Origin: Candidatus Saccharimonadota bacterium
GTDB lineage: Bacteria; Patescibacteriota; Saccharimonadia; Saccharimonadales; UBA10212
Length of the DNA: 46,542 nt
Assembly: GCA_016187175.1 (NCBI GenBank)
Contig: JACPKG010000003.1
Span: 1-46,542, forward strand
Direction: 5' to 3'
In this document: positions 1-46,542 of the stretch, piece by piece
Layout of the letters: the number at the start of each line of letters is the position of its first letter
Position numbering within the stretch: the first letter of the stretch is position 1
Notes under the pieces: model-generated
What the model saw: only the letters and a program-made list of their open reading frames with translations
The model's database searches: none
What the model was told of the DNA's origin: nothing
Made by a program: the position numbers and the translations under genes

Positions 1-1822
1 TTCGGTGCGACATTTTTGGTTTTGGCGCCCGAACATAAAATATTCGCCTCAGGCGAATTAAGTATTTCTAAAGAAGTCAAAGATTACATAGAACAGGCTG
101 AACGCAAATCGGAAATCGACCGTATGGAAACCGAGCGTGAGAAGACCGGTGTATTTACCGGTATTTACGCGATCAATCCGGCCAACAAAGAAAAAATTCC
201 CATTTGGGTAGCTGACTATGTTCTACTTGGCTACGGCACTGGCGCCATCATGGCCGTCCCGGCCCACGATGAGCGCGACTGGCAGTTTGCTAAAAAATTC
301 AAGTTGCCGATTGTCCATGTTTACGACCAGAAAGGCGCTGACCCCAAAAGCTGCTATCACGGCGAAGGCATAGTCAAAAACTCCGGACGCTACGATGGCA
401 TGACAACCAGCGATATGCGCGAAAAAATAGTCAAAGATCTGGCCAAAGCTGGCGTAGCTAAAGAAAAAATAAACTACAAAATTCGTGATTGGCTGATCAG
501 CCGGCAGCGTTACTGGGGCGCGCCGATTCCAATCATTCATTGTCCCAAAGATGGCACAGTGCCTGTGCCGGAAGAAAATTTACCAGTGGTTTTGCCAAAG
601 ATGAAAAGCTATGAGCCAAGTGGTGAGGGCCACGGCCCATTGGCTAATGTGCCGGAATTCGTCAATGTCAAATGTCCAAAATGTGGTGGTAAGGCTAAGC
701 GTGAAACAGACACCATGGATGGTTTTGCCTGTAGCAGTTGGTATTTCCTGCGGTTTGCCGACCCCCACAACAGCCAATATGCTTTTGACGAGCAAAAAAC
801 AAAATTCTGGCTGCCGGTTGATGATTATATTGGTGGTGCCGAACATGCCGTCATGCACCTGCTGTACGCCCGTTTTTGGACAAAAGTTATGTTTGACGAG
901 GGCTTGATCAGCTTTGACGAGCCTTTCACTACGCTGCACAACCAGGGCATGATTCTAGCTCCTGATGGGCGCAAAATGAGTAAAAGCTGGAACAATACCA
1001 TTGAGCCGGACAACTTAATCGAACAAGGCTATGGCGCAGATTCTATCCGTCTGTTGGAGCTCTTTATCGGCCCATGGGACCAAACTGCTAACTGGAGTGT
1101 TGAAGGATTGGGTGGCACTTTCCGTTTTCTACAGCGAGTTTGGACGTTGGTTCAAGAATACTCAGATGCAACAAGCAACAAGCAACAAGTAACAAGCTCT
1201 GGGCATAATGCCGAGCTGGAAACACAGATTATGCGGACGGTTCATAAAGCGATCAAGAAAGTCAGTAAAGACTTGAACGAACTTGGCTTTAACACAGCCA
1301 TTGCCGCCCTAATGGAATGTGTCAACCAGCTTTACAAAGTTAAAAACCAAAATGGAATGTGTCAACCAGCTTTACAAAGTTAAAAACCAAGGCCCTTCGA
1401 CCCATTCGATAAGTACTCAGGGTCGCCCTGAGTCTATCGAACGAGCGACTAGGCTCAGGGGGAGCAACTTTTCACTGGTTCAGGAGGCCTGGAGAGACGG
1501 GCTGATTGCTTTAACACAACTGCTGGCACCTTTCGCGCCACACATAGCTGAAGAAATTTGGGCCGAACTGGGACAAGCTGGTTCGGTACATATTAGCCAA
1601 TGGCCAGCTTGGAATGAAGAATTAGTCCAAGAAGACCTAATAACAATTGTTGTTCAGGTCAACGGTAAAGTCCGTGCGGAACTACTACTACCATCTGATA
1701 CAACTGAAAAAGAGGCTGTTGAAGCTGCCAAAAATGACGACAAAGTCGCAAAAAATATAGCCGGTAAAAAGATAAAAAAAGCAATCTACGTCCCCGGCCG
1801 GCTGGTTAGCCTGGTGGTTTAA
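1..1822 (+). CDS. leuS: Leucyl-tRNA synthetase, C-terminal part (gene starts before the window); frame broken by a 40-bp tandem duplication at 1311-1390
   Basis: ORFs 16..1383 and 1319..1822; class I synthetase motifs (DGRKMSKSWNN, HNQGMILAPDGRKMSKS, WSVEGLGGTFRF) and anticodon-binding C-terminus (APHIAEEIWAELG, VQVNGKVRAEL). Removing one 40-bp copy joins the two frames. Confidence 0.95.
1168..1195 (+). repeat. Heptamer array (GCAACAA x3, GTAACAA) inside leuS
   Basis: Direct reading; 4 units of 7 bp. Confidence 0.9.
1311..1390 (+). repeat. Perfect 2 x 40-bp tandem duplication inside leuS
   Basis: aatggaatgtgtcaaccagctttacaaagttaaaaaccaa at 1311-1350 and again at 1351-1390. Confidence 0.98.
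1391..1460 (+). repeat. Dispersed palindromic element inside leuS (TTCGATA-agt-ACTCAGGG-tcg-CCCTGAGT-c-TATCGAA)
   Basis: Near-perfect hairpin at 1405-1441, translated in frame as GPSTHSISTQGRPESIERATRLRGS. Confidence 0.8.
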
Positions 1823-2084
1823 GTTGGCTGCCAAAGGCCAGTTTTAAAACACAAACCCCAGTGGCCGCACCGACCGCTAAGCGTTTGACTTTTCTGCTCA
1901 ATCGAGATTCCTGGCGCCTTTTTAGAGATCTTGCCGCAGATTGCTCGAAAAGATCCTCTATTGTCCATTGTTCAACTAGATCTTTTACGGAGTAGTCCGG
2001 TAGGCCTGCAACTATAGCCGCAAATTCTCTGTTAATTTCTTCCGGGCCGTGCCAATCTTCTTCGGCGTCGCGAAAACTATGCAT
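1806..2084 (-). CDS. Hypothetical protein
   Basis: 92-aa ORF with plausible soluble composition, convergent with leuS. Confidence 0.45.
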   Translation of the reverse strand: MHSFRDAEEDWHGPEEINREFAAIVAGLPDYSVKDLVEQWTIEDLFEQSAARSLKRRQESRLSRKVKRLAVGAATGVCVLKLAFGSQLKPPG

Positions 2085-2266
2085 ATATCACGATTTAATA
2101 GTTTAATATTCGTTCTGAATTCCCAATATCCATATGATAATGGGATATAATAACAAATAGTTTGCAATAGTAAATAAGGACTTCGCTTAGTAGTGCTGAC
2201 TTAATTACAGGGAAGTAGGTATGAGACAGTCGATCCATAAGATAGTAAAAAGTGTAGGCGGGTAAA

Positions 2267-2413
2267 ATGGGAAAGCCTAAGAAACGAACCAGTTCGCGTC
2301 GCAGCGGCAGGCGGCGTAGCCACCTAGTCACTAAACTGGCTAAGCGCGTGAACGCTAAAAGTCCTGTCAAGGTAAATCTCAAACAGTCAGCCGTCAAAAA
2401 GCCGCTAAAATAA
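2267..2413 (+). CDS. rpmF: Candidate 50S ribosomal protein L32, short form without a zinc ribbon
   Basis: 48-aa ORF MGKPKKRTSSRRSGRRRSHLVTKLAKRVNAKSPVKVNLKQSAVKKPLK; the PKKRTS-x-RRxxRRRSH N-terminus is typical of L32; located upstream of nusB/rnc. Confidence 0.65.
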   Translation: MGKPKKRTSSRRSGRRRSHLVTKLAKRVNAKSPVKVNLKQSAVKKPLK

Positions 2414-2469
2414 ATAAGAAAAAACCTGCCAAGGGTAGGGTATACTATTAGTAAGGACCAACTTAACAA

Positions 2470-2943
2470 ATGAGTGCCAATCGTCATCTAGGCCGGATAG
2501 TTGCTCTCCAAACCCTTTATGAGCAAGATTTTCGCCAAGAATGCCAGGACGAGGCGTTTAGGCTGAACAATGTTCTAAATCGCAACATTGACCGCTACCA
2601 AGAAACAATCGATGATAAAAAATTCATCAAGCAGCTGGTGAGCGGAGTAGACAGCCATAGGCAGAAAATTGACGATATTATCCAGCCGGTGGCGCCGGAA
2701 TGGCCTATCGAGCAAATCGCTCGGATAGACCGCGTGATTCTGCGGATGGGCGTATACGAGCTTATCTACGGTAGCGAGATACCGCCAAAGGTTGCCATCA
2801 ATGAAGCTGTCGAGCTGGCCAAGGCCTTCGGTGGGGACAACTCATCTAAATTTGTTAATGGTGTTTTGGGTACGGTTCTTAGAAATAAAGAACAAAAGAC
2901 AAAAAACAAAGAGCGAAAACCAAAAGCTATAAAGAAAAAATAA
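2470..2943 (+). CDS. nusB: Transcription antitermination factor NusB
   Basis: [61 protein letters not shown] motifs. Confidence 0.95.
2890..2924 (+). repeat. Degenerate heptamer array (GAACAAA AGACAAA AAACAAA GAGCGAA AACCAAA) in the nusB 3' tail
   Basis: 7-bp periodicity read directly. Confidence 0.6.
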
Positions 2944-2990
2944 GGATATAAATGTTCGTTGTTCACTGAAGCGACTCGAAGGGAGCGGTT

Positions 2991-3488
2991 TTGAAAAGGC
3001 CAAAGCCAATACAGAGTTTCCGCAGACTTATCAGACGGCCAGCCATTAACGAAGTGGTACGCGAACCAACGGCTGGCGGTATAATTTTTCGCCATGCCCC
3101 TAAGCAGCCCAAAGACATAGAAATTTTGCTGATCCAGGACAGTAAGAACCGTTGGACAATCCCTAAAGGGCATATAGAGGAGGGCGAAACGGCGGCTCAG
3201 GCAGCCGAGCGGGAAATTCGCGAGGAAACGGGGTTGACTCGGATGCAAGTTCTAGACTGGCTGGGTAAGATTAACTTCCGCTATCGCCGCGGTAGCAGCT
3301 TAGTATTGATGACGACTGAAATATATTTAGTCAGAGCTAACGGTAGGACCGGCGAGGTCAAGCCCGAAAAATGGATGACCAGTCTGGCCTGGCTACCCGC
3401 CAAGGACGCGCTTGATAAAATTGAATATGAAGACATAGGTAAGCTAATATTGCTAGGACTGAAGAAGATAAGAAAGCAGCAATTATGA
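2991..3488 (+). CDS. NUDIX hydrolase
   Basis: Nudix box GHIEEGETAAQAAEREIREETG. Confidence 0.92.
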   Translation: MKRPKPIQSFRRLIRRPAINEVVREPTAGGIIFRHAPKQPKDIEILLIQDSKNRWTIPKGHIEEGETAAQAAEREIREETGLTRMQVLDWLGKINFRYRRGSSLVLMTTEIYLVRANGRTGEVKPEKWMTSLAWLPAKDALDKIEYEDIGKLILLGLKKIRKQQL

Positions 3489-3547
3489 AACATGAAACAA
3501 GAAACATGAAACAAGAATTCGTATTTCGTGTTTCACAATTCGTAGTT
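3485..3547 (+). repeat. Converging heptamer arrays between the nudix gene and rnc
   Basis: ATGAAAC ATGAAAC AAGAAAC ATGAAAC AAGAATT then CGTATTT CGTGTTT CACAATT CGTAGTT: 7-bp phase kept throughout, with the motif inverted halfway. Confidence 0.85.
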
Positions 3548-3567
3548 CAACGACCGGAGGTTATTTG

Positions 3568-4266
3568 ATGGACATGTCTAAATATCAAGCTTTGGCCGAT
3601 AAGCATTTTGGCGGATTTTCTAATTTAGAATTACTGATTACGGCTTTTACTCACCGTTCCTATCTGAACGAGCATAAAGCTACGGCCAAAGAGCACAACG
3701 AACGGCTAGAGTTTTTGGGTGACGCAGTGCTAGAGCTAGTTGTTACCGAGCATTTGTACAACAACTTTAAGGAACCAGAAGGGGTTTTGACTAACTGGCG
3801 CAGCGCTTTAGTACGGACCGAAAGTATCAGTGGGGCGGCTGAACGTGAAGAGTTTGAGCCGCTGCTTAGATTATCCCGTGGCGAGAAACGCGGATCCGAA
3901 CGCGCCCGTCAGCAAATACTGGCGAATTGTTATGAGGCTGTTGTGGGCGCCCTATACCTTGACAAAGGCTATAAAGCTGCCAAGGAGTTCATTAACCGTA
4001 CACTGCTGCCGGCCCTAGAAGAAATTCTGCAAAACGGTGCGTGGTTAGACCCCAAGTCTCAGCTTCAAGAAAGAGTTCAGAGTCGCGAGGGCTTCACGCC
4101 TGTATATAAGGTTATGCAGGAAGAAGGTCCGGACCATAATAAAATATTTATGGTTGGCGTTTATGTCAATGATGAGCTAAAAGGTAAGGGCGAAGGACCA
4201 AGTAAGCAAACAGCCCAAGTGACTGCCGCCACCGCTGCCCTGCGACAATACCTGAAAGAGGATTGA
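3568..4266 (+). CDS. rnc: Ribonuclease III
   Basis: HNERLEFLGDAVLELV signature, C-terminal dsRNA-binding domain; GGAGG upstream. Confidence 0.96.
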   Translation: MDMSKYQALADKHFGGFSNLELLITAFTHRSYLNEHKATAKEHNERLEFLGDAVLELVVTEHLYNNFKEPEGVLTNWRSALVRTESISGAAEREEFEPLLRLSRGEKRGSERARQQILANCYEAVVGALYLDKGYKAAKEFINRTLLPALEEILQNGAWLDPKSQLQERVQSREGFTPVYKVMQEEGPDHNKIFMVGVYVNDELKGKGEGPSKQTAQVTAATAALRQYLKED

Positions 4267-4300
4267 CTTCAGGGGTGGTTATCTGTAAAATGGCCTAGAC

Positions 4301-4747
4301 ATGTTAACTATTCGCCTCCAGCGCCGCGGGCGCAGTGGTCATGCTCAGTTTAGACTGGTGGTTCAAGATAGCCGTTTTCATCCCACCAGCGGACGGGTGG
4401 TAGCCTACGTTGGCAGTTATGACCCGCACACCAAAGCCACAACACTTGACGGTGAAAAAATAAGCACATATCTGTCCAGCGGAGCTCAACCATCAGATAA
4501 GGTTGCCAAATTATTGCAAAAGGCAGGCATCAAACTGCCCAACTGGTTTAAAGCCGCGGCGCCAAGAACCGGCAAAGTCCGCAATCCTGAAAAGCGCCGC
4601 AGCACACGCTTGCCTTCCGAAGGAACTCCTACTGAGCCTGAAGCCCAAACAGCAAATGCTGAAACACCAACTGAAGCGCCGGCCGCAGAGGTACCCGAAA
4701 CTAAATCTGCCGAGGAGGAAAAACCGGCTGACCTCTTAAAAGAATGA
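4301..4747 (+). CDS. rpsP: 30S ribosomal protein S16
   Basis: MLTIRLQRRGRSGHAQFRLVVQDSR, low-complexity C-terminal extension. Confidence 0.95.
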   Translation: MLTIRLQRRGRSGHAQFRLVVQDSRFHPTSGRVVAYVGSYDPHTKATTLDGEKISTYLSSGAQPSDKVAKLLQKAGIKLPNWFKAAAPRTGKVRNPEKRRSTRLPSEGTPTEPEAQTANAETPTEAPAAEVPETKSAEEEKPADLLKE

Positions 4748-4791
4748 TATAATAGACTAACAATTTAGTTTCAGAGAGAAGGAGAAAAGCT

Positions 4792-5358
4792 GTGGCGGTA
4801 AGTATAGACCAGCAATTCATAGAATATATCATTAAGTCCATAGTCGGTCATCCAGAGGACATCAAGATCGAGCGCCGGATTGACGAAAAAGGCGTTTTGT
4901 TAGAGCTATCAGTTAACCCCGAAGATCTTGGCCGGGTTATTGGCAAACGCGGCGCGACAGCACAGAGCATCCGTACACTTCTGCGGGCGCTGGGTACCAA
5001 GAACGACGCCCGTTACAACCTCAAAATCATAGATACAGGACCACCGCCAGAGAGCAGAGGACCCGCCTTCGCCGAGGCTTCCCCCTTCGCTGATGCTTCG
5101 GAGGACAAGTCGGTGGACGGGTCGGAGGGCAGGACAGAAGACAGAGGAAAAGTTCCAGCTGTGGCCACAGCTAGTGACGATGATGTAGTAGCAGATACCC
5201 CAAGTGACGATACAGCAGTGCCTGACGATTCGGCCAGAGCCGATGATGTAGATATGACTGAGGACGAAGAGTTGCCCAAGACACCCAAAGAAGATCATAG
5301 CGACGTAGTCAGCCGCACGCGCAAAGAATTAGCCGACCTCGACGACCTAGACGTCTAG
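4792..5358 (+). CDS. KH-domain RNA-binding protein (KhpA-like) with acidic low-complexity tail; GTG start
   Basis: DLGRVIGKRGATAQSIRTLLRALG KH motif; position between rpsP and trmD is canonical for khpA. Confidence 0.9.
   Translation: MAVSIDQQFIEYIIKSIVGHPEDIKIERRIDEKGVLLELSVNPEDLGRVIGKRGATAQSIRTLLRALGTKNDARYNLKIIDTGPPPESRGPAFAEASPFADASEDKSVDGSEGRTEDRGKVPAVATASDDDVVADTPSDDTAVPDDSARADDVDMTEDEELPKTPKEDHSDVVSRTRKELADLDDLDV
5063..5143 (+). repeat. Dispersed palindromic element within the KH gene, encoding PAFAEASPFADASEDKSVDGSEGR
   Basis: CCCTTCGCTGATGCTTCGGAGGA matches the reverse complement of an arm of the element at 30699-30725 (CTCCTTCGCATAAAGCTTCGGAGGA). Confidence 0.7.
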
Positions 5359-5394
5359 GAGGCTTCGCCTTCCAGAAGACAACCTACGGTTTTC

Positions 5395-5442
5395 TTCCGG
5401 CGCTCACTGTTGGAGTGAATCCAACTTCCGTCTGCGCCGGAA
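5395..5442 (+). other. Intergenic stem-loop (TTCCGGCGC ... TTGGAgtgaaTCCAA ... GCGCCGGAA)
   Basis: Complementary arms 5395-5403/5434-5442 plus an inner 5-bp stem. Confidence 0.6.
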
Positions 5443-5524
5443 CCATTCGCTGCTAACTTTCCCTCAATCCAGCATCCTGTTTTTTCTCCGAAGAGGTAAA
5501 TAAAACTCTGATATTATCTAGGAG

Positions 5525-5608
5525 ATGATTTATCTAATTTTGGCAGTTGGCCTGGGGTTGGTTTTGGCAGGTCTTGCCGTCGTTATTTACGCTCGGGCAA
5601 CCGCTTAA
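5525..5608 (+). CDS. 27-aa putative single-pass membrane peptide MIYLILAVGLGLVLAGLAVVIYARATA
   Basis: Complete ORF between a TATTAT box at 5512-5517 and trmD; one hydrophobic helix followed by Arg. Confidence 0.5.
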   Translation: MIYLILAVGLGLVLAGLAVVIYARATA

Positions 5609-5611
5609 TTT

Positions 5612-6286
5612 ATGAAGATTCAAGTTATTACGCTGTTTCCGGAGATGTTTGAGGGTGTCTTAAATACCAGTATGTTGCGGAAGGCACAAGATAAAAAACT
5701 GGTCGAGTACAAGCTAATCAACTTACGGAACTTTGGTATTGGACCACGTAAGCAGGTTGATGACACACCTTATGGCGGCGGCGATGGCATGGTGTTGCGT
5801 GTTGAACCGCTGCTAGCAGCGGTTCAACACGCAATGTCGTCCATTCGACAGGCTCAGGACAGGTCAGTCACTAATCGTCAGTCACTAGTCGTTTTGATGA
5901 CGCCGAGGGGAAAGAAGTTCACTCAGGCCAAGGCTAGAGAATTATCAAGAATTGATAATCTGATTTTAGTTTGCGGACGCTACGAGGGCTATGACGAACG
6001 CGTCACTAGTTTTATTGATGAGCAGATTTCAATCGGTGACTACGTGCTGACTGGCGGCGAATTGCCGGCTATGGTGGTAATTGATGCAGTCACCCGTTTG
6101 ATCCCCGGTGTACTGGGTGGTACCACCAGCGCCGTGCGGGAAAGTTTCGCTCAAGCAGGCGTCGTTGAATACCCGCAGTACACTCGTCCGGAAAAATTCC
6201 GTGGTCTGAAAGTTCCCAAAGTGCTACTGTCTGGTCACCATGCCGAAGTTGAAAAGTGGCGCACTGGTCAGCAGAGGAAAAAGTGA
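5612..6286 (+). CDS. trmD: tRNA (guanine-N1-)-methyltransferase
   Basis: ITLFPEMFEGVLNTSMLRKA, YGGGDGMVLRVEPL, LVCGRYEGYDERV, SIGDYVLTGGELPAMVVIDAV. Confidence 0.97.
   Translation: MKIQVITLFPEMFEGVLNTSMLRKAQDKKLVEYKLINLRNFGIGPRKQVDDTPYGGGDGMVLRVEPLLAAVQHAMSSIRQAQDRSVTNRQSLVVLMTPRGKKFTQAKARELSRIDNLILVCGRYEGYDERVTSFIDEQISIGDYVLTGGELPAMVVIDAVTRLIPGVLGGTTSAVRESFAQAGVVEYPQYTRPEKFRGLKVPKVLLSGHHAEVEKWRTGQQRKK
5795..5834 (+). repeat. 40-bp perfect loopless palindrome within trmD
   Basis: TTGCGTGTTGAACCGCTGCT/AGCAGCGGTTCAACACGCAA. Confidence 0.97.
5863..5890 (+). repeat. Heptamer array (GTCAGTC ACTAATC GTCAGTC ACTAGTC) within trmD
   Basis: 4 x 7 bp, right after a TTCGACAGGCTCAGGACAGG dispersed fragment at 5844-5863. 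Confidence 0.85.
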
Positions 6287-6314
6287 TATCATAAAGCTTA
6301 TAACAGGAGGGCTT

Positions 6315-6803
6315 ATGACAAAGTTGCAAGATCAACTTAATAGGTGGATGACCGGTACGGACGAATTACCAGCCCTGCGCGATAAAGACTGGTATCTAAG
6401 CAATTTGTTAGGAGCCGTCTTCGTAGTTATGGCAATCCTGCAAATCATCAGCTTTAATGGTTTTAAAGAAGCGCTTAGGGGAATTGGCCTGACCTCTAGT
6501 CCGGCGGTTTGGGCGGTGTTACTTATCATAGTTGAGCTGTGGGCAATGCTTGGTTTCTTTAAGATACGCTTAAACCCTTTGGCCCGCCGGCTTAGCGGTC
6601 TCTTTGCCGTCTTGGTCAGCGGTTTCTGGTTTATTCAGACAATGAAGCTTGTCTCCGAAGGCGCCGCAGGCCAATTGCCCGGTAGCGGGTTTTTTGGTAA
6701 ATATCTTCAACAATCACCGGGCTGGTGGACGGTCGTTGAAGCCAGCTTGCTGCTATTTACGGTGGTTTATGTTTTAAGCCTGTCTGACTCGAAGAATAAA
6801 TAA
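6315..6803 (+). CDS. Multi-pass membrane protein, unknown function
   Basis: Four hydrophobic segments; ATG preceded by AGGAGG. Confidence 0.75.
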
Positions 6804-6805
6804 CT

Positions 6806-7417
6806 ATGTTTAAGTTGCCGCCACTTGGTTACGATTTTGCTGCACTAGAACCCTACATTGATGCCAAGACAATGGAAATTCATCACGGCAAGCACCATGG
6901 AGCTTATGTCGAGAAACTAAATACCGCTCTGGAAAAGTATCCCAAGCTGCAAAATAAAAAAATCGAAGACTTGCTAATCAATATAAAAAACGTTCCCGAT
7001 GATATTAGCACAGCTGTCCAAAACAACGGCGGCGGCCACCATAACCATACACTGTTCTGGGAAAGTATGAAACCGGGAGGATCCCCGTACCATTCGGTGC
7101 AGGGCACAGCCCAAAACGTACCCGAAGCTATCACTACAACGTTCGGTAGCTTAGATAACTTCAAAGCCAAGATGACCGAAGCCGCCATCAACCGTTTTGG
7201 CTCCGGCTGGGCCTGGCTGGTCAAAAATAGTAACAATCTAGAGGTTTATTCCACGGCCAACCAGGACAGCCCGTTGATGGAAGGTAAAACACCAATTCTT
7301 GGGCTAGATGTCTGGGAACACGCCTACTATTTGAAATACCAAAACCGCCGCCCCGATTATGTCGAAGCTTGGTGGCAGGTTGTGAACTGGGACGTTGTTA
7401 GCGAGCGCTTAAGTTAG
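6806..7417 (+). CDS. sodA: Superoxide dismutase (Fe/Mn)
   Basis: [43 protein letters not shown]. Confidence 0.95.
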
Positions 7418-7425
7418 TCTAGGTC

Positions 7426-7671
7426 TTACTTTAGACTCTTTTTTTCACGGACTTTTTTCATAGATTTATCGATGAGTTGATTTATTATTTTTTTAAATCT
7501 TTGTAAGTGGCGGTCTGCCCACTCGAACTCCAGCGATAGAATAAAAAGTCCACCGGCTGTAACAAGGACTCCGGGACCGGGCAAGGGAATTAAAATCAGG
7601 CCAATAATAAGTACGGGCAGACCCAGAAGCGCAATAATTATCTTACGCAGGGTTCTATAAGTCTTTCCCAT
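7426..7671 (-). CDS. PGPGW-type small transmembrane protein
   Basis: PLPGPGVLVTAGGLFILSLEFEWADR motif. Confidence 0.75.
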   Translation of the reverse strand: MGKTYRTLRKIIIALLGLPVLIIGLILIPLPGPGVLVTAGGLFILSLEFEWADRHLQRFKKIINQLIDKSMKKVREKKSLK

Positions 7672-7672
7672 A

Positions 7673-8173
7673 CTATAGATTTTGTATTTTAAATAGGAAA
7701 CCTACGATAATACCCAAAGCTGTAGCCAACCCCCCGATAATCAAAATTTTCAGGCCGCCTTTGAAAGCACTAACTCGAAGAATACGACCTTTAACGTACC
7801 CCAATAAGAATAGAGTAGCAAGAGCAGCTAATACGCTGGTGATTAGAGAGGTAGGATAATCCAGAATCAGTATTGGTGTAAGAGGAATTAAGCCTGCCAG
7901 CAAGTATGATGAGAACATCAACAGGCCACTAACGGAAGCGCTCTCGGTGTTACGATCTATTTTGTCCAATCCTTTTACGGCGTCGTCACTTAAATATTCG
8001 CCGGCACCCATAGACACAGCTTCGATGATAATCGCTACAACCCCACCAAGAATAACAAGGCGATTACTGTTGGCCCCGACGCTTAGGCCAGCTATCAAAC
8101 CGGTTGTCGAGACCAGGCTGTCTTCTACACCAAAAAGCGTACTGCGCAGGTATTCTCGTTTAATTTGTTTCAC
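7673..8173 (-). CDS. VIT1/CCC1-family transporter-like protein
   Basis: YLRSTLFGVEDSLVSTTGLIAGLSVGA, SMGAGEYLSDDA. Confidence 0.85.
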   Translation of the reverse strand: MKQIKREYLRSTLFGVEDSLVSTTGLIAGLSVGANSNRLVILGGVVAIIIEAVSMGAGEYLSDDAVKGLDKIDRNTESASVSGLLMFSSYLLAGLIPLTPILILDYPTSLITSVLAALATLFLLGYVKGRILRVSAFKGGLKILIIGGLATALGIIVGFLFKIQNL

Positions 8174-8325
8174 TAGACTTTATTATAGTAGTTTTGATCG
8201 ATAAGATATAACCTGAGGAAGTTACTAGGGAATGACCTCATCGAAACATGACCTTTTAGCTCATCATAAAATTAATAACCATAGTTCATAACTCTAGATT
8301 TCACTTCATGGTCAACTGCCTCTCT

Positions 8326-8364
8326 CAATCTGCCAAGCAAACAGCGTCTTGGCCTGGCAGATTG
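8326..8364 (+). other. Stem-loop CAATCTGCCA ... TGGCAGATTG just upstream of tRNA-Gln
   Basis: Perfect 10-bp inverted repeat. Confidence 0.6.
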
Positions 8365-8387
8365 TATATGGGAAAATAAATACGTAT

Positions 8388-8461
8388 TCCGGGATCGTCT
8401 AACGGTAGGACGCTAGACTCTGGATCTGGTAATCTTGGTTCGAGCCCAAGTCCCGGAGCCA
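8388..8461 (+). tRNA. trnQ: tRNA-Gln, anticodon CUG, CCA encoded
   Basis: Acceptor TCCGGGA/TCCCGGA, anticodon stem CTAGA/TCTGG, loop CTCTGGA (anticodon CTG at 8420-8422), TTCGAGCCC T-loop region. Confidence 0.93.
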
Positions 8462-8747
8462 TTCGACTCATCCGCTAACACTTACTCGCTCATGGCCTAC
8501 GGCCGCGAGGTGTAAAACCAAATTGAATTATTTATAGTGCTGGGGTCCTAGGATCATAGGCTCTAATCCCTCTTTTTCAGCCAGCTCTTGCAGTTTCATA
8601 AAATAGTACTATAGTTATGCTTATTCATTTATGTAATAAATATAGGCCAAAACACACAGTATGAGTAATTCGTTCATAGAACAATTCCCTCAATTTAGAA
8701 CTCCGGGCCAATTAAGAAAAGATGAAATTATATTAGGAGGAGTTGCT

Positions 8748-9971
8748 ATGACAAACGGTTTTGATAAAAAACAAGGAGATCAACCAGTACTCAATGCTAG
8801 TCCTGGAATCCTCAAAGAACCTGGCGGTAGTTCGGTAAACAACCCGCCTGCCGCAGATGAGTTGGAACCTGTTTCTTCTGAATCAGGTGGAGTAATCGTT
8901 GGAAAACCTGAAAAAATAGAAGGCACAGAAGGATTTTATAATCCAGCAGCTTGGCGGTACGTTGACAAGTACGGTGTCCCTAAGATTTGTTTATTGGGTC
9001 GTGATGTGAAAATGCCCGACCAAGCTTCTGCTACCGACGATAAACCTGTTGAATTTACTGCCGATGGAGATCCGATTGTCGGGGGCGGGCCAGATGTTGG
9101 TCCTATAGTACTTAAGGTTATAGGCCCAGATGGTAGGATTATACCCGAACTCACAAAAATAGTTTTTGAACCCAAAGTCGGGGGACCCTCGTTTGAAGAT
9201 TTCAGAGCATTATCGTTAGACGATGGCACGCTTATTTTTGGACTGACTTGGGTAGAACCCGACGGTACGCCTTTCCCTGCAATGCTGGTTACAACAACCG
9301 AAGAATTGATGGAACCAGGAACATCTGTAGAACCTAAAATTGTCAAAGATCTAGGTAGTGGCGACCAGACAACTCCCCTAGATGAAGAAGGTGTCAAAAT
9401 ACCAGGAAAAAACCTCACGCCGATTGATAGACATTCTTCAGATACAGATACGTATTCTTTCATGTTTAGGTCGCAAGGCAAAGAAAATCGTCATCGACTC
9501 CAAGTATTTTATGTTAAGGAAGGCGTAGTGACACATCGGTATGATATAAAGCTTCCTACGGATAAGGAGTGGGGTGAGTGGCAAATGGGCACGGGCGCGC
9601 CTCCAGAATGGACTGATAAGACCCGCCGAGAGGCTATTACTCTGATCCATGGGATCACAATAGTAAACGGGGAGTACGTATATACGTTCGCTTCTGCCAG
9701 GATGTATAGGGATCAAGATGACGTGCTATCGTTAGACAATATAGGCAAACCACTACTGACTTCAGCTTTGTTTGACGATGTAGTTCAACGTCATCGAGGG
9801 AGAAACGCATTTTATATTGATGGGTGGGTACCTCATCGTGACGAGGATGGCAACCTTGTTCTTCTGGAGGTGTTCGGCAGTCCAGGCGATTCACGCACGG
9901 ATAGAGTTTTCTTGGATCCGCGTGAAATAATCAGGCAATGGAAGAGGCCTGAATTGGCCGTGGCCGCTTAA
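8748..9971 (+). CDS. Hypothetical protein; possibly beta-propeller/glycosidase-like
   Basis: Long ORF; AGGAGG at ~8736-8741 supports the start MTNGFDKK; fold call rests on weak motif resemblance (GTGAPP ... HGITIVNGEYVYTFASARM). Confidence 0.6.
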   Translation: MTNGFDKKQGDQPVLNASPGILKEPGGSSVNNPPAADELEPVSSESGGVIVGKPEKIEGTEGFYNPAAWRYVDKYGVPKICLLGRDVKMPDQASATDDKPVEFTADGDPIVGGGPDVGPIVLKVIGPDGRIIPELTKIVFEPKVGGPSFEDFRALSLDDGTLIFGLTWVEPDGTPFPAMLVTTTEELMEPGTSVEPKIVKDLGSGDQTTPLDEEGVKIPGKNLTPIDRHSSDTDTYSFMFRSQGKENRHRLQVFYVKEGVVTHRYDIKLPTDKEWGEWQMGTGAPPEWTDKTRREAITLIHGITIVNGEYVYTFASARMYRDQDDVLSLDNIGKPLLTSALFDDVVQRHRGRNAFYIDGWVPHRDEDGNLVLLEVFGSPGDSRTDRVFLDPREIIRQWKRPELAVAA

Positions 9972-10036
9972 CTTAAAGTAAGAACAGAGTTTTTGCTGTC
10001 GAATTGTCCAGACCGGTAGGCTCAGCCAATAATTTC

Positions 10037-10176
10037 TTGACAGGCTTTTGATCATATGCCACCATGCTAGGCATGCGCAACCAACTAATTAGTGAGGTAA
10101 TCATTATTAACCCAGCCTAGCGGGTAGTTTTTTGCATATTACAAACGAAAAATAACTCCCGCAAAATGCGGGAGTT
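10037..10176 (+). promoter_or_regulatory. Candidate branched-chain amino acid attenuator leader of ilvB
   Basis: TTGACA at 10037; mini-ORF MLGMRNQLISEVIIINPA (10064-10120, or from ATG 10073); GCGGGTAGTT (10120-10129) can pair with the 5' arm of the terminator. Confidence 0.75.
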
Positions 10177-10180
10177 TTTA
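10154..10180 (+). terminator. Rho-independent terminator AACTCCCGCA-AAA-TGCGGGAGTT-TTTA upstream of ilvB
   Basis: Perfect 10-bp stem and U run. Confidence 0.9.
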
Positions 10181-10240
10181 TATCAAGCAGGCCAAATCAT
10201 TTGCTTAAATATGAAAATAATGAGATAATAAAGAAAAGTA

Positions 10241-12040
10241 ATGAGACGTAATTATACCGGCGCTGAAGCCACGATAAAAACCCTTGAAGAACTAGGGGTA
10301 ACGTACATATTTGGCCTTTCGGGCGGAGCCATCCTACCGTTTACTGATGCTGTTCACAGACTTGCAACAGCTGGTGAGAGCGAAATTAATTTGGTTTATA
10401 CGCGTCACGAGCAAGGCGCGATTCATATGGCCGAAGGTTACACCAGTGCCAGCGGTAAACCTGGGGTGGTGTTGGTAACTAGCGGCCCGGGTGCCGGTAA
10501 TATAATATCCGGCTTGCTGGACGCTAAGCTAGACAGACGGCCAGTGCTGGCAATCACCGGCCAAGTCCCCACCTATATGATCAATAAAGAGGGTTTTCAA
10601 GAGGCTCCTGTCATGGCTATATCTAGACCGCTGGTGAAGTGGAATCACCAACCCAAGGATTCCAATAAACTGCCAAGAGCTGTAGTTAAAGCGTTACGTA
10701 TCGCAACCAGCGGTCGCCCGGGTCCAGTTTTACTTGATGTACCGAAAAATATTGGCGAAGGAGATTTTACGGGAAGTCTAGAGCTAGCAATTGAGCGACC
10801 CGGCAAACTTGCTAAAATTAATCCTTACAAAGCCGTAATCAGGGCTAGGGATGCTATTAGAGAATATAGGGCTAACAAGGCTACCGGGGCTATTGTCAAG
10901 GCCTGGCGGACGGCCGAGAGGCCAGTTATATTAGCCGGTCATGGTGTATTAATTTCGGGAGGTACTGAAGAGTTACTAAAATTGGCAGAACAAGAAGATA
11001 CACCTGTTACTACAACTTTATTGGGTAAAGGCGCTTTTCCGGAAACTCATAGACTTAGCCTGGGAATGTTAGGCATGCACGGCACAGCTTATGCTAACAA
11101 AGCCATTTTAGGAGCTGACTTTGTACTTAATCTCGGCTCGCGCTTTGATGATCGGATCGTTGGTGATCCCAAGAAGTTTTGCAAAGGCGCCTTTATAGCC
11201 CACGTTGATATTGATCGCACACAATTTGGTAAGATGATTAAGCCAAACAAGAAAGTTGCCACTGACGGTCGTATATTTATCAAAACAATCCTTGGTGAAT
11301 TGGCCTTAAATGGCAAAGAGAAACGGTCTGACCGCTCTAAATGGAATGAAAAAATCGAAGAATTTAAGGTGCAATACCCTCTGAGCTATGAAACCAGCCA
11401 AGGACTGACAGCCCAAGAAGTGATTGACGCCGTTTATAAAGTCAGTGGTGGCGATGCCATCGTAACGGCCGACGTCGGCCAGCACCAAATGTGGGCTGCC
11501 CAGTTTTATAAAACCAATAGACCCAACCACTGGATAACTTCTGGGGGTGCCGGCACTATGGGTTTTGGTTTGCCGGCGGCTATCGGGGCTCAATTTGCGA
11601 AACCTCATGAACAAGTTATTGCTTTTGTCGGCGACGGCGGTTTTCAAATGACGTCGTATGAACTAACTACTGCCCGTAAACATAATCTGCCAATCAAAGT
11701 AATTATCTTAGACAATCAATATTTAGGCATGGTCCGTCAATGGCAAGAAGTTTTTTACGATGACCGCGAAAGTGCAGTGAACCTGGAAGATAACCCTGAT
11801 TTTGTAATGTTGGCTGAGAGCCATGGCGCAGTCGCAATAAGAGTTGAGGATCGTGAAGATCTGCAGGCAGCGCTGGAAAAAGCTTTCTCAGTTAATGATC
11901 GACCGGTAGTTGTGCACGCTTGTGTTAATAAAACCGATAATGTTTACCCTTTTATTCCTTCAGGAAGACCATACACCGATATGCTCTTAGGGCCACCGCC
12001 ACCAAATGAAAAATTGCCAACTCCGACGGGAAGCACATAG
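10241..12040 (+). CDS. ilvB: Acetolactate synthase large subunit
   Basis: TPP-enzyme domains; VTSGPGAGNIISGLLDAKLDRRPVLAITGQVP, GDGGFQMTSYELTTARKHNLPIKVIILDNQYLGMVRQWQE. Confidence 0.94.
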   Translation: MRRNYTGAEATIKTLEELGVTYIFGLSGGAILPFTDAVHRLATAGESEINLVYTRHEQGAIHMAEGYTSASGKPGVVLVTSGPGAGNIISGLLDAKLDRRPVLAITGQVPTYMINKEGFQEAPVMAISRPLVKWNHQPKDSNKLPRAVVKALRIATSGRPGPVLLDVPKNIGEGDFTGSLELAIERPGKLAKINPYKAVIRARDAIREYRANKATGAIVKAWRTAERPVILAGHGVLISGGTEELLKLAEQEDTPVTTTLLGKGAFPETHRLSLGMLGMHGTAYANKAILGADFVLNLGSRFDDRIVGDPKKFCKGAFIAHVDIDRTQFGKMIKPNKKVATDGRIFIKTILGELALNGKEKRSDRSKWNEKIEEFKVQYPLSYETSQGLTAQEVIDAVYKVSGGDAIVTADVGQHQMWAAQFYKTNRPNHWITSGGAGTMGFGLPAAIGAQFAKPHEQVIAFVGDGGFQMTSYELTTARKHNLPIKVIILDNQYLGMVRQWQEVFYDDRESAVNLEDNPDFVMLAESHGAVAIRVEDREDLQAALEKAFSVNDRPVVVHACVNKTDNVYPFIPSGRPYTDMLLGPPPPNEKLPTPTGST

Positions 12041-12141
12041 CAAATACAGCTACTAATGAAGCCCGCTCATCTTTCATATAAGGCTGGCGTTGACTGCTTG
12101 ACTGAGCGCCTCTAAAATAAACAATTGTTAATATGACTTAA

Positions 12142-12849
12142 AATAAACATGATCTTTATGAGGACCATGGCCAAAGCATAGGCCCAAAACTAAACAAGCT
12201 GCGAGCGGCGGTACTGGGAGCCAATAACGGCATAGTTTCTATTTCTGGTCTGGTGGTTGGCGTCGCCGGAGCTACCGATTCCAAAGTGGTTATTTTGACC
12301 GCTGGTGTAGCTGGTCTGATCGCTGGTGGCATATCAATGGCGGCTGGTGAGTACGTGTCGGTTAGCAGCCAACGTGACACGGAGCGGGCTCTGCTGCACC
12401 AAGAAAAATTTGAGCTTAAAAACTACCCCAAAGGTGAGTTTCATGAGCTGGTAAAACTCTACCAAGATAAAGGCTTAACCCAAGCCACTGCCAACAAGGT
12501 AGCTAGCGAACTAACAGACCGCGATGTCTTTATGGCTCATGCTGATGCCGAGCATAGCATAGACCCGGATGAGCTGGTTAACCCCTGTCAGGCGGCCATC
12601 GCCTCAACCGCGTCGTTTTTGGCCGGAGCCGCCATTCCGCTAATTGCCATTACTGGGCCGCCGGCCAATATGCGCATACCGATAGCCTTTGTGTCAGCTG
12701 TTATTGCACTTATACTCACTGGTACGCTGAGCGCTAAAGTTGGCAAAGCTCCGGTCTTGCCAGCCATCGCCAGAGTTGTATCTGGAGGCTTGATAGCTAT
12801 GGTTATCACTTTTAGTATCGGCAGTTTGCTTGGCGCCAGCAATATATAG
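12142..12849 (+). CDS. VIT-family iron/manganese transporter-like protein, N-terminus without an in-frame start codon
   Basis: KLRAAVLGANNGIVSISGLVVGVAGATDS ... GGISMAAGEYVSVSSQRDTE; homologous-looking sequence extends upstream of the annotated ATG at 12253. Confidence 0.85.
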   Translation, partial: NKHDLYEDHGQSIGPKLNKLRAAVLGANNGIVSISGLVVGVAGATDSKVVILTAGVAGLIAGGISMAAGEYVSVSSQRDTERALLHQEKFELKNYPKGEFHELVKLYQDKGLTQATANKVASELTDRDVFMAHADAEHSIDPDELVNPCQAAIASTASFLAGAAIPLIAITGPPANMRIPIAFVSAVIALILTGTLSAKVGKAPVLPAIARVVSGGLIAMVITFSIGSLLGASNI

Positions 12850-13218
12850 ATTGACCTCATAGAGACGTGCTGTCTTCTTCACACAACAATTTCGTCAGCC
12901 AGTTATTATTCCTTTCCAAAAGATATGCTCTAGACCCATAGGTTCCGCCAATTTACGCCGGCTCATACCAAAGCAAAACATTATCTGATTTAAACCCCCT
13001 TATTCCTGGAAGCTTAAGATTACCTGACTCTCAAAACATAGCTTACTAGACAATATTTTTGCCGTTTACAAGGAGGCTCATTGTAAACTTGTAAACAATG
13101 GATGAGTCACGCCTTAGGCGATGGGGTTTGATGGAGGTTTTTAGAGTCCGATGGGATTAACATGATAGTATTTAAGTTAAATTTTATAATATAAGCTAGT
13201 AATTACGGAGAGAAGTAA

Positions 13219-13509
13219 ATGAGTCAACCAATGGAAGTACGGCAAGAGCTGAGAGATCAAGTAGCAGAGCTTGCTGGAAGCTATCCAGAAAACGCCGAGG
13301 CTACGGTGGTTCTCAGGGGTTTATACAGGCTTTATTTTGATAGAAAATCTGACGCAAATCCTAGAGAGAAGGGATTTTTGTTGTCTGCAGGTTATAACTT
13401 TTCTAGGTCTGCCGGTTTTCCTTTCCAACAAAATAATGAAATTTTTCGAGAAGAAGCCGCTAGACTCTACACGCCTCCACAGCAAGCTGGCGTCACACCC
13501 CAAGCATAA
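13219..13509 (+). CDS. Hypothetical 96-aa protein
   Basis: Upstream TATAAT and purine-rich SD (GGAGAGAAG). Confidence 0.6.
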   Translation: MSQPMEVRQELRDQVAELAGSYPENAEATVVLRGLYRLYFDRKSDANPREKGFLLSAGYNFSRSAGFPFQQNNEIFREEAARLYTPPQQAGVTPQA

Positions 13510-13592
13510 AAGTGCTCATACTTCATGCTGGCTGATGAAGACGCGTTAGCTATTGAGATTGAAGCCGCTGATAAATGAGGATAGCTAAATAC

Positions 13593-14486
13593 GGCTCAGT
13601 CAACTAACATGGAACAAGACTCATAGCTAGGTAGTTTTGCGGACTTTTCAAGAGCTCTGGGAAGTTATGCCTGGCTTCCCATTCTTTTAAGATGACATCC
13701 AGGTATTTGGTCGGTACACAGCCATAGAGTTTTCTAAGGTAACGCTTGAGAGCACTCCAGACTTTCTCTACGGGGTTAGTGCCGGCATACCTGCCCAGGC
13801 TATGGTTCCAGGACTCATGGGAGTCACCATAAAACTCTAGCTTCTCATAGCCCCACCAGGCATCAGTCACCACTAAAGCACCCTCTTTAAACTGCTTCAC
13901 TAACAAAACTGGTTAAGACTTCGGCTGAGCGATTGGCTATAGCCTGCAATTTTAGCTGGTTATCCAGGGCAATGGCCCCAGCCACGATGACCTGGTCCTG
14001 CTTACTCCGGAGTTTACCAAAATAGGATTCGTCACTGATGACTACCTCCGCCAGCACAGCTTTGGCTGAACTCGGCAAGTTAGTCCTGAAACGGCTATAC
14101 CAACGGGCAACTGTGGTGTAGCTGACTCGAGCTAGCAACCTAGCCGTATCCGGACTCTTACGGTTCTGCGCCAGTACCACAGCAGGACGAACAGCTGCCG
14201 GGGTGACAGTTTCAGGCCATACAGCCAGCTGCCACGGTAGGCCGTAGACCTGAGCTTTTTGCGGCAGAACTTGCACCACAGATACTTGCCTTGCTAGTTC
14301 TCTGCCAGGCAGCTACTGCAGCCTGGACAAGCTAGGCCTTCACCGAACACTAAGTTGTTAAGGATCCGCCAGCACTTTAGATTACTAACATAGACTGGTA
14401 ATTTGTTCATTGGGACAACTCCTCTTGAATTAAGTTAGTTTTACCAACCTAATTCTACGAGTTGTTCCACTTTAGTTTAACGAGCC
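13593..14486 (-). mobile_element. Degenerate IS1595-like insertion sequence (ISXO2-type DDE transposase)
   Basis: Transposase fragments 13604..13906 and 13887..14279 on the minus strand; imperfect terminal inverted repeats GGCTCAGTCAACTAACATGGAACAA (13593) vs GGCTCGTTAAACTAAAGTGGAACAA (reverse complement ending 14486). Confidence 0.82.
13604..14412 (-). pseudogene. IS1595-like transposase, frame-disrupted
   Basis: VISDESYFGKLRSKQDQVIVAGAI + GALVVTDAWWGYEKL ... HNFPELLKSPQNYL; N-terminal Cys-rich segment MNKLPVYVSNLKCWRILNNLVFGEGLACPGCSSCLAEN ends at a stop. Confidence 0.8.
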
Positions 14487-14583
14487 ATTTGCTGGACTGT
14501 AAATCAGTATAAAGCCGGTGCTATAATTGGCTAGCTCAGCAAGTTTATAGGGGTGAAGTGCTTAAGCTAAACGGAATGTAGAT

Positions 14584-15987
14584 ATGATAGTAATGAAGTT
14601 TGGTGGGAGCTCGGTGGGCGACACCAGGCGTATACAGCGAGTAGCTCAACTAATCAACGAGCTGCAAGCTAAAGAACCGGTTGTGGTTGTGGTGTCGGCC
14701 ATCGGTGGTGTGACTGATTTGCTGCTTACTGCAGCCACGGCGGCCGCTGGCAAAAACCAATCCAAGCTCACTGAGAGTCTTAAGTCCTTAAGGGGTCTTC
14801 ATTTGCAAGTGGCAGCAGGCTTAAAGTTAACGCAGTCGGCCCAAACTGAGCTTAACGATTTAGTTGATGAAAGACTTGCTAAAGCGGGACAATTACTGCA
14901 GAGTGTCTACACTCTTGGTGAGTTAACTCCTAGAGCGCTTGATGCTATTTTATCGTACGGTGAAAGGCTAAATATCCATCTAGTGGCTAACGCCATAGGA
15001 CCCAAAGCTCGTCCGTTGGAGGCCAGCAACTTTATTGTCACTGACGATCGTTTTGGCGCAGCCCAGCCTCAGCTGGAAAAATCTGTCAGGCGAACAAAGT
15101 TGGTAATTTCGCCACTTATAAAACGTAATTTTATTCCAGTCGTCACTGGTTATATTGGCGCCACAGCTGAAGGTGTCATAACCACTCTTGGCCGGGGCGG
15201 TTCTGACTATTCAGCGACTATTTTAGGCTACTGTCTGGGCGCCAGAGAAGTCTGGATTTGGACGGATGTCGATGGCGTGATGACGGCCGATCCAAAAGTC
15301 GTTAGAGATGCCCACACTATTGCTGAGCTTACCTACAACGAAGCCGCCGAGCTTTCTTACTTTGGAGCTAAGGTACTGCATCCTCTTACAATGGTTCCGG
15401 TCGCCCTTAAAAATATACCAATCCGGATTAAAAATACTTTTAAGCCTGAAATTGAAGGCACCAAAATCGCCAAAAAAATTTCTGAAAACGGAACCAGTAC
15501 CAAGGCCATTGCCACGATTGGCAACCTTTCATTGATTACCGTTCAGGGTAAAGGCATGTTGGGCGTACCCGGAGTAGCGGCCAGAATGTTTGACGCCATC
15601 GCCGCAGAGGAAATTAATGTGATGTTTATTTCTCAGGCCTCATCGGAGTTTAACATTTCTTTCGTCGTCCAGTACGGCGATGGTCGCCACGCGGTTAAAG
15701 TACTTAAAGAAATCTTTCGATACGAGCTTGATATCAGAACCATTGAGACTGTCAAAATTGAAGAAAATCTGGCTATTATCGCCGTTGTGGGTGAAGGTAT
15801 GAGAGGACATCCTGGTATTGCCGGCCAAACGTTTTCGGCGCTTGGTAATGCTAAAGTGAACATTATCGCTATAGCTCAGGGTTCTTCGGAGCGCAATATA
15901 TCGCTGGTTATTCACCAGCACGAAGTGCCCAAAGCTGTTAAAAGCATACATAATCAATTCCATCTAGCTAAGAAACAAAATGGTTAA
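14584..15987 (+). CDS. lysC: Aspartokinase
   Basis: MKFGGSSVGDTRRI, GRGGSDYSATILGYCLGA, ACT domains. Confidence 0.96.
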   Translation: MIVMKFGGSSVGDTRRIQRVAQLINELQAKEPVVVVVSAIGGVTDLLLTAATAAAGKNQSKLTESLKSLRGLHLQVAAGLKLTQSAQTELNDLVDERLAKAGQLLQSVYTLGELTPRALDAILSYGERLNIHLVANAIGPKARPLEASNFIVTDDRFGAAQPQLEKSVRRTKLVISPLIKRNFIPVVTGYIGATAEGVITTLGRGGSDYSATILGYCLGAREVWIWTDVDGVMTADPKVVRDAHTIAELTYNEAAELSYFGAKVLHPLTMVPVALKNIPIRIKNTFKPEIEGTKIAKKISENGTSTKAIATIGNLSLITVQGKGMLGVPGVAARMFDAIAAEEINVMFISQASSEFNISFVVQYGDGRHAVKVLKEIFRYELDIRTIETVKIEENLAIIAVVGEGMRGHPGIAGQTFSALGNAKVNIIAIAQGSSERNISLVIHQHEVPKAVKSIHNQFHLAKKQNG

Positions 15988-17038
15988 AGAAGTTTTTAAA
16001 TATTATTTACTTCATATGGGGGTAGGCAATGTTGGCAGAGCTGTGTTGCAGCAAGTTAGAGACAATCGGCAGTGGGTTCAACGGACGTATGGCATTGATC
16101 TTATATACTGCGGACTTTTTGATAGCCAGGCTAGTGTATTCAATGCCCAAGGTTTATCCTTGGCTCAAATAAATGCTTTCCCAAGCTCTGGTATTGAGGA
16201 TATAAACCGAAGTATCAGACTTATGCCTAAACCTTTCGCGCTAATAGACACTACTGCTTCCGAACAGATTCTGCCCCTACTAGCTGAAGCTGCAGCTAGG
16301 GGTGGCGCAGTCATTTTAGCCAATAAGAATCCACTGGCAGCCGGTCAGAGTGATTTTAAGAAGTTGTCAAAATTAGCTGGTCGGCGGCTTTTTTACGAGA
16401 CTACCGTCGGTGCTGGCCTGCCGGTAATCCAAACTCTGAAAACGCTTATAGCCACCGGCGACAAGATTATCAGGATAGAGGGTTGTTTTAGCGGCACGCT
16501 AGGCTTTATCTTTTCACAGCTGCAAAAAGGAGACTCACTTTCAGAGGCGGTATTACAAGCCAAAAAATTGGGGTTCACCGAACCCGATCCGCGTGATGAT
16601 TTATCTGGCCTTGACGTTGCGCGCAAAGCCCTAATTTTGGCGCGTACACTTGGTGCTCATATGGAGATGACCGACATAAAAATCAAAAAAATCTACCCCC
16701 GGGCTATGGAGAAACTATCTGCTGGGGAGTTTTTAAACAAGCTACCCGAACTAGACAGTCTATTTAAAGCCAAAATCAATTTGGCCAGGCAGCGGGCTAA
16801 AACTCTGCGGTTTGTGGCCCAAGTTGAGCACGGTGATTACCGAGTAGGTCTGAGAGAAGTTGATCTAAATTCGGACATCGGTAGCTTAAATGGCTCTGAT
16901 AATATTATTATATTTAAAACCAGACGCTATTCTAAACAGCCGCTGGTTATTAAAGGTCCGGGTGCCGGCGTTGAGGTTACTGCTGCGGGAGTGTTTGACG
17001 ACATCTTGCAGGCGGCTCAGCAGGGAGCAAAACTATGA
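15980..17038 (+). CDS. hom: Homoserine dehydrogenase
   Basis: GVGNVGRAVLQQ, ANKNPLA, YETTVGAGLPVIQTLKTL, GCFSGTLGFI. Confidence 0.94.
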   Translation: MVKEVFKYYLLHMGVGNVGRAVLQQVRDNRQWVQRTYGIDLIYCGLFDSQASVFNAQGLSLAQINAFPSSGIEDINRSIRLMPKPFALIDTTASEQILPLLAEAAARGGAVILANKNPLAAGQSDFKKLSKLAGRRLFYETTVGAGLPVIQTLKTLIATGDKIIRIEGCFSGTLGFIFSQLQKGDSLSEAVLQAKKLGFTEPDPRDDLSGLDVARKALILARTLGAHMEMTDIKIKKIYPRAMEKLSAGEFLNKLPELDSLFKAKINLARQRAKTLRFVAQVEHGDYRVGLREVDLNSDIGSLNGSDNIIIFKTRRYSKQPLVIKGPGAGVEVTAAGVFDDILQAAQQGAKL

Positions 17039-18117
17039 AAAAATTGAAGGTCGGTATGCTAGGGGCCACCGGCATGGTCGGCCAGCGCTTCATTGCTTTA
17101 CTGGCTAATCATCCGTGGTTTGAAGTTGCCTCTTTAGCTGCCTCATCTCGCTCGGCCGGTAAGACCTATCAAGAAGCTGTTGCCGGACGCTGGTCAGTGA
17201 GCTCGGCCATACCCCCGACTATCCGGAAGATAAAAGTCCAAGCCGTCGAAGCCGATTTAGGGCAAATCACTAGTGAAGTAGATTTGGTATTTAGCGCCCT
17301 GGATATGGATAAAAAGGCTATCCAAGATCTAGAAATTACTTACGCAACGGCTTGGGTGCCGGTTATTTCTAATAATTCGGCCCATCGCTGGACGCAGGAC
17401 GTACCAGTACTCATGCCAGAAATCAATCCGGACCATGTCGGACTTATCGATGTTCAACGAAAAAACAGGGGCTGGAAAAAAGGCTTAATTGCCGTTAAGC
17501 CAAACTGCTCAATCCAGTCCTACGTTTCTATTTTGACCGCTCTGCGCAAATATCAGCCAACGGCTATCAACGTCACCAGTTTACAAGCAATATCTGGCGC
17601 AGGTAAAACTTTCGAAAGTTGGCTTCAGATGATCGATAATGTCATTCCTTTTATCAGCAACGAAGAAGAAAAATCAGCCAAAGAGCCGATGAAAATCTGG
17701 GGAAAATTATCTGGACGATCAATTAAATTGGCCAAAGCGCCAGAAATAGCGGCCGCTTGTATTCGAATACCGGTATCCGATGGTCATATGGCAGATGTAG
17801 CCGTCAACTTTAAACAAAAGCCAACCAAAACTCAGATTTTAAAAGCCGTGGCTAACTTTGGCAATCCTTTGTCACGCTTAAAGTTACCATCTGCCCCAAA
17901 GCAGTTAATCCACTATTTTGAGCAGGAGGACCGACCCCAAACAGCGCTCGACCGTGATTTAGAAAACGGCATGGGGATTGCTATGGGTAGGCTAAGAAAA
18001 GACACACATTTCGATTGGCGGTTTATAGCTCTTTCGCACAACACTATTCGTGGAGCCGCCGGCGGAGCTATCTTGATGGCCGAGCTACTTGTTAAAAAAG
18101 GTTATATTTCAAGCTAG
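17035..18117 (+). CDS. asd: Aspartate-semialdehyde dehydrogenase
   Basis: VGMLGATGMVGQRFI, KPNCSIQSYV, RIPVSDGHMADV. Confidence 0.94.
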   Translation: MKKLKVGMLGATGMVGQRFIALLANHPWFEVASLAASSRSAGKTYQEAVAGRWSVSSAIPPTIRKIKVQAVEADLGQITSEVDLVFSALDMDKKAIQDLEITYATAWVPVISNNSAHRWTQDVPVLMPEINPDHVGLIDVQRKNRGWKKGLIAVKPNCSIQSYVSILTALRKYQPTAINVTSLQAISGAGKTFESWLQMIDNVIPFISNEEEKSAKEPMKIWGKLSGRSIKLAKAPEIAAACIRIPVSDGHMADVAVNFKQKPTKTQILKAVANFGNPLSRLKLPSAPKQLIHYFEQEDRPQTALDRDLENGMGIAMGRLRKDTHFDWRFIALSHNTIRGAAGGAILMAELLVKKGYISS

Positions 18118-18210
18118 ATACGTAAGAAAGAGAAATTTTATACAGCTCACTTTTTACACTTATGCTAGACTTTTTTTGCCCCAAGGTGGTTGGGTTTGAA
18201 GAGGATCGAA

Positions 18211-18678
18211 ATGGAAAGAGATAAGCTATATGACGCCGCAATAAAGTCGCACGATGTTTTGTTTAGAGCCAGCACCGTCTTTCCGTTCATACTTTTTCCA
18301 GATTCTATCGTGCTTGATCGTGAGAAGTTAATTATTATCCATCGGCCGTTTTTTAGGATGGCCAAAATAACCGCGATTAGAATAAAGGATATTTTAAACG
18401 CCGAAGTTGACGTTGGTCCTTTTTTTGGCCAATTGCGGATTGTGACACGGTATTACTCGGGCGACAACGCCCAATTTGCCGGTGCCGATGCTGGCTCAAG
18501 AGACAGGAAGCCGCCCTCCATCAAATATTTATGGAGGGGTGACGCTCTTAAAGTCCACAGTCTGCTTCAGGGCTATATCATTGCTACCCAAAAAGAGATT
18601 GATTGCACCTCAATACCGAAGGACGAGTTAATTATGTTGTTGAACGATCTTGGCCAAAGCGTTGCCCAGGCCACTTAG
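18211..18678 (+). CDS. Hypothetical protein
   Basis: Coding-like ORF (18190 or 18211 start). Confidence 0.6.
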   Translation: MERDKLYDAAIKSHDVLFRASTVFPFILFPDSIVLDREKLIIIHRPFFRMAKITAIRIKDILNAEVDVGPFFGQLRIVTRYYSGDNAQFAGADAGSRDRKPPSIKYLWRGDALKVHSLLQGYIIATQKEIDCTSIPKDELIMLLNDLGQSVAQAT

Positions 18679-19129
18679 CCGACTTTTTGGACTTAGATTG
18701 GTGATCTATTGCCGCTGAAGAATGAGATAGGGGAACCTTGGTATCAGGCCGGGCTGCCTGAATGTTATCAATTTTGTCTTGGACTTTTTTATGATACTTG
18801 TGCAGACGAACTAGTTGGCCGTCAGGTGGCGTGGGGCGTCGTAAATAATATTGCATATAATTCTCTTCTTGTAATGCCGCCTATTTAATAACCTTTTAGT
18901 CTTTTTGGTCAGTGAAAATTTTAACTATAATTAACGCTCTCTCCCCCAACTTCTTGATCTACCAGTAGCGTACTCAAATGTCATCAAATAGGCTGTAAAA
19001 ATTTTTAGTTTGCTGGTGTTAAAATTCCAAGCTTATGTTTGTAACATTTCTTACACTTAAATTAGGCTGCATTGGGACTGCAGGCTGACCTTCGCGCTCA
19101 GGAAAACCGCAGGTTGCCCTGCAAGTTTT

Positions 19130-19555
19130 TTAGCGGTGGTGACGTTTTTTGATTTTAGCTAATTCTAGTTTGGCGGAGCTGTGATGTAGTAATCTGTGCG
19201 CTTCGTTTAGGGCGATTTGACTGTCAGCTGATTGAACTAACTCTTCGGCCCGCTTTAGCGCGGCTAGGGCTTCTTGTTCGCTGACTTCATCTGTGGTCGT
19301 TACATCGTCAGCCATAAAACGGACAGTTTGACTCTTTACCTCAACTACGCCGCCATTAATTGCAAAATTTTCCAGAGCGCTATCCGGATCGCTAGATTGC
19401 TTGCGGACACTAAGTACCCCTGGACGGGCGGCTGAAATGAGCGGCATATGGTTCTCGAATATGCCAATTACACCGCCGCGGGTCGGTACCAAGACCTCAT
19501 AGGCCTCGCCATCATATTTTGTACCGCTGGTGCTGACAAGCTGAAAATGAATCAT
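19130..19555 (-). CDS. atpC: ATP synthase epsilon subunit
   Basis: YEVLVPTRGGVIGIFENHMPLISAARPGVL; end of atp operon. Confidence 0.95.
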   Translation of the reverse strand: MIHFQLVSTSGTKYDGEAYEVLVPTRGGVIGIFENHMPLISAARPGVLSVRKQSSDPDSALENFAINGGVVEVKSQTVRFMADDVTTTDEVSEQEALAALKRAEELVQSADSQIALNEAHRLLHHSSAKLELAKIKKRHHR

Positions 19556-19580
19556 CGCGAAAGCCTAGCTTTCGCGATGA
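19552..19580 (+). repeat. Perfect 13-bp hairpin over the atpC start codon (TCATCGCGAAAGC-CTA-GCTTTCGCGATGA)
   Basis: Direct reading; abuts a heptamer array. Confidence 0.95.
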
Positions 19581-19606
19581 ACAGTAAACAGTAAACAGTC
19601 AACAGT
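19579..19606 (+). repeat. Heptamer array (GAACAGT AAACAGT AAACAGT CAACAGT), atpD-atpC gap
   Basis: 4 x 7 bp. Confidence 0.9.
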
Positions 19607-19632
19607 TTAGTCTCAGCTACTGTAACTCGTAA

Positions 19633-19683
19633 CCTGCCCGTCCTCCACAGTTGCGGTGCAACCGCTACGGAGGGTGGATAACC
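19633..19683 (+). repeat. GC-rich palindromic element in the atpD-atpC gap, flanked by CGTAACCTG direct repeats
   Basis: TCCTCCacaGTTGCggtGCAACcgctacGGAGGgtGGA; CGTAACCTG at 19628-19636 and 19684-19692. Confidence 0.75.
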
Positions 19684-19709
19684 CGTAACCTGATGCGAAG
19701 TTAAATCAA

Positions 19710-21134
<1,425 letters not shown>

Positions 21135-22016
21135 TTAAGCGGCGATAGCTTCGGCGCCACCGGTTATTTCAGCAATTTCTTGGGTAATGGCCGCTTGGCG
21201 GGTGGCATTAAGTTCCAGTGTTAGATCATCAATTAAATCTGAAGCGTTACGGTTGGCGTTACCCATGGCCACCATCCGCATGGCGTGCTCGGCAGCGGCT
21301 GATTCAATCCTGGCTTGCATTAGCTTGGCTTCGAAGTATAATTTGATGGCTTCTTCCAAGACATCACTCACTTCCGGCTCGAACTCATAGACCGTCTCGT
21401 CAGATAGCGGTATCTGTTTGTTATCCGCTGTAGCCTCGATTGGTGTAAGGTGACTTATTGGGAGCAGGGTGAAGCTGCTGGCTTTTTGGGCTAAAGAAGA
21501 AATGAACTCGGTGTAAATAATTTTTACCGTCCCGATTTGACCTTCCGCCATACCGTCAGTCATCATTTCTACAAGCGGTGAGAAAACGTTAACATCGGGC
21601 GTATCGGCAATATCTTCATAGGCTCCCTTTAGCTCAATACCGGCTAGATGGGCAAAAAAACGGGCGCCCTTACGACCGTAAACTACAACTTGCGGGCGAT
21701 GTTTTTCGGCCCTAATAGCGCCTAGCGTCAGGTTGAAAATATTGGAATTAAAAGCACCGGCTTGGCCGCGGTCTGAGCTTATAACCACGTAAAGTGTGGG
21801 CTTATCTGCCGCTGGCGCGAAAAAGGGATGCAGCCTAGCTTCCTGGTTGTGGGCGACGCGCTGCATTATAATGGTTGCCAAGTTGCCATAAGTGCGGCTG
21901 CTTTCCACGGCGGCTACGACTTTACGCATGCGGCTGGCGGCTACCACTTCCAGGGCTTTGGTTATCTGCTTGGCGTTTTTAACCGAGCGTCGCTGGAGCA
22001 CTCTGGTCTGAGCCAT
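21135..22016 (-). CDS. atpG: ATP synthase gamma subunit
   Basis: RRSVKNAKQITKALEVVAASRMRK, SDRGQAGAFNSNI, MRMVAMGNANRNASDLI. Confidence 0.96.
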   Translation of the reverse strand: MAQTRVLQRRSVKNAKQITKALEVVAASRMRKVVAAVESSRTYGNLATIIMQRVAHNQEARLHPFFAPAADKPTLYVVISSDRGQAGAFNSNIFNLTLGAIRAEKHRPQVVVYGRKGARFFAHLAGIELKGAYEDIADTPDVNVFSPLVEMMTDGMAEGQIGTVKIIYTEFISSLAQKASSFTLLPISHLTPIEATADNKQIPLSDETVYEFEPEVSDVLEEAIKLYFEAKLMQARIESAAAEHAMRMVAMGNANRNASDLIDDLTLELNATRQAAITQEIAEITGGAEAIAA

Positions 22017-22037
22017 CTAGGAGCTCCTTTCAGTCGC

Positions 22038-22065
22038 GAAGTATGAAGTATGAAGTATGAAGTAT
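22038..22065 (+). repeat. Heptamer array (GAAGTAT x4), atpA-atpG gap
   Basis: 4 perfect 7-bp units. Confidence 0.95.
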
Positions 22066-22107
22066 AGAATTTTAGCTACTTTCTCCATTCTTCTTTCTCC
22101 TTTCTTC

Positions 22108-22130
22108 GCAAAAATGTTAAGCATTTTTGC
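22108..22130 (+). repeat. Hairpin GCAAAAATG-TTAAG-CATTTTTGC overlapping the atpA stop
   Basis: Perfect 9-bp inverted repeat. Confidence 0.85.
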
Positions 22131-23679
22131 TCCTGTACTGCTTGGCAATCTGGCTGGCAACGTCCATGATAGTTTTTTTGACTGCGTCGCTAGGAGAATC
22201 ACCACTGCTTAGTTCGCTGACCACTTTAGCGTGCTTTAGGGTCAGGGTACTAAGTAGGGCCGTTTGGGCTGGCTTGACGTTCTCAATTGGCAGCCCATCA
22301 AAAGCGCCACCAGTGGCTGCCAGAATGCCAGCTACCTGTTGCCAGATGGCCAACGGAGAATATTGCGGCTGTTTTAAAACCTCAGTCAGCAATCGTCCGC
22401 GGGCCAAACGGGCTTGTGTCTCCGCGTCAAGGTCTGAAGCGAACTGCGAGAAAGCTGCCAGTTCGCGATACTGAGCCAGATCCAGGCGCAGGCTACCAGC
22501 TACTGAACGGGTAGCCTTGGGTTGAGCGGCACCACCAACTCGTGAGACACTCAAACCAACTGAAATGGCTGGCCGGATGCCCTGGTAAAAGAGGTCGGTT
22601 TCCAGATAAATTTGGCCGTCGGTGATGGAGATAACGTTGGTCGGAATGTAAGCACTAACATCACCCGCTTGAGTTTCGATGATCGGCAAAGCTGTTAGGC
22701 TGCCGGCGCCTAGTTTATCTGACAGTTTGGCTGCCCGTTCCAGCAAGCGTGAGTGTAAATAAAAGACATCGCCGGGGTAGGCTTCGCGGCCCGGCGGGCG
22801 TCGTAGCAGCAACGACATCTGCCGATAAGCCACAGCGTGCTTGCTCAGATCGTCGTAGATAATCAAGGCGTGTTTTTTATTATCACGGAACCATTCACCC
22901 ATGGCTGCACCGGCGTAAGGAGCCAGGTATTGCAAGCTAGCCGGGTCAGCGGCACTGGTAGCCACAATGATGCTTTGGTCCATCACGCCCTCGCGCTTGA
23001 GGCGTTCAGTTAAACGGGCGATACGGGCATTTTTCTGGCCAATGGCTACATATATATTAATAACATCAGTCTTTTGTTTAGCCTGATTGATCATGGTATC
23101 AACAGCGATGGCAGTTTTGCCGGTTTGGCGATCGCCAATGATTAGTTCACGCTGACCTCGACCAATCGGTATCATGGCGTCAATGGCGGATATGCCGGTC
23201 AGCAGCGGCTCATGAACGCTTTGGCGGTCAATAACGCCAGGCGCGGGACTTTCAACCGCGCCTCGGGCTTTGGTCTTAATATCACCTTTACCATCCAACG
23301 GTCGGCCCAGCGGGTCTACCACTCGGCCGACCAGTTCCGGTCCGACCGGCACTGAGAGCACTTCGCCAGTTAGTCGCACCCGGGCACCAGCTCGGACCAG
23401 CTCATCTTCACCCAGCAGCACGGCACCAATTTCATCCTCCAGCAGATTTAGAGCAAAGGCAGTCACTTTGCCGTGCAGGCCTTCGATCTCGATCATCTCG
23501 GCATAGCCGCAGTCACGCAGGCCGTAAATCCACACTACGCCGTCGCCGACACGGGTAACAATTCCGGCCGAGCGTTCTTGCCGCGATTGCTTCAAGCTCG
23601 CAATGGCGCTTTTGACTTCTTCGGCAAGTGATTTGACTTCAGTCTCTAAGCTTTCTGTTCTTTGGGATGACGAAGTCAT
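22117..23679 (-). CDS. atpA: ATP synthase alpha subunit
   Basis: [35 protein letters not shown]. Confidence 0.98.
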
Positions 23680-24071
23680 GACAGTGTCTCCTTCAAGTCT
23701 GCTAATTTTCGAGCAACTGTGTGATCCCAGACGCAGTTTGAGGTTTCAACCCTAAGTCCGCCTATAACCGAGCGATCGACACTTTCTTGCAGCAGCACTG
23801 CCTTTGCGCCAGTAGTCTTTTTGACCTGGTCCTTAAGAGCTAGGCGTAGCTGCGGCGTCAGCATGGAAGAGCTAATAACCTGGGCGACGACCAGTTCGTG
23901 TCGAGCTTCCAGCTCAGCAGCGATGTCGCCCAGCAGAAATTCAATGTCGTCAACCTTATCGGTCTCGACCACTGCGGCCGCCAAATGCTTAGCGACGCTC
24001 CTAGCCGATTTACCTGCCAGTAATTGGACAGCGCTCCAGCGGGCCAAACTGCGCCGTGAAACTTTGTTCAT
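23676..24071 (-). CDS. atpH: ATP synthase delta subunit
   Basis: Position; conserved C-terminal [27 protein letters not shown]. Confidence 0.92.
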
Positions 24072-24604
24072 CCCAGCCCCCTAATTGCTCGTTCAATTAA
24101 AGACCGGTCGTGCTGCGGACTTAATTTTTCGTCAATGATCTTTTTGGTGGCTTCGGCGACCAGCTCGGCCAGTTCGCCACGCAGTTGCTTATGTAATTTG
24201 GCATATTCCTGAGAGAGATTAGACTCAGTCTCCTTGATTATCAGGGCTGCCCGCTGCGAAGCCACCGCTTCGGCATCGGCGATAATACCGCCGGCGGCCC
24301 TTTTGGCTTCGGCTAAAGCCTCGTCTGCTGCCGCTCTGGCACGAGCTATAATTTCCTCGGCCCGTATCTCGGCTTTGGCCAGCGCCTCTTCGGTCTCTTT
24401 GGCGTGAGTCAGACTTTGTTCTAGCGTGCGGCGTCGGTCCTCAAGTGTTTTAAGCACCGGCGGTAAAACCCAGCGCCGGATTACCAGCAACACGATCACA
24501 AAAGTAATCAATTGAAAAACGAAGGCTTTTAAATTGATGTTAAAAGCTCCAAGACCGCTCGAAGAGCCGTCAGCTTCCGCAAAATACACTGGAATGTCCA
24601 TCAC
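24068..24604 (-). CDS. atpF: ATP synthase b subunit
   Basis: Membrane anchor plus charged coiled-coil; position. Confidence 0.94.
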   Translation of the reverse strand: MMDIPVYFAEADGSSSGLGAFNINLKAFVFQLITFVIVLLVIRRWVLPPVLKTLEDRRRTLEQSLTHAKETEEALAKAEIRAEEIIARARAAADEALAEAKRAAGGIIADAEAVASQRAALIIKETESNLSQEYAKLHKQLRGELAELVAEATKKIIDEKLSPQHDRSLIERAIRGLG

Positions 24605-24619
24605 TAAAGTTGCTTTCTC

Positions 24620-24838
24620 CTATCCTGTGGTGAACAGTATCAGTAGTACGAAGGCCAAAACAGCGTCAACCAGACCGATCATAATGAAAGCGGTCGACAA
24701 GATCTTACCTTGAATTTCCGGGTTGCGGCCAACGGCGCCAACCACGGCGGCACCAATTAAGCCAATACCGATGGCCGGGCCTATGGCTCCCAGGCCGATA
24801 GTCAAACCTTTGATTAATGATGGATCGACGTTTTCCAT
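24620..24838 (-). CDS. atpE: ATP synthase c subunit
   Basis: GLGAIGPAIGIGLIGAAVVGAVGRNPEIQGKI ... GLVDAVLAFVLLI. Confidence 0.96.
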   Translation of the reverse strand: MENVDPSLIKGLTIGLGAIGPAIGIGLIGAAVVGAVGRNPEIQGKILSTAFIMIGLVDAVLAFVLLILFTTG

Positions 24839-24896
24839 ACTCAGGGCTCCTTTTACTTACGTTCGTTCATTTAATAATAAATTACAACACAATCTC

Positions 24897-25700
24897 TTAA
24901 GTCGCTGGCTGAATCTCGGGCGCCTTACCTCCTCCTTCGTGTGACACGGCTGTCACCAAATAAGTGGCTGTTAACATCATAAACAAATAAGCCTGGACAA
25001 GCGAAAAGAAAATTTCTAAGAACATGATCGGCAGCGTTGCCGCCCAGGCGAAGTTACCCGATAAGGCTGAGATAGCGTGCAACAGAGCTTCACCACCATA
25101 AATCACTCCAAAAAGTCGCAGCGATAGGGTCACCAGGCGCAGAACTTCACCGAACAATTCGTTAATGCCAATCATAATATTCATCGGGTTGAGCAAGTTG
25201 CCTGAAAAATAGTGACGGAAGCGGCCCTTCAAACCAAGTTCACGCATGGCGTAAATATGGACAGTCGTCAGGCTCAAGACAGCCATGGCTAGCGTTGAGT
25301 TAAGGTCGGTCGTAAAAGCTCGTAAAAGCGAGGTCTGTTGGCCGTCAACAGCAAGCGATAAGGTACCAACGCCCGGTAGTAAACCGCTAAGATTGGCGGC
25401 TAAGATAAAAACAAACAGGCTCAGCAGTAAAGGGAAAAAGCGGGCAGCTTTCTTGCGATCCCCAAAGCTTTCGGTCATCAAGTTATAAATTAACTCGACG
25501 AAACCCTCAACATAAAAAGCCAGCCGGCTTTTAGGCCAAGCTTGGCTGGCACGGGCAGCGAATCCAAAAAGCATTAATACGAAGGTGGCCGTTACAATAC
25601 CAAACAGCATACTGTTGGTAAAGGGTAATGGGCCGATGCTAAATAGTTTTTCGGCCCCCAGCGGGGCGGCAGACTCGACGGCCAAGTAAGACATTAGCAC
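24897..25700 (-). CDS. atpB: ATP synthase a subunit
   Basis: ELFGEVLRLVTLSLRLFGVIYGGEALL, AYLFMMLTATYL. Confidence 0.95.
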   Translation of the reverse strand: MLMSYLAVESAAPLGAEKLFSIGPLPFTNSMLFGIVTATFVLMLFGFAARASQAWPKSRLAFYVEGFVELIYNLMTESFGDRKKAARFFPLLLSLFVFILAANLSGLLPGVGTLSLAVDGQQTSLLRAFTTDLNSTLAMAVLSLTTVHIYAMRELGLKGRFRHYFSGNLLNPMNIMIGINELFGEVLRLVTLSLRLFGVIYGGEALLHAISALSGNFAWAATLPIMFLEIFFSLVQAYLFMMLTATYLVTAVSHEGGGKAPEIQPAT

Positions 25701-25725
25701 CGCTGGCCCCCACCCATAGCGGTGC
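25697..25725 (-). promoter_or_regulatory. Stem-loop GCACCGCT-atgggtgggggcc-AGCGGTGC at the atpB translation start
   Basis: Perfect 8-bp stem ending next to the start codon. Confidence 0.6.
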
Positions 25726-25813
25726 GAACGGCTGGAAAACTAAGTCCGGTCGTTGCTCGGTCCCAGAAAGTCATTCGCGGACAGTATAACAGCTCTACCC
25801 CTAAAGCTCAATA

Positions 25814-26215
25814 CTAAATCTCCAGTTTGATCTCTGCCTTTTCGCCAAGCAAATGACTAACCACTTCAAGCTGCGGCAACTCCAGCTTGATTTTTTCGGC
25901 GGCTAACGTCAACATCTTCGAATGGTTTTCAATCTCGTTTTCGACAGCACCAAAAACACCACATTCAATATGGTCCATAATGTGAATTGCATTAAAATGA
26001 TGCAGTTTGTATAAAAGTTGAATAGCCTCAATGACAGATGAATTATCAACTACGGCCTTCGAAGCGCCCGGCATTACCAGCAGATCATAGTAGTGGTCGA
26101 TTTTATCTATCATATGGCGATGGGCGTCCTGAAAACGAGGGTCCGAGCAGTGAATAATCAACACATCGCTCTTTTTCCTGTGTAGGTCTACTAGTCGGTA
26201 TTTAACCACTGTCAA
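25814..26215 (-). CDS. Beta-carbonic-anhydrase-like protein
   Basis: HCSDPRF ... IMDHIECGVFGA (C-x-D and H-x2-C type motifs); short and divergent, so catalysis is uncertain. Confidence 0.65.
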   Translation of the reverse strand: MTVVKYRLVDLHRKKSDVLIIHCSDPRFQDAHRHMIDKIDHYYDLLVMPGASKAVVDNSSVIEAIQLLYKLHHFNAIHIMDHIECGVFGAVENEIENHSKMLTLAAEKIKLELPQLEVVSHLLGEKAEIKLEI

Positions 26216-26315
26216 ATTCCTAATTCGATATTTGTCTAGCCGTCGGATAAACTACACTTTTTGGCTGGTTTTGTAAAGATGAACTTTGGTTGGAGTCCAC
26301 TATACTGTAAGTACC

Positions 26316-27674
26316 ATGGAGCCAGGTCAAAAATTGCCATCCACAATCTTGGTTATTTTCGGCATAACTGGCGATTTGTCACGTCGCTACTTGCTACCGG
26401 CGCTGGCGGAAATTTGTGCCAATACTGAAATCGGAAAAGATTTTAGAGTGCTGGGAGTATCTCGCCGCCAGGTTGATCTTAACAACGTGCTTGGCGCTAA
26501 AGAGAAGAATCTAAAAGCCTACAGCCAAATGTTGACAATGGATTTGGCTAATAGATCTGACTATCAAAAGCTAAAAGATGAAATTGGGGCACTCAGCCAA
26601 AAGTTCACTCAAGGACCTCAAGTCATTTTTTATCTTTCAGTACCCCCGGCCGCTGCCGATGGTATTGTCGGGCTGCTGGGTGAATCGGGCCTAAGCCAAC
26701 CGCCCGCGAAGCTTCTACTGGAAAAACCGTTTGGCTATGATCTCAGTTCAGCTCAGGAAATGATTGGGCGTATCGCCAAATATTTTTCGCAGGAGCAGGT
26801 TTACCGCATCGATCACTACTTGGCTAAGGAATCGGCTCAGAACATTGCTGTCTTTTTAGGTAGCAATGCCTTATTTCGTAACATTTGGAGTAATCAGTTT
26901 ATCGACCACATAGACATTGTCGCCGCCGAGGATATTGGTATCGGAGGCCGCAAGGAGTTTTGGGAGGCAACCGGCATGCTGCGGGATTTTGTCCAGAGTC
27001 ATTTGCTACAACTGGCAGCGCTAACGCTCATGGAACCATGCTCTCATATGTTTGATTTTGCCCAGCTGCCTGAGCGGCGACTGGCAGCTTTACAGAAAAT
27101 GAAAATTGCAGAGCTGAAAAGCGCTGTCCGCGGCCAATACCGTGGCTACCGTCAAGAGGTTGGCAATCCCAACTCCGCGGTTGATACCTTTGTGTCTCTA
27201 ACTTTGGATTCATCTGACTCTAGATGGCGTGGTGTTCCCATAAGACTCACAACCGGCAAGAAGCTTGATCAAAAGCTAACCAAGATTGACATTCACTTTA
27301 AAAAAAGCCAAGAAGCTGAAGCCAACCTGCTGACTCTTAGGCTTCACCCCCGAGAAGGTATCGAGCTGGATCTGTGGGTCAAAGAGCCGGGCTATAGGCA
27401 CAATTTGCAAAAACAACCGCTACGCTTTATTTATGAGCAACGATTCGGTCGCGTGCCGGAAGCCTATGAGCAAGTTCTAATCGATGCCATGCGCGCTAAA
27501 AAGAGCTTATTCGCCAGCAGTGAAGAAGTTTTGACCAGCTGGAAAATCTTGCAGCCGGTTCTCGATTACTGGAGTATGAGCGACAGCGATCTTAAGATCT
27601 ATCAACCCGGCAGCACAATCGAAGAAGTACTCCAGCAAAGAGCAGAGACCAAAGAGCCAAAAACAGACAACTAA
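26316..27674 (+). CDS. zwf: Glucose-6-phosphate dehydrogenase
   Basis: FGITGDLSRRYLLPAL, EKPFGYDLSSA, YRIDHYLAKE. Confidence 0.95.
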   Translation: MEPGQKLPSTILVIFGITGDLSRRYLLPALAEICANTEIGKDFRVLGVSRRQVDLNNVLGAKEKNLKAYSQMLTMDLANRSDYQKLKDEIGALSQKFTQGPQVIFYLSVPPAAADGIVGLLGESGLSQPPAKLLLEKPFGYDLSSAQEMIGRIAKYFSQEQVYRIDHYLAKESAQNIAVFLGSNALFRNIWSNQFIDHIDIVAAEDIGIGGRKEFWEATGMLRDFVQSHLLQLAALTLMEPCSHMFDFAQLPERRLAALQKMKIAELKSAVRGQYRGYRQEVGNPNSAVDTFVSLTLDSSDSRWRGVPIRLTTGKKLDQKLTKIDIHFKKSQEAEANLLTLRLHPREGIELDLWVKEPGYRHNLQKQPLRFIYEQRFGRVPEAYEQVLIDAMRAKKSLFASSEEVLTSWKILQPVLDYWSMSDSDLKIYQPGSTIEEVLQQRAETKEPKTDN

Positions 27675-27698
27675 ATTACTTAACAAGTTAAGTAATTT
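27673..27698 (+). repeat. Perfect 12-bp hairpin AAATTACTTAAC-AA-GTTAAGTAATTT after zwf
   Basis: Direct reading. Confidence 0.95.
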
Positions 27699-27704
27699 GT
27701 CTAT

Positions 27705-27732
27705 CGTTCAATGTTCATTGCTCATTGTTTAT
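27705..27732 (+). repeat. Heptamer array (CGTTCAA TGTTCAT TGCTCAT TGTTTAT) overlapping the promoter of the ABC genes
   Basis: 4 x 7 bp; the last unit overlaps TATAAT 27730-27735. Confidence 0.85.
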
Positions 27733-27743
27733 AATGTATGTCT

Positions 27744-28553
27744 ATGGTCAAACCGATCATTGAGGCTCGGGATGTTGTTAAGACATTCGGAACGATTCAA
27801 GCTGTGGATCATGTCAGTTTTGAAGTATACCCAGGCGAGATTTTTGCATTTTTGGGTCCCAACGGCGCCGGCAAAAGCACCACGATTAAAATGCTTACGA
27901 CAATGCTGCGGCCGACCAGCGGCAAATTGTTGCTCAATGGGCACGATGTAGCGAAAGACCAAGCCGCTGCCAGAAAATCTTTTGGCATCGTTTTCCAGGA
28001 CCCGGCACTTGAAGAAGAGCTGACGGCTTATGAAAATATGCTTTTTCATGCCGTGCTTTACGGCGTACCAAAAGGGCAACATACAACTCGTATTGAAGAA
28101 TTAATGAAACTGGTTGATCTATGGGAGCGCCGCGACAGCTTGGTGCGTACTTATTCCGGTGGGATGCGCCGGCGCCTGGAAATCGCCCGCGGGCTGCTGC
28201 ATCACCCGCAAATCCTATTCCTGGACGAACCGACGCTTGGCCTGGATACGCAAACGCGTAACGTGCTGTGGAATTACGTCAATAAACTCAACAAAGAAGA
28301 AGGGATGACCATCTTCTTTACCACCCATTATCTAGACGAAGCCGAGCAAGTAGCCGAACGTATTGCTATTATCGACCACGGCAAGATTGTCGCTGAAGGT
28401 ACCACCAAACAGCTCACCGCCAAAACAAAAACTAAATCGTTAGAAAAAGCCTACCTGAAATTAACTGGCGAAGGCATTCGTGACGAAATCAGCGAAGACT
28501 TTGATGGCTTAAATGTCCGTAGTGCGCTCAGAAACCAGCGGTTAAGGGGTTAA
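27744..28553 (+). CDS. ABC transporter ATP-binding protein (DrrA-like)
   Basis: GPNGAGKSTTIKML, YSGGMRRRLEIARGLLHHPQILFLDEPTLGLD. Confidence 0.95.
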   Translation: MVKPIIEARDVVKTFGTIQAVDHVSFEVYPGEIFAFLGPNGAGKSTTIKMLTTMLRPTSGKLLLNGHDVAKDQAAARKSFGIVFQDPALEEELTAYENMLFHAVLYGVPKGQHTTRIEELMKLVDLWERRDSLVRTYSGGMRRRLEIARGLLHHPQILFLDEPTLGLDTQTRNVLWNYVNKLNKEEGMTIFFTTHYLDEAEQVAERIAIIDHGKIVAEGTTKQLTAKTKTKSLEKAYLKLTGEGIRDEISEDFDGLNVRSALRNQRLRG

Positions 28554-28554
28554 A

Positions 28555-29301
28555 ATGGACGAGATATACATTCTGTGGTGGCGGCAGATGAAACGGTATT
28601 TACGCACCCGTTCCAGGATTTTCGGTAGCATTGGCCAGCCTATTTTATTCCTGCTGGCACTTGGCTATGGCCTAGGAGCGGTTTTTGAACGGGCCGGGCA
28701 GGGCGACTATCTGCAGTTTTTGGTGCCAGGTATTATTTTGCAGACTCTACTATTTTCCGGCGTTTTTTGGGGCATTCAGATTCTTTTCGATAAGCGCTTC
28801 GGGTTTTTGAAAGAAATGCTGGTCGCACCCGTCCCAAGGGTGAAAGTCTTGCTGGGCAACGCTTTGGGCGGGACAACAATCTCTATAATCCAGGCTGTTG
28901 TTGTTTTTATAGTGGCCGCCGCTTTTGGTTTTCGGCCGGAAAATTGGTCAATGTTGCCAGTAGCCTTTTTAATAATTGTCGTATTAAGCCTGACGCTTGC
29001 CAGTTTCGGTGCCGGGCTGGCTAGCATGGTTGATGATTTTCAGGGCTTTCAAGCCATAAATAATTTTTTGATTTTTCCGCTATTTTTCCTTTCCAGTGCG
29101 CTTTATCCGCTGTCGAATGTACCGGATGTGCTGAGAATTTTAGCTTCTATAAATCCGCTCAGCTACGCGGTTGACGCCCTACGCTACACCATGATCCATC
29201 AAACCCACTTTGGTTTAGGGCTGGACTTGGCGGTCATCGGATCGGCGCTGGTTGTCAGCGTACTTTTCGCTGTCAACCGCTTCAACCGTATCCAAATCTA
29301 A
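28555..29301 (+). CDS. ABC-2 type permease (DrrB-like)
   Basis: Six TM profile, FGFLKEMLVAPVPR motif, adjacent to ATPase gene. Confidence 0.93.
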   Translation: MDEIYILWWRQMKRYLRTRSRIFGSIGQPILFLLALGYGLGAVFERAGQGDYLQFLVPGIILQTLLFSGVFWGIQILFDKRFGFLKEMLVAPVPRVKVLLGNALGGTTISIIQAVVVFIVAAAFGFRPENWSMLPVAFLIIVVLSLTLASFGAGLASMVDDFQGFQAINNFLIFPLFFLSSALYPLSNVPDVLRILASINPLSYAVDALRYTMIHQTHFGLGLDLAVIGSALVVSVLFAVNRFNRIQI

Positions 29302-29335
29302 CCCCTGTACGCTATTTAGTATGGAGCAGCTGTTG

Positions 29336-29395
29336 CCCTCCGTTGTTGGAAGCTATGGAGGGCTATCCTCCGTAGCCTTTGGCGTAGGAGGATGG
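29336..29395 (+). repeat. Tandem-hairpin dispersed element (copy 1), upstream of rarA
   Basis: CCCTCCGTTGTTGGAAGCTATGGAGGG-CTA-TCCTCCGTAGCCTTTGGCGTAGGAGGA; near match to 30673-30725. Confidence 0.9.
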
Positions 29396-29434
29396 CGGAG
29401 AAAAAAAGAGGTTTGAGGAGTTTATACTGTAAGC

Positions 29435-30630
29435 ATGAATAACAAACCTCTCGCAGAAAGGATGCGGCCGCAAAGGTTGGAGGAGGTTGTTGGTCAGGCC
29501 CATGTTCTGGGCGAAGGTAAGTTATTGCATGAACTTGTCCGTGCCGGTAAGCCCTTCAGCCTGATTCTCTGGGGGCCGCCGGGTAGTGGCAAACCACTCT
29601 TGCGCGCCTAATCGCAACCGAGTTAAAGGCCGATCTCGTAGAAATCTCGGCAGTCGCTGCCGGTAAAGCCGACGTTACCAAAGTTGTTGAACGGGCCAGG
29701 GTCAACGCCCAGGGTGATACTACTCGCGGACCGCAGGCCACCATACTTTTCGTTGATGAAATTCATCGTTTTAACAAAGCCCAACAAGACGCCTTTTTGC
29801 CGCATGTAGAGTCAGGACTGGTCACCCTGATCGGCGCGACAACTGAAAATCCTAGTTTTGAAGTTATCAATCCGCTACTTTCACGCAGTCGAGTAATCGT
29901 GCTGGAGCCGCTATCAAAAACAGATGTCATCACTATTGTAAAAAGAGCTGCCAAAAGAGAGAAACTGACCTCAAAACGACTGCCGAAAGAGAGCATCAGT
30001 CTGATAGCGGAATTGTCCGGTGGCGATGCCCGAATTGCTTTAAACACTCTAGAAATGGCTCAGCAGCTGACAGAAGGTAAAATCACGACTACAGTTGTGG
30101 AAACTGCTGCTCAGCAACGTATTGCGGGGTACGACAAGCTCGGCGATAACCACTACAATATCATTAGCGCCTTCATAAAGAGTCTGCGCGGCGGATCACC
30201 CACAGCGGCGCTTTATTACATGGCGCGTATGCTTCAGGCCGGAGAAGATCCGAAGTTCATTGCCCGGCGGATGGTAGTCTTTGCCAGTGAAGATATTGGC
30301 ATGGCCGCACCGGCTGCGCTGAACCTAGCCGCTTCCACTTTCTTAGCTGTCGAGCGCATCGGTCTGCCGGAATGTCAATTTAATCTATTCCACTGCGCAA
30401 CGGTGTTGGCGCGGGCGCCGAAATCTCGTGAAGTAACCAATGCCATGAAGAAGGCTTTAATTACTGCCAAGCAGTATCCCGATCTGCCAGTGCCCTTGCA
30501 TCTTCGCAACGCACCGACAGAGTTGATGAAAGAGCTTGGATACGGCAAGGACTACCAATGGCAAGCCGGCTTTAAACATGGTAAGGGATTTTTGCCCCCG
30601 GGGCTTGAAAATACCGACTTTTTTGACTAA
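29435..30630 (+). CDS. rarA: Replication-associated recombination protein RarA/MgsA, frame-disrupted in Walker A
   Basis: MNNKPLAERMRPQRLEEVVGQAHVLG ... LILWGPPGSGK then frame change; downstream IRVDEIHRFN-type motif (LFVDEIHRFNKAQQDAFLPHVE), IGATTENPSFEV. Confidence 0.93.
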
Positions 30631-30652
30631 AGTAGCAACTGTTAATAACCTG

Positions 30653-30845
30653 ACAATATCAAGAGCGCAGCGCCCTCCGTCGTCAAGACTATGGAGGGTC
30701 CTCCGAAGCTTTATGCGAAGGAGGAAGGGATCTAGCCCTATGACCTGCCAGCAACCCCACCCAAATTCGAAGAATTTGGGTTCCCCAATTTGTGGGATAC
30801 AAATTGGGTGGGGTGCTAAACCTAGCCCGTGAGGGAAGGATACTT
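30653..30845 (+). ncRNA. SAM-I (S-box) riboswitch with insertion in the P2 region and enlarged P3
   Basis: ATATCAAGAG ... GAAGGGATCTAGCCCTATGACCTGCCAGCAACC ... GGTGCTAAACCTAGCCCGTGAGGGAAGGATA matches SAM-I core signatures; directly upstream of metK. Confidence 0.85.
30673..30725 (+). repeat. Tandem-hairpin dispersed element (copy 2), inside the SAM-I aptamer
   Basis: CCCTCCGTCGTCAAGACTATGGAGGG-TCCTCCGAAGCTTTATGCGAAGGAGGA. Confidence 0.9.
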
Positions 30846-30853
30846 AAGTCTTT

Positions 30854-30881
30854 ATCCTTTCTTACGCAGAAAGGATTTTTT
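30854..30881 (+). terminator. Expression-platform hairpin ATCCTTTCT-TACGC-AGAAAGGAT-TTTTT; also covers the metK SD
   Basis: Perfect 9-bp stem plus U tract; competing AAGGATA (30837-30843) can pair with TATCCTT (30853-30859). Confidence 0.8.
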
Positions 30882-30882
30882 A

Positions 30883-31998
30883 ATGTCTAAAACCAGGCTT
30901 TTTACCAGCGAATCGGTCTGCGCCGGCCATCCGGATAAGATATGCGATGCGATTAGCGATGCCCTTGTTGACGCCGCGCTAGCCCAGGATCCCAATAGCC
31001 ACGCCGGCATAGAAACGGTTGTCGGCGCCAATCAGGTCGCGCTGTTTGGCGAAGTCAAAACGACTGCCAAACTGGACTATGAATCAATTGTCCGGCAGAA
31101 AGTGAAGGATCTGGGCTACACTGTGCCGGCTTGGGGGTTCAGTCACGAATCCATATTTAGCAATGACATACACCAACAATCACCGGAAATTGCCATGGGG
31201 GTAAATCACGACGGCGCTGGTGACCAGGGCATGATGTTTGGCTTCGCCTGCAGTGAGACACCTGAGTTTATGCCCCTTCCGATTGCCCTGGCGCACGCGA
31301 TAGCTAGGAGCATTGACGAAGCCCGCGAAAGCGGGCAGCTAAAGTGGTTACGTCCGGACGGCAAAACCCAGGTAACTGTCCGTTATGAAGATGACCAGCC
31401 AGTGGCGGTCGAGAAACTAGTAGCCGCCGTAGCCCACGACGAGCAAACCCCACCAGAACAAGTTAGGTTAGACGTAATCAAAACAATTTTGGCACCGACA
31501 CTTGCCCGTTTTAAGTTTGGTTTACCGGCTGACGGCGATATCACAATTAACGGAACCGGGCTGTGGCATATTCCCGGACCGGAAAGCGATGCCGGATTGA
31601 CGGGGCGCAAGATCGTGGTCGACACTTACGGCGGCTACGCCAGGGTCGGAGGCGGTTGTTTTTCTGGCAAAGACCCCACTAAGGTGGATAGAAGCGGCGC
31701 TTACGCCGCCCGCTTCATTGCTAAAAACATCGTGGCGAGCGGCCTGGCTAGCAAGTGCGAGGTCGGTCTGGCATATGTCATTGGCAAGCCTAAGCCGCTG
31801 ATGCAGACAATTGATACGTTCGGTACGTCCAAGCTCAGCCAGGCAGCGCTCTTGGATTTTAAAGACAAACTGATAGACACATCGGTTAGGGGCGTAATCG
31901 AGCGACTTAACCTGCGCCAACCAATTTATTCACAGACTTCGGCCTATGGCCATTTTGGCAAGCCAGGCCTGCCATGGGAAGAGACCGTTGAGTCTTAG
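30883..31998 (+). CDS. metK: S-adenosylmethionine synthetase
   Basis: FTSESVCAGHPDKICDAISDA, GAGDQGMMFGFAC, GGGCFSGKDPTKVDRSGAYAAR. Confidence 0.97.
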   Translation: MSKTRLFTSESVCAGHPDKICDAISDALVDAALAQDPNSHAGIETVVGANQVALFGEVKTTAKLDYESIVRQKVKDLGYTVPAWGFSHESIFSNDIHQQSPEIAMGVNHDGAGDQGMMFGFACSETPEFMPLPIALAHAIARSIDEARESGQLKWLRPDGKTQVTVRYEDDQPVAVEKLVAAVAHDEQTPPEQVRLDVIKTILAPTLARFKFGLPADGDITINGTGLWHIPGPESDAGLTGRKIVVDTYGGYARVGGGCFSGKDPTKVDRSGAYAARFIAKNIVASGLASKCEVGLAYVIGKPKPLMQTIDTFGTSKLSQAALLDFKDKLIDTSVRGVIERLNLRQPIYSQTSAYGHFGKPGLPWEETVES

Positions 31999-32005
31999 TG
32001 CAGGG

Positions 32006-32629
32006 TCATACAGTTATTTTTCGCCGGTAACTATCAATCAGAAAGACGGCTAAGCTAAGTCCGTAAAAATACCAGACATATCTAAACCAGCCGTGCTGCA
32101 ATTGTGAACCTAATCGCAGGGCATGAAAATAAATGCCAATCAGCGCCAAGTCCGCCAACGTTTCCATGTATTTCCACCAGCTTTTTTGTCGGTACCTGTA
32201 TCGCAGTTCGTAGGCAATAAATACTAGCCACGCTGTGGAGCTGATAAGCACAGCCCAGCGGGCTGCCGGCACGACGTAGTGCTGCCAATAGCTCTCCGGC
32301 GGCAGTCCAAAACCGTCGCGCCACAGCTGCCAAACCAACAGACCAGGATGGAGCAAAATGGCGGCCAGAATAACCAAAGGGATAACTTTATAATATTGCG
32401 ATAATCCTAAGTTGCCTACCTGCCAGCGGCGGCGACCAAAGCCAACAGCGTACATCGACCACATCAAACTAAAAGCTAGCAAGCCCAATAAAGGAAAGAT
32501 TCCGTAGGTTGATAAGCTACCTAGTTGCCAGCCAATGCCTTGGCCCCACGCCAAGATTGCTAAAACAGCTACCGTAGCAGTTACTGTCCAGGCCAAGAAA
32601 GTAAAATTTTGCTCACTAAACTTCACCAA
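32006..32629 (-). CDS. Polytopic membrane protein, unknown function
   Basis: Six hydrophobic segments. Confidence 0.75.
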   Translation of the reverse strand: MVKFSEQNFTFLAWTVTATVAVLAILAWGQGIGWQLGSLSTYGIFPLLGLLAFSLMWSMYAVGFGRRRWQVGNLGLSQYYKVIPLVILAAILLHPGLLVWQLWRDGFGLPPESYWQHYVVPAARWAVLISSTAWLVFIAYELRYRYRQKSWWKYMETLADLALIGIYFHALRLGSQLQHGWFRYVWYFYGLSLAVFLIDSYRRKITV

Positions 32630-32652
32630 TCTTAAATTATACGCGGTTTTGG

Positions 32653-32681
32653 TTGACGAGATGTTAGCTTAAGCATAAAAT
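32653..32681 (+). promoter_or_regulatory. Promoter TTGACG-17 bp-TAAAAT with predicted TSS at the start codon
   Basis: -10 ends 7 nt before ATG 32689; no SD. Confidence 0.7.
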
Positions 32682-32688
32682 TACTGGC

Positions 32689-33387
32689 ATGAGAATAACC
32701 CTGCTGGCGTTTTACGTTTCGCTCCTTTTTTTACTTAGTGCGGCCGTACCAGTTATAGCTGAAAATGAAAATGGTAGTTCGGGCTCGTCGAGTTCTAGTG
32801 CTAGTGAAACCCAAAAGGAAACTGCCAAGAAAGAGGCAGAGGCTAAACGTGAAGCGGCTAAGAAAGATTTTGAAGCCAAACGCGAGGCCGCCAAAAAAGA
32901 CTACGAAGCCAAACGCGAGGCCGCCAAACAAGAAGCCGAAGGTAAACGTGAAGCTGCCAAAAATAAACTGGAAGAACAGAAAAAGAAACTTAAGGATGAC
33001 AAACTGAAGATTTGCCAAGAGCGCGAAGACAAGATAAATGACTCCATGGCACGCATTGGCGAGAGAGGCCAGAATAAAATCGACTTGTTTAGCGCGATTG
33101 CCGACCGCACCAAATCCTTTTATGTATCTAAGAGTAAAGTCCTGGCTAACTATGATGCCTTAGTGGCCGCCGTAGAGGCCAAAAAGGCAGCAGCCCAGAC
33201 AGCTGTTGATACCGTAATATCCACCAGCGTGACATTTGATTGCGAAGCCGATGACCCTAAAGGTACAGCCAGTGAGTTTAAGACTAATGTCAAAGCCATG
33301 CATGACGCCCTGAAGCAGTACCGGACCGCCGTTAAAAACTTAATCGTTGGTGTCAAATCCGTCCAGAGCACCGAGGGGAGTCAGTAA
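32689..33387 (+). CDS. Secreted coiled-coil protein with 11-residue KREAAKKDxEA repeats
   Basis: N-terminal signal-like helix; ~4 copies of the 33-bp repeat at 32836-32960. Confidence 0.75.
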   Translation: MRITLLAFYVSLLFLLSAAVPVIAENENGSSGSSSSSASETQKETAKKEAEAKREAAKKDFEAKREAAKKDYEAKREAAKQEAEGKREAAKNKLEEQKKKLKDDKLKICQEREDKINDSMARIGERGQNKIDLFSAIADRTKSFYVSKSKVLANYDALVAAVEAKKAAAQTAVDTVISTSVTFDCEADDPKGTASEFKTNVKAMHDALKQYRTAVKNLIVGVKSVQSTEGSQ

Positions 33388-33668
33388 TGAAACGACTACC
33401 CCAAAAAGGTTTCGCTCTGTTTGAGATGGTAGTCATTGCCGCTCTTTTAACCATAGTGGTGCTTGGTGGCTGGAATATTTATGAGCGTAGCCAAAAACCT
33501 GGTTCAGTTAGTACTTCCAAGACTACGTCGCTTAAAGCTATACCCGAAGCCCCGGCGGAGCTTAGTAGTACGGCTGATCTAACTAAGGCTTCTGAAACTC
33601 TAGATGAAGTTTCGCTAGATAGTGACAGCGAAACTGCGCAGTTAGATAAAGAACTAGCCAGTTTTTAA
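33387..33668 (+). CDS. Type IV pilin-like protein (class III signal)
   Basis: MKRLPQKGFALFEMVVIAALLTIVVLGGWNIYERSQ. Confidence 0.75.
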   Translation: MKRLPQKGFALFEMVVIAALLTIVVLGGWNIYERSQKPGSVSTSKTTSLKAIPEAPAELSSTADLTKASETLDEVSLDSDSETAQLDKELASF

Positions 33669-33710
33669 ATTCATGACGAGGAGGAGCTTAGGCACTTCCA
33701 CCTCAGGGTG

Positions 33711-33737
33711 GCAGTTGTAGCAACTGTTGTTTTTGTA
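33711..33737 (+). terminator. Terminator-like hairpin CAGTTG-tag-CAACTG followed by TTGTTTTTG
   Basis: Direct reading. Confidence 0.55.
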
Positions 33738-33772
33738 AAAATTCGGCTTTTATGGTACAATAAAGTAAATTG

Positions 33773-34303
33773 ATGAGTGATCAACCAAAAAACAATTCCA
33801 AAATCAGCGGCAACTATGCCTTTATTGATGGCCAAAACTTAAATATGGGCATCAAAAAGCTGGGCTGGAATTTAGATTTTCGTAAGTTCCATCTGCATCT
33901 TCAGCGGAAGTATAACGTCAAAAAAGCTTACTTTTTCCTCGGTATGGTAGAAGACCAAGCCGACCTTTATGCTAACTTGCAATCTATGGGCTACAAATTG
34001 ATTTTGAAACCCTTAGTTGAACATAAAGAGGGCACGGTTAAAGGCAATGTTGATGCCGACTTGGTGCTGCATGTCATGATTGAGTATCCGAACTATGAAA
34101 AAGCGATCATCGTGTCTGGCGATGGCGATTTTTATGGACTTTACGAACATCTGCAGAGCCAGGACAAACTGGGACGTATTATCGTCCCCAATCGCCAATA
34201 TTCAAGCCTGCTTAACAGTTTTTTGCCGCATATCGACCGACTTGATGGACTTAAACGTCACCTTGCTTATAAAAAAGTACCCAAATCTACAGGGGTCGCT
34301 TAG
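33773..34303 (+). CDS. NYN (PIN-like) domain protein, LabA-type
   Basis: AFIDGQNLNMGIKKLGW, VKGNVDADLVLHVM, AIIVSGDGDFYGLYEHL. Confidence 0.88.
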   Translation: MSDQPKNNSKISGNYAFIDGQNLNMGIKKLGWNLDFRKFHLHLQRKYNVKKAYFFLGMVEDQADLYANLQSMGYKLILKPLVEHKEGTVKGNVDADLVLHVMIEYPNYEKAIIVSGDGDFYGLYEHLQSQDKLGRIIVPNRQYSSLLNSFLPHIDRLDGLKRHLAYKKVPKSTGVA

Positions 34304-35480
34304 CCACGCAAACTGGACAGGTCTCTTCTGTCTCCAGACTGGCTTGCCAGCGTTTGGTCGCTTGCCGCCAAGGTTCAAACTCTCGGTAAGCCATAAAGTC
34401 GGCGGCGCTGCGGACCATCCAACCCAGAAATCCATAAATATGAACTCTATCCCACAACAAAGCTGCCCAACCCGGCCCGATGGGCATGACATAAATTGGT
34501 TTTTTAGGTTTATAACCTTGAGGCTGCTTGTTCTCTACTTGGCGTTTCAGATTTTCGGCCACAAATTTCCCATCATACAGAGCCGTTTGGGCCATGCCTG
34601 AATACGGCGTGTCGGCGTTGTCGCCAATGATATAAATATTGACGTCGGCTTGTAAATATGTATCAACTACAGCCCTGCCATGATCGCTGAGGGAAAAATT
34701 ATTGTCTGCTAAAAAGGGATGATTGGTGACGCCAGCCGTCCAGACAACCGTGTGGCTTTTTATTGAAAGATCAGTCACCATAAGCTTATCGGCTGTTTCG
34801 GCCTTGACCGTTTCGCCAAGGTGTAGTTTGATGCCTAGCTGGCGCAGCCTTTTAGTGACAGCACGCGAATAACTCTTGGGCATACGCGGTAGCAATCGTT
34901 TTTCAGCTTCAACTAGATCTACATGGATTGGCCGATCGGCTAAGTTATGACGTTTCATAATATGCCGTATGTAATCTGGCAAAGCACCAGCCAGCTCTAC
35001 GCCGGTCGGTCCGCCGCCAATGACCACATAGTTAATATCGGGTTTTTGTTTCTCTATTAGTAGTTTGTGAAGATGGTCGCGCAGTCTTCGCGATTCTTCA
35101 ACTGTCTTGATACCGTAAGCATATTTATCTAGACCTTTAATGCCAAAAAAGTTAGTCACCACGCCCAGAGCAATGACTAAAATGTCGAAGTTATACTTTT
35201 GGCCGCTGGCGCCGGCAACGATTCCGGCTTGGCGATCAAGAGTCTGAACGCTGTCATATACGATGTCCACATTTTTGTCCGCAAAAATTTCCGCTAACGG
35301 TATTTGCGAAGCGTCCCGGCGCCCGCCGGTAGCAATTCGGTAAAGCTGCGGATAATATCTAAAAGTTTTCTGGTCGGAGACGAGTGTCACATTAAATAAC
35401 GGATGCTCAGAAAGCTCTAGGGCGGTTTTTATACCCCCAAAGCCGCCGCCTAAAATTAGTATTTTTTGCCGGTTTGCCAT
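34287..35480 (-). CDS. ndh: Type II NADH dehydrogenase (Ndh-like)
   Basis: ILILGGGFGGIKTALEL, VVIGGGPTGVELAGAL, IYIIGDNAD. Confidence 0.9.
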   Translation of the reverse strand: MANRQKILILGGGFGGIKTALELSEHPLFNVTLVSDQKTFRYYPQLYRIATGGRRDASQIPLAEIFADKNVDIVYDSVQTLDRQAGIVAGASGQKYNFDILVIALGVVTNFFGIKGLDKYAYGIKTVEESRRLRDHLHKLLIEKQKPDINYVVIGGGPTGVELAGALPDYIRHIMKRHNLADRPIHVDLVEAEKRLLPRMPKSYSRAVTKRLRQLGIKLHLGETVKAETADKLMVTDLSIKSHTVVWTAGVTNHPFLADNNFSLSDHGRAVVDTYLQADVNIYIIGDNADTPYSGMAQTALYDGKFVAENLKRQVENKQPQGYKPKKPIYVMPIGPGWAALLWDRVHIYGFLGWMVRSAADFMAYREFEPWRQATKRWQASLETEETCPVCVAKRPL

Positions 35481-35525
35481 TGCCTTTAGTCTAGCTTAAA
35501 AATAATTGCTTTTAAAATCAGTGAC

Positions 35526-36995
35526 GTGGTTAAATTATCTTTTAAACTGGGGCTTAATGTAAACGTGGCCAAAAAAGAGCTGTCAAAGCACGCTCAGAAT
35601 AAATGGGTAATCTTAGCACTACTGGCGCTAGCCTTCTTTATGGTTGTGCTAGACGTAACAATCGTTAATGTTGCCCTACCTAGTTTAGCTAGGGAATTAA
35701 ACTTTGCAGCTAATAATTTACAATGGGTAATAACCGCTTATTCCATTACGTTTGGCGGTTTTTTGTTACTTGGTGGCCGGATGGCCGACCTATTTGGCCG
35801 GCGTGAAATTTTTATGTGGTCCGTAAGTTTTTTTGCCGCAGCCTCACTGCTTTGTGGTCTAGCGCAATCTGAGTTATGGCTAATAATCACCCGCGGCATC
35901 CAGGGTCTGGCGGCAGCTTTTATGACCCCGACGGCCTTATCAATTGTCTTGACCGAGTTTGAGGAGGGCAAAGAACGTAACAAGGCTCTGGGCGTCTGGT
36001 CGGCAGTCACTGCCAGTGGGGCGGCCGTTGGCGTCCTGCTGGGCGGGATCTTGACAGAGTATCTAGGCTGGCGCTGGAACTTCTTTGTTAACGTGCCGGT
36101 TGCCGCCCTAGTGGTACTATCCGCCGCTTACCTTCTACCAAGGCAGATTGGTGAAGAGAACAAAAAAGTTAAATTAGACAGCTTTGGAGCTTTAGCGGCA
36201 ACTGGTGGCCTGATGGCTTTAGTTTACGCCTTATCTCGGGTACCAGTTAGCGGCTGGGGTTCGAAGTCGGTCCTGGTATTTTTAAGTATCAGTGTTGTTT
36301 TGTTGGCTATTTTCTGGCGTGATGAAGCAAGATCAAAGCAACCCTTATTGCCACTGGCTTTGTTTAAATCCCGTAACGTCAGCGGCGGCAACTGCATCGC
36401 TCTAATTATTGCTGCCAGCATGTTCGCCATGTTCTTTTTCATGACTTTGTATGTCCAAACCATTTTAGGCTACTCACCTATCAAAGCCGGGGCTAGCTTC
36501 CTGATAGTGCCTTTTATTATCGCGCTTTCCGCAGGCCTGGCCTCGCAACTAGTGTCGCGGATTGGTTATAAACCGTTGCTCCTCATCGGCCCCTTTTTGC
36601 TATCAGTTGGCCTATTTATAAATTCCCAAATAGTTAAGGTCGGCGGCGATTACTGGCATAACCTGGCTCCCGGTTTAATAGTTTCGGCTATTGGTATGGG
36701 TTTGTCCTTTGTGCCCCTGACACTGGCCGCTACTTCTGGCGTGCCACACAGATACTCCGGTTTGGTTTCGGGTGTCTTAAATACCGCTCAACAAATTGGC
36801 GGGGCGATTGGTCTGGCCATACTTTCGGCGGTGGCCAACTCAGTCACCATTGCGGCGGTGACAGCCGGTAAATCTGTTCCGGAGGCTCGGGTTGCAGGTT
36901 TCCAAAGCGGTTTTTACATTGGCGTAGTTTTTGCCATAGCCGCAATGTTAGTTGCGGGCGCTGTGTTGAGAGATCCGAACTTGCAAAAAAGATAG
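35526..36995 (+). CDS. MFS transporter, DHA2/EmrB-QacA type
   Basis: MVVLDVTIVNVALPSLARELNF, 14-TM-like hydrophobicity. Confidence 0.93.
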   Translation: MVKLSFKLGLNVNVAKKELSKHAQNKWVILALLALAFFMVVLDVTIVNVALPSLARELNFAANNLQWVITAYSITFGGFLLLGGRMADLFGRREIFMWSVSFFAAASLLCGLAQSELWLIITRGIQGLAAAFMTPTALSIVLTEFEEGKERNKALGVWSAVTASGAAVGVLLGGILTEYLGWRWNFFVNVPVAALVVLSAAYLLPRQIGEENKKVKLDSFGALAATGGLMALVYALSRVPVSGWGSKSVLVFLSISVVLLAIFWRDEARSKQPLLPLALFKSRNVSGGNCIALIIAASMFAMFFFMTLYVQTILGYSPIKAGASFLIVPFIIALSAGLASQLVSRIGYKPLLLIGPFLLSVGLFINSQIVKVGGDYWHNLAPGLIVSAIGMGLSFVPLTLAATSGVPHRYSGLVSGVLNTAQQIGGAIGLAILSAVANSVTIAAVTAGKSVPEARVAGFQSGFYIGVVFAIAAMLVAGAVLRDPNLQKR

Positions 36996-37012
36996 GTCAA
37001 AAAGTCGGATAT

Positions 37013-37426
37013 CTAGGTATTTCGGCAGTTGGCACACCAACCATAGACTTCCAGAGAATGTCCTCGTGGCGAAAAGCCTTCTTTATTGGTCAGACTGTCA
37101 ATCATTGTTTCTAGCATTGGGTTAGACGGCAGATCCATGGTCTTGCCGCAGTTTGTGCAGTACATGTGATGGTGGTGTTCTAAAAAAACATCAGACAGCT
37201 CAATCTTATACTTCCAGCCGATATTAAGACGGTGGGCTATTCCGAGTCGTTCAAATAGCTCTATGGTTCGATAAACACTGGCTCGATCGACCTCGCCAGC
37301 CGCCCGGCGGACTAACACCTGCATAGTCTGGGGTTCCTGATTGAGCAACAGGTCAAATATCTTTTTACGTGGTTGCGTCAAACTGGCGTTGTTTTTCTTC
37401 AGTAGGGCGGCTAAATCATCGTACAT
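37013..37426 (-). CDS. Fur-family transcriptional regulator
   Basis: TQPRKKIFDLL, ASVYRTIELFERLGI, EHHHHMYCTNCGK, CxxC C-terminus. Confidence 0.92.
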   Translation of the reverse strand: MYDDLAALLKKNNASLTQPRKKIFDLLLNQEPQTMQVLVRRAAGEVDRASVYRTIELFERLGIAHRLNIGWKYKIELSDVFLEHHHHMYCTNCGKTMDLPSNPMLETMIDSLTNKEGFSPRGHSLEVYGWCANCRNT

Positions 37427-37492
37427 ACAGCAATTTTACATAAAACTGCGACAAATTTGCAAATAAGCATTTTAAAAATATAGAATACGATC

Positions 37493-38218
37493 ATGCTAGT
37501 TTTTCTATTATCTGTTGTTGCCGCTTTAGCGGCACTGTTAGGTGGACTAGCCGCTATTCGCAGCCGCAGCAAGCTATATCTGACACTCGGCTTTACGGCC
37601 GGCATAATTTTGGGACTAGTAGCTTTTGATCTATTACCGGAAATATTTCATATCAGCCAATCCACCGGTTTAGATATTACCTGGCCGATGCTGGCGCTTG
37701 TTTTAGGCTTCCTGCTTTTCCATATTGTAGAAAAATCAATCTTGATTCATAGCTCTCATGAATCGCGGTATGGTCCCCATCAGCATCCTCACGTCGGCAT
37801 AGCGGGAGCTGTAGCCTTATCCGGGCATAGTTTTTTAGATGGGGCCAGCATTGGTGTAGCCTTTCAAGTCAGCACAGCTGTTGGGATAGCTGTGGCAATT
37901 GCGGTCATTGGCCATCGTTTTGCCGACGGTTTTAACACCACCAACGTTATGTTATTCCACCAAAACAAACCAAGCAGGGCCCAAAAAATGTTGCTGGTCG
38001 CGGCTGTCATGCCAATATTGGGTGGTTTGTCAACACTGTTGTTTTCTTTATCCGAAAGTGTATTGGCAATTTACCTTGGCTTTTTTGCCGGTTTTTTGCT
38101 CTACATCGGCGCCAGCGACATTTTGCCCCAAGCCCACTCCAAGGGCTCATCCCGCTGGACAATTCTACTGACAATCCTAGGTGCGGCCTTTATGTTCGGG
38201 GTCACAAGACTTGCGTAA
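37493..38218 (+). CDS. ZIP-family metal transporter
   Basis: GHSFLDGASIGVAFQVSTAVGIAVAIAVIGHRFADGFNT. Confidence 0.9.
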   Translation: MLVFLLSVVAALAALLGGLAAIRSRSKLYLTLGFTAGIILGLVAFDLLPEIFHISQSTGLDITWPMLALVLGFLLFHIVEKSILIHSSHESRYGPHQHPHVGIAGAVALSGHSFLDGASIGVAFQVSTAVGIAVAIAVIGHRFADGFNTTNVMLFHQNKPSRAQKMLLVAAVMPILGGLSTLLFSLSESVLAIYLGFFAGFLLYIGASDILPQAHSKGSSRWTILLTILGAAFMFGVTRLA

Positions 38219-38223
38219 TTTTT

Positions 38224-38470
38224 GGTATAATATAGACGGACCAAGAGTGGAATAGGATAGGTACACCTAACGGGTACACCGCATTTCATGAAATCAATGG
38301 CCGTCAAAACTATATGGCGATCAAGGTTTGGGTATCTTGGAAAATTGTTTCAAAGTAGAAGTTGCTGAGGAGATACATAGTTGTTTCAAGAAAGTGTACT
38401 TTCGCCAAAGCTATCGAAACGAGCAGGCCCTCCAAAAACAACGAAGCGGTTCATCACCGCTTCGTTGTCC
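38224..38470 (+). ncRNA. Candidate noncoding/leader RNA with TATAAT start and strong terminal hairpin
   Basis: GGTATAATATAG at ~38224; ACAACGAAGCGGT-TCATC-ACCGCTTCGTTGT hairpin at ~38438-38468; no convincing ORF. Confidence 0.4.
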
Positions 38471-38495
38471 ATAAATCAATGAAAGGAAAGCCACT

Positions 38496-39560
38496 GTGCT
38501 GGTAGCAGTGACTATTTTGGGGATTTTGTGTGTGGCTTTACTGGCGTTGGTGGTTTGGAAAATTCTGCTCAAGCCCAGCGATAGCAACTCGGCATTGCTG
38601 CTTAAAGCCGACTTGACCCAAATTAGTGAAAACGTCACCATGCTCAACGAAAACCTGCAGAAAAAACTGACCGAACAACTCGGAAGTAGTAATAAACAAA
38701 TGGCTGCCCAGTATGCGCAGAGCGCCAAAATAATCCGCGACGTCACCCAAAAACTGACAGAGTTGGATCGAACCAACAAAAATGTTGGCGACATTGCTGG
38801 TGAGCTAAAAAGTTTGCAAAATGTCCTGCAAAATCCTAAGCAGCGCGGTGTACTTGGCGAGTATTACCTGGAGCAGATTCTAAAGAACGTCTTACCCCCT
38901 GGGACCTTCCAATTGCAATATAAATTAGGCGAAGGTACGACTGTGGACGCAGTGGTTTGGATAGACGATAAAATCTTGCCAATCGACAGCAAATTTTCGC
39001 TGGAAAACTATAACCGCTTAATTGACTGCAAGGACGAAGAACGTCCGGCGCTGGAGAGGGCCTTCAAAGAGGACTTGAAGCGGCGTATCGATGAAACTTC
39101 AAAATACATCAAACCGAGCAAAGGAACTTTAGACCAAGCCCTGATGTTTATACCTAGTGAGGCGATTTATTATGACTTGCTGGCCAATAAAGTCGGCTTG
39201 GGCGGTGTTAGTGGCCGTAACTTGATGCAATACGCGGCGGCTGATAAAAAAGTTACCATCGTCGGGCCCAGTACTCTTTCGGCTATGCTGCAGATTATCG
39301 TCCAGGGACTGCGCTCCATCGAGATTCACAAAGACACCGAAAAAATCCGCAAAAATATCGAGCAGCTAAGTAAGCATTTGGTATCCCATAACGGCTATAT
39401 GCAAAAGCTTGGCAATTCTCTTGGTACGACAGTTGGGCATTTTAATGTGACCTACAAAGAACTGGGCAAAATCGACAAAGACGTAGTTAAAATCGCCGAG
39501 ACTAGTCCCAGCGTCGAGCCGATGCTCCTCGACCGCCCCAATCTCGACGAAGACGAGTAA
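38496..39560 (+). CDS. rmuC: RmuC-family protein
   Basis: GVLGEYYLEQILKNVLPPG, VDAVVWIDDKILPIDSKFSLENYNRL. Confidence 0.93.
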   Translation: MLVAVTILGILCVALLALVVWKILLKPSDSNSALLLKADLTQISENVTMLNENLQKKLTEQLGSSNKQMAAQYAQSAKIIRDVTQKLTELDRTNKNVGDIAGELKSLQNVLQNPKQRGVLGEYYLEQILKNVLPPGTFQLQYKLGEGTTVDAVVWIDDKILPIDSKFSLENYNRLIDCKDEERPALERAFKEDLKRRIDETSKYIKPSKGTLDQALMFIPSEAIYYDLLANKVGLGGVSGRNLMQYAAADKKVTIVGPSTLSAMLQIIVQGLRSIEIHKDTEKIRKNIEQLSKHLVSHNGYMQKLGNSLGTTVGHFNVTYKELGKIDKDVVKIAETSPSVEPMLLDRPNLDEDE

Positions 39561-39562
39561 TT

Positions 39563-39851
39563 TCAATCTTTATCATCGCCCACAACTTTAACCTCGTAGC
39601 TTTCGACTAATGGATTCACTAATACTGCGGTCTCTGTGCATATTACTCCGACCAATACGGCAAGCTTCTGTAGGATCTATATCCTGCGGTAAGACCAACT
39701 CATAGAGGCGCCCTATTCGTACATTGTTTACATTAAAACCCAAAGGTGATTTCAGCACTAGTTCTACTGCTTCGCCTTCTGGATCTAGCATACCTTCTTT
39801 TGGTAGCACCAGAACCTCAATTCTTAAGCCGCTAAAAGGTGCTTCACTCAT
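39563..39851 (-). pseudogene. purS: PurS (FGAM synthetase subunit) with one frameshift
   Basis: LPKEGMLDPEGEAVELVLKSPLGFNVNNVRIGRLYELVLPQDIDPTEA, then in the adjacent frame AVLVGVICTETAVLVNPLVESYEVKVVGDDKD. Confidence 0.8.
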
Positions 39852-39914
39852 TAATCTAATCTAAAATTATGAGACTGAAGCTGCCTGCGGTCAATTATCG
39901 GTCGTAAAGAGCTA

Positions 39915-40664
39915 ACTGGTCTGTGCTTACAAGGATTGCATACAAGGATTATCCTTGTAAGCACAGACCAGTGTGCGTATATTGGAAGTATGCCTAGTAA
40001 AAACACGGTTAAAGAATTTGACGTTGATCAAATGTGGCATGTCTATAATCGTGGAGTCGAAAAACGGATGATTTTTATGGACGACCTTGACTACAGAGTT
40101 CTCCTAAGTTATCTGAAAATAGCTCTTGGACCTGAAATACCTAAAGAAACTGTTAATTTAGATTTGGCTCAAGTATTTAACTTGCGCAGAGCCCATCTTC
40201 ATTCCGAAGTCGAGCTGGTAGCTTACTGTTTAATGCCCAATCATTTTCACCTGTTGCTTTATCAGTATTCGCCAGACGGGATTTCTAAATTAATGCGCTC
40301 TATTAGCACCGGTTACGTTATGTATTTTAATAAACGCTACAAACGCGAAGGCCGGCTTTTTCAAGGAACCTATAAAGCTTCACACATAAGTAGTGACCAA
40401 TACTGGCTCCATGCTAGTCGATACATACATCTAAATCCACTTGACGCCAAAGAAGACTATAAGATCTATCCGTATAGTAGTTACAAGTATTTTGCGGGTA
40501 AACAAAGACCTAAATGGCTCCATCCAGAATGGATCACCAAAAGCTTTATTGGAACGGAGGAGTATAAGACCTTTGTGGCAGATTACCAATCCTATAAATA
40601 TGAACTCGATAGCCTCAAAAAACAACTTGCTGCTTAGCTCTTGCCTACAAGGATTATCCTTGTA
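39915..40664 (+). mobile_element. RAYT (REP-associated Y1 transposase) element with palindromic ends
   Basis: 22-bp perfect inverted repeat 39915-39936/39951-39972; identical 19-mer TACAAGGATTATCCTTGTA at 39941-39959 and 40646-40664. Confidence 0.85.
39990..40637 (+). CDS. REP-associated tyrosine transposase (Y1_Tnp)
   Basis: MWHVYNRGVEKRMIF, YCLMPNHFHLLLYQ, GRLFQGTYKASHI, YIHLNP. Confidence 0.93.
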   Translation: MPSKNTVKEFDVDQMWHVYNRGVEKRMIFMDDLDYRVLLSYLKIALGPEIPKETVNLDLAQVFNLRRAHLHSEVELVAYCLMPNHFHLLLYQYSPDGISKLMRSISTGYVMYFNKRYKREGRLFQGTYKASHISSDQYWLHASRYIHLNPLDAKEDYKIYPYSSYKYFAGKQRPKWLHPEWITKSFIGTEEYKTFVADYQSYKYELDSLKKQLAA

Positions 40665-40681
40665 AGCAAGGATGTTAATTA

Positions 40682-42007
40682 TTAGGATTTGAGGAAGTCG
40701 ATTGTAAGAGCGGCGGTCCAGGAAAAGTTTGGCGCGCCGGCCGGTTCGGCATCGGTAGGGCTAAAGTATTCCCAGATGCCGCTTTTTGCGACGAGTTCTA
40801 AACCTTTTCTTCGTAAATTTTCAGCTTCATCATCGAAGCCGTATCTTTTAAGGCCGTCAATGATCAACCAATTGGTATTTATCCAAGTTGGTCCCTGCCA
40901 GTACTTAAGAGGGTCAAAGTATGATGAACTGAGCGGCACGCTAGGCACTGGCCAGTTGGCCCTAAACCACTTGCGGCTGCTTAACAGCTCTACCAAGCGG
41001 GCAGCCTTCTCTTTGGTGATACAGCCGGCGTAAAGCGGTAAAAGTGTAGCGATTGTTGGCTCTTCGATCAATTTATGGCTGATAAAACTGCGGCTGTAGT
41101 AAATACCAGCCGCTTCGTCCCAAAGATGATCCAGTGCTGCGATTGACCTTATCATTGCTAGAGAAAGTTCGTCAGGTAGCGGACGGCCAACCGTTTCGGC
41201 TATTTTTCGCAAGTGTTCGTTGGCGCGGATCAAGATGCAGTTAAACGCTAAATCTTCAACGGCAAATAAAGCCCGGCTCATAATAGCCTCTGAGTTGTAG
41301 GCGTGGCGCCTCAAGCGATGCAAGGCCGACCACTGAACCATTGCCTCAATGTTGCTTATTCTTTGGCCGGGGGGGATATGGCGCGTATCACGCCTGACTA
41401 GCTCGACTACGCCGTCAAGATGTAGTTTTTCAATCAGCCGAACCCACCATGGCATACTGTGCTTGCGCATTTCGCTGATCCAGGGCGGCGAATTATCCAG
41501 GCCCGCCTCATAGGGGTGCAGTAGTATGATCAACCCTTCTTTATGCGGATCCCTGTCGGTGTACAACCATTCATGATAGCGCAGTAATGAGGGGAACATC
41601 ATTTTGTACCAAGTCCGGCGTTCGGGTAATTTCATTTTTTCACCGACGCGAACCACGGCTTCAGCTAGCATCGGCGGCTGTGTTATTCCGCTAGTGGCAA
41701 CATTATCTGGTGCATAAGGGTTCACATAGCTGCGACAAAGCTCTCGGTCACGATGAAATTCGCGGCCATCTGAAAATATAATGTTGGGCAGCATGCCGTT
41801 GCTCCATTGCCCGCGCAGCAGACTGCGAAGCTCAGTTTGGGCCCGCGCAATATCCAGGTGTCGCAGACCAATAGCGATGAAGCAGCTATCCCATAGCCAT
41901 TGATGAGGGTATAAATCACCGGCCGGTACAGTCCACGCCCCGCGGTCGTTGTGCTTCAAGACCTCTTCGGCTTTTTCAAGCAGATCGCTGTTTGTGTCAT
42001 CGCTCAT
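40682..42007 (-). CDS. GH63-like / mannosylglycerate hydrolase-like glycoside hydrolase
   Basis: LYPHQWLWDSCFIAIGLRHLD, RGQWSNGMLPNIIF, YWQGPTWINTNWLIIDGL. Confidence 0.82.
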   Translation of the reverse strand: MSDDTNSDLLEKAEEVLKHNDRGAWTVPAGDLYPHQWLWDSCFIAIGLRHLDIARAQTELRSLLRGQWSNGMLPNIIFSDGREFHRDRELCRSYVNPYAPDNVATSGITQPPMLAEAVVRVGEKMKLPERRTWYKMMFPSLLRYHEWLYTDRDPHKEGLIILLHPYEAGLDNSPPWISEMRKHSMPWWVRLIEKLHLDGVVELVRRDTRHIPPGQRISNIEAMVQWSALHRLRRHAYNSEAIMSRALFAVEDLAFNCILIRANEHLRKIAETVGRPLPDELSLAMIRSIAALDHLWDEAAGIYYSRSFISHKLIEEPTIATLLPLYAGCITKEKAARLVELLSSRKWFRANWPVPSVPLSSSYFDPLKYWQGPTWINTNWLIIDGLKRYGFDDEAENLRRKGLELVAKSGIWEYFSPTDAEPAGAPNFSWTAALTIDFLKS

Positions 42008-42031
42008 TATTGCTTTAAGTATACCGAGAAA

Positions 42032-42059
42032 AGGTTATAGGTTACAGGTTGTAGGTTAC
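42032..42059 (+). repeat. Heptamer array (AGGTTAT AGGTTAC AGGTTGT AGGTTAC) at the pheS promoter
   Basis: 4 x 7 bp upstream of TATACT 42072-42077. Confidence 0.9.
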
Positions 42060-42086
42060 AGTAGTCGCATTTATACTAATGAGAGC

Positions 42087-43115
42087 ATGGAGTATAAAAA
42101 TCCGGATGTAGTTAAAGTGGTGAAACAGCTTAAGGCGAAGTTCGATAAGCTGGAGGATAAGCGGGCTATTTTACGCTCGCCAGAACTAGGCGCACTTTTT
42201 GAGCGAATAAAAACTTTGCCAACCGGCAAAGCCCGCGCCGACTTCGGCAAAGAAGTAAACAAACTGAAACAAGAGCTCGAAGCTCTTGTTTCAGCAGCAA
42301 TAAGCAATAAGCAAAAAGCAAAAAGCACTCCGATTGACGTGACGGCGCCTTTTGATATTAACGTCCCGGCAGAGCTGCGGCCAAAGTTACTCACTGCCGA
42401 CAACGGTAGCCGGCATCCACTAATGACTGAACTAGAAAATATTTTGGGTATTTTTGCCCGTATGGGTTTTGTGGCTATTGAATCGCGTGAACTGGATGAT
42501 GATTATCATATGTTCGGCTCGCTGAACTTTCCCAAAGACCATCCAGCCCGCGATGAATACGATACATTTGTAACTGATGAAGACCTAGTGGCACCGGCCC
42601 ATACTTCGATAATGCAAAACCGAGTCTTTAAGAGTATGGAAATCCCCATCCGGGTAGTAATTCCAGGCCGATGTTTCCGTAATGAAGACGTTGATGCACG
42701 GCATGACCATACTTTTTATCAGCTCGAAGGCGTGTATGTAGACAGAGGTATACATGCCGGTCATCTGATTGCTACGCTCAAGACTTTTTTTAAGGAATAC
42801 TTCCAAAAAGACGTAGGGGTTAAGACGCAGCCATTTTACTTTCCGTTTACCGAACCGAGTTTTGAATTCGCTGCTAGCTGTCCATTTTGTGACCAAAAAG
42901 GCTGCAATATATGTTCATATTCAGGTTGGATTGAGCTATTAGGCTGCGGATTAATCCACCCAAATGTGCTGCGCGAAGGCGGCATCGACCCAACACAGTA
43001 CACCGGCTTCGCGTGGGGCGGCGGGATTGAACGCTTAGTAATGATCAAATACGGCATTGAGGATATCCGTTACTTTCACTCCGGCAATCTAAAATTTCTG
43101 AGACAATTTTCATGA
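42087..43115 (+). CDS. pheS: Phenylalanyl-tRNA synthetase alpha subunit
   Basis: RHDHTFYQLEGVYVDRG, FTEPSFEFAASCPFC, WIELLGCGLIHPNVL, GFAWGGGIERLVMIKYGI. Confidence 0.96.
   Translation: MEYKNPDVVKVVKQLKAKFDKLEDKRAILRSPELGALFERIKTLPTGKARADFGKEVNKLKQELEALVSAAISNKQKAKSTPIDVTAPFDINVPAELRPKLLTADNGSRHPLMTELENILGIFARMGFVAIESRELDDDYHMFGSLNFPKDHPARDEYDTFVTDEDLVAPAHTSIMQNRVFKSMEIPIRVVIPGRCFRNEDVDARHDHTFYQLEGVYVDRGIHAGHLIATLKTFFKEYFQKDVGVKTQPFYFPFTEPSFEFAASCPFCDQKGCNICSYSGWIELLGCGLIHPNVLREGGIDPTQYTGFAWGGGIERLVMIKYGIEDIRYFHSGNLKFLRQFS
42266..42323 (+). repeat. Perfect 12-bp hairpin (42266-42292) plus heptamer array AGCAATA AGCAATA AGCAAAA AGCAAAA (42296-42323) inside pheS
   Basis: GAAACAAGAGCT-CGA-AGCTCTTGTTTC. 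Confidence 0.9.
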
Positions 43116-43453
43116 AACAGGTCACTAAAATTTCGTTGGCAGAGCTTAAGAAAATGGCCGAAAAAATGTATGGTTCTATCGTTAAGGCAGATGTTGACGT
43201 TACCAAAAAAATAGTACTGGTTGATATGGATCTCCACTCCGACGGCGAAGCTTATCTAATGGAACATGGTTCAAAACAAGAGGATATGTGGGGTATTAAT
43301 CTGCAGCCGGATAAATACGGTACTAATGAATTTGTAGAGTTTGATTCTATGATCAACTATAAATCTAGCCAAGGCAATGACTCCAGAGGGGTTAATGATA
43401 AGGGCACCAGGAATAAAATAATTGAGCTCATTGAGGAAACGGTCCATGAATAG
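43112..43453 (+). CDS. DUF5674-like protein
   Basis: VKADVDVTKKIVLVDMDLHSDGEAYLMEHGSKQEDMWGINL pattern. Confidence 0.65.
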   Translation: MKQVTKISLAELKKMAEKMYGSIVKADVDVTKKIVLVDMDLHSDGEAYLMEHGSKQEDMWGINLQPDKYGTNEFVEFDSMINYKSSQGNDSRGVNDKGTRNKIIELIEETVHE

Positions 43454-43766
43454 ACACACAATAGATAAAAACCGCTGGGCCAAGATGACTGTCTTCGAGC
43501 AAATGGGTAATATCGGCTCAGAAGTTGGCCGGGCGTTATCAGCTAAACATCGCGGCGATATGGTCAGTATGAAAGCGGCCCTTTTTCGGGGGCTGGACTT
43601 AATAGATATTACAGCTGAACTTTGGGCCAAAAAATACCCTTATAGGAATAAAGAACTATTACGCTCGCGCGAATTTTTTGTGCAAAGTATAGTTACGGAT
43701 AATGAAGATACAACTTTAGAGAAATATTTTACGGAATTTGCCGTAGCAGCGAGGCTTCATCGATGA
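43449..43766 (+). CDS. Conserved hypothetical helical protein
   Basis: MNRHTIDKNRWAKMTVFEQMGNIGSEVGRALSAKHRGD; overlaps the previous gene by a few nt. Confidence 0.65.
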   Translation, partial: NRHTIDKNRWAKMTVFEQMGNIGSEVGRALSAKHRGDMVSMKAALFRGLDLIDITAELWAKKYPYRNKELLRSREFFVQSIVTDNEDTTLEKYFTEFAVAARLHR

Positions 43767-43942
43767 GCAACAAGGAGCAATTCTACCAATGCCCAGAGTG
43801 CGGCCTGCATTATCGAAGCGAAGAGACTGCCAAAAAATGCCAAGCATTTTGTAAGGAGAATAAAGCTTGCAGTATGGAAATTGCCAAAAAAGCCGTAGAG
43901 TACGAGCTTCGAGAGAAAGAAGTGTCCGATGAATCCCGTTAG
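43763..43942 (+). CDS. 59-aa zinc-ribbon-like protein
   Basis: MSNKEQFYQCPECGLHYRSEETAKKCQAFC...; start overlaps the previous stop. Not in the ORF track. Confidence 0.6.
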   Translation: MSNKEQFYQCPECGLHYRSEETAKKCQAFCKENKACSMEIAKKAVEYELREKEVSDESR

Positions 43943-44043
43943 ACCTCAGCCCCACATTACCGGTGTACATATGATCGTTGGCGATGACTCTGGCTATCCA
44001 ACGCTATTTGGGGGATATGAAGTGGAGGGTGAAGTCTAACGGG

Positions 44044-46542
44044 ATGAAAGTTAGCGTTAATTGGATTAGAAAAATTATCGAGCAGGACCATGTTTCGGCT
44101 GATCCGATGCCGGATGGTATTGACGCGTTGGTCGAGAAAATTGGCGCCCAGTTAGGCGCAGTCGAAGAGGTTATTGATGTTGGTAAAAAATACCAAGGCA
44201 TTGTCGTCGCCAAAGTTATCTCCTGCGAAAAGCATCCAAACGCCGACAAGCTAAGTGTATGCCTAATTGATGATGCCAAAGCAGTTAAAGGCGTTAGGCG
44301 TGATGCTAAAGGTTTGGTGCAGGTTGTTTGTGGCGCGCCAAATGTCGCTGCCGACCAGCTGGTGGCCTGGATCCCGCCCGGCGTTGCCGTGCCTTCAACC
44401 GTTGATAAAGAACCTTTTGTCCTGGAAGCGCGAAATATTAGAGGTGTTATTAGCAGCGGTATGATTGCCAGCCTCAAAGAGCTGGCCTTGGGAGAAGATC
44501 ACACAGGGATTTTAGTTATTGACCAACCCACCAAAGCAGGTCAGCCATTCGCCGAAGTTTACAAATTGGACGACTTCATTATCGATATCGAAAACAAGAT
44601 GTTCACTCACCGTCCGGATTTATTTGGGCAATTAGGTATTGTTCGTGAACTGGCGGGAATCCAACAGCATGTTTTCAAAAGCCCGGACTGGTACAAAGAG
44701 AATCCGCAACTGCCTAAACCAAATGGCGTAGCCACTCATAAGTTAAGTGTCAAAAACGACACGCCACAGTTGGTGTCCAGATTTACAGTCGTGGTTTTGA
44801 AAGATGTTAAAGTCGGTTCCAGTCCGCTTTGGCTTAAGGTGCGTTTAAGTAATGTAGGAGTAAAATCTGTCAACAACATTGTCGACATAACAAACTTTCT
44901 GATGCTAGAAACGGCCCAGCCGCTGCATGCTTATGATTACGACAAACTGCTAATGCAGCAGAGCCAAGAGCCAAGAGCCAAGAGCCAAGAAGTTACCATC
45001 GGAGTAAGGCTGGCCGAGGCCGGCGAAGAACTGACAGTTTTGGGTGGTAAGAGATTAAAGCTAAACAAAAACGATATTGTCATTACCTCGGCCGACAAGC
45101 CGATTGGTTTAGGCGGCATAATGGGCGGAGCAGATACGGAAGTCAATGAGGCTACGACCAATATTGCTTTGGAAGTTGGTAATTTCGATATGAATACCAT
45201 TCGCACGTCAGCCATGCGCCATGGCCTGTTTACCGAAGCCGCCACTAGGTTCACCAAGAACCAGAGCTCGCGCCAGAACCTGGCGGTAGCTGTGAAAGCC
45301 ATTGATGAAATAAAACGTTTGGCCGGCGGCCGCCAAGCCAGCCCGATCATCGACGATAGACACTTTCATGTCAAAGCCGTTACCGTAAACGTGATACCCC
45401 AATTCATCAATGAACGTTTAGGCCTTGACCTCAGCACTGCCCGAATTAAGAAATTGCTGGAAAATGTCGAGTTTAAAGTTGAGACCAGTGGCGAAACATT
45501 AAAGATCGAAGCGCCTTTTTGGCGGACTGACATAGAAATTCCCGAAGACATTGTTGAAGAAGTTGGCCGGCTGTACGGCTACGAGCATCTGCCACTGGCA
45601 TTACCCGGCAAAGATCTCACTCCGGCAGCCAAAAATGAAACACTGGATTTCAAGCAACGCGCCCGTGATATACTGTCGGCCGCTGGCGCCAACGAGGCTT
45701 TAACATACAGTTTTATCCATAGTTCACTGATAGAAAAAGCCGGCCAAGACGTTAAAGATGCCTACCATATTCGCAACGCACTCAGCCCAGACTTGCAATA
45801 TTACCGGTTGAGTTTGGCACCCAGCTTGCTAGAGAAAGTCCATCCTAACATCAAAGAAGGCTTTGAGGACCTTTCATTATTCGAAATAGGCCGTGCTCAT
45901 GTAAGAGGTGTAGTGGATGAAGAAAAGCTGCCTATGGAGCTGGAGAGGCTTTGTCTGGTTGTTGCCAAAAACAGGTCACGAAAAGAGGCCGGCGCACCAT
46001 ATTTTGCGGCTAAAAAACAACTGGAAAACCTACTGCACAGTGTGGGTATCCATTCAATGGTCTACGAGCCGCTGAGCAAAGACCTGCCTATGCAATGGCA
46101 AGCGGCAGCTAGTGCCTACGAACCCAAACGAACTGCGGTAATTTATCCTAATTATCATAAAAAAGAAGTTATTGGTTTAATTGGCGAGCCTAGCCAAGCC
46201 CTAAAACAGTCACTGAAATTACCGACTTTTATCGCCGGAGCTGAGTTAGACATTGAAGTTTTGATTAAAAACGCTAAGCCACTCGATTATTATCCGCTTA
46301 ATAAATTCCCAGCCATCGAGCAGGACATTTGTCTGCGTAGCAGTAACAATCTGTCTTATGGGGAGCTGACAAATTTTGTATTAGGTACATTAGGCAAAAT
46401 AGCCGACGAACATGGCTTCTTTCATTGGCTCAGCCCAGTCGACATTTACCAAAAGCCTAACGACAAAGCCCACAAACAAACAACCTGGCACATTGGTCTG
46501 TCGCACCCGAAAAAAACCCTAACTACTGCAGAGGCGAATAAA
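44044..46542 (+). CDS. pheT: Phenylalanyl-tRNA synthetase beta subunit, partial at window end
   Basis: MKVSVNWIRKII ... KVISCEKHPNADKLSVC ... VVCGAPNVAADQLVAWIPPGV ... FTHRPDLFGQLGIVRELAG; open to the last base, hence absent from the ORF track. Confidence 0.95.
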   Translation, partial: MKVSVNWIRKIIEQDHVSADPMPDGIDALVEKIGAQLGAVEEVIDVGKKYQGIVVAKVISCEKHPNADKLSVCLIDDAKAVKGVRRDAKGLVQVVCGAPNVAADQLVAWIPPGVAVPSTVDKEPFVLEARNIRGVISSGMIASLKELALGEDHTGILVIDQPTKAGQPFAEVYKLDDFIIDIENKMFTHRPDLFGQLGIVRELAGIQQHVFKSPDWYKENPQLPKPNGVATHKLSVKNDTPQLVSRFTVVVLKDVKVGSSPLWLKVRLSNVGVKSVNNIVDITNFLMLETAQPLHAYDYDKLLMQQSQEPRAKSQEVTIGVRLAEAGEELTVLGGKRLKLNKNDIVITSADKPIGLGGIMGGADTEVNEATTNIALEVGNFDMNTIRTSAMRHGLFTEAATRFTKNQSSRQNLAVAVKAIDEIKRLAGGRQASPIIDDRHFHVKAVTVNVIPQFINERLGLDLSTARIKKLLENVEFKVETSGETLKIEAPFWRTDIEIPEDIVEEVGRLYGYEHLPLALPGKDLTPAAKNETLDFKQRARDILSAAGANEALTYSFIHSSLIEKAGQDVKDAYHIRNALSPDLQYYRLSLAPSLLEKVHPNIKEGFEDLSLFEIGRAHVRGVVDEEKLPMELERLCLVVAKNRSRKEAGAPYFAAKKQLENLLHSVGIHSMVYEPLSKDLPMQWQAAASAYEPKRTAVIYPNYHKKEVIGLIGEPSQALKQSLKLPTFIAGAELDIEVLIKNAKPLDYYPLNKFPAIEQDICLRSSNNLSYGELTNFVLGTLGKIADEHGFFHWLSPVDIYQKPNDKAHKQTTWHIGLSHPKKTLTTAEANK
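44960..44987 (+). repeat. Heptamer array (AGAGCCA x4) inside pheT
   Basis: 4 perfect 7-bp units, translated QSQEPRAKSQE. Confidence 0.95.

What the first reader, a model, noticed from the sequence alone, without database searches (positions are those of the whole stretch)
10037..10180. Ribosome-mediated attenuator upstream of ilvB
Leader peptide M(LGM)RNQLISEVIIINPA is rich in Leu/Ile/Val codons, notably GTA ATC ATT ATT before the stop. GCGGGTAGTT (10120-10129) can pair with AACTCCCGC of the terminator (10154-10162), giving an antiterminator/terminator switch. This is classical BCAA attenuation logic, unexpected in a streamlined CPR-like genome.
Basis: partly seen in the sequence, partly recalled or inferred. 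Interest (0 to 1): 0.7.

Follow-up and report, generated by a model that had tools for sequence, protein, structure and literature searches.

The report
Isoleucine-sensing attenuator before ilvB
A very small, reduced bacterial genome carries a genuine-looking ribosome-operated RNA switch that should turn on one enzyme of isoleucine/valine synthesis when isoleucine or valine runs short, and dozens of relatives carry similar switches even though most of those checked lack the rest of the pathway.

Summary
At 10037-10180 there is a promoter-like -35, a short leader ORF with a GTA-ATC-ATT-ATT run, a segment overlapping its stop codon that can pair with the 5' arm of a strong intrinsic terminator, then ilvB. 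None of 2000 shuffles gave the ORF plus terminator. Relatives decide it. In the same class, 14 of 16 ilvB loci have an upstream leader peptide rich in Ile/Val/Leu codons; 13 have a terminator, and in 12 of those the antiterminator complementarity beats shuffles, often with unrelated sequence. None of 80 ilvB loci outside the class passed the same scan. A second leader type in 55 of 387 genomes of the order has Leu runs before leuA-like genes (13/13) and mostly Ile/Val runs before ilvB/ilvA/ridA (10/12), with compensatory changes in its helices. The mechanism is classical; the oddity is the setting. The window genome lacks ilvC, ilvD, ilvN, ilvA and ilvE homologues, so the switch controls an orphan acetolactate synthase. 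No Rfam family matches at its threshold; no published description in Patescibacteria was found in the open-access library.

The parts
10037..10042 (+). -35 box TTGACA
   Evidence: Sequence; identical in L004/L115, and a -35-like hexamer at the same spacing upstream of most in-class leaders
10060..10065 (+). weak -10 CACCAT, 17-nt spacing; predicts TSS at about 10072-10073
   Evidence: Spacing from -35; 7 nt before ATG 10073. 6-9 nt in 11 of 14 ilvB leaders. Only 3 of 6 matches to TATAAT: inferred
10073..10120 (+). leader peptide ORF MRNQLISEVIIINPA (probably leaderless; an in-frame ATG at 10064 is the alternative start)
   Evidence: MCNQLISEVIIINPA in the same-family genome G006
10097..10108 (+). 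sensor codons GTA ATC ATT ATT (Val-Ile-Ile-Ile)
   Evidence: Ile/Val runs in the same role in in-class relatives
10110..10116 (+). segment 1 (ACCCAGC), pairs with 10120-10125 to form the protector (1:2) hairpin
   Evidence: RNA fold
10120..10129 (+). segment 2 (GCGGGUAGUU), antiterminator 5' side, overlapping the leader stop
   Evidence: -13.6 kcal/mol, p=0.002; invariant in G006
10154..10162 (+). segment 3 (AACUCCCGC), shared by antiterminator and terminator
10154..10179 (+). intrinsic terminator (segments 3:4, 10-bp stem 10154-10176) and U run
   Evidence: -16.2 kcal/mol, z=-4.6
10241..12040 (+). ilvB, biosynthetic-type acetolactate synthase large subunit, 599 aa
   Evidence: TIGR00118 645 bits over cut-off 538; catalytic HEQG and TPP GDGG..DN motifs aligned

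Best explanation
A ribosome-mediated transcription attenuator controls ilvB. RNA polymerase starts at about 10073 and the ribosome initiates on the 5'-terminal AUG. If Ile-tRNA (or Val-tRNA) is charged, the ribosome runs to the stop codon, covers segment 2 (10120-10129), the 3:4 hairpin (10154-10176) forms and transcription ends before ilvB. If the ribosome stalls on the Val-Ile-Ile-Ile codons (10097-10108), its leading edge ends at about 10118. It then blocks segment 1 but leaves segment 2 free to pair with segment 3, so no terminator forms and ilvB is transcribed. If the leader is not translated, the 1:2 hairpin sequesters segment 2 and termination is the default. Shown by sequence, energy and relatives: leader ORF, sensor codons, terminator, antiterminator. 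Inferred: TSS, leaderless initiation, ribosome footprint geometry, and actual response to amino acids.
For: Anatomy and coordinates. Joint chance 0/2000 shuffles. In-class relatives: 14/16 ilvB loci with BCAA-rich leader peptides, 13 with a terminator; the automatic criterion fires in 0/80 ilvB loci outside the class. Antiterminator complementarity p<0.05 in 12 of 13, placed within -11 to +10 nt of the leader stop, with unrelated sequences in different groups, e.g. GGATCCGCTC in L085 against GGTTGAAGCC in L088. In the nearest relative (G006) segments 1, 2 and the sensor are invariant, and changes in the terminator stem keep pairing through G-U. In the second leader type, Leu runs precede leuA-like genes 13/13 and Ile/Val runs precede ilvB/ilvA/ridA 10/12, Fisher p=2e-5; helices A:A' and B:B' are 97% and 94% paired with 4 and 5 pairs showing double changes, 0/300 shuffles as good.
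Against: The -10 box is weak and the TSS unmeasured. The window's leader (15 aa) is short and shares no sequence with the other groups, so its own switch is supported directly by only two close sequences. The antiterminator (-12.8) is weaker than the terminator (-16.2 kcal/mol), so the model needs co-transcriptional kinetics. The leaders used in the statistics are partly related, so the combined p-value is too small. ilvB cannot by itself make Ile or Val in this genome.
Confidence: 0.88

Rival explanations
1. An ordinary intergenic terminator for the upstream gene (8661-9971), with a chance short ORF in front of it.
For: The terminator lies downstream of a same-strand gene; ORFs with four I/L/V in a row occur in 4% of shuffles.
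Against: 0/2000 shuffles have both features. Promoter, leader and terminator are 91% identical to G006, far above ilvB (48% aa). BCAA leaders recur before ilvB across the class.
Confidence: 0.04
2. A translation-independent RNA switch (T-box, ppGpp riboswitch or protein-binding leader) with an incidental ORF.
For: Antiterminator/terminator architecture is shared by all these systems.
Against: No Rfam family reaches its gathering score in the leader. The region from 10073 to the terminator is about 80 nt, too short for a T-box. Sensor codons track the downstream gene, which a translated leader explains and a ligand-binding RNA does not.
Confidence: 0.04
3. A leader peptide that regulates differently: by translational coupling, or the released peptide acting in trans, rather than by transcription termination.
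For: Locus L002 has a BCAA-rich leader but no terminator found by the scan. In Streptomyces coelicolor, mutating candidate ilvB leader codons had no effect (PMC1262725).
Against: 13 of 14 leaders are followed by a terminator whose 5' arm can pair with the stop-codon region.
Confidence: 0.04

Closest known systems
Corynebacterium ilvBNC attenuator (ilvB-II motif; Morbach 2000, Narunsky 2023, PMC10272879)
   Same: 15-17 aa BCAA-rich leader ORF, terminator and antiterminator, about 150 nt upstream of ilvB. The Morbach title reports leader peptide formation without a ribosome binding site, as inferred here.
   Different: Different phylum; there ilvB sits with ilvN and ilvC, here ilvB stands alone.
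Enterobacterial ilvB / ilvGMEDA leader-peptide attenuators
   Same: Leader peptide with BCAA codon runs, overlapping stop region, mutually exclusive hairpins.
   Different: Those control a complete pathway; the window genome lacks ilvC, ilvD, ilvN and ilvA homologues. Comparison is from general knowledge.
ilvB-OMG and Leptospira ilvB motifs (described in PMC10272879)
   Same: ilvB-associated RNA with BCAA-rich uORF.
   Different: No Rfam match at gathering score for the leaders of the window or of 15 related loci; whether each of these motifs is in Rfam 15 was not checked.

Membership tests
Ribosome-mediated (leader-peptide) transcription attenuator of BCAA genes | Short leader ORF with codons for the regulating amino acid | tested here: met
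   VIII run; conserved in kind in 14/16 in-class loci
Ribosome-mediated (leader-peptide) transcription attenuator of BCAA genes | Intrinsic terminator between leader and structural gene | tested here: met
   10154-10176 plus U run
Ribosome-mediated (leader-peptide) transcription attenuator of BCAA genes | Antiterminator mutually exclusive with the terminator, starting near the leader stop | tested here: met
   p=0.002 for the window; p<0.05 in 12/13 loci
Ribosome-mediated (leader-peptide) transcription attenuator of BCAA genes | Protector (1:2) hairpin that makes termination the default | tested here: inconclusive
   Predicted in the MFE of 10073-10180 and invariant in G006, but only two sequences and z=-0.97 for 10073-10140
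Ribosome-mediated (leader-peptide) transcription attenuator of BCAA genes | Transcription starts upstream of or at the leader start codon | not testable with these tools
   Promoter-like sites only
Ribosome-mediated (leader-peptide) transcription attenuator of BCAA genes | Expression rises when the cognate aminoacyl-tRNA is scarce, dependent on leader translation | not testable with these tools
   Needs reporter or in vitro transcription-translation
Any Rfam 15 amino-acid leader or ilvB RNA family | Covariance-model match at gathering score | tested here: not met
   None for the leaders; best in the window is Thr_leader 27.6 bits against cut-off 55
T-box | Rfam T-box match | tested here: not met
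   No T-box match even at E<=10 in 9960-10260

The most novel reading that the evidence does not exclude
A class of reduced, probably host-dependent bacteria uses an undescribed set of leaderless BCAA-sensing attenuators with exchangeable sensor codons (Leu before leuA-like genes, Ile/Val before ilvB/ilvA). These drive only the first, condensing or deaminating steps of BCAA synthesis in cells that lack the later steps. The enzymes would then serve something other than self-sufficient BCAA synthesis: making intermediates for a partner that returns amino acids, or feeding an unrecognised downstream route.
Probability: 0.4. Interest if true: 0.78.

Novelty: new member of a known kind. Interest (0 to 1): 0.58.

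Why it matters
Leader-peptide attenuation depends on ribosomes keeping pace with RNA polymerase, so a conserved set of such switches is evidence that transcription and translation are coupled in these tiny-genome bacteria. The switches should respond to BCAA shortage yet control enzymes whose products most of the checked genomes cannot turn into BCAA by known routes, which makes the purpose of their partial pathways directly testable. The GLCFxMVEA-type leader, present in 55 of 387 genomes searched, looks like an uncatalogued RNA family that could be added to annotation pipelines.

Tried and rejected
1) Long-range pairing GCUAGGC (about 10066-10072) with GCCUAGC in the fold of 10048-10185: rejected, because it needs a TSS upstream of the predicted one and the bases are not conserved in G006. 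2) The promoter-like pair TTGTCC/AATAAT at 10004-10033: possible, but the number of such sites is what shuffles give (2 found, 1.9 expected), and the TTGACA 17-nt arrangement recurs before the related leaders. 3) Known riboswitch, T-box or Rfam leader: none. 4) Acetoin pathway as the purpose of IlvB: no alpha-acetolactate decarboxylase in any of 17 genomes. 5) The leader as a uniquely ultraconserved element: G000 and G006 share other stretches at 93% DNA identity, so 91% is not unique; it is only much higher than ilvB. 6) A DNA search with the window's leader found a clear match only in G006; the other hits were short pieces of about 18-42 bases.

Full report
What is there. Between the end of an unannotated gene (8661-9971) and ilvB (10241-12040) lies, in order, a TTGACA box (10037-10042), a short ORF ending at TAG 10118-10120 with GTA ATC ATT ATT at 10097-10108, GCGGGTAGTT at 10120-10129, and a 10-bp terminator 10154-10176 followed by a T run. 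The downstream protein is a biosynthetic-type acetolactate synthase large subunit, 645 bits against a cut-off of 538 for TIGR00118, with the catalytic HEQG and TPP motifs aligned to solved structures.

Chance. In 2000 dinucleotide shuffles of the intergenic region, 88 had an ATG ORF of 8-40 codons with four consecutive I/L/V, and none also had a stem of at least 8 pairs with a T run at the right distance. The antiterminator pairing of 10120-10129 with 10154-10162 is -13.6 kcal/mol, p=0.002 against shuffles of the donor segment. Folding gives terminator -16.2 and, when the terminator 3' arm is left out, antiterminator -12.8 kcal/mol; the fold of the whole leader from 10073 shows a 1:2 hairpin (10110-10116 with 10120-10125) plus terminator.

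Start site. The TTGACA box with a 17-nt spacer puts a weak -10 (CACCAT) 7 nt before ATG 10073. In 11 of 14 ilvB leaders the best promoter-like pair ends 6-9 nt before the leader ATG, and in 45 of 53 leaders of the second type with a scoring promoter 6-10 nt. So the mRNAs probably begin at or within a few bases of the AUG, and the window's peptide is MRNQLISEVIIINPA. A leader peptide without a ribosome binding site has been reported for C. glutamicum ilvBNC (title of Morbach 2000, cited in PMC10272879).

Geometry (inferred; general knowledge of ribosome footprints). With the last Ile codon (10106-10108) in the A site the leading edge reaches about 10118, so segment 1 is covered and segment 2 free. 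With the stop codon in the A site it reaches about 10130, so segment 2 is covered and the terminator can form.

Relatives with ilvB. ilvB is rare: 13 of 393 genomes in the order at E<=1e-150, with two more loci from another family of the class and one more divergent locus in the window's own family. Of the 16 loci, 14 have a BCAA-rich leader peptide upstream of ilvB or of an operon in which a small ORF and/or ridA comes before ilvB, e.g. MAQASVIILVVIPSPPARR, MSVSQQIIILSVLTLPHKRR, MSLNNNVLSIIVLVPRGVVC, MSFNLLSIVVISILGLSGLCFTMVEATEQ. Exceptions are L003 (genome G027, the one genome with ilvC, ilvD and ilvN) and L094. Thirteen have a terminator within 20-35 nt of the leader stop; in 12 the antiterminator beats shuffles at p<0.05, always near the leader stop. 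The same automatic scan found nothing in 80 ilvB loci outside the class, although that scan missed some in-class leaders too. In-class IlvB proteins form one clade (support 98) next to Verrucomicrobiota.

Nearest relative. In G006 (same family) the promoter-leader-terminator block is 91% identical over 160 nt, while IlvB is 48% identical at protein level. Sensor codons, segment 1 and segment 2 are identical; changes fall mostly in the promoter spacer, the -10/ATG spacer, the second leader codon, the terminator loop and stem positions kept by G-U pairs.

A second, larger set. A pattern from the C-terminal part of some leaders (GLCFxMVEA at peptide level) matched 55 of 387 genomes of the order, and the reversed-pattern control matched none of the genomes. 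The 61 copies are leader ORFs, nearly all with a BCAA-rich stretch just before the motif; those read in full are followed by a terminator-like hairpin. Downstream of 13 classified copies is a LeuA/HMGL-like gene (2-isopropylmalate synthase models match strongly but below their equivalog cut-offs; one has the LeuA dimerisation domain): the longest run is Leu in 13/13. Near ilvB, ilvA or ridA it is not Leu in 10 of 12 (Fisher p=2e-5). Helix A:A' is 97% paired and B:B' (antiterminator) 94%, with 4 and 5 pairs showing changes on both sides, not reached in 300 shuffles; sliding the partner drops pairing to 15-56%. This matching of codon to gene is the strongest argument that these leaders are read by ribosomes. 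The window's leader does not carry this motif; it belongs to the same kind by design, not by sequence.

Metabolic setting. In the window genome (663,662 bases, 93% complete) no homologue was found for ilvC, ilvD, alpha-acetolactate decarboxylase, the IlvN C-terminal domain, IlvA, or class IV aminotransferases, while control genomes matched in 13-14 of 14 for ilvC, ilvD, IlvN and aminotransferase IV. Several other in-class operons read ilvB, a small ACT protein, ridA, ilvA. Among the 17 genomes checked (16 with ilvB), ilvC was absent from 15 and ilvD from 16. So in the window genome the switch controls a lone first step. What the product is for is open.

Literature. Open-access searches for attenuation or leader peptides in Patescibacteria/CPR and for acetolactate synthase or threonine dehydratase in Saccharibacteria gave nothing on such switches; subscription papers were not searched. 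BCAA leader peptides before ilvB are known in Actinobacteria and Proteobacteria.

Limits.

Verdict. The feature is a ribosome-mediated attenuator with high likelihood, ordinary in mechanism, unusual in host lineage and in what it controls.

Noticed in passing
L123-L179 (61 copies with the four ilvB loci): GLCFxMVEA-type leaders in 55 of 387 genomes of the order, before leuA-like, ilvA, ridA, ilvB, and also before variable small proteins often followed by rplJ; apparently an uncatalogued RNA/leader family.
   Followed up: partly
window 14492-14608: Region upstream of the aspartokinase gene (lysC-hom-asd cluster) is 87% identical to G006 although the genes are about 67%: a conserved promoter/5' UTR, possibly regulatory.
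   Followed up: no
window 1311-1390: Perfect 40-bp tandem duplication inside the leucyl-tRNA synthetase gene shifts the reading frame and splits it into two ORFs; real or an assembly error.
   Followed up: partly
window 7112-8405 versus 14902-18120: Mosaic divergence between G000 and G006: 93% DNA identity in one stretch, 67% in another nearby, suggesting recent exchange.
   Followed up: no
window 13604-14279: ISXO2/IS1595-like transposase fragment (Pfam match for 13604-13906) next to an overlapping ORF in another frame, between the VIT1-like gene and lysC; probably a broken element.
   Followed up: no
window 8661-9971: 436-aa protein with no Pfam or NCBIfam match directly upstream of the attenuator.
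   Followed up: no
L001/L004 ilvB: IlvB of the window's family sits on long branches (0.8 and 0.98), evolving much faster than its leader.
   Followed up: no
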